The translations under genes and the position numbers were made by a program. Under the pieces are notes generated by a model that was given only the letters and a program-made list of their open reading frames with translations, was not told the DNA's origin and searched no databases. A DNA stretch of 64,000 bases from an uncultured Gemmatimonadota bacterium (GTDB lineage Bacteria; Gemmatimonadota; Gemmatimonadetes; Gemmatimonadales; Gemmatimonadaceae), in NCBI GenBank assembly GCA_903882745.1, contig CAIRYG010000007.1, forward strand, positions 62,001-126,000, in the 5' to 3' direction. Below are positions 1 through 64,000 of the stretch, one piece after another. The stretch's first letter is position 1, and each line of letters begins with the position of its first letter.

Positions 1-1454
1 TGCAGGATGCCGTTGGCGTCGATGTCGAAGGTCACCTCGACCTGCGGCATGCCGCGCGGAGCGGGTGGGATCCCCGTCAGCTGGAACTTGCCGATGGTCT
101 TGTTGTACACGGCCAGCTCGCGCTCGCCCTGCAGCACGTGGATCTCGACCGTGGTCTGGTTGTCGTCGGCGGTGCTGAACACCTCCGACTTCTTGGTCGG
201 GATGGTCGTGTTGCGCGGGATCAGCACCGTGGTCACGCCGCCCAGCGTCTCGATCCCGAGGGAGAGCGGGGTGACGTCGAGCAGGAGCACATCCTTCTGC
301 TCGCCGGTGAGCACGGCGCCCTGAATGGCGGCGCCAACGGCGACCACTTCATCGGGGTTCACGCCCTTGTTCGGCTCCTTGCCGAAGAACGCCTTGACCA
401 CTTCCTGCACCTTCGGAATGCGCGTCGAGCCGCCAACGAGCAGAATCTCGTCGACTTCCGACGGCTGCATCTTGGCGTCGGCGAGCGCCTTCTTCATGGG
501 CTCGAGCGTGCGCTGCACGAGGTCGTCCACGAGCTGCTCGAACTTGGCGCGCGTGAGCTGGTAGTTGAGATGCTTGGGGCCCGAGGCGTCGGCGGTGATG
601 AACGGAAGGTTGATATCCGTGCTCATGGTGCCGGACAGCTCGATCTTGGCCTTCTCCGCGGCTTCCTTCAGGCGCTGAAGCGCCATCGGGTCCTTGGAGA
701 GGTCGATCGTCTGATCTTTCTTGAACTCGGACACGAGCCAGTCGATGACCTTCTGGTCGAAGTCGTCGCCGCCGAGGTGGGTGTCACCGTTGGTGGACTT
801 CACTTCGAACTGCTTGGTGCCGTCGACTTCGTAGAGCTCGAGGACCGAGATGTCGTACGTGCCGCCGCCCAAATCGAACACGGCGACCTTTTCGTCCTTC
901 TTCCCCTTTTTGTCGAGGCCGTAGGCGAGCGCGGCGGCCGTGGGCTCGTTGACGATACGGAGCACGTCGAGACCCGCGATCTTGCCGGCGTCCTTGGTGG
1001 CCTGACGCTGCGAGTCGTTGAAGTACGCCGGCACGGTGACCACAGCCTTGGTCACCGGGTGACCCAGGTAGTCCTCAGCGGTCTGCTTCATCTTCTGGAG
1101 GATCATCGCCGAGACCTCGGGGGGCGTGTAGCGCTTGCCCTGGACTTCAACCGAGGCGAGGTCGTTGGTGCCGCTCTTGACCGCGTAGGGGACGCGGGCA
1201 ATCTCGCTCGAGACTTCAGGCATCTTGCGGCCCATGAAGCGCTTGATCGAGAAGACCGTGTTCTGCGGGTTTGTGACTGCTTGGCGCTTGGCGATTTGTC
1301 CGACCAAGCGTTCGCCGTCCTTGCTGAATCCAACGACGGACGGGGTGGTGCGACCGCCCTCGGCGTTGGGGATGACCACCGGGTCGCCACCTTCCATCAC
1401 AGCCACGACGGAGTTGGTGGTGCCGAGGTCGATGCCAATGACTTTGTCAGCCAT
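1..1454 (-). CDS. dnaK: Chaperone protein DnaK (Hsp70), C-terminus cut by window edge
   Basis: Cytosolic ATP-dependent Hsp70 chaperone that works with DnaJ and GrpE. Read on the minus strand from the ATG at 1454, 484 codons are visible. The phosphate-1 motif GIDLGTTNS lies near residue 7, [16 protein letters not shown] near 142, the phosphate-2 motif DLGGGT at 194-199, and the linker [11 protein letters not shown] near 390. The start of the substrate-binding domain follows. About 150 C-terminal residues lie beyond position 1. An AAGGA ribosome site sits about 10 nt before the ATG (1465-1469), which fixes the start. No CIRCE operator is visible upstream. The identification rests on uninterrupted family motifs and is secure. 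A 542-codon open frame on the opposite strand is only its antisense shadow. Confidence 0.98.
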
Positions 1455-1825
1455 GTTCTTTCGGTCCTTAGGAAAAGATTGGGTGGTGATTGTGGTGATG
1501 CTACTGCCAGTGGGTGGAGCAAGGATGAGACCAGAAAAACGGGCCAAATTGACGCTCGACGCCTTTATATAGGGCAGGGATGGCGCCAAAATGGCACGCC
1601 GGAGGTAGCGCGGGTGGACGGGGCAGGTGGGAGGGGCAGGTGGTGGGCGGGTGGTGGGCTGGTGGTGGCAGGTCGGGGGCAGGCGGGGGGCGGCCCCGTA
1701 ACAATCGCGCCACAAGGGATAACGAGAGTGTGCCCAGTGTTTGCTGGCGTTCGCGCGGCTGTCTAGATTTGAGGCATACTCTGAGTACTTCTCCCTCTGT
1801 CAGTTCTGCCCCGGAGCTCTCCCCC
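1455..1825. other. Divergent intergenic region between dnaK and the DUF47 gene
   Basis: A 371-bp non-coding gap from which dnaK (-) and the phosphate block (+) diverge. It holds a G-rich repeat array (listed separately) and, at 1566-1574 on the minus strand, CCCTATATA. This differs at one base from the sigma-32 type -10 CCCCATNTA, but I could not find a matching -35, so a heat-shock promoter for dnaK is only a possibility. An open frame runs through part of the region into the DUF47 gene from 1580. Its predicted N-terminus is low-complexity Gly/Arg/Trp and is not credible protein. Confidence 0.5.
1620..1694 (+). repeat. G-rich GGCAGG/GGTGG repeat array
   Basis: Two exact copies of GGGGCAGGTGG start at 1620 and 1633 (13-nt period). 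Degenerate units with GGGTGG, TGGTGG, TGGCAGG and GGGGCAGGCGG follow up to about 1694. The strand is almost free of T and C runs and has many GGG tracts, so it could form a G-quadruplex. A related array with the same 13-nt spacing lies at 53986-54037 in another divergent intergenic region. Confidence 0.7.
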
Positions 1826-2437
1826 GTGCGGCTTATTCCGAAAGACGAAGGATTTTTCGAACTGTTTGACGGCCTCGCGGTTCTCATGACGCGTTCGGCT
1901 ACCCTCCTGAATCAACTCTTCACGGATCCGGGGCAGCTCGATCGATACGTGGTGCAGATCAAAGAAATCGAGCACCAGGCCGACGACATCACGCACGAAA
2001 TCATGAACCGCATCGACCGGAGCTTTGTCACGCCGCTCGATCGCGAGGACATCCACCTGCTCGCGACGCGGCTGGACAACGTGGTGGATCTCATGGACGG
2101 CACCGCGCGCCGCGCCAAGATGTTCCACATCACGGACCGCAAGGAGCCGGCCAAGGAGCTCTCGCGCGTGCTCGTCGCCGCGACCGAGCAGATCGCCCTG
2201 GCCGTCACATCGCTCAAGGATGCGCGCCAGGTGCAAGTCATTGGCCGCGAGATGAAGCGCCTTGAGGAAGAGGCCGATGCGATTTATAGCGCCGCGGTGG
2301 GTGCGCTCTTCGAAGGCACGCCAGACGCGCTCGACGTCATCAAGTGGAAAGAACTCTATGACAACATCGAGCACGCCATCGACGAAGCGGAAGATGTGCT
2401 GAACGTGCTCGAGAGCGTCTCCCTCAAGAACAGCTGA
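1826..2437 (+). CDS. PhoU-like DUF47 family protein (phosphate transport accessory)
   Basis: A 203-residue all-helical protein of the DUF47/PhoU-like family (Pit accessory protein). Family members are usually encoded directly before PiT phosphate transporters and are thought to control them. The GTG start at 1826 is chosen because family proteins begin near RLIPKDEGFFELF and because GGAG lies 9 nt upstream. The longer open frame from 1580 adds 82 low-complexity residues. Helical motifs typical of the family include HQADDITHEIM near residue 50 and PLDREDIHLLATRLDNVVD near 70. The PiT gene begins 4 nt after the stop, so the two are almost certainly co-transcribed. Regulation of phosphate uptake is inferred from this pairing. 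Confidence 0.9.
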   Translation: MRLIPKDEGFFELFDGLAVLMTRSATLLNQLFTDPGQLDRYVVQIKEIEHQADDITHEIMNRIDRSFVTPLDREDIHLLATRLDNVVDLMDGTARRAKMFHITDRKEPAKELSRVLVAATEQIALAVTSLKDARQVQVIGREMKRLEEEADAIYSAAVGALFEGTPDALDVIKWKELYDNIEHAIDEAEDVLNVLESVSLKNS

Positions 2438-2441
2438 ACAC

Positions 2442-3479
2442 GTGCTTACGTACGTCGTCGTCATCGTCGTCATCGCTGTCGGGTTCGATTTCATCAACGG
2501 GTTTCACGACTCGGCGAACTCCATCGCCACGATTGTTGGGACGCGGGTTCTCAGTCCCCTGGCGGCCGTCCTGTGGGCCGCGACGTTTAACTTCGTGGCG
2601 GCATTCGTCGGCAACACCGCGGTCGCCAAAGCCGTCAGTGGCGGCTTTGTGGATCAGCACATCGTCGACGCGAATGTCATCTGTGCGGCGCTCGTCGGCG
2701 CAATCATCTGGAATCTGTTTACTTGGTTCTACGGCATTCCGTCGAGTTCGAGCCACGCGCTCATTGGCGGGTTCGCTGGTGCAGCGATCGCGAAGGGTGG
2801 TTTCGCCGCGCTGACGTGGGGCACCAAGTGGATCCAAACGTTGTCGTTCATCGTCATCTCGCCGACGCTTGGCATGCTGGTCGGGTTCCTGTTGATGGCG
2901 CTGGTGCTGAATCTCTTTCAGAAGGCGTCGCCGCGTCGCGTGGACAAAGTGTTCCGCCCGGGACAACTCGCCAGCTCGGCCCTGTTGTCATTCGCCCATG
3001 GTCAAAACGACGCGCAAAAGACGATGGGAATTATCGTCGGACTGCTCGTGGCGACCCAAGGGTACTTCGTCAACGAGACGGGTTTCTGGCACCATTTCTA
3101 TCTCGCCGATAACAAGCAGGTGCCCTGGTGGGTGGAGATGGCGGCGTACACGGCCATCTCGCTCGGCACCCTCTTCGGGGGGTGGCGCATTGTGCGCACC
3201 ATGGGCTCGCGCATCACGCGATTGCGCCCCGTGGGCGGTTTTGCCGCTGAGGGTGGTGGTGCGTTGGTGATTCTCGCGGCGACCAAGTTTGGTATTCCCG
3301 TCAGCACGACGCACACCATCACCGGCTCGATTGTCGGCGTTGGCGCTACGAACCGCCTCTCGGCGGTACGGTGGGGACTCGCGAGCCGCATCGTGTGGGC
3401 CTGGGTTGTGACGATTCCCGCCGCCGGTGCGATGGCCGCCATCGGGTACCTCCTGCTCTCCACGGCCATCAAGATCTAG
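2442..3479 (+). CDS. pit: PiT family inorganic phosphate transporter
   Basis: A 345-residue inner-membrane symporter for inorganic phosphate (low-affinity, PiT family). The two signature repeats are visible: NGFHDSANSIAT at about residues 19-30 and FAHGQNDAQKTMGI at about 184-197. The latter carries the NDAQ form of the PiT signature. Around ten hydrophobic segments are present, and a GIPVSTTHTITGSIVG stretch near residue 285 matches the second-half family motif. The start is GTG, 4 nt after the DUF47 stop, and ppk1 begins 4 nt after this gene. The DUF47-pit-ppk1 order links uptake directly to polyphosphate synthesis. Confidence 0.95.
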   Translation: MLTYVVVIVVIAVGFDFINGFHDSANSIATIVGTRVLSPLAAVLWAATFNFVAAFVGNTAVAKAVSGGFVDQHIVDANVICAALVGAIIWNLFTWFYGIPSSSSHALIGGFAGAAIAKGGFAALTWGTKWIQTLSFIVISPTLGMLVGFLLMALVLNLFQKASPRRVDKVFRPGQLASSALLSFAHGQNDAQKTMGIIVGLLVATQGYFVNETGFWHHFYLADNKQVPWWVEMAAYTAISLGTLFGGWRIVRTMGSRITRLRPVGGFAAEGGGALVILAATKFGIPVSTTHTITGSIVGVGATNRLSAVRWGLASRIVWAWVVTIPAAGAMAAIGYLLLSTAIKI

Positions 3480-3482
3480 GTT

Positions 3483-5630
3483 GTGACGCACACGCATCGG
3501 GATCCGGCCTTGTTCATCAACCGGGAACTGTCTTGGCTTGAGTTCAACGCTCGGGTGCTCGCGGAAGCGTATGACGAACGAAATCCGCTGCTGGAGCGGC
3601 TGAAGTTTCTCGCCATTTTCCACAGCAATCTCGACGAGTTCTACATGGTGCGCGTCGCGGGACTCCGCCGGCAAATGTCGGCGCGCGTGCCCCACGTGAG
3701 CGGTGATGGCTTGAGCGCGCGGCAGCAACTCGACGCCATCGATCGGCGCGTGCACGACCTGACGGACGTGGTGCAGCACTGCTTGCACGAGGTCTTGTTG
3801 CCGGCGCTTGAAACACATGGCGTTCGCGTGGTCTCCATGGACGAACTGAGCGAGACCGAGCGGTCGGCGATCGATGCGTTCTTCGATCAGCAGCTCTTCC
3901 CCGTGCTCACGCCGCTCGCCGTCGATCCCGGACATCCGTTCCCGTACATCTCGAACCTGTCGGTGTCACTCGCCGTGCGGCTCCGCCATCCGGAGCTGGG
4001 CGACGAACGCTTCGCGCGGGTCAAGGTTCCGAAATCGCTGTCGCGCTGGGTGCCGGTCCCCGGCCGCCGGCATCAGTATGTGCCGCTCGAGGACGTGATT
4101 GGCGCCCATCTGACGCGGTTGTTCCCCGGAATGCAGATCCTAGGGTCGCATGCGTTCCGAATTACGCGCCACAGCGATCTCGAGATTGCGAACAACGAAG
4201 AAGCCGAAGACTTGCTCGCTACGATCGAGGAACAGGTGTTCCAACGGCGATTCGGCGAAGTGGTGCGATTGGAAGTCCAGGCCGGCATGCCGCAAGCATT
4301 GCTGCAGTTGCTCCTGAACGAGTTGCGTGAAAGCGAGGATCCCGAGTTTGAGCCGCTGACAGAGCGCGAGGTGCAGCGGAGTGGGCCCTTGCTCGACTTG
4401 GCCGATCCGATGACGCTCGCCGCCATCGACATTCCTGAGTTACACGATGCGCCGTTCACCCCGGTCATCCCCGCGGAACTGCGAGAGGCTGAGCAGTCGA
4501 TCTTTGACGTGGTGCGCGCCCGCGACCTGCTGGTGCATCACCCGTTTGACTCCTTCACGACGACGGTCGAACAGTTCATCGCCGCTGCCGCCAAGGATGA
4601 CCGGACGCTCGCCATCAAGATGACGCTGTACCGCACCTCTGGCGACGGGGCAATCGTCCGCGCATTGATCGATGCGGCACAGCGCGGCATTCAGGTCGCC
4701 GTGCTCGTCGAGTTGCAGGCGCGATTCGACGAAACCAACAACATCACCTGGGCGCGTACGCTCGAGTCCTACGGCGTGCATGTGGCCTATGGTCTGCCAG
4801 GTCTCAAGATCCACGCAAAAACGGCGCTGGTCGTCCGCCGAGAGGTCGACGGCATTCGACGGTATGTGCACCTCGGAACGGGCAACTACAACGGAAAAAC
4901 GGCGCGCACCTACACCGATATCGGGCTCTTCACGTGCAGTGAAGCGATCGGCGCCGACGTCAGCGATCTGTTCAACTCGCTGACGGGGTTCTCGCGGCAA
5001 CTCGTATATCGCAAACTCGCCGTCGCCCCAGGTGGGTTGCGTGACCGCGTGCTCGGCATGATTCAGCGGGAGGCGGAGCACGCGCGTGCAGGCCGCCCGG
5101 CGCGCATCATCGCCAAAATGAATGCGCTCGTGGACTCTGAAACGATTCTGGCGCTCTACGAAGCATCAAAGGTAGGCGTTGAGATCGATCTGATTGTGCG
5201 CGGTATCTGCTGCCTCCGCCCCGGACTTCCTGGCGTGAGCGATCATATTCGCGTCATCAGCATTGTCGGGCGCTTTCTTGAGCACTCGCGTCTCTGGTTC
5301 TTCGAGAACTACGGAACGCAGGAGTACTGGATCAGCTCCGCCGACTGGATGCCTCGCAACTTTGACCGGCGCGTTGAAGCGGCAACCCCGATCGAGGATC
5401 CCGCGCTACATCCACGGCTCAAGTCCCTGTTGGATGCGTGTTTGCACGACACCCAGCAAACGTGGGAACTCAGCGCCGAGGGGGCGTACGCAAAACGCCA
5501 CGCAAAGTCGGACCCGGCGAGTTCGATTCACGCGCACCTCGTGCTGGAGTCGTGGGGGCAGCAGGGCAAGCCGTCGCTACAGCACCGAGTGTCGGGCGCT
5601 CAGGAGCGCGCGAGGCCGCTCTTCGGTTGA
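3483..5630 (+). CDS. ppk1: Polyphosphate kinase Ppk1
   Basis: A 715-residue membrane-associated enzyme that transfers the gamma-phosphate of ATP onto a growing polyphosphate chain. The N-terminal motif FINRELSWLEFNARVL is at residues 11-26. The two conserved histidines of the family are H444 in LKIHAKTALV and H601 in FLEHSRLWFFEN. Both are offset by +9 from the E. coli H435 (autophosphorylated) and H592, so the catalytic core looks intact. The HHPFDSF motif lies near 346. The start is GTG, 4 nt after the pit stop. Third gene of the phosphate uptake and storage operon; it converges with the phosphatase gene at 5673. Length is normal for the family. Confidence 0.98.
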   Translation: MTHTHRDPALFINRELSWLEFNARVLAEAYDERNPLLERLKFLAIFHSNLDEFYMVRVAGLRRQMSARVPHVSGDGLSARQQLDAIDRRVHDLTDVVQHCLHEVLLPALETHGVRVVSMDELSETERSAIDAFFDQQLFPVLTPLAVDPGHPFPYISNLSVSLAVRLRHPELGDERFARVKVPKSLSRWVPVPGRRHQYVPLEDVIGAHLTRLFPGMQILGSHAFRITRHSDLEIANNEEAEDLLATIEEQVFQRRFGEVVRLEVQAGMPQALLQLLLNELRESEDPEFEPLTEREVQRSGPLLDLADPMTLAAIDIPELHDAPFTPVIPAELREAEQSIFDVVRARDLLVHHPFDSFTTTVEQFIAAAAKDDRTLAIKMTLYRTSGDGAIVRALIDAAQRGIQVAVLVELQARFDETNNITWARTLESYGVHVAYGLPGLKIHAKTALVVRREVDGIRRYVHLGTGNYNGKTARTYTDIGLFTCSEAIGADVSDLFNSLTGFSRQLVYRKLAVAPGGLRDRVLGMIQREAEHARAGRPARIIAKMNALVDSETILALYEASKVGVEIDLIVRGICCLRPGLPGVSDHIRVISIVGRFLEHSRLWFFENYGTQEYWISSADWMPRNFDRRVEAATPIEDPALHPRLKSLLDACLHDTQQTWELSAEGAYAKRHAKSDPASSIHAHLVLESWGQQGKPSLQHRVSGAQERARPLFG

Positions 5631-5672
5631 TTCTGGACGACGGTCGCAACGCGGCCCGTCGGACGAACAGCG

Positions 5673-7316
5673 TTACTCGACCGTTTCCGCCATCGTCGCG
5701 TCCTGCACGACACGTCCGTCCGGGCCCACGATCTCCACGGGCACCCCAATCAGCTCCGCGAGTAGCCCGCTCTTCCGCGCAGCGCCCCACAGCTCGAGCC
5801 GGAGTGCCTTGGCGCGCGGAGTCGCGACCGGCGTGATACGTAGCGCGCGTTCCATCCAGCGCACCTTGATCCGCTCCACCGCCCCCACATGCCCGCGGTC
5901 GAGCCCATCGGCAATGCGGAGCAGTGCCGACAAGCGTTTGATGCGCGCGCGCGTCCCTTTCTGGAGCGCTGCATACTCCTGATGCTTCTGCCGGTCGGGC
6001 GGTGAGCCGCGGTGGTATCGCGCCACGTGGGCCACCACCACCTTCTCCGTCGGTGACATGCCCAGCAACTCCGCGTGCAGAATCAGATGGTATGAATGCT
6101 TGTTGTGCTTCTGGTAGTTGATGTGGTACCCCACATCGTGCAGCAGCGCGGCATCCGACAAAATCTGTCGATCCGCAGCTTCGCAGCCGAGTCGCATGCC
6201 GACGGCATCAAAGAGCTGGAGCGCGATTTTCTGCACCTGCCGAGAGTGTGGCTCCTCGTAGTGGCAGCGTTCGGCAAACTCCCGTACCGATCGGGCGCGT
6301 GCTTCGCCCGGGTCGGCGATGCTGGGCTTGATCCGCGCAACGTCGAGGAGCAAGCCTTCGCGAATGCCGTACGCGCTCGCGCCAATCTCGCGGGGCTCAA
6401 CACGGGCCAGAACTTCGGCGGCAACTGCGAGGCCGGCAACAATGATGTCGGCGCGGCCGGCATTGAGCCCTGGGACGGCCAGTCGCTCCTCAACCGACAT
6501 CTCCGCCAGCATATCCAGAATGTGCTCCACCTCGGCGCGCGGAATCCGGGTGCCGTGGACGGAGCGTGCCGCGCGCATCCCGTGCCGCGCTAGGAAAATG
6601 CCGGCGAGATTGGTGAATGTTCCGCCGGAGCCAATGACCTCGGCGCCGCGCCAATCGCGCACGGGGAGCGCGGCGCGGATGTCGTCGCGGATGTGCTTGC
6701 GGAGCTTCTTGATGCCCTTGTGTGAACTTCCCTTCGAGAGGAACCGTTCGGTCAATCGCAGGGCGCCAAAGGGCAGTGATACCAGGTGCTCAACCAGCCC
6801 TTCGGCTGCGAGGGCCAGTTCCAGCGAGCCACCGCCGATGTCCATCACCACGCAGCGTCCGTGGCCGAGTTCGAAATGGGCGAGCGCCGAGCGGTAGGCC
6901 AGTCTTGCTTCTTCGGCGCCGTCGAGCAGGCGGATCTTGAGCCCCGTTTGCTGGCGGACGCGGGTGAGGAAGAGCGCGCCGTTCGAGGCGTCGCGTACCG
7001 CACTCGTGGCCACGGCCTCGACGCGTTTGGCGCCCAGCTGGCGGGCGAGCGTGGCCATCCGTTGCAGCGACTCGATGGCAAGATTCATTGGCCCTTCACT
7101 CAGGGCACCCGTCTCGGAGAGTCCCGCGCCCAGTCGCGGCGCCGCCTTCATTTCGTCGACCACACGAATGGACCCGTTCTTCCCGACATCGGCCACAATC
7201 TGTCGAATCGAGTTGGACCCGATGTCGATGGCGGCGATTCGCTGTTCCCCTTCCTCGCCTTGCGGGCGATATGGGCCTTCGGTAGCGGCGAGGCGGAGGG
7301 GAGGCAACGTGCTCAT
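5673..7316 (-). CDS. ppx: Ppx/GppA family exopolyphosphatase with C-terminal HD domain
   Basis: About 547 residues from the ATG at 7316; a TTG 39 nt upstream is an alternative start. The N-terminal actin-fold half carries AIDIGSNSIRQIVADVG at about 29-45 and DIGGGSLELALA at 159-170, the phosphate-binding loops of the Ppx/GppA family. The C-terminal half is HD-like, with LLHDVGYHINYQKHNKHSYH near 390. Predicted to release phosphate from polyphosphate and/or hydrolyse pppGpp; the sequence alone does not separate the two. The pstS-like fragment stops 1 nt before this ATG (TGATATG), so this gene probably once followed pstS in an operon reading from phoB-phoR. It is the degrading counterpart of the adjacent ppk1. 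Confidence 0.92.
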   Translation of the reverse strand: MSTLPPLRLAATEGPYRPQGEEGEQRIAAIDIGSNSIRQIVADVGKNGSIRVVDEMKAAPRLGAGLSETGALSEGPMNLAIESLQRMATLARQLGAKRVEAVATSAVRDASNGALFLTRVRQQTGLKIRLLDGAEEARLAYRSALAHFELGHGRCVVMDIGGGSLELALAAEGLVEHLVSLPFGALRLTERFLSKGSSHKGIKKLRKHIRDDIRAALPVRDWRGAEVIGSGGTFTNLAGIFLARHGMRAARSVHGTRIPRAEVEHILDMLAEMSVEERLAVPGLNAGRADIIVAGLAVAAEVLARVEPREIGASAYGIREGLLLDVARIKPSIADPGEARARSVREFAERCHYEEPHSRQVQKIALQLFDAVGMRLGCEAADRQILSDAALLHDVGYHINYQKHNKHSYHLILHAELLGMSPTEKVVVAHVARYHRGSPPDRQKHQEYAALQKGTRARIKRLSALLRIADGLDRGHVGAVERIKVRWMERALRITPVATPRAKALRLELWGAARKSGLLAELIGVPVEIVGPDGRVVQDATMAETVE

Positions 7317-7317
7317 A

Positions 7318-7520
7318 TCACGGGGAAGGAGCTTTGGGACAGGCGCCGGTCGCAATCGTGCCGACCAGTGAATCGTAGTGGGTGATAGTCTCGCGCGGGA
7401 GCGGCACGTACTCTAAGGCCCCCGCGTCGCCCGTGCCGTCGGTGAGCGCCCAGTGCAGAAAGGCCACGGTGCGGTCGCGACGAAGAGAACGATCAGAATG
7501 GAGCGAAGCGAGAGGCGCAT
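7318..7520 (-). pseudogene. pstS: pstS remnant: signal peptide joined out of frame to PstS C-terminus
   Basis: Between phoR and ppx, reading on the minus strand, an ATG at 7520 encodes a signal-peptide-like MRLSLRSILIVLFVATA. In another frame the last ~48 codons before the TGA at 7318 encode FLHWALTDGTGDAGALEYV and PLPRETITHYDSLVGTIA. These look like the C-terminal end of the periplasmic phosphate-binding protein PstS (FLxWALTDG...YxPLP). The roughly 280 residues expected in between are missing and the two parts are out of frame around 7471-7485. I read this as an internal deletion of pstS. A collapsed assembly could give the same picture. Neither pstC, pstA nor pstB is in the window. Confidence 0.7.
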
Positions 7521-7598
7521 GGCCAGTTGGGTTCGGGAGTGCGGTACGTCGCGCAGCGAATGCGCGCCGGAACTGCAGACCGAAAGCTCCCACCGCCT

Positions 7599-7626
7599 AG
7601 TATCGGCGCTATTTCGATTGTGTCAC
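7599..7626 (-). promoter_or_regulatory. Candidate promoter / Pho-box-like element before pstS remnant
   Basis: On the minus strand GTGACA (7621-7626) and GATACT (7599-7604) are separated by 16 bp, a weak sigma-70 type pair. The -35 overlaps TGTC-CGT-GACA, with arms at 7621-7631, next to CCTGTC, which recalls the CTGTCA half-sites of Pho boxes. This lies about 80 nt upstream of the remnant's ATG. The match to a Pho box is partial, so this is only a candidate. Confidence 0.3.
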
Positions 7627-7664
7627 GGACAGGTAACGGCCAGAGGGGATTTCGGGCGTCCCGG

Positions 7665-9386
7665 TTACCCTCGGGAGGGCGAACTGGCCGGAAAATTCGC
7701 CATAATCGTCGTTCCAGCCCCTGGCACGCTCTCGGCTTTGACCTTGCCGCCGTGTGCCTCGACTAAGTGCTTCACGATGGCCAGCCCGAGTCCCGTGCCC
7801 CCCTCGGCGCGCGAACGCCCTGGATCAACCCTATAGAACCGCTCGAAGATGCGCGGCAGATGCTCGGCTGGGATCCCCACGCCGGTGTCGCGCACCCCAA
7901 CCGTGACCCCGCCGTCCTCCGAACGCGGTCGCGAAAAAATGACCACGGCACCCGTCGCGGTGTGCCGGACGGCATTGTCCACCAGGTTTCCGATGACTTG
8001 CCGGAGGGCCGTCGCGTCGGCAAACAGCACGGCCGACTCGGGGTGGATATCGACCGACAGGGTGAGGCCCTTGGCGTCCGCGGCATCACGGGCCGCCGAA
8101 ATGGTATCGGACGCCACGGAGAGCAGGTCGAGCGTCATTGGATTGGGCACCCAGCCGCCACTCTCGATGCGCGAGAGGTCGAGCAAGTCGTCGACAATGC
8201 GCTGCATCCGGCGAGTATTGCCCAGAATCCGGTCGGCAAACTGCCGGCGGCTGTCGGCCGGCGGGTCGTCTTGCACAAGGGTTTCCGCAAATCCGCCAAC
8301 GATGGTGAGGGGGGTGCGGAGCTCATGCGACACGTTGGCTACGAAGTCGCGTCGTACGGCTTCGAGGCGGCGCACGCGGGTCAGATCGAGCAGCGCAAGC
8401 ACCGCGCCGCCTCCTGCGAGGGGGCGCGCGGTCACGTTGAGGGTGCGGCCACCGATCACCAGCTCGGCGTCGTCGGTGGTGTCGCCTGCGGTCGCACTCG
8501 CCAGCGCGTCGCGAAGCACGGTGGCTCGGGGCAAGACGTCCGAATGGAACGGCAGGGCGTCGCGCGTGTTCAGGAGGCGCCGCGCAGTCTCGTTGATGCG
8601 TACCACCATAGCAGACGTGTCGACAGCTAAAACGCCCTCGTTGAGCGATTCTGTGAGCTGTAGCAGCAGCGACTCATCGGCTTGCAGCGCTGCGAGCCTC
8701 GCGGAGAGCTGTTCGGCGAGTTGGTCCAAGGCGACGGCGAGATCTCCCACCTCGCCTGGGGCATGAATTTTTGGCCGCCGCGTGAGATCTCCCGCGGCGA
8801 GCGCGCGGGCCACGTCGCGCAGTTCCACGACCGGCTGCGACACCGACCGTGAAAAGAGCCAGGCGAGTACCAGCGCGCCCAACAGAGCCACAGCACCGGC
8901 CGATGCGGCATCGCGTCCCGCGGCCGCCACAATCGCGTCGAGGGTCCCGGTTGGCACCGACACACGGGCCACGCCAAGGGACGCGCGCACGGCGACGTAG
9001 AGTTCGACGTCACCCCGCGAGGCGCTGGGGCGCACGGCTAATCCAACCGCGCCGCTGACCGCCGAGGCCACTTCGGGGCGGGTGAGATGGTTTTCAAGCC
9101 GAGCCAGCGCGTCCTCCTCAAAGTCGGTATCGCCGAGCACGACGCCGTCCTCGCGAATGAGCGTCACGCGGCGTCCGAGGGCAACGCCGGCCGTGTGTGC
9201 CAGCACCGACGGATTCGTCGTTGGGGTCCACTCCGTCGCGACAAATCGTGCTTCGCGCGCCAGGTTCTTCGTGGTTTCGTCGCGCAGCCGTTCGCTGAGC
9301 TGGCGGTTCACCACCACCACAATTGTGACGACGAGGAAGCCGACGACGGCGACGGCCCCGAGGACCAGGCGTTGGGTAAGCTTCAC
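7665..9386 (-). CDS. phoR: Phosphate regulon sensor histidine kinase PhoR
   Basis: A 573-residue membrane sensor kinase. The GTG at 9386 overlaps the phoB stop (GTGA); upstream codons in frame belong to phoB DNA. Order of parts: TM1 at about residues 6-27, a periplasmic segment of about 110 residues, TM2 near 150-170, a HAMP linker, a PAS domain near 225-330, then HisKA with VSHELRTPLTIVGG and the phospho-accepting His at about 354. The ATPase domain carries NLVDNAVRHT, DTGVGIP and GTGLGLAIVKHLVEAHGG. The larger periplasmic domain and the PAS domain fit the PhoR type. The pairing with phoB, udk upstream and the phosphate genes around it supports control of the Pho response. Confidence 0.93.
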   Translation of the reverse strand: MKLTQRLVLGAVAVVGFLVVTIVVVVNRQLSERLRDETTKNLAREARFVATEWTPTTNPSVLAHTAGVALGRRVTLIREDGVVLGDTDFEEDALARLENHLTRPEVASAVSGAVGLAVRPSASRGDVELYVAVRASLGVARVSVPTGTLDAIVAAAGRDAASAGAVALLGALVLAWLFSRSVSQPVVELRDVARALAAGDLTRRPKIHAPGEVGDLAVALDQLAEQLSARLAALQADESLLLQLTESLNEGVLAVDTSAMVVRINETARRLLNTRDALPFHSDVLPRATVLRDALASATAGDTTDDAELVIGGRTLNVTARPLAGGGAVLALLDLTRVRRLEAVRRDFVANVSHELRTPLTIVGGFAETLVQDDPPADSRRQFADRILGNTRRMQRIVDDLLDLSRIESGGWVPNPMTLDLLSVASDTISAARDAADAKGLTLSVDIHPESAVLFADATALRQVIGNLVDNAVRHTATGAVVIFSRPRSEDGGVTVGVRDTGVGIPAEHLPRIFERFYRVDPGRSRAEGGTGLGLAIVKHLVEAHGGKVKAESVPGAGTTIMANFPASSPSRG

Positions 9387-10105
9387 GCGTCCTTGCCGTG
9401 GGCTGCTTTCATGCGGTAGCCGAAGCCGCGGACGGTCTCGATCAGGTCGCCGGAGGGGCCGAGCTTGGAGCGGAGTCGGAGCACGTGCATGTCGACTGTT
9501 CGCGTCTGGATGTCCGGGGCGGCGTCCCACACCTTCTCGAGGAGGTGCGCCCGGGCCTGTGTGCGTCCACGCCGCTCGGCGAGGGTCAGCAGCAACTTGT
9601 ACTCCGTGGCGGTCAGTTCTACCGGGTCGCCCTTCACCGTGACACTGTTCGCGGCGCGATCGATGACGATGTCGTCAATGGTCAGGACATCGGCCGTCGA
9701 GGCGGGCGCCGAGACACGGCGGAGAATCGCAGCCACGCGCAACACCATTTCCTGCGGGCTGAAGGGCTTGGTGAGATAGTCGTCAGCGCCGAGGGAGAGC
9801 CCGCGGATCCGGTCTTGTTCTTCCTTGCGGGCCGTCAGCATGAGCACGGCGGTATGGCGTGTGGCCTCGTTGGCGCGCAGTTGTTCCAACACCTCGAATC
9901 CCGACATGCCCGGGAGCATGAGGTCGAGCACGATGAGCGCCGGGCGCTCCCGCTTGGCGAGTGCCAAGGCGTCGGGCCCGGAGCTGGCGGTGGAGACGCG
10001 GTATCCCGCTTTCGCCAAATGATAGACGACGAGCGCGACAATGTCCGGTTCGTCGTCCACAATGAGGACACGGTCGGTGGCGAATGGTACGGTCGGCGCT
10101 GTCAC
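9383..10105 (-). CDS. phoB: Phosphate regulon response regulator PhoB (OmpR family)
   Basis: A 240-residue DNA-binding response regulator. The receiver domain has the acidic pair in VLIVDDEPD (residues 13-21), the phosphorylated Asp at 61 in VLDLMLPG and the Lys at 113 in DDYLTKPF. A winged-helix domain follows, with LTATEYKLLLTLAERRG and TRTVDMHVLRLRSKLG. The stop overlaps the phoR start by 4 nt and the udk stop lies 7 nt upstream, giving an operon udk-phoB-phoR. PhoB is assigned from the kinase partner and the phosphate context. The receiver plus winged-helix architecture alone would also fit other OmpR regulators. Confidence 0.92.
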   Translation of the reverse strand: MTAPTVPFATDRVLIVDDEPDIVALVVYHLAKAGYRVSTASSGPDALALAKRERPALIVLDLMLPGMSGFEVLEQLRANEATRHTAVLMLTARKEEQDRIRGLSLGADDYLTKPFSPQEMVLRVAAILRRVSAPASTADVLTIDDIVIDRAANSVTVKGDPVELTATEYKLLLTLAERRGRTQARAHLLEKVWDAAPDIQTRTVDMHVLRLRSKLGPSGDLIETVRGFGYRMKAAHGKDA

Positions 10106-10112
10106 GGTGCTC

Positions 10113-10733
10113 TCACTTCGGCTGGAGTCGGCGCAGGATGGTATTGATGATCAGGTCGATCGCGACGGCGTTATGCCCACCGCGCGGCACAATAATGTCG
10201 GCGTACCGCTTGCTGGGTTCTACAAACTGCAAGTGCATGGGCTGGACGGTGGTCAGGTACTGATCGAGAATTTCTTCGAGCGGACGCCCCCGCTTGGCCA
10301 TGTCGCGGCGAATGCGTCGGATGAGTCGCACGTCGGCATCGGCATCGACGAACACTTTGACATCGCACCGCGAGCGCACGCGCTCGTCTACGAAGAGCAG
10401 GATCCCGTCGACCACAATCACGTCGGCGGCTTCGATATGCACCGTTTGCTCAGCGCGTAGGTGCGTCACAAAATCGTAAACCGGCTTGTCGATGGCCTTG
10501 CCGTCGGCCAGCGCCATCAGATGCGCGGACAGCAGATCCAGGTCGAAGGCATCTGGATGATCCCAGTTGAGCTTCCGCCGTTCCTCGATCGACAGGTCCG
10601 AGCGATGCTTGTAGTACGCGTCCATGTCGAGGAACGCGACTTTCGCCGGCGTCAGGGCGTCGGCAATACGACGGGCCACTGTGGACTTCCCCGAACCGGA
10701 CCCGCCGGCGATACCAATAATCAGCGGACGCAT
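10113..10733 (-). CDS. udk: Uridine kinase
   Basis: A 206-residue cytosolic enzyme that phosphorylates uridine and cytidine (pyrimidine salvage). The P-loop GIAGGSGSGKST is at residues 7-18. The family motifs MDAYYKHRSDLSIEERRKLN (about 37-56) and NWDHPDAFDLDLL follow. ADVIVVDGILLFVDE (about 103-117) and FVDADADVRLIRRIRRD mark the lid and sugar-binding region. Length is typical for Udk. It is the first gene of the minus-strand run ending in ppx. Its start lies 190 bp from the divergent nucleotidase gene, so two nucleoside-related genes face away from a shared upstream region. Confidence 0.95.
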   Translation of the reverse strand: MRPLIIGIAGGSGSGKSTVARRIADALTPAKVAFLDMDAYYKHRSDLSIEERRKLNWDHPDAFDLDLLSAHLMALADGKAIDKPVYDFVTHLRAEQTVHIEAADVIVVDGILLFVDERVRSRCDVKVFVDADADVRLIRRIRRDMAKRGRPLEEILDQYLTTVQPMHLQFVEPSKRYADIIVPRGGHNAVAIDLIINTILRRLQPK

Positions 10734-10923
10734 CGGGGATTCTTGGAGAAGTTGAACACGAATGAAATGTCCTTAGTTGGGCCGGCGAACTGAAGCTACG
10801 GTGGTGTCACAGTCCTGTATCGTCGCCCACTGCGGCAGGGGCGTCAACAGGGAGTATCGCTGGAGGGGGGCACCCCGCGCTGAGACACTCCCCCGGTCCC
10901 CCCTCGCCGCATAGCTTTCTCTG
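10734..10923. other. Divergent promoter region between udk and the 5'-nucleotidase gene
   Basis: A 190-bp gap between two divergent operons. I see no convincing -35/-10 pair, operator palindrome or RNA structure. No small gene with a credible ribosome site is visible. Confidence 0.4.
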
Positions 10924-12657
10924 ATGGAACGACGTTCGTATCCCCTGCCGCGCCTCGCCTCGGTGATCGCGCTCTTGGCCGTCCCTGCGGTCGCCATGGC
11001 GCAGGCTGCCTCGGCGAAAAGCGCGTCGCAGGGCGCGCGGGTGGTCGATCTGGTGGTAACCGCCACAACGGACGTCCACGGCCGGGTCCGCGGGTGGGAC
11101 TATTACGCCGACACCGCCGAAGCGGGGCGTGGCCTCTCGCGGGCCGCCACCATTGTGGACTCGGTGCGGACCGCGAACCCTGGGCGCGTGCTGCTCGTGG
11201 ACGCCGGCGACCTGCTGCAGGGGAACCCGTTCACCTATGTGGCCCGCGACGGAAAGGGGGCCCACCCTGTGATCGCGGCCATGAACGGTATGCGCTACGA
11301 CGCCGTGGCCGTGGGGAACCACGAGTTCAACTACGGCATCCCTGCGTTTGAGCGGGCGAGCGCCCAGGCCAAGTTCCCCTTTTTAGCGGCCAACTCGCGA
11401 AGCCTCGACGGGAAAAAGCGCTGGTCGCCCTTCACGATCGTGGTGCGTGACGGTGTAAAAGTCGGCATCATTGGCGTCACGAACCCCGGATCTATGGTGT
11501 GGGACGCTGAGAATCTGCAGGGGAAGGTCGCAATCGACGACATCCTCCCGGCGGTACGTCGCACCGTCGCCGAGGCGCGGGCCGCCGGTGCGCAGGTGAT
11601 TGTCGTGGTCGCCCATGCCGGCCTCGACGGGGTGGCCTCTTACGACACGGTCGGGACGGGGCTCGGGAGCGAAAACCCGATGGCGACTGTGGCCAAGGAG
11701 GTGCCGGGGATCGACCTGATCGTGTTTGGGCACTCGCACCGCGAACTCTCCGACACGCTGATTAATGGCGTACTCCTCACACAGCCTCGCAACTGGGCGA
11801 CCAGCGTTTCTGTGGCGCACCTCGGGGTCCGCATCGAGAGCGGCAAAGCCACGGTGACCACCAAGCACGCCGTGGTGGTACGCGCGACGGGGCACGGCGA
11901 ACAGGCGACGGTCGCTGCCGCCGCGGCCGCGGGACACAAAGCGGCACGCGGCTATTCCACCGCGGTCATCGGCACGACCACCACCGACTGGCGTGCCGAT
12001 TCGGCGCGAGTCGTGGACACGCCGATTATGGATTTCGTGCTTGAGGTCATGCGGAAGGCGGCGGGGACAGACTTGGCCTCAGCCGCGGCGTTCTCAACGG
12101 AGGCGCGTCTCGCCAAGGGGAATATCACGGCGGCGCAACTCGCCCTCCTGTATCCCTACGACAACACGCTGAAGGGGCTACGGATCACGGGCAAGCAGCT
12201 TCGCGAGTACCTCGAGCAGAGCGCACGCTACTGGCAGGTCACGGGCACGCATGTGACCCCCGACCCTTCGATTCCGTCGTTTAATTTTGAGATGGTCGCG
12301 GGCGCTGAGTACGCCATGGACCTCTCCAAGCCGACGGGTTCGCGCATTACGGGGCTGAAGGTGAAGGGCGCCCTCGTGCGCGACAGCGATACCTTCACCA
12401 TTGCGCTCTCGAACTACCGGGCGGGCGGGGCGGGGGGCTACACCATGCTTCGCGGCGCGCCGCTGATGCACGACAAGCAATTCGAAATTCGTCAGCTCCT
12501 CATTGACGAAGTGACGGCCAAGAAAACACTCACGCCAGCAGACTATTTCACCCGCAACTGGTCGCTGACGCCGAATGCGCTGCAGCAGGCCGCTGCTGCT
12601 GCGTCGATTCACGAGCGTCCGTTCGACGCGATTCGTCCTCTCAATCATTTCCCATGA
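10924..12657 (+). CDS. Secreted 5'-nucleotidase / bifunctional metallophosphatase (UshA-like)
   Basis: A 577-residue periplasmic protein. A Sec signal peptide covers about residues 1-27 (cleavage near AMA-QA). The N-terminal calcineurin-like domain shows D50 and H52 in TTDVHGRV, GNHEFNYG with N132 and H133, and GHSHRELSD with H270 and H272. These residues bind two metal ions. The C-terminal 5'-nucleotidase domain includes LLYPYDNTLKGLRITGKQLR and NYRAGGAGGYTML, which form the substrate pocket. It is predicted to strip phosphate from extracellular nucleotides, supplying nucleosides and phosphate. Overlapping start and stop codons tie it to the next three genes, which continue purine nucleoside breakdown in the cytoplasm. 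Confidence 0.93.
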   Translation: MERRSYPLPRLASVIALLAVPAVAMAQAASAKSASQGARVVDLVVTATTDVHGRVRGWDYYADTAEAGRGLSRAATIVDSVRTANPGRVLLVDAGDLLQGNPFTYVARDGKGAHPVIAAMNGMRYDAVAVGNHEFNYGIPAFERASAQAKFPFLAANSRSLDGKKRWSPFTIVVRDGVKVGIIGVTNPGSMVWDAENLQGKVAIDDILPAVRRTVAEARAAGAQVIVVVAHAGLDGVASYDTVGTGLGSENPMATVAKEVPGIDLIVFGHSHRELSDTLINGVLLTQPRNWATSVSVAHLGVRIESGKATVTTKHAVVVRATGHGEQATVAAAAAAGHKAARGYSTAVIGTTTTDWRADSARVVDTPIMDFVLEVMRKAAGTDLASAAAFSTEARLAKGNITAAQLALLYPYDNTLKGLRITGKQLREYLEQSARYWQVTGTHVTPDPSIPSFNFEMVAGAEYAMDLSKPTGSRITGLKVKGALVRDSDTFTIALSNYRAGGAGGYTMLRGAPLMHDKQFEIRQLLIDEVTAKKTLTPADYFTRNWSLTPNALQQAAAAASIHERPFDAIRPLNHFP

Positions 12658-12899
12658 CCGAACCCACTGAAGTCCGCGCTTTCGTCAATGGCGCTGCAGT
12701 TGCTGTTGCTCGCGGTGCGACGGTGATCGACGCCGTCCGTGCGCACGATGCCAGCATTGCCGAGGCGCTCGTCGCAGGCACCCGAGCGGCCACCGACAGC
12801 CGCGGGCTCCCCGTCGCGCTCACTGAACCGGTCTCCGGCGGCATGGTCTTGCGCATCGTGTCGGCGCGCGCGCTCGGCGGGAACGGGGACGACGAATGA
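12654..12899 (+). CDS. Small unknown protein, possible ThiS/MoaD-like beta-grasp fold
   Basis: An 81-residue protein whose start overlaps the nucleotidase stop and whose stop overlaps the adenosine deaminase start (both ATGA), so it is surely translated with the operon. The pattern RAFVNGAAVAVARGATVID (strand-turn-strand-helix) followed later by PVSGGMVLRIVSA (strand) resembles ThiS, MoaD and TGS beta-grasp proteins. The C-terminus reads ALGG then NGDDE: a di-glycine is present but not terminal, unlike active ThiS or MoaD. I do not recognise a named family. Function is unknown; coupling to nucleoside salvage is inferred from position only. Confidence 0.75.
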   Translation: MTEPTEVRAFVNGAAVAVARGATVIDAVRAHDASIAEALVAGTRAATDSRGLPVALTEPVSGGMVLRIVSARALGGNGDDE

Positions 12900-13939
12900 C
12901 CGGCGTGAGCGCCGAATTGTTGCGTCGGATCCCAAAGGCGGAATTGCACTGCCATCTCGACGGCAGTGTGCGCCCGACGACCCTTCTCGAACTCGGTGCA
13001 GAGTACGGCGTCCCCATGCCGGGGCAAACCCCCGCTGAGTTGGCGCACTACATGTATGTGCGTGATGCACGGCATTTGGAGGACTACCTCGAACGATTCG
13101 ACACCACGCTCTCGGTCATGCAGACGGAGGCATCGCTCGAACGAATTTCCTACGAGCTCGCCGAGGACGCCTGGCACGACGGCGTGCGATATATCGAGGT
13201 GCGCTACGCGCCCGTGCTCAACGTGGTGGGCGGACTTTCGATGGAGGCGGCGGTCGAGGCGCCGCTCCGCGGCCTCGCGCGCGCCAAGAAAATCCACGGG
13301 ATCGAAGGCCGTCTCATTATTTGCTCGCTCCGGCATCTCGATCCCGCGATCTCGCTCGATCTCGCGCGGCTTGCCGTGGCGTATCAGGGGAAAGGGGTCG
13401 TGGGATTCGACTTGGCCGGTGGCGAGTTCGGACATCCCGCAGCCCGACATGTGAAAGCGTTTCACCACGCGCGTGAACACGGGATGTTCTGCACCTGTCA
13501 CGCCGGCGAAGGTGACGGTGCCGACTCCGTGCGCGAGGCGGTGCACGTGTGTGGCGCGCAGCGCATCGGACACGGCACACGCCTCATTGAAGACCTGCGT
13601 CTCACCGACGAACTCGCCCAAGCCGGCGTCGCGATCGAAGCCTGCCTCACGAGCAATGTGCAGACTCGCGCGATCCCCGACTACGAACACCATCCGCTGC
13701 GCGCGTATTTTGAGCGCGGCATGAAGGTCACGCTCAACACCGACAATCGGTTGATGAGCGGCACCACGCTCACCGATGAGTACGTGCACGCGTCGCGTGC
13801 GCTACACTTCGGATTCGACGAACTCTGCACGCTGGCGCGTAACGGATTCGAGAGTGCGTTTCTCCCGGCCGACGAGCGAGCCGCGCTGCTTCAGCGCATC
13901 GACGCCGAGTTGGTCACCCTGAAGAAGGACATTGCATGA
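12896..13939 (+). CDS. add: Adenosine deaminase
   Basis: A 347-residue cytosolic zinc enzyme converting adenosine to inosine and ammonia. Zinc and catalytic residues are visible: H18 and H20 in ELHCHLDGS, H202 with the general-acid Glu E205 in CHAGEGD, H226 in RIGHGTRL and D283 in LNTDNRLMSG. The last motif has TDN where the E. coli enzyme has TDD, a variant I also recall from actinobacterial deaminases. The catalytic Asp itself is kept. Adenosine rather than adenine or AMP specificity is inferred from the overall pattern and from the adjoining nucleotidase and phosphorylase genes. It overlaps both neighbours by 4 nt. Confidence 0.93.
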   Translation: MTGVSAELLRRIPKAELHCHLDGSVRPTTLLELGAEYGVPMPGQTPAELAHYMYVRDARHLEDYLERFDTTLSVMQTEASLERISYELAEDAWHDGVRYIEVRYAPVLNVVGGLSMEAAVEAPLRGLARAKKIHGIEGRLIICSLRHLDPAISLDLARLAVAYQGKGVVGFDLAGGEFGHPAARHVKAFHHAREHGMFCTCHAGEGDGADSVREAVHVCGAQRIGHGTRLIEDLRLTDELAQAGVAIEACLTSNVQTRAIPDYEHHPLRAYFERGMKVTLNTDNRLMSGTTLTDEYVHASRALHFGFDELCTLARNGFESAFLPADERAALLQRIDAELVTLKKDIA

Positions 13940-14763
13940 GCGATCACGGATTCACCGCTGCGCGTGCTGCTGCTACCTCCGCCCGTATGCGTCTTGGGGT
14001 GAAGGAGCCGGTGGCCGCCATTGTCCTCGGGTCCGGCCTCGCCGCATTGGCCGAACGGATCGAGGACGCGGTGCGCATTCCGTACGCGGAGATCCCGGGC
14101 TTCCACGCACCGCGCGTGGACGGGCACAAGGGAGAGTTGATTCGTGGCACACTGGGCGGACGCGAGATTCTCGCGTTGTCTGGTCGTTTTCACATGTATG
14201 AAGGCCACGACGCCAAGGCCGCCGCATTCCCGATCCGCGTGGTGCACGCGCTCGGCGCAAAGGTGCTGTTCGTGTCGAATGCGGCCGGCGGCGTGCGGCG
14301 GACGTTCAATCCTGGTGATCTGATGATCATCGAGGATCACATCAATTTGATGTTCCGGAATCCGCTCATCGGCGCGGTCGAGAAGGGGGACATCCGATTC
14401 CCGGATATGTCGGCCCCGTATTCGCCGCGGTTGATCGCGCTGCTCAAGGAATGCTCCGCCGCCACGGGCGTGGCGCTCACCTCCGGCGTGTATGCAGGGC
14501 TCCTCGGCCCGACATACGAGACGCCAGCGGAAGTCCGGATGCTCGAACGGTTGGGGGCGGACGCCACGGGGATGAGCACGGTGCCTGAGACCATCGTCGC
14601 GGCTGCGATCGGCATGGAAGTCGCTGGGGTCAGCCTGATCACGAATCAGGCGGCTGGTATTTCGCCGGTGCCGTTGAGCCACGCGGATGTGGTGGAGGTC
14701 GGAAATGCCGCCGCCGGCCGCTTTGCGGATCTCGTGACGGAGTTTGTGCGCCGGCTCGGCTGA
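13936..14763 (+). CDS. Purine nucleoside phosphorylase (trimeric inosine/guanosine type)
   Basis: A 275-residue cytosolic enzyme that splits inosine or guanosine with phosphate into base and ribose-1-phosphate. Motifs: LGSGLAALAE near residue 32 (phosphate site), GRFHMYEGH near 84, VSNAAGGVRR near 113, TYETPAEVRM with E195, and SLITNQAAG with N237. E195 and N237 correspond to the Glu/Asn pair that selects 6-oxopurines in the trimeric class. That makes inosine, the product of the preceding deaminase, the natural substrate. The start overlaps the deaminase stop (ATGA). A perfect palindrome that may act as terminator follows 24 nt after the stop. Confidence 0.95.
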   Translation: MSDHGFTAARAAATSARMRLGVKEPVAAIVLGSGLAALAERIEDAVRIPYAEIPGFHAPRVDGHKGELIRGTLGGREILALSGRFHMYEGHDAKAAAFPIRVVHALGAKVLFVSNAAGGVRRTFNPGDLMIIEDHINLMFRNPLIGAVEKGDIRFPDMSAPYSPRLIALLKECSAATGVALTSGVYAGLLGPTYETPAEVRMLERLGADATGMSTVPETIVAAAIGMEVAGVSLITNQAAGISPVPLSHADVVEVGNAAAGRFADLVTEFVRRLG

Positions 14764-14787
14764 TCTGTGGACGGGCACAGACAGGAC

Positions 14788-14813
14788 GGGGGCCGACCAG
14801 CTGGTCGGCCCCC
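14788..14813. terminator. Perfect 26-bp palindrome, likely bidirectional terminator
   Basis: GGGGGCCGACCAG is followed directly by its exact reverse complement, a 13-bp stem with essentially no loop. It lies between the converging ends of the nucleoside-phosphorylase gene (+) and the M48 protease gene (-). No strong T-tract follows on either side, so termination could be inefficient or Rho-assisted. Confidence 0.7.
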
Positions 14814-14831
14814 GGTGTGTTTCCGCCTGAT

Positions 14832-15680
14832 TTACTTTGTGGCCTTTTTCTTGGGCGGTGCGGCGGGGAGTGACTGCAGCCGCTTCTTGAACGCCTGGAA
14901 GTTTGGTGAATCCTTGGTGAGTCCGGTGAGCGTACTTGCTGGATATGTCGCGATCAACGCCTGTGTGGCCGTGATACGGTCCTCCTCCAGCGGATGGCTC
15001 AGGAACATCGCGTCGAGGCCGGCGGGCTTGGACTTTCGCTCGTCGAGCAGAATTCGGAACATCGCCGGAACTCCGCGGGGATCGATGTGCGCCGCCAGCA
15101 TGAGCTTGACCCCCTCGGCGTCTGCCTCTGCCTCATCGTTTCGGCTGAACTTTGCAAAGACGCCATTGGCGGCCAGGCCAATCAACTGCTGGCTGGCACC
15201 GCTCTGGCAGAATGCGGTAAGCGCGCACCCGAGGGCCACACCGAGGCTCGCGTTCTGTTGCTTTTCCATCTGCTTAACGCTGTGGCGCCGCACCACATGC
15301 CCGATTTCATGGCCGACGACGCCCGCAACCTGGTCCAACGTTTGCGCCCGCTCAATCAGGCCGCGATTGACGTAGATGTAGCCCCCAGGAACGGCGAAGG
15401 CGTTCACGTCCATGTCGTCCACGATCTCGAAGTGCCAGGTGAGCTGGCTCCGGAGGGTAAGTCCGGCGAGGGAGTCGCCCAGGGTATTGATGTACCGCTG
15501 GACTTCCGGATCCTTGATCAGCGGAAGTTGTTTGGCGAGATCGGCCGAGTAACTGGCCCCCATTTGGCTCTCTTGCTGCTCGGTAACCGTGGCGCAGCCC
15601 ACCATGGCGGCGGTGGCGACGGCAAGTCCGAGAAACGCAACGCCCCGGTGGAGCGTCCCTGTAGCGAGTAGATGCGGCAT
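14832..15680 (-). CDS. M48 family zinc metalloprotease, lipoprotein
   Basis: A 282-residue envelope protease. The ATG at 15680 is chosen because it opens a lipoprotein signal peptide ending in a lipobox (AAMVGC, Cys about residue 29). Longer in-frame extensions upstream are not credible. The zincin motif HEIGH is at residues 124-128, preceded by DQVAGVVG. NAFAVPGGYIYVNRGLI (about 95-111) is the usual M48 strand before the active site, and a downstream EAEADAEGVKLM supplies the third zinc ligand (Glu). It resembles the BepA/LoiP group involved in outer-membrane protein quality control. The C-terminus is a short Pro/Lys/Ala tail. It diverges from the methyltransferase gene, with 56 bp between starts. 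Confidence 0.93.
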   Translation of the reverse strand: MPHLLATGTLHRGVAFLGLAVATAAMVGCATVTEQQESQMGASYSADLAKQLPLIKDPEVQRYINTLGDSLAGLTLRSQLTWHFEIVDDMDVNAFAVPGGYIYVNRGLIERAQTLDQVAGVVGHEIGHVVRRHSVKQMEKQQNASLGVALGCALTAFCQSGASQQLIGLAANGVFAKFSRNDEAEADAEGVKLMLAAHIDPRGVPAMFRILLDERKSKPAGLDAMFLSHPLEEDRITATQALIATYPASTLTGLTKDSPNFQAFKKRLQSLPAAPPKKKATK

Positions 15681-15736
15681 ATGAAGAAGTGTAACGGGGT
15701 GTCTGGTATTCACGACGCTCCCAACGGACGAGGCAG

Positions 15737-16501
15737 ATGTCGCAACTGTTGACCCTAGCAAGGGACCTAAAGCGTCGCAAGGCACGCGAACGGAAGGGAC
15801 TGTTCGTGGCCGAAGGTGTGCGCACCGTCGAGGAACTGGTCGCGTCCAAGCGCGCGGTCACGGGTGCGCTCGTGAGCCCGGTGATTCACGATACCCCGCG
15901 AGGGATCGCCCTTTTTGCGGCGCTCCACGCTCAGGGCATTGAGACCGTTGAGGTCTCAGAGAAGGATTTTGAGTCGGCGGCCGACACTGAGCATCCCCAG
16001 GGGGTGCTGGCGATCGCCAAGGCTCCCACCGCAACGCTCGCGGGGCTCGACCTCCCAGATGGGACCGTGCGGCTCCTGGTCCTCGATGGGGTTCAGGACC
16101 CCGGGAACGCGGGCACGCTGGTGCGTACCGGAGCTGCGCTTGGGGTCTTCGCGGTGATCGCCTTGCCTGGCACGGCGGATCTGTGGAGCGCCAAGGCCAT
16201 TCGGAGCGCGGTTGGGGCGCACTTTCGCCGCCCGGTGCTGCACGCCGAGCTGGACGAGCTTCGGTCGCTGCTCACGGATTCCAAGGTCGAACTCTGGGCG
16301 ACTGCGGGCGATGGTCAGCCTATCGACGCGCAACCTGCTCCCACGCGACTCGCGGTTGCGGTGGGGAACGAGGGGGCCGGTGTCAGCGACGCGCTGCGCG
16401 GCCTCGCCGCGCGGAGTGTGGCACTGCCCATGTCGTCTGGGGTTGAGTCGCTGAACGTTGCGGTTGCGGCAGGAATCGCCCTTTACGCGCTGCGTCCATG
16501 A
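15737..16501 (+). CDS. TrmH/SpoU-family RNA 2'-O-methyltransferase
   Basis: A 254-residue SPOUT-class methyltransferase. A substrate-binding domain (about 1-95, with RKARERKGLFVAEGVRTVEE) precedes the knotted catalytic domain. The three SpoU motifs are present: QDPGNAGTLVRTGAALG near 120, VGNEGAGVS near 207 and LPMSSGVESLNVAVA near 230. It is predicted to methylate a ribose 2'-OH in 23S rRNA or tRNA. Subfamily (RlmB-like versus TsnR-like) cannot be settled by eye. The stop overlaps the prepilin peptidase start (ATGA), which suggests co-transcription. Confidence 0.9.
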   Translation: MSQLLTLARDLKRRKARERKGLFVAEGVRTVEELVASKRAVTGALVSPVIHDTPRGIALFAALHAQGIETVEVSEKDFESAADTEHPQGVLAIAKAPTATLAGLDLPDGTVRLLVLDGVQDPGNAGTLVRTGAALGVFAVIALPGTADLWSAKAIRSAVGAHFRRPVLHAELDELRSLLTDSKVELWATAGDGQPIDAQPAPTRLAVAVGNEGAGVSDALRGLAARSVALPMSSGVESLNVAVAAGIALYALRP

Positions 16502-17328
16502 ACATCCTCCTGATCCTCCACACGCTGTTCGTGTTCATCATCGGCGCGTGCATCGGATCGTTTTTGAATGTCTGCATTTCGCGCTGGCCAGCGGATCTCT
16601 CGGTGGTCCGCCCGCCGTCGCGCTGTCCGAAGTGTGCGCACGGCATTTCCTGGTTCGACAACATCCCCGTTCTCTCGTGGCTGCTCCTCGGGGGGAAGTG
16701 CCGCAGTTGTCACGAGCCCATCTCGCCGATCTACCCAGTGGTTGAGTTGACCGTCGGGCTGCTCTTCGCTGGCATCGTACTCTGGTTGGGTCCAACGTTG
16801 GTCGCGCTTCGGGTGGCCCTGTTCGCCACGATCCTGCTCGGCGTCGCCCTCACCGATCTGCAGCACTATTTGATCCCTGACGGGTTCACGATCAGCGGGC
16901 TGCTGCTGGCGGTGGTGGGTGCGGTGGCGGGCGTGATGCTTGGTGAGGCGTCACCCTTTGCCGCGCCGATCGACGCGATGTTTGGCGCCTGCGTCGGTGC
17001 GGGCGCGATCACGATCGTCGGATGGATTGGCGAGGTGATCCTCAAGAAAGAGGCGATGGGCTTTGGTGATGCCACGCTCATGGCCATGGTGGGGGCTGCC
17101 GTTGGGTCGGCGCGTGCCCTGCTCACGATTTTCGTTGGCGCGGCCATTGCGGCCGCGGTCTTCCTGCTGGTGGTCTACCCCGTTGGGATGGTGCGCGCTC
17201 GTGCTCGCGGTGCGGTTTTCGAGCCACCGCTGGTGCCCTTTGGTGTCTTTCTCGCTCCCGCAGCGTTCGTGACCCTGATCTGGGGTCGCGAGCTTATCGA
17301 CTGGTACCTCTCACGCATGATGGGCTGA
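16498..17328 (+). CDS. Type IV prepilin peptidase / N-methyltransferase (PilD-like)
   Basis: A 276-residue polytopic inner-membrane aspartic protease that cleaves and methylates type IV prepilins and type II secretion pseudopilins. The cytoplasmic zinc-binding loop carries two CxxC pairs: C43/C46 in RCPKC and C68/C71 in KCRSC. The two catalytic aspartates are D120 in LTDLQHYLIPDG and D191 in GFGDATLMAM. Around seven further hydrophobic segments follow. Length and order match full-length PilD, not the archaeal-type short form. No pilin genes are in the window, so the substrates lie elsewhere in the genome. Confidence 0.95.
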   Translation: MNILLILHTLFVFIIGACIGSFLNVCISRWPADLSVVRPPSRCPKCAHGISWFDNIPVLSWLLLGGKCRSCHEPISPIYPVVELTVGLLFAGIVLWLGPTLVALRVALFATILLGVALTDLQHYLIPDGFTISGLLLAVVGAVAGVMLGEASPFAAPIDAMFGACVGAGAITIVGWIGEVILKKEAMGFGDATLMAMVGAAVGSARALLTIFVGAAIAAAVFLLVVYPVGMVRARARGAVFEPPLVPFGVFLAPAAFVTLIWGRELIDWYLSRMMG

Positions 17329-17329
17329 T

Positions 17330-18622
17330 ATGTCTCGCCTCGCACGTCGTTCTGTTGGGCTCACGCTCGCGATCTCCGCAATCCTCCCCATCGTCGCCGG
17401 CTGCACGAAGGAGGCCAGCGGTGCCTACAAGGGGCCGTACGAACGCGAGGTAAATCTCGCGATTCCTGCGATTGAGAAATCGGCGGGCTTTCCCTTCAAG
17501 CACATGCCGAAGGTTGAAACGCGCTCGAAGGACGAGGTGCGTGGCTATCTCGAAAAGAAGTTCAACGAGTCGTCCCCTGCGCTCGAACTCGCGGGTACCG
17601 AACGCGCCTACAAACTGCTCGGGCTCCTGCCGGACTCGCTCGACCTCCGGAAGTTCATGCTCAAGCTGCTCGCCGAGCAGGTCTTGGGGTACTACGACCC
17701 GGCCACGAAGGTGCTCTACGTTGTGCAGGGCACCGACAAAAAGGATGGCGGCGAGCTCATTCAGGTCACCATTGCGCACGAGCTCGTGCATGCGCTGCAG
17801 GACCAGTACGTGAATCTCGACTCGCTCGAGAAACTGCACGGTGAGAACGATCGGCAGACCGCGATGCAGGCGGTGATGGAAGGGCAGGCCACATACGAAC
17901 AGCTCGCGTCAATGGTGGGTGGTCAGTCGGCCTTGAACATGCCAGGCAGCTGGGACCGTGTCCGGCGATTGATCCGCGATTCGCAAGGCACGATGCCGAT
18001 TTTTGCGTCGGCGCCGTTGCTCATTCAGGAGACGTTGCTCTTTCCGTATCTCTCGGGCGCCGAGTTCGTAAAAGCGTTCAAAGAGCGGCGGCCAGGTCAG
18101 GCGCCGTACGCGCCCCTGCCGCAGTCTACCGAGCAGATCCTCCATCCTGAGAAGTTCCTAGACCTTGTCGACGCGCCGATGCGCGTACGCCTCCCGAAAC
18201 CGAACAGCGGCTCGCTCGTCCTTGACAATGAGTTGGGTGAGTTCGAGACGCGCCTTTTTCTGTATCAGCATTTGAAAGATCTCGGCGTCGCGGGGCAGGG
18301 CGCCGATGGCTGGGGTGGCGACCGCTACATGGTGGTCAATACCGGCGGTGGCGCTGCGATCAGCTGGTTGTCGCTGTGGGACACGCCAGTCGATGCGGCC
18401 CAGTTCCGCGATGCCACGGAGCGCACGATCGAACGTCGCTTTGGAGTAGCCGTGGGCGCTGGCGGCACGGGCAACACTCGTCGCTTCACCGCCAAGGGGC
18501 GCACGATTGAGCTCACGGCGGCGATGGTGTTGGGGAAGGCTGCTGTGTTGTACACCGACGTCCCTGCGGGAACGTCCACGAATCTGATCGACTTGGCCAA
18601 AGTCACCCTGGAGAAACCCTGA
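17330..18622 (+). CDS. Lipoprotein with zincin-like HELVH motif, putative metallopeptidase
   Basis: A 430-residue protein with a lipoprotein signal peptide (lipobox PIVAGC, Cys about residue 25). A probable zinc-binding HELVHALQDQ occurs at residues 150-159, and a Glu 34 residues after the first His, in MEGQATYEQ (E184), could be the third ligand. This is a gluzincin-like layout. The protein also has GYYDPATKVLYVV before the motif, as in several uncharacterised peptidase families. It starts 1 nt after the prepilin peptidase stop (TGATATG) and the next lipoprotein gene overlaps its stop. I do not know a named family; substrate unknown, envelope location inferred. Confidence 0.8.
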   Translation: MSRLARRSVGLTLAISAILPIVAGCTKEASGAYKGPYEREVNLAIPAIEKSAGFPFKHMPKVETRSKDEVRGYLEKKFNESSPALELAGTERAYKLLGLLPDSLDLRKFMLKLLAEQVLGYYDPATKVLYVVQGTDKKDGGELIQVTIAHELVHALQDQYVNLDSLEKLHGENDRQTAMQAVMEGQATYEQLASMVGGQSALNMPGSWDRVRRLIRDSQGTMPIFASAPLLIQETLLFPYLSGAEFVKAFKERRPGQAPYAPLPQSTEQILHPEKFLDLVDAPMRVRLPKPNSGSLVLDNELGEFETRLFLYQHLKDLGVAGQGADGWGGDRYMVVNTGGGAAISWLSLWDTPVDAAQFRDATERTIERRFGVAVGAGGTGNTRRFTAKGRTIELTAAMVLGKAAVLYTDVPAGTSTNLIDLAKVTLEKP

Positions 18623-19206
18623 TGCCCAATGTTCGCACGGTGATCGGACAGCTCGCGCGCCTCTGGCGTCCCGCGATGACCCTCGGGTTGTTGGTGCTCG
18701 TTCAGGCAGCGTGCGTACGGTATCCGGCTCCCATCGATGTGCAGGGCGTGGCGAGCTACGTGAGTAGCGTGCAGCTCACCGACTCGGTGTCTGCCGCGAC
18801 CATCCGGAGTGGCATGCCCACCGCTGACCCGACCGCCCCCGCGTTGCATGCGACGCTCGGACTGACGGCACTCGAAGGCGGAACCACCGAAGTGACTGCA
18901 ACCTCGGCGACCCCGTTCACGCGCATCGCGGTGACGGTCCCAGGATCCGGGTCCTACTGGGACGTGACTCTGGCGCGGCCAACGACGGTTGCGACGATCC
19001 GACTCACATTCGCCGAGCATCTGCCGACCAGCACCTTTGAACTTCGCGTCGCTGGGGCCGATGCGGCGGCCTACGGTGCGCCCGCGGTTGCGCAGCTGTC
19101 CGCACTTGCCGTTGCTGATGGCGGCCGCGCGCAGTGGTTTAGCGGGATCCTTCCGGGGTTGGCCGATCGGGCCCGCGCCGACGAGGTTGCGCTGGCCGAT
19201 CGCTGA
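18622..19206 (+). CDS. Hypothetical lipoprotein
   Basis: A 194-residue protein of unknown function. The N-terminus has a hydrophobic stretch LGLLVLVQAAC whose end fits a lipobox (Cys about residue 33). The mature part is rich in Thr, Ala and Val and looks like a beta-sandwich, with no recognised catalytic motif. The ATG shares one base with the preceding gene's stop (TGATG), so the two lipoproteins are probably translated together. The last 68 nt overlap the 3' end of lon on the other strand, an unusually long convergent overlap for this window. Confidence 0.7.
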   Translation: MPNVRTVIGQLARLWRPAMTLGLLVLVQAACVRYPAPIDVQGVASYVSSVQLTDSVSAATIRSGMPTADPTAPALHATLGLTALEGGTTEVTATSATPFTRIAVTVPGSGSYWDVTLARPTTVATIRLTFAEHLPTSTFELRVAGADAAAYGAPAVAQLSALAVADGGRAQWFSGILPGLADRARADEVALADR

Positions 19207-21604
19207 GCACGGCAGCACGAGCCTTGGTCGGTTCGGCGGGCGCTTCGTCAGCCAACGCGACCATCGGCGCTTCGAGCAATAGCTGATCGAGCACCTCGTC
19301 CATCGTTCGCACGAACGAGAAGCGCATGTGCTCGCGCACCGCAGCGGGCACCTCACGCAAATCCTTCTCGTTGCTCGCGGGCAACATCACTTCACGAAGC
19401 CCACTCCGATACGCGGCGAGCACCTTTTCCTTCACGCCGCCGATCTCCAGCACCTTGCCGCGGAGCGTGACTTCGCCGGTGACGGCCACATCGCGACGCA
19501 CCGGTCGGCCACTCATGACGCTCGCGATGGCGAGTGTGACGGCGGCACCTGCGCTCGGGCCGTCCTTCTGCACCGAGCCGGCGGGAAAGTGAATATGCAA
19601 ATCCGTGGACACCATGCTGGCGTCGTCAATGCGCAGCGCGCGCGCGCGTGAACGCACGTACGAACAGGCGGCATCGACCGACTCCCGCATCACGTCGCCG
19701 AGTTGCCCCGTCACAGTGAGCCGTCCGCTGCCGGGCATGCGCAACGCTTCGATCGTCATGAGCTCGCCACCACCCGCCGTCCAGGCGAGGCCAGTCACGG
19801 TGCCGATTTCCGGTTCGATCTCCGCTTCTTCGGCCGCGTACCGCGGCGCACCCAGCACCTCTTCGAGGCGCGCGGAGTCGACGATCCAGGCGCCTTGCTC
19901 ATCCTGCGCTTTGCGGCGTGCACGGCGGCGCATAACCGACGCCAGGCTCCGCTCGAATCCGCGCAGACCGCTCTCGCGCGAGTAGCGGCTGGCGATCAGG
20001 CCCAGCGATTCGTCGGTGAACTGGAGGTCGTAGGTGGTAATGCCGTGCTCTTCGAAGAGACGCGGCAGGAGGTAGCGCCAGGCGATCTCGACTTTCTCGT
20101 CCACGGTGTATCCCGCGATCCGGATGACTTCCATGCGATCGCGGAGCGGGGCGGGGATGTCGAGCAGGTTGTTGGCCGTGCAGATGAACAGCACCGACGA
20201 GAGGTCGACTGGCAGGTTCAGGTAGTGATCGACGAAACTCCCGTTCTGCTGCGGGTCGAGTACCTCAAGCATCGCCGCGAGCGGATCGCCGCTTGGGCCG
20301 CCGGCGGTCATCTTATCAATCTCGTCGATCATCAGCACGGGATCGCTGACATTCACGCGCCGCAGCGCCTGCACAATCAGTCCCGGCAACGATCCCACAT
20401 AGGTACGCCGATGCCCGCGGATCTCGGCTTCGTCGCGAACGCCGCCGACCGAGATGCGATAGAACGCGCGCCCAATGGATGCCGCGATCGCTTCGCCGAG
20501 CGAGGTCTTTCCCGTACCTGGCGGGCCTACGAAGCAGAGAATCGGGCCGTGGGAGTTCGCCGCTTTGTGTGCGAGCAGCTTCCGCACCGAGAGGTACTCG
20601 AGGATACGCTCCTTGGCTTCCTCGAGTCCGTAGTGCCGGTCGTCGAGCGCCTGCTCCACTTTGTTGAGCGCGATGTCGTCGTCGCCTGAGCGCTTGCTCC
20701 ACGGCAACGCGAGCACCCACTCGATGTAGTTGTGCAGCACCTGATACTCGCTCGACGCCGGCGATAGCGCGCGCAGCCGTTCGGTTTCGCGGCGCGCTTC
20801 AGACGCGACTTGCTCTGGCAGCGCGGCCGCCTCGATCTGCCGCAGCAAATCTTGCGCGTCGGACTCATGCGGATCGCGCTCGCCGAGTTCGGTGCGGATC
20901 GCCTGCAGCTGCTGGCGCAGATAGAACTCGCGATGGTGCTGTTCGACTTTCACGTCGGTCTGCCGCTTCACATCGTCGAGCACTTGTGCGCGGGCCACTT
21001 CTTTCTCGAGACGACTCGCCACGTGTTCGAGCCGCGCCGACACGTCGAGCCGTTGGATGGCTTCGTCGCGATCGGCAATCTTGAATCCGGCGCGCGAGGC
21101 CGCGAGATCGGCGAAGGCCGAGGGGTCGCGTGCCAGTCGGCCGAGCAGTCCCGGGAGCTCCGCGGGAAATGATTCATTCAGCTCGAGCAGGGTGTCGGCG
21201 GCGGCGAGGACCCGCTCCATGAGCAGGCGTGCCGCATCGCCGACGGGGAGGCGCTCATCGACCGCCTCGACTTCCAGCACTGGATAAGGCTCGCGCTGTA
21301 CGGCGACGCCGAGTCGCACCCGTGCCATGCCGTCGAGGGTGACCTGGACCGTGTCGCGCCCCGCTTCGGTGCGGTTTCGCACGCGCGCGAGGACGCCGAT
21401 TCGGCCCGTGACTTTCTCGGCGCTCGGGTCATCGGCAGCAGCGACGGCGACGACGACCTGGAACTCCTGCTCCGGATGATCGCGCAGCAGCGCGACGTTA
21501 TCGGCGGCCCCCATTTGCACGGCAAGAGTGCCGCGCGGAAAGACCACCGTGCTGCGCAAGGCAAGCAGGGGGAGTGCTTTCGGCAGGGGTTCGGGGGTGG
21601 TCAC
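19139..21604 (-). CDS. lon: ATP-dependent protease La (Lon)
   Basis: An 821-residue cytosolic AAA+ serine protease that degrades misfolded and regulatory proteins. An N-terminal substrate-binding domain ([19 protein letters not shown] near residue 10) and a coiled-coil segment precede the AAA+ module. That module holds Walker [16 protein letters not shown] near 360, Walker [11 protein letters not shown] and a sensor region. The proteolytic domain has the catalytic Ser in [10 protein letters not shown] near 683 and the catalytic Lys in [11 protein letters not shown] near 725. Full length with a slightly extended Pro/Arg-rich tail. It diverges from ffh, with starts about 110 bp apart. No heat-shock promoter could be confirmed in that gap. 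Confidence 0.98.
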
Positions 21605-21716
21605 GTGGGGTAAAGTAGCGCCACGACAGGCTTTTCGTCGATATGTAGCGGGCGAAATGTCTTGCCGGCCCCCTGCCTTGGAGAAGCCTTTCGGCGGGGC
21701 TATCTTCCTTGGCTAT

Positions 21717-23072
21717 ATGTTCGACGAACTCTCAGAAAAACTCGAAGCCACCTTCGCGAAGCTCCGCGGCCGTGGCTTGCTCAGTGAAGCCGACGTCAAG
21801 GAAGGGCTGCGTGAAGTGCGCCGCGTCCTCCTCGAAGCCGACGTCAACTTTCAGCTCACCGGCGAATTCCTCAAGCGGGTGGAGGAGAAGGCCGTCGGGG
21901 TCACCCAGCTCAAGTCCGTCTCGCCGGCGCAGCAGCTCGTCAAGATTGTCTACGACGAACTCACCGTCATGCTCGGCGAACGGAAGGAGGGGCTCCGGCA
22001 CTCCACTCTCCCGCCGACCGTCATCCTCATGGTCGGGCTCCAGGGCTCGGGCAAGACGACGACCGCCGCCAAGCTCGCCCGCAAGCTGAAGGGGGAGAGC
22101 CGCCAGGTCAGCATGATCGCCGGCGACGTCTACCGCCCCGCCGCCATCGACCAGCTCGAAACACTCGGTCGCGACCTCGAGATCAAGGTCTACGCCGACC
22201 GCACCACCACCGACGTCGTAAAGATCGCCCGCGCCGGCCTCGAGCAGGCCCGCCGCGACCGCGATCGCGTGGTCATTGTCGATACCGCCGGCCGTCTGCA
22301 GATCGACGCCGACATGATGGACGAGCTGAAGCGCCTGAAGGACGCCATCACGCCCGACGAAATCTTGTTTGTGGCCGACGGCATGACCGGTCAGGAAGCG
22401 GTCAAGATCGCGCAGGGGTTCAACGACGCGCTCAATGTGACCGGCGTGATTCTCACCAAGCTCGACGGTGACGCGCGCGGCGGTGCAGCGCTCTCGATCT
22501 ACGGCGTGCTCAAGAAGCCGATCAAGTACATCGGTGTGGGCGAGAAGACCGACGCCCTCGAAGAGTTCCACCCCGACCGTATGGCCGGCCGCATTCTCCA
22601 ACAGGGCGATATTCTCTCGCTCGTGGAGAAGGCGCAGGAGTCGTTCGACGCGGACGCTGCCAAGAAGCTCGAAAAGAAGGTCCGCAAGGAAGGGATGGAC
22701 CTGAACGACTTCCTCGCGGCCATGAAGCAGATCCAGAAGCTGGGCCCGCTCGAGGGGATCCTGAAGATGCTCCCCGGTGTGAACAGCAAGATGCTCAAGC
22801 AGGCCAATGTGGACCCCAAGCGAATGAAGCACGTCGAGGCGATCGTGCTCTCGATGACGGCTCAGGAGCGCAAGAAGCCGGAGCTCCTCAACGGCTCGCG
22901 CCGGATTCGGGTGGCGAAGGGGTCGGGGCGGCCGATTCAGGAGGTCAACCGCCTGCTGGACCAGTTCCGCGACATGCAAAAAATGATGAAAAAGATGGGC
23001 TCGGGCGGGGGAATGCCCCGTTTTCCGGGTGGCGGGGGCTTCCCGGGTGGATTTCCGGGCGGATTCCGCTAA
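21717..23072 (+). CDS. ffh: Signal recognition particle GTPase Ffh
   Basis: A 451-residue cytosolic GTPase that, with 4.5S RNA and FtsY, targets nascent membrane proteins. The ATG at 21717 gives the normal family start FDELSEKLEATFAKLRGRG; a longer open frame from 21528 adds non-family residues. The NG domain has GLQGSGKTTTAAKLA at about 107-121, DVYRPAAIDQL, DTAGRLQID and TKLDGDARGG. The methionine-rich M domain follows, and the C-terminus is a Gly/Phe/Pro-rich GGGFPGGFPGGFR tail. It heads the operon rpsP-rimM-trmD-rplS. I found no ffs (4.5S RNA) gene in the window. Confidence 0.98.
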   Translation: MFDELSEKLEATFAKLRGRGLLSEADVKEGLREVRRVLLEADVNFQLTGEFLKRVEEKAVGVTQLKSVSPAQQLVKIVYDELTVMLGERKEGLRHSTLPPTVILMVGLQGSGKTTTAAKLARKLKGESRQVSMIAGDVYRPAAIDQLETLGRDLEIKVYADRTTTDVVKIARAGLEQARRDRDRVVIVDTAGRLQIDADMMDELKRLKDAITPDEILFVADGMTGQEAVKIAQGFNDALNVTGVILTKLDGDARGGAALSIYGVLKKPIKYIGVGEKTDALEEFHPDRMAGRILQQGDILSLVEKAQESFDADAAKKLEKKVRKEGMDLNDFLAAMKQIQKLGPLEGILKMLPGVNSKMLKQANVDPKRMKHVEAIVLSMTAQERKKPELLNGSRRIRVAKGSGRPIQEVNRLLDQFRDMQKMMKKMGSGGGMPRFPGGGGFPGGFPGGFR

Positions 23073-23172
23073 GTTTCTGAGGCTAGGCAGGAAACGGGGT
23101 GCGATCCGGATACGCCGGAACCGCGAGGAGCCTCGTCCGTAGGACCCATCACCGCAATCACAGGATCTCGTC

Positions 23173-23481
23173 ATGGCCGTTGCCATCCGTCTCCGTCGCA
23201 CCGGGCGCACCAAGGCGCCCACGTATCGTATCGTCGTCGCCGACTCGCGCAGCCCGCGCGATGGCAAGTTCATCGAGATCCTCGGGCAGTATCAGCCCCG
23301 CAGCGGTGACAAGGCGCTCAACCTGAACGCCGAGCGCGCCAACTACTGGATGGACAACGGCGCGCAGCCGTCGGACACCGTCCGCTCGCTCCTCCGCAAG
23401 GCGGGCGTGCTCAAGGCGCGTCACGAGGCCCGTTTGGCCGCGAAGCTGACCGCCGCCGCGGTGCCGGTCAAGGACGCGTAA
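23173..23481 (+). CDS. rpsP: 30S ribosomal protein S16
   Basis: A 102-residue small-subunit protein. The N-terminus MAVAIRLRRTGRTKAPTYR and the following IVVADSRSPRDGKFIEILG are diagnostic of S16. YQPRSGD and a W-containing ANYWMDNGAQPSDTV complete the fold. The C-terminus has an Ala-rich extension of about 15 residues. It sits between ffh and rimM as in many bacteria; the rimM start follows 7 nt after the stop. Confidence 0.98.
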   Translation: MAVAIRLRRTGRTKAPTYRIVVADSRSPRDGKFIEILGQYQPRSGDKALNLNAERANYWMDNGAQPSDTVRSLLRKAGVLKARHEARLAAKLTAAAVPVKDA

Positions 23482-23488
23482 GCGTTCG

Positions 23489-24034
23489 TTGACTGCTCCT
23501 GAATATGTGATCGTTGGCCGGATCCGTCGTGCCCACGGGGTGCGCGGTGAGGTGGCGGTCGAACTGATTACCGATGAGCCGGACGCGATCTTCGCGTCCG
23601 GCCTTCGTGTTTACGCGGGGAGCGAGCACGGTGTCCCCGATCGCGATGCGGCCACCGGCGCCTTTGTCACGCTGCACATGACCGGCGTGCGTCCCTTTCA
23701 AGAGGGGGCGCTGGTGACCTTCGCCGAGATTACCGACCGCACGGTCGCGCAGCGCTGGCACGGGCGGTACTTGGTGGTGCCCTTCGAGGAGCTTCCGCTC
23801 CCCGAAGACGGGGCGATCTACCTGCATGAGCTCGCGGGGATGACCGTGCTCAACTCGGGGGGAGGCGTGTCGGGGACGATTCGCGCATACTACCAGTTGC
23901 CGCAGGGAATCGTGCTCGAGATTGATACCCCCAGCGGACCGCGCGACATTCCGTTCAACGAGGAATTCGTGAGCAATATTGATCGCGTAGCGCGTACGAT
24001 GGTAATCCGTCCCCCCGAAGAATCTCGAGACTGA
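23489..24034 (+). CDS. rimM: Ribosome maturation factor RimM
   Basis: A 181-residue protein that assists 30S maturation, binding S19 through its N-terminal beta-barrel and using a PRC-barrel at the C-terminus. YVIVGRIRRAHGVRGEVAVE at about 6-25 is the RimM signature. LPEDGAIYLHELAGMTV near 108 opens the PRC-barrel and DIPFNEEFVSNID lies near its end. The start is TTG, 7 nt after the rpsP stop; no ATG fits. No KH-domain gene (ylqC/khpA) separates rpsP and rimM. Unusually, two glycosyltransferase genes, not trmD, follow directly. Confidence 0.95.
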   Translation: MTAPEYVIVGRIRRAHGVRGEVAVELITDEPDAIFASGLRVYAGSEHGVPDRDAATGAFVTLHMTGVRPFQEGALVTFAEITDRTVAQRWHGRYLVVPFEELPLPEDGAIYLHELAGMTVLNSGGGVSGTIRAYYQLPQGIVLEIDTPSGPRDIPFNEEFVSNIDRVARTMVIRPPEESRD

Positions 24035-24038
24035 GGGC

Positions 24039-25112
24039 GTGATGCACGTTGGCGTGGAAGCGAGTCGGCTCGCGCGGGAGACGCGCGGGATTGGTCGATA
24101 CGTGCGCGCGCTGCTCCCCGAGCTCGCGACCGCTGATCCGTCGGTGCGATTCACCTGCTTTGCCAAGGATCGCGACGATGTCGCGCCACTCCTCGCGGCG
24201 CTCGACACGATGCCATTCCTCTCGGACCGGTACGACGTACAGCCGCTCGACGCGCTGGGCCGTGTGCGCACCGATCTGACCTGGTATCCCTGGAACGTTG
24301 TGCGCCCGGCGGCTCCCTCGGGGCCCGTAGTCGTGACGACCCATGACATTGTTCCGGTCGCGCTGCCCGACACGCGTTGGCATGCCGTTCGCACGCGCTG
24401 GAAGTGGCGCCGCCTCTACCAAGGCACGGTCACCCGCGCCACGCGGATTCTCGCGGATTCTGCCTTCACGCGCGACGAACTGGTGCGCACCCTGGGGGCG
24501 GATCCGGCGCGCGTCGTTGTCGCATTGCTCGGCGGTGACGACGCGCAGACCATGCCCGCTCACGACCCCTCGGCGGCACTCGCCCGATGGGAAATTGCTC
24601 GCCCCTTTGTGCTGTGCGTCGGCGCCGATGAACCGCGCAAGAATTTGGGGATCGCGCGCAGCGCGGTCGCGACGTTGCGCGCACGCGGCCTCGCGGTGCA
24701 GCTCGTGTGTGTTGGGCCGCGCAAACGGGCGCTGATCAATTCCGACGGCGTGCGTGAGCTCGGTTTTGTGACCGAACAGGAGCTTGCAACGTTGTATGCG
24801 GAGGCCGCCGCGCTCGTGATGCCGTCGACGTATGAGGGCTTTGGGCTGCCCTTGCTCGAAGCGATGCACGCCGGGACGCCAGCAATCTGCGCGCGCGCGG
24901 CATCGCTCCCAGAGGTCGGAGGGGACGCGGTGATGTATGTCGGTGCGCAGGATGGTCGCGCGCTGGCGGCGGCCATTGAGCGATGCGCGACCGACGTGAG
25001 CTGGCGCGCGGACCTGTCCGCACGCGGCCGCGCACGAGCGACGCAGTTTACCTGGGCCGAGACCGCGCGGATCACGCTCGAGACGTTCCGCGATGCGGTG
25101 ACCAACGGGTGA
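24039..25112 (+). CDS. GT4-family glycosyltransferase (first of a tandem pair)
   Basis: A 357-residue GT-B glycosyltransferase, probably cytoplasmic or membrane-peripheral. The N-terminal half has VEASRLARETRGIGRYVRAL (about residues 5-24), as in mannosyl- or rhamnosyl-transferase-like GT4 proteins. The donor-binding half has PSTYEGFGLPLLEAMHAG with the E-x7-E motif, followed by ASLPEVGGDAVMYV. Sugar and acceptor are unknown. The start is GTG at 24039 (or the ATG 3 nt later), 4 nt after rimM. The next gene is its paralogue and overlaps it by 4 nt. Both are inserted in the usually continuous rimM-trmD arrangement. Confidence 0.9.
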   Translation: MMHVGVEASRLARETRGIGRYVRALLPELATADPSVRFTCFAKDRDDVAPLLAALDTMPFLSDRYDVQPLDALGRVRTDLTWYPWNVVRPAAPSGPVVVTTHDIVPVALPDTRWHAVRTRWKWRRLYQGTVTRATRILADSAFTRDELVRTLGADPARVVVALLGGDDAQTMPAHDPSAALARWEIARPFVLCVGADEPRKNLGIARSAVATLRARGLAVQLVCVGPRKRALINSDGVRELGFVTEQELATLYAEAAALVMPSTYEGFGLPLLEAMHAGTPAICARAASLPEVGGDAVMYVGAQDGRALAAAIERCATDVSWRADLSARGRARATQFTWAETARITLETFRDAVTNG

Positions 25113-26245
25113 GTGCGATGCCGATGCGCGTGCTTGCGGTGGAGAGCTCCCGCTGGGTGCGGGACGTCCGGGGCATTGGTCGGTATGTGAGTGTCGTCCT
25201 CCCGCTGCTCGCGGCCGAGCGGCCCGAGCTGCGCATTATCCTGTTCGCCAAGAATGGCGCCGATGCACAGGTGCTGCGCGAACGTGTGGATGCGGACGCG
25301 GCGTTGCGTGGGCGTGCCGTGGTGAAGTTGCTGCGGGAGCTGCCGGCCACGACCGCCGATGTGTTCTGGTATCCGTGGAACGCGATTATCACCAAGGCGC
25401 GTGCTGGGGCCATGGTGGTCACCGTGCAGGATGTCGCGCCGCTCGCGCTCCCCGATCCCCGCTGGAGCCGCTGGTTCAAGAACCTGCGGGCGAGGGTGCG
25501 CTACCGAGAGGTGGCGCGCTTGGCCACGCACGTGATCACGATCTCGGAGTTCAGCGCTCGTGAGGCGCACCGGTTTCTCGGCATCGCGTACGATCGGATG
25601 ACTGTGGTGCTTGACGGTGGCGACTTTGGCGTGCCGCCGGATGCGGCGGGTGATGCCGCCGCGTTGGAGCGTCTGGGAGTGCGCGGAAAGTTCTTGCTCA
25701 CCGTTGGCGCTGCGGACCGACGCAAGAACTTTCCGATGCTGCAACAGGCGATGCGCACGGTGCGGGAGCGGCATCCCGATGTCACGCTGGTGCTCGCGGG
25801 GCCGCGCCGCGACGGGGGCGCGAAGGACACCCTGCAGCCGTGGGAGCAGTCGGTGGGATTTGTGTCCGACGACGACCTGTGGCGGCTGTATCGGAACGCG
25901 GAGATTTTTGTGTTTCCGTCGCGCTATGAAGGGTTTGGCCTTCCGGTGATCGAGGCGATGCGGGTGGGGGCTCCCGTGGTGAGCACGAGTGCCGCCTCGC
26001 TGCCTGAGGTGGGGGGCGATGCGGCCGTGTACGTGGAGCCCGACAATAGCGACGCCATGGCGGCCGCGATTCTAGCGGTGCTCGCCAACCCCGCGCAGCA
26101 GCGGGCCATGCGGGCGGCCTCGTTGGCGCACGCGGCGCAGTTCACTCGGTGGGAGGAGACGGCGCGGCAGACGCTCGCGGTGTTTGATCGAGCCGCCGCG
26201 CTAACTTCAGGAACACCCGCATCCCAGGCCCGTGCTTCGCATTAA
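25109..26245 (+). CDS. GT4-family glycosyltransferase (second of the tandem pair)
   Basis: A 378-residue paralogue of the preceding gene. Both share an RGIGRYV motif near the N-terminus, the WYPWN motif near residue 85 and the GT4 donor site (SRYEGFGLPVIEAMRVGAP, then ASLPEVGGDAAVYV). The GTG at 25109 overlaps the upstream stop (GTGA) and is preferred; the ATG at 25118 is an alternative. A longer frame from 24983 is antisense-free but lies inside the first gene. The 3' end overlaps trmD by 14 nt, so this pair is translated as part of the ribosomal operon. Likely origin is local duplication; sugar substrate unknown. Confidence 0.9.
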   Translation: MSAMPMRVLAVESSRWVRDVRGIGRYVSVVLPLLAAERPELRIILFAKNGADAQVLRERVDADAALRGRAVVKLLRELPATTADVFWYPWNAIITKARAGAMVVTVQDVAPLALPDPRWSRWFKNLRARVRYREVARLATHVITISEFSAREAHRFLGIAYDRMTVVLDGGDFGVPPDAAGDAAALERLGVRGKFLLTVGAADRRKNFPMLQQAMRTVRERHPDVTLVLAGPRRDGGAKDTLQPWEQSVGFVSDDDLWRLYRNAEIFVFPSRYEGFGLPVIEAMRVGAPVVSTSAASLPEVGGDAAVYVEPDNSDAMAAAILAVLANPAQQRAMRAASLAHAAQFTRWEETARQTLAVFDRAAALTSGTPASQARASH

Positions 26246-26909
26246 CGTCGTCAGCATTTTTCCGCAGTTCTTCGAGGGGCCACTCTCGCTCTCGATTCCG
26301 GCGCGCGCCAAGGCGGCGGGGGCCGTGCAGTACCACTTGGTGGACCTGCGCGATCACACGCACGACAAGCATCGCAGCGTTGACGACACGCCCTACGGCG
26401 GCGGCCCTGGGATGGTGATGAAGCCGCAGCCCTTCTTTGAGGCCGTGGAGGCGTTGGGGCCGGGGGCCGCTGCGGGGCCGGTCATTCTGCTGTCGCCGCG
26501 CGGGAAGCCCTTTGGCCATGCCGACGCGGTGCGTCTGAGCGGCCTGCAGGAGTTCACCCTCCTCTGCGGCCACTATAAGGACGTGGATCAGCGGGTGGCC
26601 GACTATCTGGCCACCGAGGAGTTGTCGCTCGGTGATTTCGTCCTCTCGGGCGGGGAGCCGGCGGCGCTGGCGATTATCGACGCCACCGTGCGGCTGCTGC
26701 CAGGGGCCATGAGCGACCTCGAGAGCGCCCGGACTGATTCGTTCTATGACCGGGGGATTTCGGCCCCCAGTTACACCAGGCCGCCGGAGTACCGCGGCTA
26801 CGGGGTTCCGGACGTCTTACTCTCTGGAAATCACGCCGAAATCGACAAGTGGCGGGAGGCTGAAGGGCGCCGTTTGACCCGGGTTCGGGAAAAGGGCGAA
26901 GAGGACTAG
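26232..26909 (+). CDS. trmD: tRNA (guanine-37-N1)-methyltransferase TrmD
   Basis: A 225-residue SPOUT dimer that methylates G37 of tRNAs with S-adenosylmethionine. Family motifs: INVVSIFPQFFEGPLS at residues 4-19, DTPYGGGPGMVMKPQPF near 52, LLSPRGKPF near 86 and LGDFVLSGGEPAALAIID near 135. The cofactor loop reads CGHYKDVDQRV where E. coli has CGRYEGIDERV. The HYK form is one I associate with Bacteroidetes and relatives, which agrees with an FCB-group host. The start is GTG inside the end of the preceding glycosyltransferase gene (14-nt overlap). Confidence 0.97.
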   Translation: MLRINVVSIFPQFFEGPLSLSIPARAKAAGAVQYHLVDLRDHTHDKHRSVDDTPYGGGPGMVMKPQPFFEAVEALGPGAAAGPVILLSPRGKPFGHADAVRLSGLQEFTLLCGHYKDVDQRVADYLATEELSLGDFVLSGGEPAALAIIDATVRLLPGAMSDLESARTDSFYDRGISAPSYTRPPEYRGYGVPDVLLSGNHAEIDKWREAEGRRLTRVREKGEED

Positions 26910-26945
26910 CGTAAGTGGCTGGTCTTGCATAGCTTTGAAGGCTCA

Positions 26946-26973
26946 ACCCAAGAACCCTGAACTGGGTCTTTTT
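26946..26973 (+). terminator. Hairpin plus T-run in the rplS leader, possible attenuator
   Basis: Within the 83-nt trmD-rplS gap, ACCCA (26946-26950) can pair with TGGGT (26963-26967), followed by CTTTTT (26968-26973). A second ACCC at 26954-26957 can pair with the same GGGT. Two mutually exclusive stems before a T-run look like an attenuator or weak terminator just upstream of the L19 ribosome site. The stems are short, so confidence is low. Confidence 0.35.
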
Positions 26974-26992
26974 CCCTGGCCCGGAGCTGTCT

Positions 26993-27373
26993 ATGCACGA
27001 GTTTATCGAGACCCAGAAAGAGTGGATGAAGGTGATCCCGCCCTTCCGTTCCGGCGACACGCTCCGCGTGAATGTCCGAGTCAAGGAAGGTGAGAAAGAG
27101 CGTATTCAGGCCTTCGAGGGCGTCTGCATTGCCCGTCGCGGTGCCGGTGTGTCGTGCACCTTCACGGTGCGCAAGATCTCGAACGGTGTCGGTGTGGAGC
27201 GTATCTTCCCCGACCACTCGCCGATGATCGAGAGCATCAACGTCGTGCGCCGCGGTCGCGTGCGTCGTGCCAAGCTCTTCTACCTCCGCAACGTGACCGG
27301 CAAGTCGGCGCGCATCAAGGAGCGTAAGGTTCGCGTGGCGGTCCCGGCAACTGGGACGGCCGCCGAGGCGTAA
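26993..27373 (+). CDS. rplS: 50S ribosomal protein L19
   Basis: A 126-residue large-subunit protein at the 30S-50S interface. [20 protein letters not shown] at about 15-34, [14 protein letters not shown] and [20 protein letters not shown] are the L19 core. [20 protein letters not shown] closes it. A short Ala/Val/Thr tail follows. GGAG about 6 nt upstream supports the ATG. It lies in the standard trmD-rplS-rnhB order. Confidence 0.98.
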
Positions 27374-27391
27374 GCCGGTCGGGCCGCGAGA

Positions 27392-28018
27392 GTGGCCCGC
27401 TGGAGCGCTATCGAGCGGGACCTGCGCGCCAATGGCGCGCAGCACATCGCCGGAGTTGATGAAGTCGGACGGGGCCCGCTTGCGGGCCCCGTTGTCGCAT
27501 GCGCGGTGATCATGCCCGCTGCTGCCCGCGCCATTGCTGGGGTGGCCGACTCCAAGCTGCTGTCCCCGGCGGAGCGTGAGCGACTTGCCCGCCTGATTGT
27601 CGAGCGCGCGGCGTGTGTGGCGCTGGGCGCCGCGAGTGTGCGTGAGATTGGAGAACGCAACATCTATCAGGCCACCTCGCTGGCCATGCGTCGTGCGCTG
27701 CGCCGTCTTGTGATCGCACCAGACGCGGTGCTCGTTGATGGTAAGCCGATCAAGACGCTTGGCGTGGAGCATATCGCCGTGGTGAAGGGCGACAACAAGT
27801 GCTACGCCATTGCCTGCGCGAGCATCGTGGCGAAGGTGGTCCGTGACCGGTTGATGCAGCGGTTGGATGCGCGGTATCCGGTGTATGCCTGGCGGAATAA
27901 TGCCGGCTACGGGACGCCGGTCCACATCGCAGCGCTCGGTGCGCATGGACTGACGGCGCACCATCGGGTGTCGTTTTGTCGGTCGGTGCTGGAGCGGGAA
28001 CTGGAGCTCGGGCTGTAG
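27392..28018 (+). CDS. rnhB: Ribonuclease HII
   Basis: A 208-residue endonuclease that cuts the RNA strand of RNA-DNA hybrids and initiates removal of single ribonucleotides. The active-site motif AGVDEVGRGPLAGPVV gives D23 and E24, and D116 lies in DAVLVDGKPIK. IYQATSLAMRRAL and KGDNKCYAIACASIVAKVVR fill the middle. The GTG start at 27392 lies in a small stem (27380-27385 with 27394-27399) that might limit initiation. An 11-bp perfect inverted repeat at 27469-27492 lies within the active-site coding region. Confidence 0.96.
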   Translation: MARWSAIERDLRANGAQHIAGVDEVGRGPLAGPVVACAVIMPAAARAIAGVADSKLLSPAERERLARLIVERAACVALGAASVREIGERNIYQATSLAMRRALRRLVIAPDAVLVDGKPIKTLGVEHIAVVKGDNKCYAIACASIVAKVVRDRLMQRLDARYPVYAWRNNAGYGTPVHIAALGAHGLTAHHRVSFCRSVLERELELGL

Positions 28019-28110
28019 CGTTTTGCTCGAACCAGTGGTGCTGCTACTTTTCAGGGCGAACCGTGGGCCGTCACGGCCATTCGACCGACTTCAGCGACGA
28101 GGATTGCACG

Positions 28111-28299
28111 ATGTACATCATCAAGATGAACGAGATCGAATTGCCGGTGACGTACCCGACGCGTGAAGCCGCGGTCGAAGAAGTCCATCGCATGTTTGGC
28201 GAGACGGAGTTCGACACCGGTGGGGCGAATATCATCTTCTGGCCCAGTGTGTCGGCGCGCGGCAACACTAAGATCGAGATCGCGAAGGGCGGCGCGTAG
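28111..28299 (+). CDS. Small hypothetical protein (62 aa)
   Basis: A short gene starting at ATG 28111, with GAGGA 8 nt upstream (28098-28102), a good ribosome site. The product begins MYIIKMNEIELPVTYPTREA and continues with mixed charged and hydrophobic residues. No signal peptide, cysteine motif or membrane segment is seen, and I do not recognise it. Its last 32 nt overlap the end of the membrane-protein gene on the minus strand. A longer frame from 27976 starts inside rnhB and lacks a ribosome site. Real translation is likely from the ribosome site; function unknown. Confidence 0.65.
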   Translation: MYIIKMNEIELPVTYPTREAAVEEVHRMFGETEFDTGGANIIFWPSVSARGNTKIEIAKGGA

Positions 28300-30115
28300 G
28301 GCTCGCCGTTCGACCGCGGGGCTCGGCGGGCGAGTGTTCGCCGGCCAGTTCGTAGAGCGTGACGAACAATCCCGCGCCGCCGTAGATAATTCCACGCTTC
28401 CATTCGCTGCCACCCGGCACCTCCACGCGCCGCAGGTCGGTGCGCGTGTAGGATGATTCGGCGTGCGCCAGCACCGGTCGCTTGAGAATCACCTGCATGG
28501 AGCGCTGCACCTGGCGGAAATCGTCAGCGCGCATGGGTGCCGTGCTATTTACAAAGAGAATCCGCCGTGGTTCGTCGGGCCCCAGTGCGCGCCTGAAGGT
28601 GCCGAACTGGGGGAGGTCGGAGCAGGCCTTGTGAAAAAACGGCGCGCGGAGCGCGGGCATCAGCGCGAGGTCGTCGGTGCAGTTGAACCCAACGATGAGA
28701 TCCGCCTGCGTGCTGTCCGCGAGTGCCACGAGTTCGGATTCGTGGAACGGGTTTGTGCGGTCGGCCATCACGGTGGGCATGGCGGATAGATACGCGCCCA
28801 CCATCGCTGCGGCTGCCACCGTGCTGACGGCGGTGCTCACCGCGACCGTGCCACGGGCTGTGATCGCGCGCGCGATAAACAGCGCCAGGAAAGGCAGCCA
28901 GATCAGGGCGTGACGAGTGGGGCTCAAGGTGAGTGCGCGAATCCCGATCAGGGCCACCCACGTCAGCGCCAGGGTGCCGCTCAGCAGGAGGATCGACCGA
29001 TCAACGACGGTGCCCGAGCGCCACATGACTCGAATGCCGACGACGGCGAGGCCGGTGCTCAGGAGCCCGAGCGCGGAGGCGGCGGGACTCGTGTCGGGGA
29101 GCACGGCGGTCACGGCGGTGATCGTCGCGATGGTGTTGCCAATGAAAAATGTCGCGAGGTAGGTGAGCGCTGCGCCAACGCCGGCACTCTGTGGGATCGC
29201 GAACAGGTATTCCTGGTGTGGCCCCGCATTCCACGACACGCCAGCGCCGGCCCAGAGATACAGGAAGTAGTGATAGAGCGCCGCGCTGCTGACGACGAGC
29301 GGGAGTGCCCCCCAGATCATGGCGCGCGTGAGTGCGGTGCGCGTGAGTTCTGTGCGAGTTGCGCCGCTGCGCGCTGCGCCGGTGTGCGTTGCGCCGGTGT
29401 GCAGGGACTGCCACCCACGTGCCACCGCGTAGGCGGGGAGCATAAAGAGCAGCTGGTACTGGCACCAGGTCAGGAGGGCGAGGACGCATGCCTCGCCGAC
29501 TGCGCGACCTGGTGTAACGCGCGCCTCGGCGGATACCACGAGCAGCATCAGGAGCGAAGTCGAGGCGAGGGTGCCGAGCGCGTAGTTCTCCATTTGTGCG
29601 GCGTGGAGCGAGAGTTCAATGCTGCAGGCGCCGACTGCTGCGGTGAGGAGCGCGAGGGCGGCACGTCGCTCGCCGCCCACGCGCCACCCGATGAGTGCGA
29701 GCAGGAGCGGCACCAGCGTGGCGAACAGGAGCGACGGGAATCGTCCGCGCACGAGGAGTTGCTGATAGGTGAGTCCGCGGTGGATCAGTGCGCCCGTGAG
29801 GAGGAACTGTGCCGGCGCGTAGGTCCATTGCTGGGAGACGGCAAGCGAGCTGCCGATTTTTGCGATCACGGGGGCAGCGCCGGCTGCGGTGGCGCCGCGA
29901 ACCAGCAGTGCGAGCGGGCCATGGCCACCGTTGCGCGCGAGGCCGGCGGCCACGGCGGCGGGGCTGGCGACCGCTTGCGATTCGAGGAGTGTCACGGCGA
30001 CGCCGACATCGTCGACGTGCGTGACCATGGCGGGGACGGCGCGCGCTTTGGCGATGGCCGTTGTGGCCACGATCAGCAGGACGCCAATGATGGTGAGGCT
30101 GACGCGTCGCGTCAT
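28268..30115 (-). CDS. Polytopic membrane protein, GT-C (GT39/ArnT-like) glycosyltransferase candidate
   Basis: A 615-residue inner-membrane protein with a signal-anchor at the N-terminus and about ten further hydrophobic segments. The first extracytoplasmic loop has MVTHVDDVGV near residue 32, comparable to the acidic motif of GT-C enzymes. A long periplasmic C-terminal domain begins around residue 450, in keeping with lipid-linked sugar transfer to proteins, lipids or arabinose-type donors. Between two membrane segments near residue 240-265 is a stretch of degenerate TGA/RTxL units, noted separately. The family assignment is by topology and acidic motif only; it may be an uncharacterised membrane protein. 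Confidence 0.6.
   Translation of the reverse strand: MTRRVSLTIIGVLLIVATTAIAKARAVPAMVTHVDDVGVAVTLLESQAVASPAAVAAGLARNGGHGPLALLVRGATAAGAAPVIAKIGSSLAVSQQWTYAPAQFLLTGALIHRGLTYQQLLVRGRFPSLLFATLVPLLLALIGWRVGGERRAALALLTAAVGACSIELSLHAAQMENYALGTLASTSLLMLLVVSAEARVTPGRAVGEACVLALLTWCQYQLLFMLPAYAVARGWQSLHTGATHTGAARSGATRTELTRTALTRAMIWGALPLVVSSAALYHYFLYLWAGAGVSWNAGPHQEYLFAIPQSAGVGAALTYLATFFIGNTIATITAVTAVLPDTSPAASALGLLSTGLAVVGIRVMWRSGTVVDRSILLLSGTLALTWVALIGIRALTLSPTRHALIWLPFLALFIARAITARGTVAVSTAVSTVAAAAMVGAYLSAMPTVMADRTNPFHESELVALADSTQADLIVGFNCTDDLALMPALRAPFFHKACSDLPQFGTFRRALGPDEPRRILFVNSTAPMRADDFRQVQRSMQVILKRPVLAHAESSYTRTDLRRVEVPGGSEWKRGIIYGGAGLFVTLYELAGEHSPAEPRGRTASPTRRPSRSRS
29338..29405 (-). repeat. Degenerate short repeat within membrane-protein gene
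   Basis: On the minus strand a run of short units encodes HTGAT, HTGAA, RSGAT, RTELT and RTALT in series, a 15-nt repeat with sequence decay. It falls in a hydrophilic loop between membrane segments of the GT-C-like protein. Slippage could change loop length without breaking the frame. Confidence 0.6.
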
Positions 30116-30303
30116 GCGCCCGGTGATGGAGCGAGGGTCACGCGGAGGTGCTGTGGGGAAGGGGCGAAGCGGAGCTACGTACGAGCGACCTACGAGCGAA
30201 AGTTCGGGGGGGATCGGCTGGCGTCAAGTGAGCGCCACTCGGCGGCCGATATGAAAGTTGGGGTAGAGAAAGTGATGCGGGTGCGCCAAATTGCACGGAG
30301 TAC

Positions 30304-30376
<73 letters not shown>

Positions 30377-30382
30377 TTATCT

Positions 30383-30423
30383 ACGAGGGGCCTCCAGCGC
30401 ATCTGCGCGCGGAGGCCCCTCGT
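30383..30423 (+). terminator. Terminator hairpin after tRNA-Lys
   Basis: ACGAGGGGCCTCC (30383-30395) pairs perfectly with GGAGGCCCCTCGT (30411-30423), a 13-bp stem with a 15-nt loop. It starts 7 nt after the tRNA. GTGTTTCC follows, so the T-tract is short. It may also serve the convergent 89-aa gene. Confidence 0.8.
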
Positions 30424-30475
30424 GTGTTTCCGGTAGAACGGCGGCGGGTCGACGCTGGTGAGAGCGCCGAGCGCG

Positions 30476-30745
30476 TTACATCTCCGCCGGCACCGCGTCG
30501 GTCACCTTGCGGCGCGCGACCAGCGATCGGAGCTGGAGGGCATTCCGGACGCGGCACCACCGGTCCCAGGCGGTCAGGAGCTCAGCGGGCCCGCGGAACA
30601 TCAGGTAGCGGCCGCCACGGAGCTTTTTTTCCTTGTTGTCGAGAATCAGGAAGCGGCCGTAGAGGCGCTCCTCGACGTCAATGAGATCCTCGTCTGCCAG
30701 GGTCTTGATCCACGTGCCATTGATGCGGTCGGGGACGAGTCTCAT
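30476..30745 (-). CDS. Hypothetical protein (89 aa)
   Basis: A small basic protein from ATG 30745, with GGAG 5 nt upstream on the minus strand; a GTG at 30793 would add 16 residues but has no ribosome site. The product has no signal peptide or membrane segment. It contains VEERLYGRFLILDNKEKK followed by LRGGRYLMFRGPAELLTAWD and a Lys/Arg-rich end. I do not recognise a family. The charge pattern could suit nucleic-acid binding, but that is a guess. Confidence 0.6.
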   Translation of the reverse strand: MRLVPDRINGTWIKTLADEDLIDVEERLYGRFLILDNKEKKLRGGRYLMFRGPAELLTAWDRWCRVRNALQLRSLVARRKVTDAVPAEM

Positions 30746-30881
30746 GTAGGCTCCAGCCTTCGGGAAATGCGACCGGGTCACGTTCTGGCCCACAATCTAT
30801 AAGTTGAAGCATACACGCCGACGCAGAGCGGTGCGCCCTTTGTCATCTCCCTGACATCCCCCGCGGGAATTCTCACACGTT

Positions 30882-32087
30882 ATGCGATCGATTGTCCGTA
30901 TTGTGGGCCTCCTGACGCTCTCCGCGGGCGTGGCATCGGCTCAACAGCCGCTGTCCCGCGCCGAGGCGTGGAGCGCCGCGCTCACCCGAGGCGGGCGCAT
31001 GGGTTTGGCTCGCGCCGATTCGGCGATGGCCAGGGGAGCGCTCCTCACCGCGCGCCAGTTTGAGAATCCGACCCTGGGGTTGAGCTACAGCCGCTCAACG
31101 CCGCAGGAGCACTATTCCGTCGACCTGCCGCTCGACTATCCGTGGCTCCGTCGCGACCGAATCGGGGGCGCCGAGGCGGGGTATGCGGCGGCTCGCATCC
31201 GACTGAAGCTCGAGCGAGCGGCGGCTGCGTTCGAGGTGGATGCCGGCTACACGGAGGCGCTGGCGGCTGCGAAACGTGCCCGCCTGTCGGCGCTGACCTC
31301 CCACGATGCCGACAGCGTGCTCACGCTCGCGAAACTGCGTCGCGACGCGGGTGACGGCTCGGAGCTCGACGTGCAGCTCGCAATTGTGAATGCCGGACAG
31401 CTCGCGAACGACGCCGAGCGCGATCAGCTGGATGCGCAGACTTCGTTGCTGGCGCTTCAAGCGGCGATTGGGATGGCCGCCGACAGCGCCCGCGTGACGC
31501 TCACGGATACGTTGGAGTCGGGCACGACGCGCGCGGCACCCGGGGGCGCGACCTTGTTGGCCGTCGCGGCGGCAGAGGAAGATGTGGTGGCCGCCGAGCG
31601 GTCGTTGGCGCTCGCGCGGGGGCTGATGTGGCCCGCGCCGTCGCTGTCGTTAGGGTTTGAGAGCCACGATCCTGGGGGCACGGAGAACCAGGCGCTTCCG
31701 ACCATCGGATTCTCGTTCCCGCTCCCCGTGCTGCACAAGAATGCCGGGGCTGTCGCGCAAGCACAGGCGGCTCGCGACCGGGCCGCGGCCGCACTCCTCT
31801 TGGCGCGCATCGGGGCCTCCCAGCAGGCCTCCAAGGCGTTGCGCGAGGCGACGGCGGCGCAGTCCCGACTCAATCGCAGTGTCCAGTTGCTGAGCGCTGC
31901 CGAACGGGTCGCAGCGCTCTCGCTCGTGGCCTTCCGCGAAGGTGCGGCGGCACTCCCCTCGGTACTGGAAGCTCAGCGGAGTGCGCGCACCGCGATGACG
32001 CAGTACGTGAACGACCTCGCAGCGGCGCGAACAGCGGCCGCCTTGCTCCAGTTCGCAACGCTTACCGTGAACGACACGATCCCATGA
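30882..32087 (+). CDS. TolC/CzcC-type outer-membrane efflux protein
   Basis: A 401-residue outer-membrane factor with a signal peptide cleaved near ASA-QQ (about residue 21). The mature part is the expected alternation of long helices and beta-strand segments: ARQFENPTLGLSYSRS near 55, paired heptad-rich helices, then SLSLGFESHDPGG and PTIGFSFPLPVLHKNAGAVA near 270-288, which correspond to the second strand pair. Length and the LPVLHKNAG motif are typical of CzcC/CusC-like factors. The stop overlaps the adaptor gene (ATGA), starting a three-gene tripartite efflux operon. Substrate cannot be read from this component. Confidence 0.9.
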   Translation: MRSIVRIVGLLTLSAGVASAQQPLSRAEAWSAALTRGGRMGLARADSAMARGALLTARQFENPTLGLSYSRSTPQEHYSVDLPLDYPWLRRDRIGGAEAGYAAARIRLKLERAAAAFEVDAGYTEALAAAKRARLSALTSHDADSVLTLAKLRRDAGDGSELDVQLAIVNAGQLANDAERDQLDAQTSLLALQAAIGMAADSARVTLTDTLESGTTRAAPGGATLLAVAAAEEDVVAAERSLALARGLMWPAPSLSLGFESHDPGGTENQALPTIGFSFPLPVLHKNAGAVAQAQAARDRAAAALLLARIGASQQASKALREATAAQSRLNRSVQLLSAAERVAALSLVAFREGAAALPSVLEAQRSARTAMTQYVNDLAAARTAAALLQFATLTVNDTIP

Positions 32088-33211
32088 AACGAATTTCGAA
32101 CGTCGCGACCCTGCTCGGCTTCCTGCTCCCGGTGCTGCTGCCGCTCGCTGTGACGGGGTGCGAAAAGAAGGAGGCGGAGAAGGAAAAAGCCAAAGCGGAG
32201 GTGACCGCTGAGGTTGCGCCGGCCGCCGCAGAGAAGTTCTCTGAGGTCGCCGAGGCGGTCGGGTCGGTGACGGCACGGGTGGGGCGCGTTGCGTCGCTGG
32301 CCGCGCCGTCGCCAACGCGCGTAGCGCGGGTCTTTGTGACCACAGGCGCCATCGTGAAAATCGGCGATCCCTTGATCGAGTTTGAGCGGGCGCCATTCGA
32401 ATCGGCGGCGGCGAGCGCTGAGGCGGCGTTGCTGACAGCGGAGCGCGCGGCGGACCGAGCGAAGCGGCTCGCCGATGCGGGTGTCGGGGCGCGGAAAGAT
32501 GCGGAGTCGGCAACGGCGGAGTTGGCCGCAGCGACCGCCAACGCGGTGACGGCTCGACGCGCGCGCGATTTGGCGACGCTCCGTTCACCAATCGCTGGTG
32601 TGGTCACGCGGCTCTCGGCGGTGCTTGGCGCGAGCGCGGACGCCGGGCAGTCACTGGTGGAGGTCTCGGATCCGTCGGTGTTGGATGTGGTAGTGGCGCT
32701 CGACCCAGTGGTCGCGTCGACCGTGCATCGCGGACAGGCGGTCACGCTGTTCGCGGGCGCAGCGGCCGATGGGACGCCGGTGGCGCGTGGCACGGTCGCC
32801 GATGTGGCGATGGCGGTCGATACCGCGAGCCGCGGAGTGTCGGTGCGTGTGGCGGTGGACAACATGTCGCGCCCGCTCCGGTTTGGCGAAACGGTGTTTG
32901 CCCGCGTGTCTGTGGCGGAGCATGTAGCGGCAGTGGTGGTGCCGATTGCGGCGCTGGTACCGACCGGTGAGGGATTCCGTGTGTTCGTCGTTGACGACGA
33001 GGGTATTGCCCATGCGCGCGACGTAAAGGTTGGTGCGCGTAGCGATCACGGGATCTGGGTGCGCGAGGGGCTCAAGGCGGGTGAGAAGGTCGTGACGACG
33101 GGCGCCTACGGCATGGACGACAGCGCGAAGGTCGTGGGCAAGCGGGAGGCAAAGGACGAGAAGGATGCCAAGGACGACACGCCGACCAAGCCGGGAGCAA
33201 AGGCTCCGTGA
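32084..33211 (+). CDS. RND efflux periplasmic adaptor (membrane fusion protein), lipoprotein
   Basis: A 375-residue adaptor linking the RND pump to the outer-membrane factor. The signal peptide ends in a lipobox (LAVTGC, Cys about residue 26). A charged EKKEAEKEKAKAE stretch follows, then a half-lipoyl segment (ITGA-like FVTTGAIVKIGDPLIEF), an alanine-rich helical hairpin and the second half-lipoyl TLRSPIAGVVTRL. A beta-barrel and membrane-proximal domain follow. The last 30 residues are a Lys/Asp-rich tail. Overlaps both neighbours by 4 nt. No metal-binding His/Met cluster of the CusB type is evident. Confidence 0.92.
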   Translation: MKRISNVATLLGFLLPVLLPLAVTGCEKKEAEKEKAKAEVTAEVAPAAAEKFSEVAEAVGSVTARVGRVASLAAPSPTRVARVFVTTGAIVKIGDPLIEFERAPFESAAASAEAALLTAERAADRAKRLADAGVGARKDAESATAELAAATANAVTARRARDLATLRSPIAGVVTRLSAVLGASADAGQSLVEVSDPSVLDVVVALDPVVASTVHRGQAVTLFAGAAADGTPVARGTVADVAMAVDTASRGVSVRVAVDNMSRPLRFGETVFARVSVAEHVAAVVVPIAALVPTGEGFRVFVVDDEGIAHARDVKVGARSDHGIWVREGLKAGEKVVTTGAYGMDDSAKVVGKREAKDEKDAKDDTPTKPGAKAP

Positions 33212-36200
33212 GCGGCCCGCGTAGCGACGAACGTCGCGACGAGCGTGGCGGTTCGCTCTTCGATTTCCTCTCCGGGCAGCGTCGCTTTATCTATCTCGCG
33301 GTCGCGCTGCTGAGCGCTGCGGGTATTTGGTCGGCGATGCAGTTGCCGTCGGCGATCTACCCTGAGCTGACCTTCCCGCGCATCACGATTGTGGCCGAGG
33401 GCTCGTCACTCGGCGCGCGTCAGGTGGTGTTCGCCATGACCCGCCCGATCGAAGAAGCGGTGAGCATTGTTCCCGGCGTGGAGCGCGTGAAGTCGCGCTC
33501 GATTCGTGGGTCGAGCGAGGTGTCGATCACGTTCAATGAGCATACGGATATGCCGTATGCGTTGCAGTTGGTTCGGACGCGCGTCGAGGAGATTCGGGGT
33601 GAGCTCCCTCCCGGTCTCGATATTCAGGTGGAGCGGTTGGCGCCGTCGCTCTTTCCGATTGTGTCGTACAATCTTGAAGGGGGCGACCCCGCGACGTTGT
33701 ATGACATTGCACGGTATCAGATCAAGCCCGTGCTCTCGCGCGTGCCCGGTGTGGGGCGCGTCGACATTCAGGGAACTGATGTCCGCGAGATCGAAGTGAT
33801 TGCCGATCCGGCGCGCTTGGCCGCGGCGGGGCTTACGTACGACGACCTTGCCGCAGCGATCAAGGCAGGGATTGCCGTGGATGCGGTTGGCCGCGTGGCG
33901 CGTGACTACAAGCAGTATTTGGTGGTCGCGGCGCAAGAAGCGCATTCGGCGGAAGATGTCGCGGCGGTGATTGTGCGTGGTTCGCTGCGCGTGCGCGATG
34001 TGGCGACGGTGGTGCCGGGCACAGAAGATCATGTGCGCGTGGTGGCCGGCGACGGAAAGCCGGCCGCGCTGATCAATGTGACGCGGCAGGTTGGCGGGAA
34101 CACCATTGAGATCCGCGACAGTGTGGCGCAGGTCGCCAAGGCGATGGCGTCGACGCTCCCGCCAGGGGTGCATCTGAAGCCCGTGTACGATCAAGCAGCG
34201 CTCGTTGCCGATGCCGTGAGTGCGGTGCGCGATGCCATGCTCATTGGCGCCCTGCTGGCGGTCATCATTCTGCTGCTGTTTTTGCGGCATGGACGTATCA
34301 CTGCCATCAGTGCGACTGCCATTCCGCTGACGCTCGCGGTGACGATGTTCATCATGCGGTTGCTCGGACAAACGTTCAACCTGATGACCTTGGGTGCGAT
34401 GGCGATCGCGATTGGTCTCGTGATTGACGACGCGGTGGTCATTACCGAGAACATTGTGCGGCACCTCCGCTTGACCAGCGACCGGACCGCGGCCATTCGA
34501 GAGGCGGTGCAGGAGCTGATTTGGCCGGTGACGTCGTCCACAGTCACGACGGTGGTGGTGTTTCTGCCGCTCGGATTGCTGGAGGGTGTGGCGGGGCAGT
34601 TCTTCTCGGCGCTGTCGCTGACGCTGACGATCGCGGTGCTGGTGTCGCTCGTGTTGGCGTTGACCATCATTCCGCTGATGAGCGAGCAGTTCCTGCGCGA
34701 CGAGGATACGCACGAGACAGTTTCAGAGGGGAAAGCGGGACCGCTCGCGCGTATTTCACGCGCCATCGACTCGTTGGCCAGTCGGTATTCGCGCGGCCTT
34801 GCGGCGATCCTGCATCGGCGTCGTTTGATCTTGGTGATTGCGGTGCTGTTGGCTGGAGCTGGCGTTGGGGCCTATCAGATTGTGGGGACAGGCTTTCTTC
34901 CCGAGATGGATGAAGGTTCGTTCATTCTCGATTATTGGAGTCCTGGTGGAACGGCGCTGACGGAGACCGATCGCCAGTTGCGGATTGTCGAGAAGATTTT
35001 GGCGGAGACACCGGAAGTGGCGGGAACGTCGCGGCGCACGGGGGCTGAGCTTGGATTGTTCGCGACGGAGCAGAATCGGGGCGACATTTCGGTTCGGCTG
35101 GTGCCGCACGGGCAGCGCTCGCGCAACATCGAGGAAGTGATGGACGAGGTGCGAGGCAAGATTGAAGCCGCGACGCCGCGCCTGCGCGTGGAGTTCGTGC
35201 AGATTTTGTCGGACGTGCTGGACGACCTTTCGGGCGCGGCGCGGCCGGTGGAGGTCAAGCTGTTCGGGTCAGACCTGCTGGCGCTCGAGAAGTACGCAGC
35301 GCGCATTGCCCCAAAGATGCAGAAGGTGGAGGGGTTAGAAGATTTCTTCGCTGGGATCGCGCCGCCGGCAGCTGAAATGGGAATGCGCATCAAGACCGCG
35401 GAAGCGTCACGGCTTGGGTTGACGGCGCAGCAGGTGAGTGCGGCCGTGAGTGGAGCACTCCTTGGCGTGCCGGCCGGCGAAATCCGGCTGGATGATCGGT
35501 CGATTGGTATTCGCGTCCGAGCGAGTGACGCCGTGCGGCTGAACGCGAATCGGCTCGGTGCACTGCCGGTGTATTCACCGCAGACGCATCAGGCCGCCGC
35601 CTTGTCTTCGCTTGCGGATTTCACGGCCGAGGATGTGCGAAGCGAACACCTACGCGAGAACCAACAGCAGTTGCTCGCGATCACGGCGGGCGTTGAGGGG
35701 CGTGCGCTCAGTGAGGCGATGGATGACGTGCGTGCTATTCTTGACGCGAATCCGGCCCCGGATGGGATCCGTGTGGAGTTGGGGGGGCGCTATGCCAGTC
35801 AGCAGCGGGCCTTCCGCGCCTTGTTGATTGTGCTGGCACTCGCGGCGGTGAGTGTCATGGCGGTGATGGTGTTGCAGTTCCGGAGTTTTGTGGAGCCGCT
35901 GGTGGTGCTGCTCGCCGCGCCGCTCTCTTTTGTTGGGGCGTTGGCCATTTTGATTGTGACCAAGACACCGCTGAACGTCGCCAGCTTTATGGGGCTCATT
36001 CTGCTGGTTGGGCTCGTGGTGAAGAATGGCATTATCCTGCTCGATTTCACGCGGCACCGGATGCAGGAAGGTGGAGTGGACCTCGAGACGGGGATTCGCG
36101 AGGCGGCGGCGGTGCGCTTGCGCCCGATTTTGATGACGACACTCTGCACACTCTTCGGGTTGCTGCCGCTGGCCCTTGGCATTGGCGCGGGGAGCGAGCT

Positions 36201-36330
36201 GCAGAAGCCGCTCGCGCTCGCGGTAATTGGCGGTTTGGCGTTGTCGACGCCGGTCACGCTCATTGTGGTGCCGGTGTTGCTGGTGGCGATCCGCGGTGCT
36301 GGGTATCGGTTGCCGACGTCATCGCGCTGA
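33208..36330 (+). CDS. RND-family multidrug/metal efflux transporter
   Basis: A 1040-residue inner-membrane pump of about 12 membrane segments with two large periplasmic loops. TM1 carries LAVALLSAAGIW near residue 30, followed by LPSAIYPELTFPRI. The proton-relay acidic residues sit in GLVIDDAVVITENIVRH near 407 (DD pair in TM4). Second-half motifs include GVGAYQIVGTGFLPEMDEG and GLILLVGLVVKNGIILLD. The start is GTG overlapping the adaptor stop. Sequence features fit the HAE/HME superfamily generally. I could not distinguish drug from metal substrates; adjacent two-component genes may control it. Confidence 0.93.
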   Translation: MSGPRSDERRDERGGSLFDFLSGQRRFIYLAVALLSAAGIWSAMQLPSAIYPELTFPRITIVAEGSSLGARQVVFAMTRPIEEAVSIVPGVERVKSRSIRGSSEVSITFNEHTDMPYALQLVRTRVEEIRGELPPGLDIQVERLAPSLFPIVSYNLEGGDPATLYDIARYQIKPVLSRVPGVGRVDIQGTDVREIEVIADPARLAAAGLTYDDLAAAIKAGIAVDAVGRVARDYKQYLVVAAQEAHSAEDVAAVIVRGSLRVRDVATVVPGTEDHVRVVAGDGKPAALINVTRQVGGNTIEIRDSVAQVAKAMASTLPPGVHLKPVYDQAALVADAVSAVRDAMLIGALLAVIILLLFLRHGRITAISATAIPLTLAVTMFIMRLLGQTFNLMTLGAMAIAIGLVIDDAVVITENIVRHLRLTSDRTAAIREAVQELIWPVTSSTVTTVVVFLPLGLLEGVAGQFFSALSLTLTIAVLVSLVLALTIIPLMSEQFLRDEDTHETVSEGKAGPLARISRAIDSLASRYSRGLAAILHRRRLILVIAVLLAGAGVGAYQIVGTGFLPEMDEGSFILDYWSPGGTALTETDRQLRIVEKILAETPEVAGTSRRTGAELGLFATEQNRGDISVRLVPHGQRSRNIEEVMDEVRGKIEAATPRLRVEFVQILSDVLDDLSGAARPVEVKLFGSDLLALEKYAARIAPKMQKVEGLEDFFAGIAPPAAEMGMRIKTAEASRLGLTAQQVSAAVSGALLGVPAGEIRLDDRSIGIRVRASDAVRLNANRLGALPVYSPQTHQAAALSSLADFTAEDVRSEHLRENQQQLLAITAGVEGRALSEAMDDVRAILDANPAPDGIRVELGGRYASQQRAFRALLIVLALAAVSVMAVMVLQFRSFVEPLVVLLAAPLSFVGALAILIVTKTPLNVASFMGLILLVGLVVKNGIILLDFTRHRMQEGGVDLETGIREAAAVRLRPILMTTLCTLFGLLPLALGIGAGSELQKPLALAVIGGLALSTPVTLIVVPVLLVAIRGAGYRLPTSSR

Positions 36331-36397
36331 CATTTGTGCGGGATACGATTACGAAGTGCTTGGATCCGTTGGTCACATTAGAACAGGAGATTGCACC

Positions 36398-36853
36398 ATG
36401 CGCGTGATTCGGACTGGAGTAGCCGTCGTGTTGGTCGCCGTGACGAGCGTTGCCGCGCAGGCCCAGGCAAAGCCGGCGGCCCCCGCCGCCGCCGCGAAGC
36501 CGGCAACGGCTGATCAGGCGGTGAAGGTGAAGGAAGACAAGCCCGGCCTTCTGAAAAAGGCGAAGGTGACGGCTGCGGTGGCGATTGCTGCTGCCCAGGC
36601 CAAGTTCCCGAAGGGCAAGCTCTCATCGGCAGAGATCGAGGAAGAGGACGGCAAGCTGATCTTCTCGCTCGACTTTAAGACCGAGGGGAAGAGCGGAATC
36701 GACGAGGTGGCGGTGGATGCGCTGACGGGGAAAGTGCTGAAGTCCGAGCACGAGTCGCCAGAGTCCGAAGCCAAGGAAGCCAAGGCCGACAAGGCGAAGG
36801 CTGACAAGGACAAGGCTGCTGCGGCGAAGCCGGCTCCCAAGAAGCCGGTCTGA
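36398..36853 (+). CDS. PepSY-like secreted protein with lysine-rich tail
   Basis: A 151-residue protein from ATG 36398 with AGGAGA 7 nt upstream; earlier in-frame codons lie past the RND stop and lack a ribosome site. A signal peptide cleaves near AQA (residue 24). The middle, from about 50 to 115, has the PepSY pattern KAKVTAAVAIAAAQAKFPKG, then a beta-rich EEEDGKLIFSLDFK and a TGKVLKSE end. The remaining 35 residues are a Lys/Ala/Glu repeat. Probably a periplasmic inhibitor or chaperone-like protein; role with the efflux operon is inferred from position. Confidence 0.75.
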   Translation: MRVIRTGVAVVLVAVTSVAAQAQAKPAAPAAAAKPATADQAVKVKEDKPGLLKKAKVTAAVAIAAAQAKFPKGKLSSAEIEEEDGKLIFSLDFKTEGKSGIDEVAVDALTGKVLKSEHESPESEAKEAKADKAKADKDKAAAAKPAPKKPV

Positions 36854-36872
36854 ACGAGCGAGCACCGGACTG

Positions 36873-36936
36873 ACGAGGCGGGCTGGGAAGCGGGAGGCGC
36901 GTAGCGTGCGCGCCCCTGTGTCCCAGCCCGCTTCGT
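36873..36936 (+). terminator. Long hairpin after the efflux/PepSY genes, likely terminator
   Basis: ACGAGGCGGGCTGGGA (36873-36888) pairs with TCCCAGCCCGCTTCGT (36921-36936): 16 pairs with one G-T wobble, and a 32-nt loop that has its own small hairpin. It ends 15 nt before the response-regulator gene. A weak T-tract suggests a structured terminator or mRNA 3' end. Confidence 0.6.
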
Positions 36937-36950
36937 GCTAGAATCCCCAG

Positions 36951-37646
36951 ATGCGGATACTTGTCGTCGAGGACGACCCGGAGGTCGCTGAGTTTTTAGT
37001 ACGCGTGCTCCGCGAGTCCGCGTGGGCGCCCGATGCAGTGCGCACCGGTGAGGCTGCGCTCGACGCGATCCAGGCGACCGCCTACGATTTGGTGGTGCTC
37101 GACCTTGGACTCCCGGGGATTGATGGATTCGCTGTCTGCCGTGCACTGCGCGCGCGCGGTGACCGCACGCCGGTGCTGATGCTCACGGCGCGCAACGCCG
37201 TCAATGATCGTGTGCACGGGCTCGATGCCGGGGCCGATGACTACCTCGCCAAGCCCTTCGCGGTGAGCGAGTTGCGGGCTCGGCTCCGCGCGTTGGCGCG
37301 ACGCCCCTCGGCAACCGTTGAGCCCGTACTCCGCATGGCGGATCTCTCGCTGGATCCGGCCTCGCGTCACGCCGATCGCGGCGGACAGCCGATTGTATTG
37401 ACGGCTCGTGAGTTTGCACTGCTGGAGTATCTGATGCGGAATCCGCGCCGTGTGGTCAGTCGCGCGCAGATTCTCGAGCATGTGTGGGACGACAACTTCG
37501 ACCCCGTCGCCAACGCGGTGGACGTGCTCGTGGGCCGCGTACGGCGAAAGATCGATGCCCCGCAGTGCGCGCCATTGCTCCATACCGTGCGCGGCACGGG
37601 GTACGTGCTGACCGATCGGATCCCAGGGGGCGCAGATGTCGGCTAG
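36951..37646 (+). CDS. OmpR-family response regulator (QseB/TctD-like)
   Basis: A 231-residue transcription factor. The receiver has acidic residues in VVEDDPE, phospho-acceptor D51 in VLDLGLPG and K in DYLAKPFAVSE. The winged helix has LTAREFALLEYLMRNPRR and VDVLVGRVRRKIDAP with GTGYVLTDR at the end. It is followed by a sensor kinase whose start overlaps by 11 nt. The pair most likely senses an envelope signal; control of the upstream efflux operon is possible by position but unproven. Confidence 0.92.
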   Translation: MRILVVEDDPEVAEFLVRVLRESAWAPDAVRTGEAALDAIQATAYDLVVLDLGLPGIDGFAVCRALRARGDRTPVLMLTARNAVNDRVHGLDAGADDYLAKPFAVSELRARLRALARRPSATVEPVLRMADLSLDPASRHADRGGQPIVLTAREFALLEYLMRNPRRVVSRAQILEHVWDDNFDPVANAVDVLVGRVRRKIDAPQCAPLLHTVRGTGYVLTDRIPGGADVG

Positions 37647-39027
37647 TCGCCTCCGCTTGCGGATTGCGCTGGGTTTTGCGGTGGTCTTTGCACTGGCCCT
37701 TGGCGTACTGGCCACGGTGTCGGTCACGTATCTGCGCCGTGAGTCTGAACGGCGACTCGACGGTCGCCTCAGCGCCGTGACGCGGGATGTCGTGACCGGT
37801 GTCGATCGCGAACTCGAGGAATCTCCAGACTCGTCGATCGCCTTTGCCGCGCACGAAGTGGTGTACGAATGGCCTGCGAATGGGGACGCCTTCGTCGTGC
37901 TGGACTCTCTGGGTTCCCAGGTCACGGCGCTCGACCGCGACTCAACGGCGGCCGTGGTGCTCGCGGCGGCGCATTCAGCCGGGGATTCCGCGAGTTTCGA
38001 TGTGCGTCATGGCGCCGCGCAGTATCGTGTGATTGCGCGCACCGTCACCCTTGCGGGGACGCGTCGCCGTACGGCGCGACGGTTCACGGTGCTCGCGTTT
38101 GGGTCGACGCAGTCGATCGAGGAGGACGTCCGGGTCCTTGGGAGCGCCCTGGCCGTGGCGGCGCCTCTCATTCTGCTGCTCTCGCTTGGGGCCGGCTACC
38201 TTTTGTCGGGACGTGCGCTGGCGCCGGTTGCTGACCTCGGCCAGTCCATTGCGGGCATTGCGCCCACCAATCTGACGGAGCGGCTGGCCGTGTCGGGCTC
38301 CGGGGATGAAGTCGATCGCCTCGCCGTCGAGTTTAACAGCCTGATGTCGCGGCTTGACGATGCCCAACGGCAGAACCGCGGGTTTATTCGGGAAGCTGCG
38401 CATCAGATTCGCACGCCGCTCACCCTCGTGCTCGGCGAAGCGGCGAACGTCCTCGAGCATCCCGACGCCGACGCGGCTGGACTTCGCGCGGCGCTGCAGC
38501 GCGTCGGTGGGGCGGCCGAACAGATGCGCCGCCGCGTGGACGAGCTCTTCCTACTGGCGGAGGCGCAGAGTGGCGAGCCGGTCCGCCTTGAGGACGATGT
38601 CGAACTCGATGGTCTCGTGCTCGACACCACCGACCTCATGCGGGGCCGTGCCGCGTCGCTCGGTCGCCAACTCGCCATCGGGACCGCGGACCACCTGATC
38701 GTGCGCGCCAATGCCGCGCTGCTACGCGAGGCGCTCTTGGAGCTGATCGAGAATGGGTGTCGGCACGGCGTCGCGGGCGGGACCGTGGCCGTTTCTGCGT
38801 TTCATACCGCCGACGGCGCGCGTATTGCCGTGCGCAGCTCGGGGGATCCGTTCACCCTGGGCGCTCGCACAGGGAACGGCGACCGCGTCGGTGGCCTGGG
38901 ACTCCCGATCGTACGGTGGATCGCCGAGGCACATGGCGGCACGCTGACGATTGAGCGTGCCGCCGCAGACAACGTCGTGGTGCTGACGTTGCCGCTCAGC
39001 CCGTCATCAACGCGCCTGCAAGCATAG
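37636..39027 (+). CDS. Sensor histidine kinase, partner of the OmpR-type regulator
   Basis: A 463-residue inner-membrane kinase. TM1 (about 8-31) precedes a periplasmic domain of about 120 residues. TM2 lies near 172-190, then a HAMP domain (with GDEVDRLAVEFNSLM), HisKA with REAAHQIRTPLTLVLG and phospho-His at 256, and a HATPase domain ending GLGLPIVRWIAEAHGGTL. The phospho-acceptor region reads HQIRTP where most kinases have HELRTP. This type is seen with QseC/TctE kinases. The start overlaps the regulator gene. The 3' end overlaps the opposing YIP1-like gene by 32 nt. Confidence 0.92.
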   Translation: MSASRLRLRIALGFAVVFALALGVLATVSVTYLRRESERRLDGRLSAVTRDVVTGVDRELEESPDSSIAFAAHEVVYEWPANGDAFVVLDSLGSQVTALDRDSTAAVVLAAAHSAGDSASFDVRHGAAQYRVIARTVTLAGTRRRTARRFTVLAFGSTQSIEEDVRVLGSALAVAAPLILLLSLGAGYLLSGRALAPVADLGQSIAGIAPTNLTERLAVSGSGDEVDRLAVEFNSLMSRLDDAQRQNRGFIREAAHQIRTPLTLVLGEAANVLEHPDADAAGLRAALQRVGGAAEQMRRRVDELFLLAEAQSGEPVRLEDDVELDGLVLDTTDLMRGRAASLGRQLAIGTADHLIVRANAALLREALLELIENGCRHGVAGGTVAVSAFHTADGARIAVRSSGDPFTLGARTGNGDRVGGLGLPIVRWIAEAHGGTLTIERAAADNVVVLTLPLSPSSTRLQA

Positions 39028-39751
39028 GCACCGCACCGAGCGCCCATACGGTTGCTGCTGCGGCCCAGGCCTTGTTGCGTTCCATTTTGCCCGCGTTTGC
39101 GTAGCCGGCCGCAAGCAGCACTGTGCCCCAGAGGACAATCGGGTCCACACGTCCTGCCAACGCCATGACTGCAGCGGATGTCGTGGTGTGATCCAAGAAT
39201 CGCGCGAGTCCAAGAGTGACCTGCGACGGATCCGTCAGGACGGAGGTGTCGAGCACCATTCCTTGCACGCTGAGGAGTACCTGTTCGACCACCTTCGGCA
39301 ACCAGACGAACGACACCACCATCAGCGCGGTGCCAAAGCTCATGGTGCTGCCAAACGGCTTGCCGACGAGCCAGGCGATGAGCGCGAAGCCGAGCAACGA
39401 AAGAGGAATCGCGACGGCGATGGCGACAAAGGCAAACTTGGCCATCGTCTTCTGCGACGCCGATATCTGCTCCAGTTGGTCGGCGGTCAGGCTCTTTCCT
39501 TTGAGCGCTTCGGCCGTTTTGGTGGCCCGCTGCGATTCCATGATGTTCGACATCACCCCTTGGTTCACAAACATGAGGGCGAGGAACAGTGCGACGACCG
39601 TCACAAACGGCGCAACGGCACCGCGTCCCACTCGGCGTGCGAACACGGCCGACGGGGAGCCGAAGATGTCGATGATATCCTCGATAATGCCCGAGGCGGG
39701 GGCGGCAGGGGCGGCGGGCGAGGTCATGGGGTCGGTCATAGGGTCGGTCAT
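38996..39751 (-). CDS. YIP1-family-like membrane protein
   Basis: A 251-residue polytopic membrane protein. The ATG at 39751 has GAGG 5 nt upstream and opens a short repeated N-terminus MTDPMTDPMTSP, encoded by two near-identical 12-nt units. Five hydrophobic segments follow (VAPFVTVVALFLALMFV near 40, FAFVAIAVAIPLSLLGFALI near 100, and three later). The layout of an N-terminal cytoplasmic segment with five membrane helices fits YIP1/DUF-type proteins. Function unknown. It converges with the kinase gene and its start faces the LuxR-type regulator, 147 bp away. Confidence 0.7.
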   Translation of the reverse strand: MTDPMTDPMTSPAAPAAPASGIIEDIIDIFGSPSAVFARRVGRGAVAPFVTVVALFLALMFVNQGVMSNIMESQRATKTAEALKGKSLTADQLEQISASQKTMAKFAFVAIAVAIPLSLLGFALIAWLVGKPFGSTMSFGTALMVVSFVWLPKVVEQVLLSVQGMVLDTSVLTDPSQVTLGLARFLDHTTTSAAVMALAGRVDPIVLWGTVLLAAGYANAGKMERNKAWAAAATVWALGAVPMLAGALMTG

Positions 39752-39898
39752 AGGGTCCTCAAATCGGCAAAAAAGAAGGCCAGCCTGTAAAACGTGTGGT
39801 CGGGGATGGCTGTCCACAAGCGGTTACGACCGGGGTGCGCCGGCTGGCAAATAGGGGGAGGGTTCTATGTTTGTCCGGATTTGCGCTACATTCCAAAT

Positions 39899-40558
39899 AT
39901 GTCCGGTGACCTGATTCGCATCATTCTGGTGGACGACCATGCGGTCGTCCGGGCGGGACTCAAGGCCGTGCTCGGTCGTGAGCGCGACTTCGACGTGGTT
40001 GGCGAAGCGTCCAACGGTGCCGAAGGGATCGCGCTGGCTGAGCGACTGAATCCCGACGTCATCATTATGGATCTCTCGATGCCCACGCTCGACGGGCAAG
40101 AGGCCATGAAGCAGATCACAGCGAAAAAGCTGACGTCGCGCGTGATCATTATGACGATGCATGCCGAAGAGGATTATGTGGTGCCGCTGATGGAAGCCGG
40201 CGCGTCCGGGTATGTCCTCAAGACAGCGCCGGATCGCGAAGTCGTTGACGCCGTGCGTGCGGTCGCGCGCGGCGACCTCTACGTGCGACCGGAAGCAGCC
40301 CGCGCCTTGGCTCGGGGGTACCAGCGCAAGGATCCGTTGCGCGAAGATCGGGCGCGCTTTGAGAAGCTCACCGGGCGCGAGCGCGATGTGTTGCGGCTTG
40401 TCGCACAGGGCTACTCGGCGCCGGAAATCGGGGCGCAGTTGAATATCAGCCCAAAGACGGTCGACACCTACAAGCAGCGGATCGAGGACAAGCTGGGACT
40501 CGGACACCGCCACGATTACGTGCAGTTCGCACTCCGCTTGGGATTGTTGCAGGAGTAG
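39899..40558 (+). CDS. LuxR/NarL-family response regulator
   Basis: A 219-residue regulator from ATG 39899; the longer frame from 39794 lacks a receiver start. The receiver holds the acidic pair in LVDDHAVVRAGLK, phospho-acceptor D58 in IIMDLSMPTLDG and the Lys in YVLKTAPDREV. The C-terminal GerE helix-turn-helix reads LTGRERDVLRLVAQGYSAPE followed by LNISPKTVDTYKQRI. It is followed 50 nt later by a PAS-GAF kinase. The kinase is HisKA type, not the HisKA_3 type usually paired with NarL regulators, so the partnership is probable but not certain. Confidence 0.92.
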   Translation: MSGDLIRIILVDDHAVVRAGLKAVLGRERDFDVVGEASNGAEGIALAERLNPDVIIMDLSMPTLDGQEAMKQITAKKLTSRVIIMTMHAEEDYVVPLMEAGASGYVLKTAPDREVVDAVRAVARGDLYVRPEAARALARGYQRKDPLREDRARFEKLTGRERDVLRLVAQGYSAPEIGAQLNISPKTVDTYKQRIEDKLGLGHRHDYVQFALRLGLLQE

Positions 40559-40608
40559 CACCGCAGCTGTCGCTGGTCTGCGTCTGCCACCCCCTCTCGC
40601 ATCGCCCT

Positions 40609-42435
40609 ATGCCCCTTACGACGACTCGCCGGAAGATCAGTGCCACGCTCGCCGTGGCGCTGCTGGCCTTGTTGGCGCTTGGGCTCGCCGCGCTCGCCGG
40701 TGTGTGGCAGCGCGGGGGAATCCTCGCGACGGCCGGTGTCCTGCTGATTGTCGTCGTCGCGGCGTCGATTCTCGTTGCGGGGGCGAGTAGTGTGCAGCAC
40801 GACGTCGATGCGCGCGATGACGTGGCGCGCGCGTTGCGGCAGGCGGAGGCGCGGATGGCGGGCCTGGTATCGATTGCCGCCGACGCTATTATCACCGTCG
40901 ACCCGGACCAGCGGATCACGCTGTTCAATCATGGCGCGGAGGTGATCTTCGGCTATGCCGCAGACGACATCCTCGGTCACCCGTTAGCGGAGTTGCTCCC
41001 GGCGCGATTCCACGCGGCGCATGGTCATCACTTCGCGGCGTTCGGATCCGGCTCCGAGCCGGCGCGCCGCATGGGGGAGCGCCGTGAGATTCTGGGGCGC
41101 CGAAAAGATGGCGAAGAGTTTCCTGCCGAGGCGTCAATCCTGAAGCTTGAGGTCGCGGGAGAAACGGCGTATACGGTGGTGTTGCGTGATGTGACGCAGC
41201 GCCGGCGGGTTGAGGAAGGGCAGCGATTCCTCGCCGACGTGGGCGGTGCGCTGACGCGAACGCTCGACTACGACGCGGTGCTGACGGCCGTGGCACAGCT
41301 CCCGGTTCCGCGGCTCGGCGATATTTGCGTCCTGGATATTCTGAGCGCCGAGTTCTCCCGTCGCGTGATGAGTGTGAGCGGGGACCCTGCGGTGACAGCG
41401 CGATCCCGCCTGCACCCAGCCGAGCCCCCAGGCCCTGATTCGGCGTCGGCAATCCTCGACGTGTTGCGCACCAAACGGGCGATGGTTGTGAATGACGTCG
41501 ATGCCAGTTGGCTCGAGGCGCATTCTGAAACCGACGAAATTCTCGACCGCGCCCAGCGGATGGGCGTGCGGTCGCTGATGCTCGTGCCCTTGATGGCCCG
41601 CGGCGATGCGTTCGGTGTGATGAGTATCATGCGGCTGAGTGCAGGATCACACTTCAGCGATCTCGAGCTCGGGCTCGCGGAGCAACTCGCCACGCGGGCG
41701 GCGTTCGCGATTGAGAATGCGCGGCTCTTTCAGGTCGCGCGTGCGGCGACCGATGCACGCGACGACATTCTCGGGGTGGTATCGCACGATCTGCGGAATC
41801 CTGTCAACGCGATTGGTATGTGCGTGCGGGTGCTCCGGGAGAGTCCGCCGGACGATCGCGATGGGCGTCGCGATCTGGTCAACGCGATCGGCGACGCGGT
41901 GGACTGGATGGATCGTTTGATTCGCGATCTGCTTGACGTGGCAAATTTAGAGCGGGGTGGCCTGTCGGTCGAGCGGCGTCGTGAGGGAGTTGCGCCGATT
42001 GTGGAGTCGGTGATTTCGATGTTCGAGCACAGTGCACTCGAGCGGAATGTGTCGCTAATGGCCGATGTGACGCCGTCGGGGCTGCAGGTAGACGGCGATG
42101 CCGCGCGCTTGGTGCAAGTCTTGAGCAACTTGGTGTCGAACTCGCTGGCGCACACCGAGTCCGGCGGAACGGTGCAGCTGGTCATCCGCGCAGACGGGCC
42201 GATGGTGCGCTTCGAGGTGCGTGACACCGGGATGGGAATCGCGGCCGAGAATCTGCCGCACATCTTCGAGCGCCACTGGCGCTCGAGTGCCTCGGCCAAG
42301 CGCGGAGGGTCAGGACTTGGACTCGCGATCGCCCGAGGAATCGTGCAGGCGCACGGCGGTCAGATTTGGGTGGAGAGCGAACAGGGGAACGGGGCGACGT
42401 TCCGGTTTACGGTGCCGTCAGCAACGTTGGCGTGA
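40609..42435 (+). CDS. PAS-GAF sensor histidine kinase
   Basis: A 608-residue kinase. Two N-terminal membrane segments (about 12-60) are nearly back to back, so the sensor side is cytoplasmic. A PAS domain follows (about 80-205, with RRKDGEEFPAEASILKLEVA, the usual PAS-PAC boundary), then a GAF domain (about 215-375). HisKA contains VVSHDLRNPVNAIGM with the phospho-His at 393, and the HATPase ends RGGSGLGLAIARGIVQAHGG. No receiver domain is attached. The 3' end overlaps the opposing glycosyltransferase gene by 29 nt. Likely an intracellular redox, ligand or energy sensor acting on the preceding regulator. Confidence 0.9.
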   Translation: MPLTTTRRKISATLAVALLALLALGLAALAGVWQRGGILATAGVLLIVVVAASILVAGASSVQHDVDARDDVARALRQAEARMAGLVSIAADAIITVDPDQRITLFNHGAEVIFGYAADDILGHPLAELLPARFHAAHGHHFAAFGSGSEPARRMGERREILGRRKDGEEFPAEASILKLEVAGETAYTVVLRDVTQRRRVEEGQRFLADVGGALTRTLDYDAVLTAVAQLPVPRLGDICVLDILSAEFSRRVMSVSGDPAVTARSRLHPAEPPGPDSASAILDVLRTKRAMVVNDVDASWLEAHSETDEILDRAQRMGVRSLMLVPLMARGDAFGVMSIMRLSAGSHFSDLELGLAEQLATRAAFAIENARLFQVARAATDARDDILGVVSHDLRNPVNAIGMCVRVLRESPPDDRDGRRDLVNAIGDAVDWMDRLIRDLLDVANLERGGLSVERRREGVAPIVESVISMFEHSALERNVSLMADVTPSGLQVDGDAARLVQVLSNLVSNSLAHTESGGTVQLVIRADGPMVRFEVRDTGMGIAAENLPHIFERHWRSSASAKRGGSGLGLAIARGIVQAHGGQIWVESEQGNGATFRFTVPSATLA

Positions 42436-43606
42436 TGTTCCCGGCACCAACCGCACTATCGAGTGCGCGTCGATAGACCGCGTCGAGGCGATTGAGTTCG
42501 TCGCTCCAATCCAGTGCCGCGGCGGTGCGTAGCGCACCGGCCTGGAGGGCGCGGACCTGGTCTGGGAAGCGCGCGAGCCTGACCATCGCGGCGGCCATGC
42601 TCACGGTGTCCATCGGGGAGACCGCGAGGCCGTTCACGCCGTCGACCAGGTGTTCAGCGACCCCGCCAGCGGGTGTTGCAATCACCGGGAGGCCACTCGC
42701 CATCGCCTCGAGCACGACCAGACCCAGCGTTTCGGTGCACGAGGCAAAGGCAAAGGCGTCGGCGCTGGCATAGAGCGCCGGCAGTTCGCGTTCGCGGTCG
42801 AGATGGCCGAGGAAGAGCGTGTCCGACGGCGCGAGTCGACGGAGACCGGCTTCCCGCGGACCAGTTCCCGCGATGACCAGGCGCAGGGTGCCCGGGGGGA
42901 GCAGCTTGCGCGCGGAGATGTAGCTGCGCACAACAGTTTCGACCTGTTTTTCGGGCGCGAGCCGACCGACGTAGAGCAGGGTGAAGGCCGTGCCGAGTCC
43001 CAGGCTCTGACGGAGGACATTGGAGCGATTCCGTGGGTGGAATCGCACCGGGTCGACGCCGCATCCCCAGCGGTGTGCGCGGTCGAGCCCGAGCGCCGTC
43101 AGGTGCTGGCGTGAGACGTCCGACGGGGTCAACGTCGCGACGGCGCGCTCGTGGAAGGCGCGGATGTAGCGCTCCACCGTGGTGCGAATCACCGGCAATC
43201 CGTAGGCGGTCGCGTACTGGCCGAAGTTCGTGTGGTAGGAGGTGACGACGGGAATCCCGAGGCGCGACGCGGCGCGCATCGCGAGTTGGCCGACGACAAA
43301 CTCGGTGGCGCAGTGCACGATATCCGGGCGAAACTCCCGCATCTCCTGTTCGACGGCGCGCGAATCAGGAAGCGCGATGCGCACGTCGCTGTAGATCGGC
43401 AGGGGGAGACTCCGGATGCCACGGTATGCGATCCCTGCAGGACCCGTCTGTTCAGGCCGTGACGCGGCACCCGCACTTGGGTATGCGGGGCCGATAATCC
43501 GGACCTCCCACCCGCGATCGCGGAGTCCCGCGACGGACAGCGCGGTGACGATCGAGACGCCGTTGATCTGGGGGAGGTAGGTGTCGGTGCAGTAGAGGAT
43601 GCGCAT
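42407..43606 (-). CDS. GT4 glycosyltransferase, alpha-mannosyltransferase-like
   Basis: A 399-residue GT-B enzyme starting MRILYCTDTYLPQINGVSIV, which is the N-terminal motif of the MgtA/PimB-like group (mannosyl- or glucosyl-transferases acting on lipids). The acceptor half has VTSYHTNFGQYATAYG near 125 and the donor half has LVVLEAMASGLPVIATPAGG with the E-x7-E glutamates. GDP-mannose or UDP-sugar use is likely; acceptor probably a diacylglycerol or polyprenyl lipid by analogy. It starts 188 bp from the divergent hydrolase-PAP2-glycosyltransferase run, with which it forms the proposed lipid cassette. Confidence 0.88.
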   Translation of the reverse strand: MRILYCTDTYLPQINGVSIVTALSVAGLRDRGWEVRIIGPAYPSAGAASRPEQTGPAGIAYRGIRSLPLPIYSDVRIALPDSRAVEQEMREFRPDIVHCATEFVVGQLAMRAASRLGIPVVTSYHTNFGQYATAYGLPVIRTTVERYIRAFHERAVATLTPSDVSRQHLTALGLDRAHRWGCGVDPVRFHPRNRSNVLRQSLGLGTAFTLLYVGRLAPEKQVETVVRSYISARKLLPPGTLRLVIAGTGPREAGLRRLAPSDTLFLGHLDRERELPALYASADAFAFASCTETLGLVVLEAMASGLPVIATPAGGVAEHLVDGVNGLAVSPMDTVSMAAAMVRLARFPDQVRALQAGALRTAAALDWSDELNRLDAVYRRALDSAVGAGNITPTLLTAP

Positions 43607-43793
43607 GCTATAGACGATGCCGCGTCAATGCGACGGGCGTGTGACGGTGGTGTTACGGTCGCGTCGCGCCCACGGCCCGGATTCGTGACCGGACTGGGAC
43701 CACTTCGTCCGAGAGGCGTCACCGAGGGCGGTGTTATTAAATGGCGAGCGGCGGGCACCGTGTGCGCCGTGAACTCCCCAAGGAGAACAGCCA
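43607..43793. other. Divergent intergenic region before the hydrolase-PAP2 genes
   Basis: A 187-bp gap between the GT4 gene (-) and the phosphodiesterase gene (+). An AGGAGA ribosome site at 43781-43786 serves the latter. I saw no clear promoter pair, palindrome or Pho-box-like repeat. Confidence 0.4.
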
Positions 43794-44648
43794 ATGACGC
43801 CTCGTCACGATTTGTCAGGGCCGGTGCGCCGCGTGGTACTCGTGGTGTTGGACGGGCTTCGTCCCGATGCGATTCGCCGGTTTGAGTTGTCGACGGTTGC
43901 GCGACTTGCGCAGCGCGGAGCGAGCACACTCCATGCGCGCACGGTGAGCCCGAGTGTGACCGCCTGCGCGATGACGAGCCTGCTGACGGGAGCGACGCCG
44001 GACTATCACGGGGTGCAGTCCGATCAGTTCCGACTCCCGCGCCCCAAAGGGATGCTCCATCCGCTCCCGCGCACACTCGCGGCACACTCGTACCCGACCT
44101 CGTTCTTTATGGCCGACGTCGGGCTGCTGATGCGCCCGTTCGCGAATCAGGCGGCGTCGGTGATGGGGGTGGGGGAAGCCCGTTTTGCTGGCGACGATGC
44201 GCACGCGATTGTTGATGCCGCGCGCCGCCAGCTCGCGAGCCAACGGCGAGGCCTGGTGGTCATGCACTGGCCCGATGCAGACCGCGCGGGACACGAGCAC
44301 GGGTGGATGTCGGAGCAGTACGGCCGCGCCGCCCGCTCGATGGATCGCGCGCTGGGCACGGTCACCGAGTTGATCGACCTGAATGATCCGTCGCAGATGC
44401 TCGTGGTGTTGGCGGATCACGGCGGCGGCGGTGTGGATCCGAAGGATCACAACAGCGACCACCCGCTGGACAACGTGATTCCGCTGATTTTTGCCGGAGG
44501 GAGCATCGTGCACGCGCCCCTTCCTGAGCCGGTCAGCCTGCTCGACGTGCCCGCGACCATCCTCTGGAGCCTTGGCGTCCCCCGCCCGGCGTCCTACGCG
44601 GGCCGCGCCCTCACGGGCATCCTTCACGCACTCCCGGTCGCGGCCTAA
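43794..44648 (+). CDS. Alkaline-phosphatase-superfamily phosphodiesterase/nucleotide pyrophosphatase
   Basis: A 284-residue hydrolase of the type I phosphodiesterase/NPP group. Metal-binding D20 lies in VLVVLDGLRPDA and the nucleophile Thr at 56 in SPSVTACAMTSLLTG. The second metal site includes HWPDADRAGHEHGW near 160 and LADHGGGGVD near 206. There is no signal peptide, so cytoplasmic, unless exported by another route. Substrate could be phosphodiesters of lipids, nucleotides or phosphonates. It is followed 1 nt after its stop by the PAP2 gene (TAATATG), which suggests a shared phospholipid or pyrophosphate substrate. Confidence 0.88.
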   Translation: MTPRHDLSGPVRRVVLVVLDGLRPDAIRRFELSTVARLAQRGASTLHARTVSPSVTACAMTSLLTGATPDYHGVQSDQFRLPRPKGMLHPLPRTLAAHSYPTSFFMADVGLLMRPFANQAASVMGVGEARFAGDDAHAIVDAARRQLASQRRGLVVMHWPDADRAGHEHGWMSEQYGRAARSMDRALGTVTELIDLNDPSQMLVVLADHGGGGVDPKDHNSDHPLDNVIPLIFAGGSIVHAPLPEPVSLLDVPATILWSLGVPRPASYAGRALTGILHALPVAA

Positions 44649-44649
44649 T

Positions 44650-45264
44650 ATGGCATCGTCTACGGCATCCTCCACCCAGACCCCCAGCATGACGGCCCCC
44701 GCTTTTCGGCCGAGATCCATTAGATTGCAACGCATGTTGCAGCATGCGCTCATTCAGCGAATCGACGCGCGAGACCGCGCGTGGTATTTGCGGCTCGTCT
44801 TGGCGGAATCCGCGCCGACGATGACGCTGAATTTCTGGAAAATGCTGACGCACGTCGGTGGCGTCACCGCCAGCATCATCATCGCCTTCGTGCCGCTGGG
44901 CTTTGCCGAAGATGCGTACAAAATTGCCGCGGTGCAGGCGGCGTGGACGCTGGGGATTTCGCATCTGATTGTCCAGGTGATCAAGCGCAACGTGGTGCGC
45001 GTGCGCCCAGCCGAACGAGTGCAGTTGATTTCCCATGTGGCACTGCCCGACAAGTTCTCCTTTCCGTCGGGACATTCCGCGGCGGCGATGAGTGTCGCGT
45101 TCATCCATGCGTTCACCTTTCACTCGCTGGCCTGGCCGATGCTCGGCATCGCCACCATTGTCGGATTTTCCCGGGTGCGCGTGGGTGCGCACTACCCGGG
45201 CGACGTCCTGATTGGGCAGCTGATCGCGATCGCGACCGGCGTGCTCGTGCTCCGACTCTGGTAG
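44650..45264 (+). CDS. PAP2-family phosphatase
   Basis: A 204-residue membrane phosphatase. All three PAP2 signature parts are present: KRNVVRVRP (K112, R119, P120), PSGH (139-142) and SRVRVGAHYPGD (R175, H181, D185). Five to six hydrophobic segments surround them. It is predicted to dephosphorylate phosphatidate or a polyprenyl diphosphate at the membrane. Neighbours are the phosphodiesterase (1 nt upstream) and a GT4 enzyme whose GTG overlaps its stop (TAGTG). Members near glycosyltransferases often act in glycolipid formation; that role here is inferred. Confidence 0.92.
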   Translation: MASSTASSTQTPSMTAPAFRPRSIRLQRMLQHALIQRIDARDRAWYLRLVLAESAPTMTLNFWKMLTHVGGVTASIIIAFVPLGFAEDAYKIAAVQAAWTLGISHLIVQVIKRNVVRVRPAERVQLISHVALPDKFSFPSGHSAAAMSVAFIHAFTFHSLAWPMLGIATIVGFSRVRVGAHYPGDVLIGQLIAIATGVLVLRLW

Positions 45265-46469
45265 TGCCGATCACGCGCCCTGCGTTCGTGCCTGAAGTGG
45301 CGCGTGATCAATCGGCGGTTGGACTCCGCTTGGCGATTTTTAGTGACACCTATCCGCCGCAAGTAAATGGCGTGTCCCGCACGCTCGAGCGGCTTGTTGG
45401 TGCCGTCGAAGCGCGAGGTGGAGCCGCTCGTGTGGTGACGGTGGCAGATCCAGATGCCACGCCGGATCCCCGCGTGGAACGATGGCCGAGTATTCCCTTC
45501 TGGGTGTATCCGCAGCTTCGGATTGCGGTGCCGGCCGTGTCGCGCGCAATGCAACTGCTCGATGACTGGCGCCCAACGCTCGTGCATGGCGCGACCGAGT
45601 TCGGCGTCGGGATTGCCGGGATGGTCGCCGCGCGGCAGGCGCGCATTCCATTCGTCACGAGTTATCACACGCACTTCTCGGCGTACCTCGAGCACTACAA
45701 GCTCACCTTCATGGACGGCGTGACCTGGCCCTTCTTGCGCTGGTATCACAACGCCGGACTGCGGACCTTCGCCCCCTCGGAGATGGTCCGTGCGGAACTC
45801 GAATCCAAGGGGTTCCACGGCACCCGCGTCTGGTCGCGCGGCGTTGATCACAGGCGCTTTGCGCCGTCCTTTCGCTCACGCGAACTGCGGGCCTCGCTGG
45901 GCGCGGACGACGACACTGTGCTCGTGGTGTATGTCGGGCGCATTGCACCTGAGAAGGGCATCGATGTGGCGCTTGAGGGCATGCGTCAGGTGATGGCGCG
46001 TCACGCGGGCACCAGAAAAGTTGCGTTCGCGCTCGCAGGTGACGGTCCCTCTGAGGCGCGGTGCCGCGCCATCGCGCCGCCAGGGACCACGTTCGTCGGG
46101 AAGCTCAGTGGGCGCGCGCTCTCGGAGTTTTACGCGAGCGCCGACGTGTTTGTCTTTCCGTCCATCACGGAGACCTTCGGCAACGTGGTGCTTGAGGCGA
46201 TGGCCAGCCGGCTCGCACTTGTGGCGCCAGACTGGGGAGCGACGACCGAACTGGCCACGCCGGAGACGGCGCTGCAGTTCCCGGCTCACGATCCGTCAGC
46301 GCTCGCGGATCGGGTGGAGCAGTTGATCGCCTACCCCGCGTTGCGTGCAGGGATCGCCGACGCCGGCGCGGCTGTGGCCGCGACACGCACGTGGGACGCG
46401 ATCTTTGATCGGTTGGTGAGCGACTACTGGGAGGTGCTCGGTCAGCCCCGTCGCATCGCAAACGTGTAG
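45264..46469 (+). CDS. GT4 glycosyltransferase, alpha-mannosyltransferase-like
   Basis: About 401 residues from GTG 45264, which overlaps the PAP2 stop (TAGTG); later GTG codons are possible alternatives. The N-terminal signature RLAIFSDTYPPQVNGVSRT and SYHTHFSAYLEHY near 145 are shared with the gene at 42407-43606, so these are paralogues. The donor site has VVLEAMASRLALVAP. The pair may add successive sugars to one lipid. The antisense-like frame before 45264 is not used. The stop lies next to the convergent beta-lactamase-like gene, whose end overlaps by 28 nt. Confidence 0.88.
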   Translation: MPITRPAFVPEVARDQSAVGLRLAIFSDTYPPQVNGVSRTLERLVGAVEARGGAARVVTVADPDATPDPRVERWPSIPFWVYPQLRIAVPAVSRAMQLLDDWRPTLVHGATEFGVGIAGMVAARQARIPFVTSYHTHFSAYLEHYKLTFMDGVTWPFLRWYHNAGLRTFAPSEMVRAELESKGFHGTRVWSRGVDHRRFAPSFRSRELRASLGADDDTVLVVYVGRIAPEKGIDVALEGMRQVMARHAGTRKVAFALAGDGPSEARCRAIAPPGTTFVGKLSGRALSEFYASADVFVFPSITETFGNVVLEAMASRLALVAPDWGATTELATPETALQFPAHDPSALADRVEQLIAYPALRAGIADAGAAVAATRTWDAIFDRLVSDYWEVLGQPRRIANV

Positions 46470-47401
46470 ATCTCGCGCGAGATTGCCGAAATCAGGGACT
46501 GCGCGTCCTTCTCGTTCGGAATTTTTCGCGTCAGCACGACCAGCACATACGGTGATCCTCGGCCTTTCGGATAAACAATGGCGGCATCGTGCCAGGTGGC
46601 TGTGATCGAGCCGGTCTTGTGCGCCACGGGGGTCCCAGCGGGAAGCCCAGCGGGGATTTCATCGTTGAACTCTTGCTGCAGCAACACCGCTTTCATTGCC
46701 GCGGTGCTCGCCGCTGAGCCCGCGCGCCCCTGCTCGATGGCGGCCATGAGCACGCCCAGGTCGTGGGCGGTGGTGGTGTTGTTGAGTCCAGCCTCAAAGG
46801 CTTTGGTGTCTTCGACGCCGCGTCGCACTTGGATGTCGCGCGCGCCGAGGGCACGGGCGTGCGCCGTGATCGTCGGCGCATCGAGGAGCTGAATAATCAG
46901 ATTGGTCGCGAAGTTGCTGGAGCGGGTGATCATCCGGAGGTTGAGCTCGCGGAGTGGGACCTCTTGGCCGATGCGGTGGTACAGCGTGGAGTCGGAATCG
47001 TCGTTGGCGTTCAGGGTGAAGGGCGACCCGTCGACGATTGAGGTAAAGCGATTTTCGATGCGCAGAGGTTGGTCGAGCCGAAGCGTGCCCGCGTCCGCCT
47101 GGCGAAAGAGCTCGATCATGACCGGCACCTTCATGGTGCTGGCGGCGTGAAACGCGAGGTCCGCGTCGAGGGCGAGCGAATCGGCGCTACTCAGGTCGCG
47201 GTACCAGACGGCGACCTCTGCGCCAGGCAGCGCGCGGATCCGGGTCGCGATTCGTGTGCGCAGCGAGTCGAGCGCGGCGCTGCTCGCGCTACTGGCGCCA
47301 GTCGCGTTACTCGCGCCACTTCGGGTGGGGAGTCCCGTGTGTGGACGCTGGACGGCGGTACAGGCTGACAGAAATACAAGGGCTGGCAAGAGGGAGCGCA
47401 T
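46442..47401 (-). CDS. Class A beta-lactamase-like serine hydrolase, lipoprotein
   Basis: A 319-residue envelope protein from ATG 47401. A lipobox (FLSAC, Cys about residue 14) follows a short hydrophobic stretch. The serine penicillin-recognising motifs are ordered as in class A enzymes: S88-T-M-K91 (SxxK), SSN at 161-163 in place of the classical SDN, and KTG with K262. The general-base Glu region reads GVEDTKAFEAGLN, so an E166 equivalent is possible but not certain. It may be a true beta-lactamase or a peptidoglycan-acting relative. It diverges from an MltD-like transglycosylase, with 61 bp between starts. Confidence 0.8.
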   Translation of the reverse strand: MRSLLPALVFLSACTAVQRPHTGLPTRSGASNATGASSASSAALDSLRTRIATRIRALPGAEVAVWYRDLSSADSLALDADLAFHAASTMKVPVMIELFRQADAGTLRLDQPLRIENRFTSIVDGSPFTLNANDDSDSTLYHRIGQEVPLRELNLRMITRSSNFATNLIIQLLDAPTITAHARALGARDIQVRRGVEDTKAFEAGLNNTTTAHDLGVLMAAIEQGRAGSAASTAAMKAVLLQQEFNDEIPAGLPAGTPVAHKTGSITATWHDAAIVYPKGRGSPYVLVVLTRKIPNEKDAQSLISAISREIYTFAMRRG

Positions 47402-47462
47402 GGGTCGAATATACGGGATGCAGGGACGGCGGAGGAACTGGGGTGGAGGGGGCGGTGCCACG

Positions 47463-49040
47463 GTGCATCGGATGGCGACGGGGCTTTTGGCCGTCGGCGT
47501 TGCGGCGTGTAGTGGGCTCCGCCCGATGGGGCGTGGGCCGTTGGTGCCTATGGCGGTGTCGAGTCAGCCCGCGCAGTCTCCGGCTCCGGTTGCCACGAGT
47601 AGTGCCCGTGATTCCGTGACGGCCGCGGCGTCGGCGACTGCTGCTGTGTCGGCTCAGGCGTCCGCGACCGCCATGGCGACGGATTCCGCCCGGCGCGATG
47701 TTAGTCCCACCGAGGTGCTGGCCGAGGCCAGCAAGGTGTTTGGTGCCCCGCCTCCGGCTCCCGGCGCGGACAGTGCGGCGAGCGGCCCGAGTTGGGACAT
47801 CGACGTGCGCTCGTACGAGACGCACGACCGCGTGGAGTTTTTTGTGCGGATCTTTTCGGGGCGCGCCAAAGATGATTTTGCCGCGAGCCTCAAGCGGCAG
47901 TCACGATACGGCAGCATGATTCGGCAGCGCCTGAAGGCCGGCGGCTTGCCCGAAGACATGATCTTTTTGGCATTGATTGAGAGCTGGTACGATCCACACG
48001 CATACTCGAGCGCCGCCGCGGTTGGGATGTGGCAGTTCATGACGCGAACCGCGCGCGGCTCAGGAATGCGGGTGGATTGGTGGATTGACGAGCGTCGCGA
48101 TCCGGTGCGTTCTACGGAGGGAGCGGTGCGCTACCTCAAGGGACTCAAGGACCAGTTCGGTGGCTCGCTGTATCTCGCGGCGGCTGCCTACAACGGCGGT
48201 GATGGCCGCGTGTCGCGCGGGCTGGCGCTGTACGCCGACGACATGAAAGGGGTCGAAGGAGAGGACCGCTTTTTCTTGCTCTCAGACACCAAGTATCTCC
48301 GCCCCCAGACGCGCGACTATGTGCCGAAGCTGATTGCGGCGGCGCTGATTGGCAAAGAGCCGGCGCGCTACGGCATGACCGTCGATTCGGCGCCGCCGTT
48401 CGCGTACGACTCGGTCACTGTTCCTCCGCTGACCTCCATGGCAGTCATCGCCACGACCGTCGGCGCGTCGATTGCAGATCTCAAGGATTTGAATCCGCAT
48501 ATCCTGCGCGGAACAACGCCGCCGGGTGACCCATTCCTGGTACGCGTTCCCGTGGGCGCGGGATCGCTCGCGGGTTCGCTCGCGGGTTCGCTGGCGGAAA
48601 CAATCGCCGAGCTGCCGGCGGCTGATCGGATGGCGGTAAAGCGCGTCGAGACAAAGAAGGGCGAGTCCATGGCGTCGCTCGCCAAGAAGGCAGGAATCTC
48701 TGCGAAACAGCTGGGCTGGTACAACCCGAAGGTCGAGCGGCTGAAGAGTGGGAATCTCCGGGCCGGGCAGATGATCTTGGTGCCCACGCACGGCACCGTA
48801 ACGGCGGCATTCGATGTGCCGGATCCGTCGATTGAACGCTTCCCAAAGCGCCCCGCGCCGAAGGCGAAGTCAGCGAAGTCGGCGAAGTCAGCGAAGTCGG
48901 CGAAGTCAGGAAAGTCTGGGGGAAAGAAGTCTGCGGGGGGCACGGCGACCGCAAAGAAAACGTCACCCAAGAAGAGCTCCGCAAAGAAATCGCCGGCAAA
49001 AAAGAGCACGGCGAAAAAGCCTGCGGTAAAGAAGCCCTAG
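47463..49040 (+). CDS. MltD-like membrane-bound lytic transglycosylase with LysM domains
   Basis: About 525 residues from GTG 47463; GGAGGGGG lies 10 nt upstream, better placed than for the ATG at 47472. A lipobox (VGVAAC) is near residue 15. The SLT domain has catalytic E173 in [22 protein letters not shown] and AAAYNGG, so it should cleave peptidoglycan glycan strands with 1,6-anhydro ends. LysM-like segments follow near 315-358 and 393-440. The C-terminal 75 residues are a Lys/Ser/Ala tail resembling histone H1, containing five tandem 9-nt units. A GSLA triplet repeat precedes the second LysM. Overlaps moaC by 4 nt at the 3' end. Confidence 0.88.
48561..48596 (+). repeat. Three 12-nt units encoding GSLA
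   Basis: Three in-frame copies of GG[A/T]TCGCT[C/G]GCG encode [12 protein letters not shown] between the two LysM domains. The frame is kept at any copy number, so this could vary among strains. Confidence 0.8.
48864..48908 (+). repeat. Five tandem 9-nt units encoding AKS
   Basis: Alternating GCGAAGTCA and GCGAAGTCG units at 48864, 48873, 48882, 48891 and 48900 encode (A-K-S)5 in the lysine-rich tail of the transglycosylase. Copy number can change without a frameshift. Confidence 0.85.
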
Positions 49041-49540
49041 CGCGCCCGGAACGTCCCGCTCTTTCCGCCGCTCTTCTCGAGCAGGCGGACCTGCTCAATC
49101 ACCATCGCTTTGTCCGCACTCTTCGCCATATCGTAAATGGTGAGCAGGGCGACACTCGCGGCGGTCATCGCTTCCATTTCGACGCCCGTCTGACCTACCG
49201 TCTGCACGGCGGCCTGCACGCGCACGCCGGGCAGGGTGGCGTCGAGCGTGCATTCTACTTCCACGCTCGTGATGGCGAGCGGATGGCAGAGCGGGATCAG
49301 GTCGGCGGTGCGCTTCGCCGCTTGAATGCCAGCGATCCGCGCCACACCCAGCACGTCACCCTTTTTGATGCCGTCGTCGCGCACGGCAGCGAATGCGGCC
49401 GCGCTCATGCGAATGGATCCGGCCGCGACCGCACGACGTGCGGTCGCGGTCTTGGCTCCGACATCGACCATGTGCGCGGTGCCTTTTGGAGATACGTGCG
49501 AGAGCACGGCGCGCTGAGGACTAGGAACGCGAGGGGTCAC
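49037..49540 (-). CDS. moaC: Cyclic pyranopterin monophosphate synthase MoaC
   Basis: A 167-residue cytosolic enzyme of molybdenum-cofactor biosynthesis. It acts with MoaA to form cyclic pyranopterin monophosphate. Motifs: [19 protein letters not shown] near residue 23, [15 protein letters not shown] near 74, [21 protein letters not shown] near 118 and KSADKAM near 140. The GTG start overlaps the holB stop (GTGA), so moaC is translated after holB. The 3' end overlaps the transglycosylase by 4 nt. No other Moa genes are nearby. Confidence 0.97.
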
Positions 49541-50598
49541 GCGAGGATTTCCCGGAGCTGAGTGAGAAGCTGTGCGGAGATCAGCTGTGGATTGACGTTG
49601 CCGTCGGCGATTTGCTTGGCTTCTTCCACCACGCGTGTGGCGCGAGCGTGTGCCGAGGCGCGTGAGGCATTGCCATCGAGAACGGCGCTTTGCGTGCGCT
49701 CGTGCAACAACACCGTGACGGCGTCGAGCACGTCCATAAAACCGCCGCGCGACTTTGAGCTGCCCTGAATGAATGCCGTTCGCAGCGCAACGTCGCGCGT
49801 GCCGGTTGCGGCGTCGAGCAGCCCTCGCGCGCGCTCCGCGATGGCATCGGCGTCGGTGGCACCAATCAGACGCCCGGGAGCTCCGCCGGCGCGGCGCACG
49901 CGATCTTCGGTGCGCCCTGCGCCAAGTGCGGTGGCAACGGCCGGGTTCGCGAGAAAGGCACGGACATCATCGTCACGCAGCGGCGCGACACGAAAGGTCA
50001 CCACGCGCGAGCGAATCGTCGGGAGCAGCGCGCCCGGCTCGCTGGTCGTGAGGATGAGCGTGGTGTCGGGGAGGGGCTCTTCGAGGAGTTTGAGCAGTGC
50101 ATTCGCAGCTACTTCGGCTCCCGCCTGGGACACCAGTCGCTCGGCGTCGCCGATGACGTACACCTTACGCTTCGCAAGAGCCGGGGTCCGCACGGCGTCC
50201 GCCACTAACAGGCGCGCGTGATAGGCGTAGATCGCGACCGAGCCGTCAGCACGTGGATAGAGACCGTTGGTGCCAATGCGTTCCGCTACAGCGTCATCCC
50301 GCTCACGCGCGGCTTCTTCGGTCGAAATGTCGTTGGAGTCCTTCAGTTTCGCCCGCGGAAAATACCACCGCAAATCCGGATGGTTCCCGTTCGCCATATA
50401 CTCGCAGTCGCGGCACTTCCCGCACGGCGACCCAGGCTCCGCGCAAATCAGACGGCGCCCCAGCCAGAGCGCCAACTGCTGCTTCCCGATCCCCGGCGGA
50501 CCCTGCAACAACAGGCTGGCCGGAAGCACGCCACGGGTCACCTGATCGCTCAGGCGCTCGCGGAGGGCTTCGTGTCCATAGATCTCGAGGAGGGGCAT
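49537..50598 (-). CDS. holB: DNA polymerase III delta' subunit
   Basis: A 353-residue clamp-loader subunit. Walker A is GPPGIGKQQ (residues 33-41), although delta' normally does not hydrolyse ATP. The zinc module has C52, C59, C62 and C65. An extra 30-40 residues, relative to E. coli, lie between the zinc module and YVIGDAERL, and include [18 protein letters not shown]. The sensor region [19 protein letters not shown] near 190 is normal. Starts with the usual clamp-loader N-terminus ([10 protein letters not shown]). It is followed by moaC in an overlapping arrangement, an odd functional pairing. Confidence 0.93.
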
Positions 50599-50661
50599 GG
50601 TCCCTGCAAGATACCCGATGCCGGAGTAGTGGCGCGAGGCGTCTGGCGATATCTTCGCGGA

Positions 50662-51819
50662 ATGGCTAATCGTCCCCTGTCACTCGGCGTGCGCGCTACC
50701 GCCCTCGCAACCCTCCTGGCGCTCCCCTCGCTGGCCACCGGCCAGAGTGAGCCCCGCCTCCGCGCCCGAGCCCTGGGCGTCGCCCCGGGCATCTTCGCGC
50801 CCGGCCCCTACAACGCCATTACCGACGTGGCCGGCGTTCGCGTCGGGCAGGTGACCCTCAACCAGGGCGACAAAATCCGCACCGGCCTCACCGCCATCTT
50901 CCCGCACGGGGGCAATGCCTACCTCGACCGCGTGCCGGCCGCCGTGCACGTCGGGAACGGCTTTGGGAAACTCACAGGGAGCACCCAGGTACGCGAACTC
51001 GGAGAAATCGAGACTCCGATCCTCCTGACCTGCACCCTCTGCGTCTGGCGGGCCGCCGACGCCATGGTGGACTGGATGCTCGCCCTCCCCGGAATGGCCG
51101 GGGTCCGCTCGCTGAACCCGCTCGTGGCCGAGACCAATGACGGGACGCTCAACGACATCCGGAGCCGTCCCATCACCGCCGAGGCCGTGCGCACGGCCCT
51201 CGAGAGCGCCTCGACTGGGCCGGTCCAAGAGGGGAGTGTGGGCGCTGGCACCGGCACCGTGGCTTTCGGGTGGAAAGGAGGCATCGGCACCTCGTCGCGG
51301 GTACTCCCCAAGTCGCTGGGGGGATACCGCGTGGGGGTGCTGGTCCAAACCAACTTCGGCGGCGTCCTGCAGATCATGGGCGCGCCCATCGGGCAGGCAC
51401 TCGGCCAGTACGCCTTCCAGAACGACGTCAGTCTCGAGCGCGGCAATGGGTCGGTGATCGTCGTGATTGCCACCGACGCCCCACTCTCGGACCGCAATCT
51501 CGAGCGCGTGGCCGCACGCGCCATGATGGGGTTGGGGCGCACGGGCTCCAGCGCATCCAACGGCTCCGGCGACTACGCGATCGCCTTCTCGACGGCAGGA
51601 GAGGTCCGTCGCGCCTGGAACGCCAAGAAGCTTACGACCACCGAGCTCGCGAACGAGGACGTCTCGGCGGTCTTCCAGGCCGTCGTTGAGGCCACCGAGG
51701 AGGCGGTCTACAACTCGCTCTTCATGGCGACCACCACCACGGCCAACGGTCGCACGGTGAATGCGCTCCCGATCGAGAAAGTCCGCCCGCTGCTCGAAGC
51801 GCGCGGGATTAAGAAGTAG
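50662..51819 (+). CDS. P1-family peptidase (DmpA/BapA-type beta-peptidyl aminopeptidase)
   Basis: A 385-residue protein with a Sec signal peptide (cleavage near ATG-QS, about residue 25), so periplasmic. GPYNAITDVAGVRVGQVTL is the family N-terminal motif. The autocatalytic site is GNGS-VIVVIATDAPL with S264 as the Ntn-hydrolase nucleophile. Precursor cleavage before S264 would give alpha and beta chains. Known relatives are L-aminopeptidase D-esterases and enzymes hydrolysing beta-peptides. Substrate unknown. A long frame from 50218 precedes the ATG but is holB antisense. Confidence 0.92.
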   Translation: MANRPLSLGVRATALATLLALPSLATGQSEPRLRARALGVAPGIFAPGPYNAITDVAGVRVGQVTLNQGDKIRTGLTAIFPHGGNAYLDRVPAAVHVGNGFGKLTGSTQVRELGEIETPILLTCTLCVWRAADAMVDWMLALPGMAGVRSLNPLVAETNDGTLNDIRSRPITAEAVRTALESASTGPVQEGSVGAGTGTVAFGWKGGIGTSSRVLPKSLGGYRVGVLVQTNFGGVLQIMGAPIGQALGQYAFQNDVSLERGNGSVIVVIATDAPLSDRNLERVAARAMMGLGRTGSSASNGSGDYAIAFSTAGEVRRAWNAKKLTTTELANEDVSAVFQAVVEATEEAVYNSLFMATTTTANGRTVNALPIEKVRPLLEARGIKK

Positions 51820-52282
51820 GCGACGTCGCGGGCGGTGTTGCGGTGCTCGCGGCGCGTCCTGTGACTTGGTCGGCGTGAATGCGGAACACCACGGTGCGGT
51901 CCGGTGTCGGGTCGCCTTCGCTCAGCGCGTCCGGCACAAACCGACGCAGATGCGAGGCCGCGAGCGCGTAGGTGGTGTGCTGGTCGCCGTCGGGCTCGAG
52001 CACGTAGAGCGCGCCCTTCACGACGACTGATCGCCAGTCGAACAGTGCGTCGACTTCGTCGACCTCAAACGCGAGCCATCGATTGTGCGCGAGGGTGCGC
52101 AGCTTCGTTCCGTGCGCGGTGCGCCCGTAAATCCATCCCTCGGCGTACACAAAGTGGATCGGTTCGATGTCCACATGGTCGTGATAGCTAAAGGCCACAC
52201 GCCCCACGTAGTTCCGCTCGAGAATCTCGTTGCACTGCGCGCGCGTAAGTTCATGGAAGCTCGGAACTGGCGTGCGCGTCAT
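51809..52282 (-). CDS. Pyridoxamine 5'-phosphate oxidase-related flavin-binding protein
   Basis: A 157-residue split-barrel FMN-binding protein. FHELTRAQCNEILERNYVGR near 9 is the typical N-terminus of the PPOX-like general-stress and heme-degrading group. VAFSYHDHVDIEPIHFVYAE (residues 29-48) and GWIYGRTAHGTKLRTLAHN follow. The exact reaction (PNP oxidation, F420 or flavin binding) cannot be assigned. Convergent with the DmpA-like gene, overlapping by 11 nt; purK starts 15 nt upstream of its coding end on the same strand. Confidence 0.88.
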   Translation of the reverse strand: MTRTPVPSFHELTRAQCNEILERNYVGRVAFSYHDHVDIEPIHFVYAEGWIYGRTAHGTKLRTLAHNRWLAFEVDEVDALFDWRSVVVKGALYVLEPDGDQHTTYALAASHLRRFVPDALSEGDPTPDRTVVFRIHADQVTGRAASTATPPATSPTS

Positions 52283-52296
52283 CGATGAATGGTCCG

Positions 52297-53436
52297 CTAA
52301 CGTTTTAAGAGTTCGTACGCTTGCTGCACGCGCGCGAGTGCCTCTTCCGGCGTCGCACCGACGGCGGAGAGATGCCCCATTTTGCGGCCGGGGCGCGCTG
52401 ACGGTTTGCCGTACAGGTGCACGCGCACACCCGGAATGGTGAGCGCCTGTGCGAAGTCTGGGGCAATCCCGTCGTGCCAGAGATCGCCGAGGAGATTGTG
52501 GATTGCTCCCGGAACCAGAATGTCGGTCGCGCCGAGTGGGAGTCCACATACCGCGCGAATCATCTGCTCGAACTGGCTAGTGGCGTGCGCGCGCTCGCTG
52601 TGGTGATAGGTGTTATGCGGGCGCGGCGCGAGCTCGTTCACGAGGAGATCGCCGTTGGTGAGCTTGAACATCTCGACGGCGAGCAAGCCCACGATGCCCA
52701 GTCGCTCCGTGATCTGGAGCGCCAGTGCCATCGCCTGCGTTTCGGTCTCGGAGGCAAAGCCGCCTGGCGTCACAGCCCAGGTGAGCACGCCAGCGGTGTG
52801 ATGATTGCGCGAGGGCGGATACACCGCCACCGCACCGTCGGCGGAACGGGCGACCATCACGCTCAGCTCTTCGTGAATATCGAGAAAGGCTTCCACCACG
52901 GCGCACCCACCACCGACCCCGGTGAATGCATTGGCGCCTTCAAACGATTCCGTAACCCGCGCCTGTCCGCGGCCATCGTAGCCGCCGTGCGAGGACTTCA
53001 CGATCGAGGGGCCAAGTGCACGCACCGCGTTGACGCATTCCTGCTCGGTGGTCACCGTTTTGAAGCCGCCCAGGGGGAACCCTTCACTGCGCAGCCACTC
53101 TTTCTGGCGCGCACGATCCTGCACGATATAGAGCGGGCCAGAGCCCGGGTGCAGTGGCGTGATCGCGGCGACCGCGTCGAGCGTCTCCACCGGAATCTGT
53201 TCGATTTCGAGTGTGACCACGGCGCACTCGCGAGCAAGCGCAGCACCGGCCGCCGTGTCACCCCATTTCGCCGTGATGCACTTACTCGCGATCGGGCGCG
53301 CGCTGCACGAGGTATCGGGGTCGAGCACCTGGATGTCGTAACCCATCGAACGCGCGGCCATCGCCGCCATACGCCCTAACTGTCCACCACCGAGAAACCC
53401 GATGGTCGCGCCCGGCAGAATCGGTGTCTGGGTCAC
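52297..53436 (-). CDS. purK: N5-carboxyaminoimidazole ribonucleotide synthase PurK
   Basis: A 379-residue ATP-grasp enzyme of de novo purine synthesis; it uses ATP and bicarbonate to carboxylate aminoimidazole ribonucleotide. IGFLGGGQLGRMAAMAARSM near residue 10 is the purK N-terminus. ATP-grasp motifs include IVKSSHGGYDGRGQ and the C-terminal NELAPRPHNTYHHSE. The GTG start overlaps the purE stop (GTGA), so the pair is translationally coupled. PurE follows the two-enzyme bacterial route. Confidence 0.96.
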   Translation of the reverse strand: MTQTPILPGATIGFLGGGQLGRMAAMAARSMGYDIQVLDPDTSCSARPIASKCITAKWGDTAAGAALARECAVVTLEIEQIPVETLDAVAAITPLHPGSGPLYIVQDRARQKEWLRSEGFPLGGFKTVTTEQECVNAVRALGPSIVKSSHGGYDGRGQARVTESFEGANAFTGVGGGCAVVEAFLDIHEELSVMVARSADGAVAVYPPSRNHHTAGVLTWAVTPGGFASETETQAMALALQITERLGIVGLLAVEMFKLTNGDLLVNELAPRPHNTYHHSERAHATSQFEQMIRAVCGLPLGATDILVPGAIHNLLGDLWHDGIAPDFAQALTIPGVRVHLYGKPSARPGRKMGHLSAVGATPEEALARVQQAYELLKR

Positions 53437-53936
53437 GGAAGGGTCTGCGCGAGCACGTCGGTGGTACGACCGTTCCGGTATGCGCGGAGCTTCTCGCGCA
53501 CTTCCGGACGATGCGTGCCAACAATCTCGGCGGCGAGAATCGCCGCATTGATCGCGCCCGGCTTGCCGATCGCCAGCGTTCCGACCGGCACGCCGGCCGG
53601 CATCTGCACAATCGAGAGGAGGGCGTCGATCCCGTTCAGCGCGGTGGCGGGAATGGGCACCCCAAGCACCGGCACCAACGTTTTGGAGGCAACCATCCCA
53701 GGGAGATGCGCGGCACCGCCAGCGGCAGCGATGATACACAGCAGGCCGCGCGACTCGGCGGTCGATGCGTACTCGAACATCCAGTCCGGGGTACGGTGCG
53801 CCGAGACGATTTTCTTCTCGTAGGGCACACCGAGCTGATCGAGCATGTCGCAGGCGCCGGCCAGATGTTCATGGTCGCTGGCGCTGCCCATAATGACACC
53901 GACGAGGGGAGCGGTCATGGGTGAAATATGGCGCAT
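53433..53936 (-). CDS. purE: N5-carboxyaminoimidazole ribonucleotide mutase PurE
   Basis: A 167-residue cytosolic mutase that follows PurK. VIMGSASDHEHLAGA is the substrate-binding N-terminus. VSAHRTPDWMFEYA and AAGGAAHLPGMVASKT with the conserved His lie in the middle. Two ATGs (53936 and 53918) are possible; the second gives the more usual family start and neither has a clear ribosome site. Its start faces the G-rich repeat region and the divergent aldo/keto reductase gene. Confidence 0.96.
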   Translation of the reverse strand: MRHISPMTAPLVGVIMGSASDHEHLAGACDMLDQLGVPYEKKIVSAHRTPDWMFEYASTAESRGLLCIIAAAGGAAHLPGMVASKTLVPVLGVPIPATALNGIDALLSIVQMPAGVPVGTLAIGKPGAINAAILAAEIVGTHRPEVREKLRAYRNGRTTDVLAQTLP

Positions 53937-53985
53937 TGTCGCGGGGCGGGGAATGCGCGGGCGGGGGGCGTGGGGGTACCCGTGC

Positions 53986-54037
53986 TGGCAGGAGGTGATG
54001 GTAGGAGGTTTTGGCAGGAGGTGTTGGCAGGAGGTGT
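53986..54037 (+). repeat. Four tandem 13-nt units carrying Shine-Dalgarno sequences
   Basis: Units TGGCAGGAGGTGA, TGGTAGGAGGTTT, TGGCAGGAGGTGT and TGGCAGGAGGTGT start at 53986, 53999, 54012 and 54025 with exact 13-nt spacing; a degenerate fifth follows. Each contains AGGAGG, and the first continues to AGGAGGTGAT, a full match to the 16S anti-Shine-Dalgarno tail. G-rich DNA extends upstream to 53941. The array lies 49 nt before the aldo/keto reductase ATG and 50-100 nt from purE. Confidence 0.8.
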
Positions 54038-54085
54038 TGGCCTGCTGCGATTACTAGATTTCGGGAACTCTCACTGCCAGGGATT

Positions 54086-55081
54086 ATGCAGTACACTCGC
54101 CTCGGTCACACCGGTCTTACCGTCTCCCGCCTCTGCCTTGGCTGCATGTCTTTTGGCGACCCTGTTGGGTGGCGCGCGTGGGTGTTGGACGAAGCGGAGT
54201 CGCGTCCCTTCTTCAAGGCGGCGATTGACGCAGGGATCAACTTTTTCGATACGTCAGATATGTACTCGCGCGGCGTCAGCGAGGAGATCACCGGCCGTGC
54301 GCTCAAGGATATGGCGCGCCGCGACGAAATCGTGATTGCCACCAAGGTGTACTTCCCGGTGCGCGACGGGCACAATCTGAGCGGCCTCTCGCGCAAGCAC
54401 ATCATGCATGCCGTGGAAGATTCCCTCCGGCGCTTGCAGACGGACTATATCGACCTCTATCAGATTCATCGCTTTGACGACGCCACCTCGCTCGAGGAGA
54501 CGCTTAGCGCGCTCGATCGCCTGATTCAGGACGGTAAGGTGCGGTACATCGGTGCCAGTAGCGGTCCCGCTTGGCTGATGATGAAGGCGCTCTCGGTGAG
54601 CGAGCAAAACGGATGGGCGCGCTTTGCTACCATGCAAAACCACTACAACGCGCTCTATCGCGAAGAAGAGCGCGAGATGATGCCGCTCTGCATGCAGGAG
54701 GGGGTGGGGGTGATCCCGTGGTCGCCCATGGCACGCGGGTATCTCACCCGCCCGTCGGCAGTCACCAAGGCGCGCCCCACGCTGCGCGCCACCGGCGACA
54801 GCTATTCGATCGGCATGTACGACGACACGGTGAACTGGGCGATTGTCGACGCCGTGGAAGCCATTGCCACCGCGCGCGGGATCCCCATGGCGCAGGTCGC
54901 ACTCGCCTGGTTGCTCGCGCGACGTGGTGTCACGGCCCCGATTATTGGGGCCACGAAACTCGCGCAGCTCACCGATGCAATTGCGGCACTCGACGTGACG
55001 TTGACCGCCGACGAAATCGCCGCGATCGAAAAGCCCTACGTGCCGGTGCGTGTCCTCGGCTTTGAAGGGCCCAAGGGCTGA
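54086..55081 (+). CDS. Aldo/keto reductase
   Basis: A 331-residue NADPH-dependent oxidoreductase, (beta/alpha)8 barrel, of the YajO/YakC-like group. The catalytic tetrad is complete: D55 and Y60 in FFDTSDMYS, K87 in ATKVYF and H128 in YQIHRF. The cofactor site includes GASSGPAWLM and IIGATKLAQL. ATG 54086 begins the family N-terminus YTRLGHTGLTVSRLCLG; a longer frame from 54011 reads through the repeat and is not credible. Physiological substrate unknown. A strong terminator follows. Confidence 0.95.
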   Translation: MQYTRLGHTGLTVSRLCLGCMSFGDPVGWRAWVLDEAESRPFFKAAIDAGINFFDTSDMYSRGVSEEITGRALKDMARRDEIVIATKVYFPVRDGHNLSGLSRKHIMHAVEDSLRRLQTDYIDLYQIHRFDDATSLEETLSALDRLIQDGKVRYIGASSGPAWLMMKALSVSEQNGWARFATMQNHYNALYREEEREMMPLCMQEGVGVIPWSPMARGYLTRPSAVTKARPTLRATGDSYSIGMYDDTVNWAIVDAVEAIATARGIPMAQVALAWLLARRGVTAPIIGATKLAQLTDAIAALDVTLTADEIAAIEKPYVPVRVLGFEGPKG

Positions 55082-55086
55082 TGCAC

Positions 55087-55121
55087 CACGCGGGCGGCAA
55101 TCGGTGATTGCCGCCCGCGTG
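55087..55121. terminator. Bidirectional terminator hairpin
   Basis: CACGCGGGCGGCAAT (55087-55101) pairs perfectly with ATTGCCGCCCGCGTG (55107-55121), a 15-bp stem with a 5-nt loop. It lies between the converging aldo/keto reductase and nitroreductase genes and may end both. Confidence 0.85.
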
Positions 55122-55135
55122 CTGGTGCCGCTCGC

Positions 55136-55756
55136 TTAGCGACCGCCGACGAACCCTTCGCCCCACTTCCCGGCAAAGACGATCTGCCCGAGTGGCTTGC
55201 GCGTGCGCGGCGTGAGCTCGCGGATCTTCATCGACTCGGCGACCTTCTCGAGCGGGAGCTGGTAGCCCAGGGTGAACATCGTCATGATCGTGTAGCGATC
55301 CGGGATCCCGAACGACGCGCGGATGTCGTCGGTCTCGAATCCGCCCATCTGATGCAGCATCAGTCCACGAGCGGTGGCTTCGAGGGCGAGGCTCAGCGCG
55401 GCTTGTCCCGCGTCGTAGGAATGCCAGCGGTTGGTGGTGTCGTCCTTGTCGATGCGCGTGTACGAGCAGATCACGCCAAGAATCGGTGCAAAGTCGCACC
55501 AGGTCTGATTCGCTGGCGCGAGCGCGTCGAACGCGGTCTCCCACGCCTCAGGATTCGTGTGCCGGTCGCAGATGATGATGCGCCAGGGCTGCTCATTCAT
55601 GCAGGAGGGGGCCCAGCGCGCGGCTTCGAGGACGCCCGTGAGGTCTTCGAGCGAGACGTGACGATCGGCGTCGTAGGCGCGCCCGCTCCAGCGAGCGGTC
55701 GCGTGTGCGTTGATAGGGACCGACGTGTGCGCCGGCTTCGGGATCGCCGCGCTCAC
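55136..55756 (-). CDS. Nitroreductase family protein
   Basis: A 206-residue FMN-dependent oxidoreductase starting at GTG 55756. WSGRAYDADR near 23 and ARWAPSCMNEQPWRIIICDR (47-66) are the FMN-binding N-terminus, and LMLHQMGGFETDDIR lies near 130. The upstream frame to 55873 encodes a His-rich HHQHPQHQHHHAGE stretch without a clear start and is left out. Possible roles are quinone, nitro-compound or unsaturated-aldehyde reduction; not resolved here. Confidence 0.9.
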   Translation of the reverse strand: MSAAIPKPAHTSVPINAHATARWSGRAYDADRHVSLEDLTGVLEAARWAPSCMNEQPWRIIICDRHTNPEAWETAFDALAPANQTWCDFAPILGVICSYTRIDKDDTTNRWHSYDAGQAALSLALEATARGLMLHQMGGFETDDIRASFGIPDRYTIMTMFTLGYQLPLEKVAESMKIRELTPRTRKPLGQIVFAGKWGEGFVGGR

Positions 55757-55909
55757 GAGGTGACAGAGCGCTGGTTGGCGCTCCCCTGCGTGGTGGTGCT
55801 GGTGCTGCGGGTGCTGATGATGCGCACAGTGAGTGATGGCAAAGAGGAATGAGCGTGTCGTCCACCAGTGCAAACGCGCGACCGCGCGCGTTCGTTTCGC
55901 GTGACGGTC

Positions 55910-56548
55910 TTACGGGAGCGCGTTCACGGTGAGTGTGACCACGCCGGTATTCGCCGCAGAGGCGGCGATCAGATCGTTCGCGAAGGTCGTGTAGCTCCCT
56001 GAGCAGGACGTACCTGCTCGGTAGACGCGCACCTCGGTGTCAGTGGCGTACTTCCAGTAGCCCCAATATCCCGCGCTGGACGAGGCCGGATGCGTGCCGA
56101 GGCACTGGAGCCCCGCGGAGCGGGAGAGGGCGACCATGACGGGACTCGTGGTCTTGTTGTCGATCTTCACCGCGAAAAAGCGGAAGGGACCAATCGTGTT
56201 GGTGATCGCTATGGTGTCCTTCACGATCGTCAGGAGCCGGTCAAACGACTGCGAGGAGGGGAGATCATCGATCCCCTGGTTGCCGCCGGCGAACGTGACC
56301 AATGGCGGCGGCGTCCAGAGCGCCTGCGTAACCGTGAGGTTCGCGTCGCCGGTGACGGCCGCCCCGCAGCAGGCGAGATTCGCGACGCCGGCGGAGGCCA
56401 GCGACACCGTGATCGGGGCCACCAAATAGTTGATGGCCGTCACCTTTCGCGTGGGCGGTACCGGGGTCTCCAGGATGTTGCAGGAGACGGTGGAGGCGAG
56501 CAACCCGACTCCGACGAAGAGCAACCGCAGCGACCGCAGCGGCCGCAT
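55910..56548 (-). CDS. Hypothetical lipoprotein
   Basis: A 212-residue protein from ATG 56548. The signal peptide ends in a lipobox (LASTVSC, Cys about residue 23). The mature part is Thr/Ser/Val-rich with CLGTH and ACC and a C-terminal Cys-containing segment, in a beta-rich pattern similar to some DUF4397-like envelope proteins, but the resemblance is weak. A TTG farther upstream gives a longer form. Function unknown; no enzymatic motif seen. Confidence 0.65.
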   Translation of the reverse strand: MRPLRSLRLLFVGVGLLASTVSCNILETPVPPTRKVTAINYLVAPITVSLASAGVANLACCGAAVTGDANLTVTQALWTPPPLVTFAGGNQGIDDLPSSQSFDRLLTIVKDTIAITNTIGPFRFFAVKIDNKTTSPVMVALSRSAGLQCLGTHPASSSAGYWGYWKYATDTEVRVYRAGTSCSGSYTTFANDLIAASAANTGVVTLTVNALP

Positions 56549-56620
56549 GTGCGTGACACAGGAACGAAGCAACAGGAGTCCCCGGCGATGGAGTGTTGTT
56601 AGCAAAATGGCAGGAGAACG

Positions 56621-56654
56621 CAGAAAGGGCCAACCGCGAGGTCAGCCCTTTCTG
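56621..56654 (-). terminator. Hairpin downstream of tRNA-Asn
   Basis: CAGAAAGGGC (56621-56630) pairs with GCCCTTTCTG (56645-56654), 10 bp with a 14-nt loop. On the minus strand it begins about 22 nt after the tRNA end and is followed by a C/T-rich stretch. Likely the tRNA terminator. Confidence 0.65.
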
Positions 56655-56676
56655 GGTCCTGCCGATCTGCTGGAAG

Positions 56677-56749
56677 CTCCCGAGGAGGGACTCGAACCCC
56701 CGACAGGGTGATTAACAGTCACCTGCTCTACCACCTGAGCTACTCGGGA
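56677..56749 (-). tRNA. tRNA-Asn (anticodon GUU)
   Basis: On the minus strand TCCCGAG (5', 56743-56749) pairs with CTCGGGA (56678-56684), discriminator G at 56677. The D-arm GCTC...GAGC, anticodon stem GGTGA/TCACC with loop CTGTTAA (anticodon GTT, 56714-56716) and T-arm GGGGG-TTCGAGT-CCCTC (with one mismatch) are present. CCA is not encoded. Confidence 0.97.
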
Positions 56750-56841
56750 ATAGCTTCGAAAAATACCCTAAAGCTCACGCGGGGTCAACTTCCACCCTTT
56801 TCGACCCCAACTCCTTGCCCCGCAACACGCTACGGAACCTG

Positions 56842-57693
56842 TCAGCGCGTCACGGCGTCCCTGGCCAGCACCGCCGCGTCCTTCATCCCCTCGCCCTCGG
56901 CGATTAGGGTGTCCATTCGGGCTGCAATCCCAGGGAGCACGGCCAACGGCAGGCTCCCCGAGCTCTCGATCATCAGGCGCACATCTTTCCGCGCCATCAC
57001 GAGCTCGAAACTCGGGGTGAAGTCACCCTTCGCCATCTGACGGCCGCGCCCCGCCACGACATTCCCGGGATTGAAGAAGTCGAGCAGCTTCAGCGCATCG
57101 TCGGGTGCCACGCCGCTTCCCTTGGCAATGCTGAGCACATCGGCCATGGTCGCGGCAATGCCGAGGATAAAGGCGTTCCCAAAGAGCTTGTACACGGCCG
57201 CGAGATCAGGGCGCTCGCCAAAGTACTCCAGCTTCTGCGCCATCGCGGCGAGGGCGGGCTGCACGGCGTCAAAGTGCGCCTGTGGGCCCGCGGCCATAAT
57301 GATCCCTTGCCCCAGTCGCCCGGCGGCGGGTCCGATGAACACGGGGCAGTGGAGGTAGCGCACGCCACTCGCATTCAAGCGCGCCGAACGTTCGGCGGTG
57401 AGCTTGGGCTGTGTGGTGGTATGGTCGCAGATGACGGTGTTGGGGCCGAGTCCGGCATGCGCGGCGCTGATGACGGCTTCAACGGATTCGTCGTCGCGGA
57501 GGACGATGTGCACCCGTTCGGCACCGCGTACCGCATCGGCCGGTGTGGCGGCGGTCGTGATGTTGAACGCGCGTAAGGCTTCAGCTTTTGCGGCGGTCCG
57601 GTTCCATGCGGTGACCTGGTCACCACGTCCAGCGGCGGCTTCGGCGAGTGCGGACCCAAGGAGTCCGGTGCCAAGGAATGCGATCTGTGCCAT
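56842..57693 (-). CDS. NAD-binding 6-phosphogluconate/3-hydroxyisobutyrate dehydrogenase-like protein
   Basis: A 283-residue beta-hydroxyacid dehydrogenase family protein. AFLGTGLLGSALAEAAAGRG near 5 is the Rossmann dinucleotide loop (GxGxxG). The catalytic Lys lies in VYKLFGNAFILG near 168, and FFNPGNVVAGRG is in the helical C-terminal half. The substrate motif resembles the GLYR/HIBADH group, which reduces semialdehydes. It runs from 57693 to 56842, downstream of uvrA, with 16 bp between. Confidence 0.9.
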   Translation of the reverse strand: MAQIAFLGTGLLGSALAEAAAGRGDQVTAWNRTAAKAEALRAFNITTAATPADAVRGAERVHIVLRDDESVEAVISAAHAGLGPNTVICDHTTTQPKLTAERSARLNASGVRYLHCPVFIGPAAGRLGQGIIMAAGPQAHFDAVQPALAAMAQKLEYFGERPDLAAVYKLFGNAFILGIAATMADVLSIAKGSGVAPDDALKLLDFFNPGNVVAGRGRQMAKGDFTPSFELVMARKDVRLMIESSGSLPLAVLPGIAARMDTLIAEGEGMKDAAVLARDAVTR

Positions 57694-57709
57694 GAAATGC
57701 TCGGTGAGG

Positions 57710-60547
57710 CTATCGCCCCGGCTTTCGTTTTGGTTTCGCGGGAGTCAGGGACGTGGTGAGCAGCGGCGCTAACCAACGACCCGTGTGTGATGCGGTGATA
57801 CCAACAATCTCCTCGGGCGTTCCCATGGCCACCACCTGTCCGCCGCCAGAGCCACCGTCGGGCCCCATGTCGACGATCCAGTCGGCGAGCTTGATCACGT
57901 CCAAGTTGTGCTCGATCAGGAGTACCGTGTGCCCAGCCTCCACCAGACGGTCGAGCACCTGCGCGAGTTTCCGAATGTCCTCGAGGTGCAGTCCGGTGGT
58001 GGGCTCGTCCATGATGTACAGCTTGCGCCCTTTCTGCTTGGCGCTGAGCGTGAGTTCGCGCGCAATTTTCAGGCGCTGTGCCTCGCCGCCAGAGAGCGTC
58101 GTGGCCGGCTGGCCGAGTCGCAGGTAGCCTAATCCCACCTGCTGCACCTGCCAGAGCGCCTGTCCGAGTTTCTCCTCGTGCGGAAAGAACCGGATTGCCT
58201 CGTCCACGGTCATCTCGAGCACGTCGACGATGCTGCGGCCAAAGTACTTCACCTCAAGCACTTCAGGCTTGAAGCGCTTGCCGTCGCATTCTTCGCACGG
58301 CACAAAGACATCGGCCATGAACACCATCTCGACTTCCTGGTAGCCGGCACCTTCGCACTTGTCACAGCGTCCGCCGGCCACGTTAAAGCTGAAGGTGCTT
58401 GCCGTGTACTTCTTCTGCCGAGCGAGCGGAATGTCGGCGTAGATGCGGCGGATTTCGTCGTACGCCTTGATGTACGTCACCGGATTGGAGCGCGGCGACC
58501 GTCCAATGGGCTCTTGGTCGACGAGTACAACATCGGTGAGCGACTCCCACCCGCGAAGATCAGTGAAGGCGCCAACTTTTTCGCCGAGGTGCTGCTTGGC
58601 GGAGTGCTCACCCGTAATCCGCTGCTCCAGTGCGCGATACAGCACATCGTGAATCAGCGTACTCTTTCCACTGCCGCTCACCCCGGTCACGGCGGTGAGG
58701 CAGCCGAGTGGAATCTTGATATCGACGCCGCGCAGGTTGTGCTCGCGCGCGCCGGTGAGCGTGAGCCAGCGCGGCCCCGTGAGGCGACGCGCGCCGGGGA
58801 GGGGAATCGTGCGCGCGCCGGTGAGATACTGCCCCGTGAGCGGGCTCTCTTTGGCGCGCGACATCGGGCCGCTGAACACGACCTTTCCACCCTGCTCGCC
58901 GGCGGCGGGGCCGAGCTCCACCATCCAGTCGGCGATGCGCATGGCTTCGAGGTCGTGCTCGACGACGATGACGGTGTTGCCGCCATCGCGGAGGCGCACG
59001 AGCAGCGAGAGCAGGCGATCCATGTCGCGCGGATGTAACCCGATGCTCGGTTCGTCGAGCACGTAGGTGGCATCTACGAGATGCGAGCCCAACGAGTTCG
59101 AGAGGCCGATGCGTTGCGCCTCGCCGCCGGAGAGCGTGCGCGTGGTACGGTCCAACGTGAGGTAGGTGAGCCCCACGTCGCAGAGGAACTTCAGTCGCTC
59201 GCGCGCCTCGCGGAGGATGTGCGACGCGATCGCCATCTCATTCGGCGTCAGCGCCAGAGCATCCACCCACGCGCGCAATAGATCCACCGGCATCGCGGCA
59301 ATCTCGGCGATGCTCCGTTCGGCGATCTTCACGTTCAGTGCGTCGGCCTGCAGCTTGGTGCCGTGGCATCCGTGGCACTCCTGCGCGGTTTGATACTTTC
59401 GCAGGAAGACGCGGATGTACTGTTTGTACTTTTTCGGCTCGAGCGACTCCAGGTGCTTCACGATCCCCAAGAATCCCTTCCCCTTGCCGCGCAACAGTTT
59501 CTCGCGCGCGGTCGCCGAGAGCGTCGCCCAGGGGGAATCCATTGGGATTCCTTCTTTCTTGGCGAACTCGGCGAGGGCCAGGCGCTTGTTGTCGTAACGC
59601 GGCATCGTCCAGGGGTCGATCGCCCCTTCGCGCAACGTGCGCTCGGGGTAGGGAATGATCAGCGACTCGTCGTACTCGAGTGTTGCGCCGAATCCGTTGC
59701 ACACCGAGCAGGCGCCGCGCGGATTGTTGAACGAAAAAAGCTGCGGACTCGGCGCCGGTGCCGTGTGTCCGTCGTTCGGGCACTCGAAGCGGGTGGTGAA
59801 GCGGAGTCGTCGCTCGGGGGCGTCGGGCGGCATCACGATTGCCGTGGCGTCGCCGTCGCCTTCGATGAAGGCCGTCTCAAACGCGTCGGTGAAGCGGGTG
59901 CGCGTGGCCGGGTCGACAGTGAGTCGATCGGCAACAATGAGCAGCTCCTTCGCCTTGGCCAAGTTGGTCTTGGGCGGGAGTTCATCGAGGTGCATCGGCA
60001 CGCCGTTGGCCACCACGCGCACGAAGGCTTTGGCGCGGAGCATCTCCACCACTTCGGTGTGCGTCGCCTTCGCGCTCCGGTGCAGCGGAAAGGTGATCAT
60101 AACGCGCGAGGCGCTCGGCGATTCCAGCGTGCGGTCGGCGGCGCCCTGCGGCGTGTCCGGTTTGAGCTCGCGGCCGCAGGTGGGGCAGATCGTGCGGCCG
60201 ACACGTGCCCACATGAGCCGGAGATAGTCGTAAATCTCCGTTGCCGTGCCAACCGTGGAGCGCGACGTGCGTGTGGGGTTCTTCTGCTCGATCGCGACCG
60301 CGGGAGAGAGCCCGTCGATGAAATCGACGTCGGGCTTCTTCATGCGCTCCAAGAACTGGCGCGCGTACGCCGACAGCGACTCGACGTATCGGCGCTGTCC
60401 TTCGGCGTAAATCGTGTCGAAGGCGAGCGACGACTTGCCGGAGCCGCTAGGGCCGGTGACAACGGTAATGGCGCGCCGCGGGATCTCGAGGTCGATCCCC
60501 TGCAGGTTGTGCTGCCGGGCGCCGCGGATGATGATGCGGTCCTTCAC
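57710..60547 (-). CDS. uvrA: UvrABC excinuclease subunit A
   Basis: A 945-residue DNA-damage recognition ATPase of nucleotide excision repair. It has two ABC-type ATPase halves: Walker [10 protein letters not shown] at residues 32-40 and [12 protein letters not shown] near 620. Zinc-binding cysteine pairs are in CSVCNGFG and CHGCHGTK in the first half and [13 protein letters not shown] with CEECDGKRF in the second. Signatures [11 protein letters not shown] and [11 protein letters not shown] are both intact. Length is normal. The C-terminus is Lys/Arg-rich. Starts at ATG 60547, near the barrel gene. Confidence 0.98.
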
Positions 60548-60556
60548 AGCCGAAAG

Positions 60557-61909
60557 TTAGTGGGCGTCCATCATTGGTGCGCTGCGGCGCGGACGCAGCC
60601 GGAGGAATACCATGACGCCACCGGTCACCTTTCCTCCGTACGTCGATTCGAGTGCGCCGCCCACAAGATTCACGGAGAATCGTGCGCCGAGTCCGAGATT
60701 GGTGCGTGCGGTGCGGGACAAAGTTCGGACTCCGCCGATGGAGACACTCCCGAGATCAAAGGTGCCTTCCGGGGTGCTCTTCGGCAGGACTAGGTCGTCG
60801 GAGGTCTTCTGCACAAACTCGGCGCGCGCGAACACCGACCCGCGTTCTTCGTCAGCCACTTCGGCTTCGGCGAGCAGGCTATGCAGCACCCCATCATGAT
60901 CCGAGTGTGACATGCCGCCCCAGATCACCGATGCGGCGAACTGACGGTCCGCGGAGAGTGTGCGGCCGTACTGCACGGCGGTGAGCGCGCGATGCATGGA
61001 GTGCCCAGCATCGCTGGTCTCGGGACTCTTGATAAAGCCGAAGCCGGCGGTGAGGCTCCAGTTCGCGGTCGGGTTGGCCGTGACGCGCGCACTGTACGAC
61101 TGGAGCGGAGCGAAGTCGAAGTTCCAGCGGTTTTGGTCGGGCTCTCGCCCGTTGAACGCGGAGGCCTCGATCTTCAGCCGATTCCACACGAGCCCTGCGG
61201 TTGCCACACCGAAGCTCACGTGGGAGGCGTCCTGCCAATGGTGGCCCAGTGGCGCCGCCAGATCGTCAACCGAGGACGGCCGATGCATGAAGGCCGGTGG
61301 CCCCAGTGCCGGTTCGCCCGACGGCGCGACATACAGCTCCAACGCCATGTCGCGCGTGATCGGATGGTCATAGAGCGCCGCCACCTCCATGAACGCGTCG
61401 TGGGGGTGCTGGCGGTCATGGATCGCCACTCCGTTGTACGTCTCGCCGGTCTGGAGCAGCAGGGGATACCCCGTGCCTCCCACCGTGGCCGCGTCGACGC
61501 TCAGCATCGTCCGGAGTTGCAGTGCGCCCGAGCCCAGCGGGCGCGAGGCCATGAGCATGCCCCAGTTCAGGCTGCCCAGTTGGACAGCGCCGCGCGGGCC
61601 GGACTGATGGTCGAACTGAAGAAACCCGTACCCATGCGCCATGAGATGCCAGTCTCCCGACTTCCAACTCTGCGACGGGAGCGACACGGCGTCGGGGATC
61701 CACGACGTACCCGACGCGAACCGGTTCATGGGCACCCCCGCACCAAAGCGGACCATCGGCTTTTCCGTCATGGCCGACATGTCGTGCCCTTCATGCTGCG
61801 CGTAGAGCGCCGAGGGGGCGAGCAATAGCAGTGCCGTGGCCGTCCGGAGCGTTGTCCTGCCCCACCCGTCATTGCGGCGCCGCTCACACGTTGACTGCAT
61901 AAACCGCAT
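60557..61909 (-). CDS. Putative outer-membrane beta-barrel protein
   Basis: About 450 residues with a signal peptide cleaved near LYA-QH (about residue 38). The mature N-terminus is [15 protein letters not shown], rich in His and Met. The rest has alternating beta-strand patterns with aromatic girdles and a HDRQHPHD motif near 165. No terminal Phe is present, so a classical OMP insertion signal is absent. The His/Met pattern might suit copper or other metals, but this is speculation. I do not know its family. Confidence 0.6.
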
Positions 61910-61974
61910 ACCAGTACAATAACTGCAGCTCGTAAAAGGTGCCCAGCGTCCGCGCCGACGGCTAAATTCCGCCT

Positions 61975-63792
61975 ATGGCCGCTGCCAAAGACGACGACGC
62001 CCTCGGGAAAGCATTCGACTGGCCCCTCGCCAAACGACTGTTTGGCTATGTGCGCCCCTATGGGCGGTTGGTGGTCGGGTCGTTTGTGCTCCTGATGATC
62101 GAAGGGGTGCTCCAACTGGCCCAGCCGCTGCTCACGCGCCACGTCATTGATATCGCGGTGCCGGCGCACGACGCGGCCGACGTCCAGCGCAGCGCCTTCG
62201 CCTTTGTTGCAGTGCTCTTTACCCTCCTGGGCACCTCGTACGGACAAGTCCTGCTCACGACAAAGCTCGGCCAGTCGGTGATGCACGATCTGCGCAAAGA
62301 AATCTTTGCCCACGTGCAACGGCTCCCGATTCCGTATTTCGACAAGACGCCGGTCGGTCGGCTCGTCACCCGCATCACCTCCGACATTGAGTCGCTGAAC
62401 GAGCTCTTCACCAGCGGCGTTGTGGCGGGGCTCGGCGATCTGGTCACGCTGATCGCGATTGCCGCACTCATGATGAGCGTCGACTGGCGCATGACGCTTG
62501 CTGCGTTCGCCGTGGTCCCGTTCATCTTCCTCACCTCGTGGGTCTTTCGGGCCCGCGTGCGCGAGAGCTATCGCGATATCCGCACCAGGATCGCCCGCAT
62601 CAATGCCTTTCTGCAGGAGCGGCTCACCGGCATGCGCATTGTGCAGCTGTTCGGGCGCGAGCGCGACGAAGCCGAGCGATTTGCCGCGCTGAACCAGTCG
62701 CACCTGGACGCGCATCTGAAGTCCGTTACCGTCTACGCGCTCTACTTTCCCGCCATTGAGATTCTCACGACGATCGCGCTCGCGGCGCTGATTGTCACGG
62801 CAGTGCCGCGTGTCGCCGGGCACGTGCTCACGGTGGGCACGGTGGCCGCGTTCCTCCAGTTGGCGCGTCGCTTTTTCCAGCCGCTGCAGGACCTCTCCGA
62901 TAAGTACAACACACTGCAGCAGGCGATGGCGGCCAGCGAGCGGGTCTTTGCCTTGCTCGATACGCCCGTACCGGTGGATGCCGCGCCGGATCGCATTGCA
63001 CCGTTAGCTGCCGCCGCCGGTGTGACGGTCACGTTTGAGGACGTTTGGTTCAGTTATGGCGGCCCCGACGCTGCCTCGCTCCCGGACCCGCAGTGGGTAC
63101 TCAAAGGGGTGAGCTTCACGGTCCGTCCGGGGCACACCCTCGCCTTGGTTGGACACACGGGGGCAGGGAAGACGACGGTGATCAGCCTGCTGCTGCGCTT
63201 CTATGATCCACAGCGTGGCCGGATTTTGATCAACGGGCGCGACATTAGCACCCTCCCGATCGACACCCTCCGCTCGCACGTGGGCTATGTGCAGCAGGAC
63301 ATCTTCCTGTTTGCCACCGACATTGCCACGAACATCCGCCTGAGCGCGCCACTGAGCGACGCCGAGGTGGAGCGCGCGGCTGTGCGCGTCGGGGCGGACG
63401 ATATCATCAAGCGGTTCCCCGAGGGCTACAAGCACCAGCTCGCCGAACGCGGGGCCAGTGTGAGCGTTGGCGAACGGCAACTGCTCTCCTTTGCGCGCGC
63501 GATTGCCGCCGACCCGGCGCTGCTGCTGCTGGACGAGGCCACGAGCGCCGTCGACAGTGAAATCGAGGCGGTTATCCAGAAGGCGCTCGCGGAACTGATG
63601 CAGGGGCGCACGACCATCGCGGTGGCGCACCGGTTGAGCACGATCAATGCCGCCAACGAGATTCTGGTGATGCACCACGGGGAAGTTCGCGAGCGGGGGA
63701 CGCACCGCGAACTCTTTGACGCACGTGGGCTGTACGCGCGCCTGTATCGCCTGCAGGCTGGAGAGTTCGCCGATGCCACTGCCCCCGTGTAA
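61975..63792 (+). CDS. ABC-type exporter, half-transporter (LmrA/MsbA-like)
   Basis: A 605-residue exporter with a membrane domain (about 1-330, six helices) fused to an ATPase domain. The nucleotide-binding domain has Walker A GHTGAGKTTV near 393, signature VSVGERQLLSFARAIA near 495, Walker B ALLLLDEATSAVDSE near 517 and the H-loop AVAHRLSTIN. It works as a homo- or heterodimer; a partner gene is not in the window. Substrate may be lipids, drugs or peptides. Starts 65 bp from the divergent barrel gene. Confidence 0.95.
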   Translation: MAAAKDDDALGKAFDWPLAKRLFGYVRPYGRLVVGSFVLLMIEGVLQLAQPLLTRHVIDIAVPAHDAADVQRSAFAFVAVLFTLLGTSYGQVLLTTKLGQSVMHDLRKEIFAHVQRLPIPYFDKTPVGRLVTRITSDIESLNELFTSGVVAGLGDLVTLIAIAALMMSVDWRMTLAAFAVVPFIFLTSWVFRARVRESYRDIRTRIARINAFLQERLTGMRIVQLFGRERDEAERFAALNQSHLDAHLKSVTVYALYFPAIEILTTIALAALIVTAVPRVAGHVLTVGTVAAFLQLARRFFQPLQDLSDKYNTLQQAMAASERVFALLDTPVPVDAAPDRIAPLAAAAGVTVTFEDVWFSYGGPDAASLPDPQWVLKGVSFTVRPGHTLALVGHTGAGKTTVISLLLRFYDPQRGRILINGRDISTLPIDTLRSHVGYVQQDIFLFATDIATNIRLSAPLSDAEVERAAVRVGADDIIKRFPEGYKHQLAERGASVSVGERQLLSFARAIAADPALLLLDEATSAVDSEIEAVIQKALAELMQGRTTIAVAHRLSTINAANEILVMHHGEVRERGTHRELFDARGLYARLYRLQAGEFADATAPV

Positions 63793-63933
63793 TTACGGTT
63801 GCCCCCTCCGACAGCGGGGGGTAGTTTCCACGAATACCATGCCTCCTATCGCGCACGGCCACCCACGGAGTTTGCTCGCGGCCCCTGACCTCACCGGTGG
63901 GGTTGCCGCGGCGCTCGTCGTTTCGGTAGTGCG
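63793..63933. other. Intergenic gap before the PP2C gene
   Basis: A 141-bp gap. A 32-codon frame (63839-63937, ATG) ends with a stop overlapping the PP2C ATG. I do not count it as a gene without more evidence. No promoter or repeat was identified. Confidence 0.4.
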
Positions 63934-64000
63934 ATGACCCTGCAACTCGCCGTGGGCGCGCGTTCCGATGTCGGGATGGTTCGGTCGGGCAACGAAGACA
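63934..64000 (+). CDS. PP2C-type protein serine/threonine phosphatase, N-terminus only
   Basis: The first 22 codons, from ATG 63934, encode RSDVGMVRSGNED, which matches the conserved start of the PP2C family (DVGxxRxxNED, where the Asp binds metal). The rest lies beyond the window. Partner kinases are not visible here. Confidence 0.8.
   Translation, partial: MTLQLAVGARSDVGMVRSGNED

Follow-up and report, generated by a model that had tools for sequence, protein, structure and literature searches.

What has happened between phoR and ppx in this uncultured member of the Gemmatimonadaceae, where, on the minus strand, the first part of one gene runs out of frame into the last part of another? The stretch of DNA analysed (hereafter the window) is 64,000 nucleotides long, and the original prediction saw in it a pstS gene deleted within an otherwise intact Pho block. 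As described below, a fairly recent deletion of ~6.4 kb between short direct repeats very probably left its scar here and took away a trio of Pho-linked genes. Gene loss as such is ordinary. The value of this scar is that it exposes a little-known Pho-linked module, made of an orphan PstS and a TonB-dependent system, of which the window genome is a natural "knock-out". The features concerned are as follows, in coordinates of the window.

1580..2437, plus strand: PhoU_div (DUF47) partner of Pit (PF01865, E 3e-20), with its reliable part from near 1690, matching G014 from residue 37
2442..3479, plus strand: pit (PHO4 family) low-affinity phosphate transporter (PF01384, E 7e-94)
3483..5630, plus strand: ppk1 polyphosphate kinase, with all four PP_kinase domains
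5673..7316, minus strand: ppx/gppA-type exopolyphosphatase (PF02541, 197.6 bits)
7318..7482, minus strand: 3′ remnant of pstS, the last ~54 codons and the stop, encoding RDRTVAFLHWALTDGTGDAGALEYVPLPRETITHYDSLVGTIATGACPKAPSP
7464..7520, minus strand: 5′ remnant of a TonB-dependent receptor (TBDR) gene, ATG at 7520, signal peptide MRLSLRSILIVLFVATAP
7466..7482, no strand assigned: probable deletion junction, a 17-bp block CGTCGCGACCGCACCGT (minus strand) in a single copy in the window
7622..7637, minus strand: Pho-box-like direct repeat GTTAC-N6-GTGAC, 11-bp-spaced, ~100 bp upstream of the former TBDR start
7665..9386, minus strand: phoR-type sensor kinase with HisKA, HATPase_c and HAMP (the listed open reading frame reaches 9530)
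9383..10105, minus strand: phoB-type response regulator with Response_reg and Trans_reg_C

From which genes do the two joined pieces come? The joined remnant is a 35-aa open reading frame at 7413-7520, in which the receptor start and the pstS end are out of frame with each other, and it lies between phoR and ppx; both the out-of-frame join and this position had been predicted correctly. The prediction of a PstS-like C-terminus also holds. The matches of the 3′ remnant among chains of solved structures (PDB) are four and all are PstS, so that no other family appears among them, and the piece shares 96% of its residues with positions 309-362 of the intact 362-aa PstS of G014, the nearest relative compared, whose locus is identical to that of JAPLKT010000039.1 (a Gemmatimonadetes MAG). 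Against TIGR00975, for which the cut-off is 205 bits, this G014 protein reaches 265 bits. With 54 codons left, the remnant is a C-terminal part of PstS and neither a complete phosphate-binding fold nor a functional gene. The other piece had been taken for a PstS-like signal peptide, and this part of the prediction was mistaken: 7464-7520 matches, at 79% identity over 19 residues, the beginning of the G014 TBDR, a protein of 938 aa (MRLSFRSILIVLLVAIAPFALHAQ). Its counterpart in G014 (MRLSFRSILIVLLVAIAP...) opens this receptor, which has CarboxypepD_reg, Plug and barrel domains, whereas the PstS of G014 begins with MRRPFSERVVTPVRAVLVLLVLLVLGLAACG, unlike the start piece in the window. A tblastn search with the joined remnant against plasmids gave no match, and the only Pfam match of the joined open reading frames, to PhyH, was judged to be due to chance. 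It is to be noted that local decay of pstS with no other gene lost, which would leave a PstS signal peptide and a PstS C-terminus in an otherwise intact Pho block, agrees with the identity of the C-terminus, but it is refuted by the alignment with G014, where the N-terminal piece matches the TBDR and not PstS; moreover, three genes are missing, and PstC and PhoU are absent. We consider this explanation to be practically dismissed.

What, then, has been lost? The phoR-ppx interval of G014 carries the TBDR, a lipoprotein of ~590 aa with FN3 and beta-helix-like parts, and a lipoprotein PstS (lipobox LAAC), and thus a full pstS, which the original prediction proposed to look for in related genomes, does exist at this locus. 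Compared with G014, the window misses 6,424 bp between phoR and ppx (G014 coordinates), corresponding to the rest of the TBDR gene, the lipoprotein gene and nearly all of pstS. The prediction of a deletion that removed PstS was therefore right, but pstS did not go alone; the TBDR and lipoprotein genes of its Pho-linked TonB module were taken with it. The two BLAST blocks between the window and G014 overlap by exactly 17 bases, CGTCGCGAYCGCNCCGT, and the best breakpoint is inside this 17-bp block. In G014 the deleted segment is flanked by two copies of the block, one among the signal-peptide codons of the TBDR gene and the other near the 3′ end of pstS, which form an imperfect direct repeat with 15 of 17 positions identical, while the window has one copy at the join. 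A single joined copy against two flanking copies in the intact locus is what a deletion between short direct repeats leaves behind, and such a deletion would proceed by short-homology recombination or replication slippage between the imperfect 17-bp repeats. A random pair of 17-mers reaches an identity of at least 14/17 with a p of about 1.4e-4; chance is excluded for the scar because the window and G014 align over kilobases on both sides, at about 85-89% DNA identity in the flanks, and the alignment is interrupted exactly at 7466-7482. The deletion is known from one genome, no second strain having been found.

Could the same junction be produced by an assembler? A collapse or chimera, which had been offered as an alternative from the start, means that the three genes are still present and that two short repeats were joined during assembly. 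The position of the junction exactly in the common 17-bp block would fit with this, as would the fact that most relatives with the locus are metagenome assemblies. On the other hand, an imperfect repeat of 17 bp is shorter than usual assembly k-mers, and with its mismatches it is not long enough to make an ordinary assembly graph collapse. The junction is on a 166-kb contig of a 3.06-Mb genome in 14 contigs, estimated to be 100% complete with 1.3% contamination. A collapse is unlikely because the missing 6.4 kb should then normally turn up on a different contig, and a search of the window genome for the deleted DNA, run without a positive control, found it on none of the 14. The genes themselves tell the same story. 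The window genome has no match to PF12849 or TIGR00975 for PstS, no PstC at E 1e-3, no PhoU and no lipoprotein of the module; its best PstB-like match scores 157.9 bits against a cut-off of 343.2, and it has no orthologue of the TBDR, the best match being 32% identical over a part of the protein. In a genome of 100% completeness, absence of PstS, PstC, the lipoprotein, a true PstB and PhoU indicates that the missing DNA is not misplaced. Assembly collapse is thus an improbable explanation, although a chimeric join or a mixture of strains in the assembly may still lie behind the junction. Another one is that the interval represents an ancestral state with a small open reading frame, or a functional gene for a short peptide, and no scar at all. 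Indeed, phoR directly adjoins ppx in G001, G005, G012 and G015, which belong to the same genus. However, the TBDR start and the pstS end are both present in the window, nearly identical to the intact genes of G014 and mutually out of frame, and we give this possibility next to no weight. A deletion between the short repeats is thus the reading followed here.

When did the deletion occur? The pstS remnant differs from G014 by two nonsynonymous and four synonymous changes in 53 codons, and its frame is open without stops. Its dS is 0.10, against 0.3-0.5 for most of the genes nearby. The deletion looks younger than the split from G014 because the remnant is so little decayed, and free drift should have brought many more nonsynonymous changes. 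Thus, the event is probably recent, as judged from 53 codons with a low dS which may also be under constraint: the pstS stop directly precedes the ATG of ppx, and the remnant may be constrained as a leader of ppx. The genes around the scar are well kept. The ppx product is 98.75% identical to that of G014 (dN/dS 0.02), and PhoR is 93% identical, with 160 synonymous and 33 nonsynonymous codon differences; this kinase scores high against the PnpS/PhoR models, yet below their cut-offs. The best NCBIfam model for the response regulator is PhoB (239.8 bits; cut-off 296.2), and its dN/dS is 0.09. From these codon comparisons with G014, PhoB and PhoR are still constrained. On the other side of ppx, ppk (window 3600-5700) is only 65-82% identical in DNA and 80.7% in protein to its G014 counterpart (dS 1.5), far less than its flanks (98.8% in protein for ppx and 94.8% for pit), and allelic replacement by recombination in one of the lineages is the likely cause of this divergence.

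Upstream of the former receptor gene, a Pho-box-like element had been predicted, and a direct repeat GTTAC-N6-GTGAC is indeed found there. The pattern matches twice in the 64-kb window, the other GTNAC-N6-GTNAC being at 43641. Among relatives, it is present upstream of the TBDR in 7 of 20 against 0.76 expected (P = 1.5e-5), or P = 1.0e-4 if the locus that suggested the pattern is excluded. We regard the repeat as a putative PhoB site. After the deletion it precedes only two gene scraps and ppx, and the former promoter of the receptor would now drive ppx alone.

Did the window genome lose its high-affinity phosphate transporter by this event? PstSCAB-PhoU is the textbook source of both the PhoR signal and high-affinity phosphate uptake. 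The order phoR-TBDR-lipoprotein-PstS-ppx is found in G003, G009, G011 and G014, and is common in Gemmatimonadaceae, for example at nine of the other loci compared. These four genomes all have PstS and possess neither PstC nor PhoU, and their PstB matches do not reach the cut-off (G011 being 61% complete). Because PstCAB-PhoU is absent there, the PstS was an orphan, with no ABC transporter to serve, before it was lost; since the relatives keeping PstS also lack PstCAB-PhoU, the deletion cost no PstSCAB transporter. The Pho block was hence not "otherwise intact": it has lost the TBDR and lipoprotein genes along with most of pstS, and nowhere in the genome is there a PstC, a PhoU or a true PstB. 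The proposed switch to low-affinity uptake stands in that Pit is the only recognised importer of inorganic phosphate (Pi) left in the window genome, but not in the sense that a PstSCAB system was given up. NptA (PF02690) was considered as a replacement transporter and rejected, its 21-bit match containing a stop and being below the cut-off.

How general is the orphan state? Across 18 members of the genus, PhoU is present where an over-cut-off PstC is present, and missing where PstC is missing. In 201 genomes sampled from the order, 21 have PstS without PstC, and the lipoprotein is found in 18 of these 21 against 49 of 130 genomes with both (Fisher P = 7e-5, uncorrected for relatedness). The module loci with a readable PstS are 19 in number, 12 without an adjacent PstC and seven with it. 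By reading of the N-termini, all 12 of the former PstS proteins are membrane-anchored, by lipoboxes in nine and by N-terminal anchors in three, while PstS linked to PstC has an ordinary cleavable signal in 8 of 18. The TBDR-lipoprotein pair is usually alongside the orphan PstS, both in the four close relatives and in further genomes of the order. At six loci the pair is followed by an interval of ~800 bp before ppx with no PstS of the G014 type, and this interval could encode a different small binding protein. We found no description of an orphan PstS paired with a TBDR in the literature searched, which is not a proof of absence. Nor did we find there a report of Pit-only genomes with pst loss. 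Within the genus, phosphate uptake by Pit alone may have evolved repeatedly. G012 (98% complete) has no PstS, over-cut-off PstC, PhoU or lipoprotein, and its module loss is apparently independent. At two loci assigned to G012 and at another one, L067, phoR adjoins ppx with no module.

What is the third component, the lipoprotein? It has no match in Pfam or NCBIfam. Its profile yields FN3 matches across positions ~30-125, and a structure model (mean pLDDT 76, mostly beta) gives weak matches to pectate lyases, which are beta-helix proteins, besides FN3; from this all-beta model and these weak matches, the remaining part is described here as beta-helix-like. In relatives, it is encoded next to a protein with TBDR domains, and the lipobox cysteine is present in the alignment. 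The G014-type lipoprotein is related to a protein on a Sphingomonas plasmid (29% identity over 47% of the length, E 7e-14), where the gene order is lipoprotein-TBDR-gsp genes.

It is tempting to ask what the trio did. From its neighbourhood and the literature, it would be an outer-membrane module for scavenging phosphorus under the control of PhoB, in which a membrane-anchored PstS would work without PstCAB and supply Pit with periplasmic phosphate. Deprived of the trio, the cell would rely on Pit with its DUF47 partner and on polyphosphate through Ppk1 and Ppx. Taken together, we tentatively propose, as a possibility that may well turn out wrong, that in many Gemmatimonadaceae a membrane-anchored PstS, a TBDR and an ElpS-like lipoprotein form a TonB-driven Pi uptake system which replaces PstSCAB and passes Pi to Pit, and that the window genome is a naturally occurring null mutant living on Pit alone, with PhoBR sensing without PstSCAB-PhoU. 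A similarly uncertain idea, which concerns function only and is compatible with the deletion, is that the deletion is real but neutral for uptake of phosphate ions, the module having handled organic phosphorus, a glycan or a metal. Organic phosphorus has been proposed as the target of TBDR-lipoprotein pairs in Flavobacterium (PMC8115612), and the weak pectate-lyase matches of the lipoprotein model point in the same direction. Against it, the third gene encodes a bona fide PstS, above the cut-off of TIGR00975, and the locus lies inside phoBR-ppx with the Pho-box-like repeat upstream. The window genome and its intact sisters make a matched pair in which to ask which signal PhoBR responds to when Pst is missing, and whether PstS has a function in the absence of an ABC transporter. 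In systems of the E. coli type, loss of PstS switches PhoR on; this lineage keeps PhoBR under purifying selection, yet has no PstCAB or PhoU. In Caulobacter, a pstS mutant is rescued by a heterologous Pit while PhoB stays active (PMC11208175).

To which known systems does the module compare? Like the PstS of PstSCAB-PhoU, the one lost here is a TIGR00975 member, but neither the window genome nor its four closest module-bearing relatives have PstC or PhoU. ElpS of Caulobacter crescentus (cc0170) is a surface lipoprotein encoded beside the TBDR cc0171 and made under phosphate starvation (PMC2996285). The likeness is a surface lipoprotein adjoining a TBDR, and the Sphingomonas relative stands in an ElpS-type gene order. 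Unlike in Caulobacter, the pair in Gemmatimonadaceae lies within the phoBR block with PstS and ppx behind it, T2SS genes are absent from the interval, the lipoproteins of this clade have an N-terminal FN3-like domain, and the module is deleted in the window genome. In Flavobacterium johnsoniae, PUSIV has the order phoBR-TBDT (Fjoh_0545)-lipoprotein FII (Fjoh_0546) and responds to Pi depletion with strong induction; PstSABC is described as lacking in plant-associated Bacteroidetes (PMC8115612). By arrangement and description, both have a TBDT and a beta-helix-like lipoprotein in a phoBR operon; the text consulted lists no PstS for PUSIV, whereas the Gemmatimonadaceae version adds PstS, with or without PstCAB. 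The plasmid pBGP9 of Alteromonas macleodii has PstS, a relative of the lipoprotein and a TBDR beside phoBR, and no PstCAB in the 17 kb examined. There the order is phoB-phoR-PstS-2OG oxygenase-lipoprotein relative-TBDR-ExbB/ExbD-TonB, and so this cluster differs from that of Gemmatimonadaceae in gene order, in having its own TonB/ExbBD and in being plasmid-borne.
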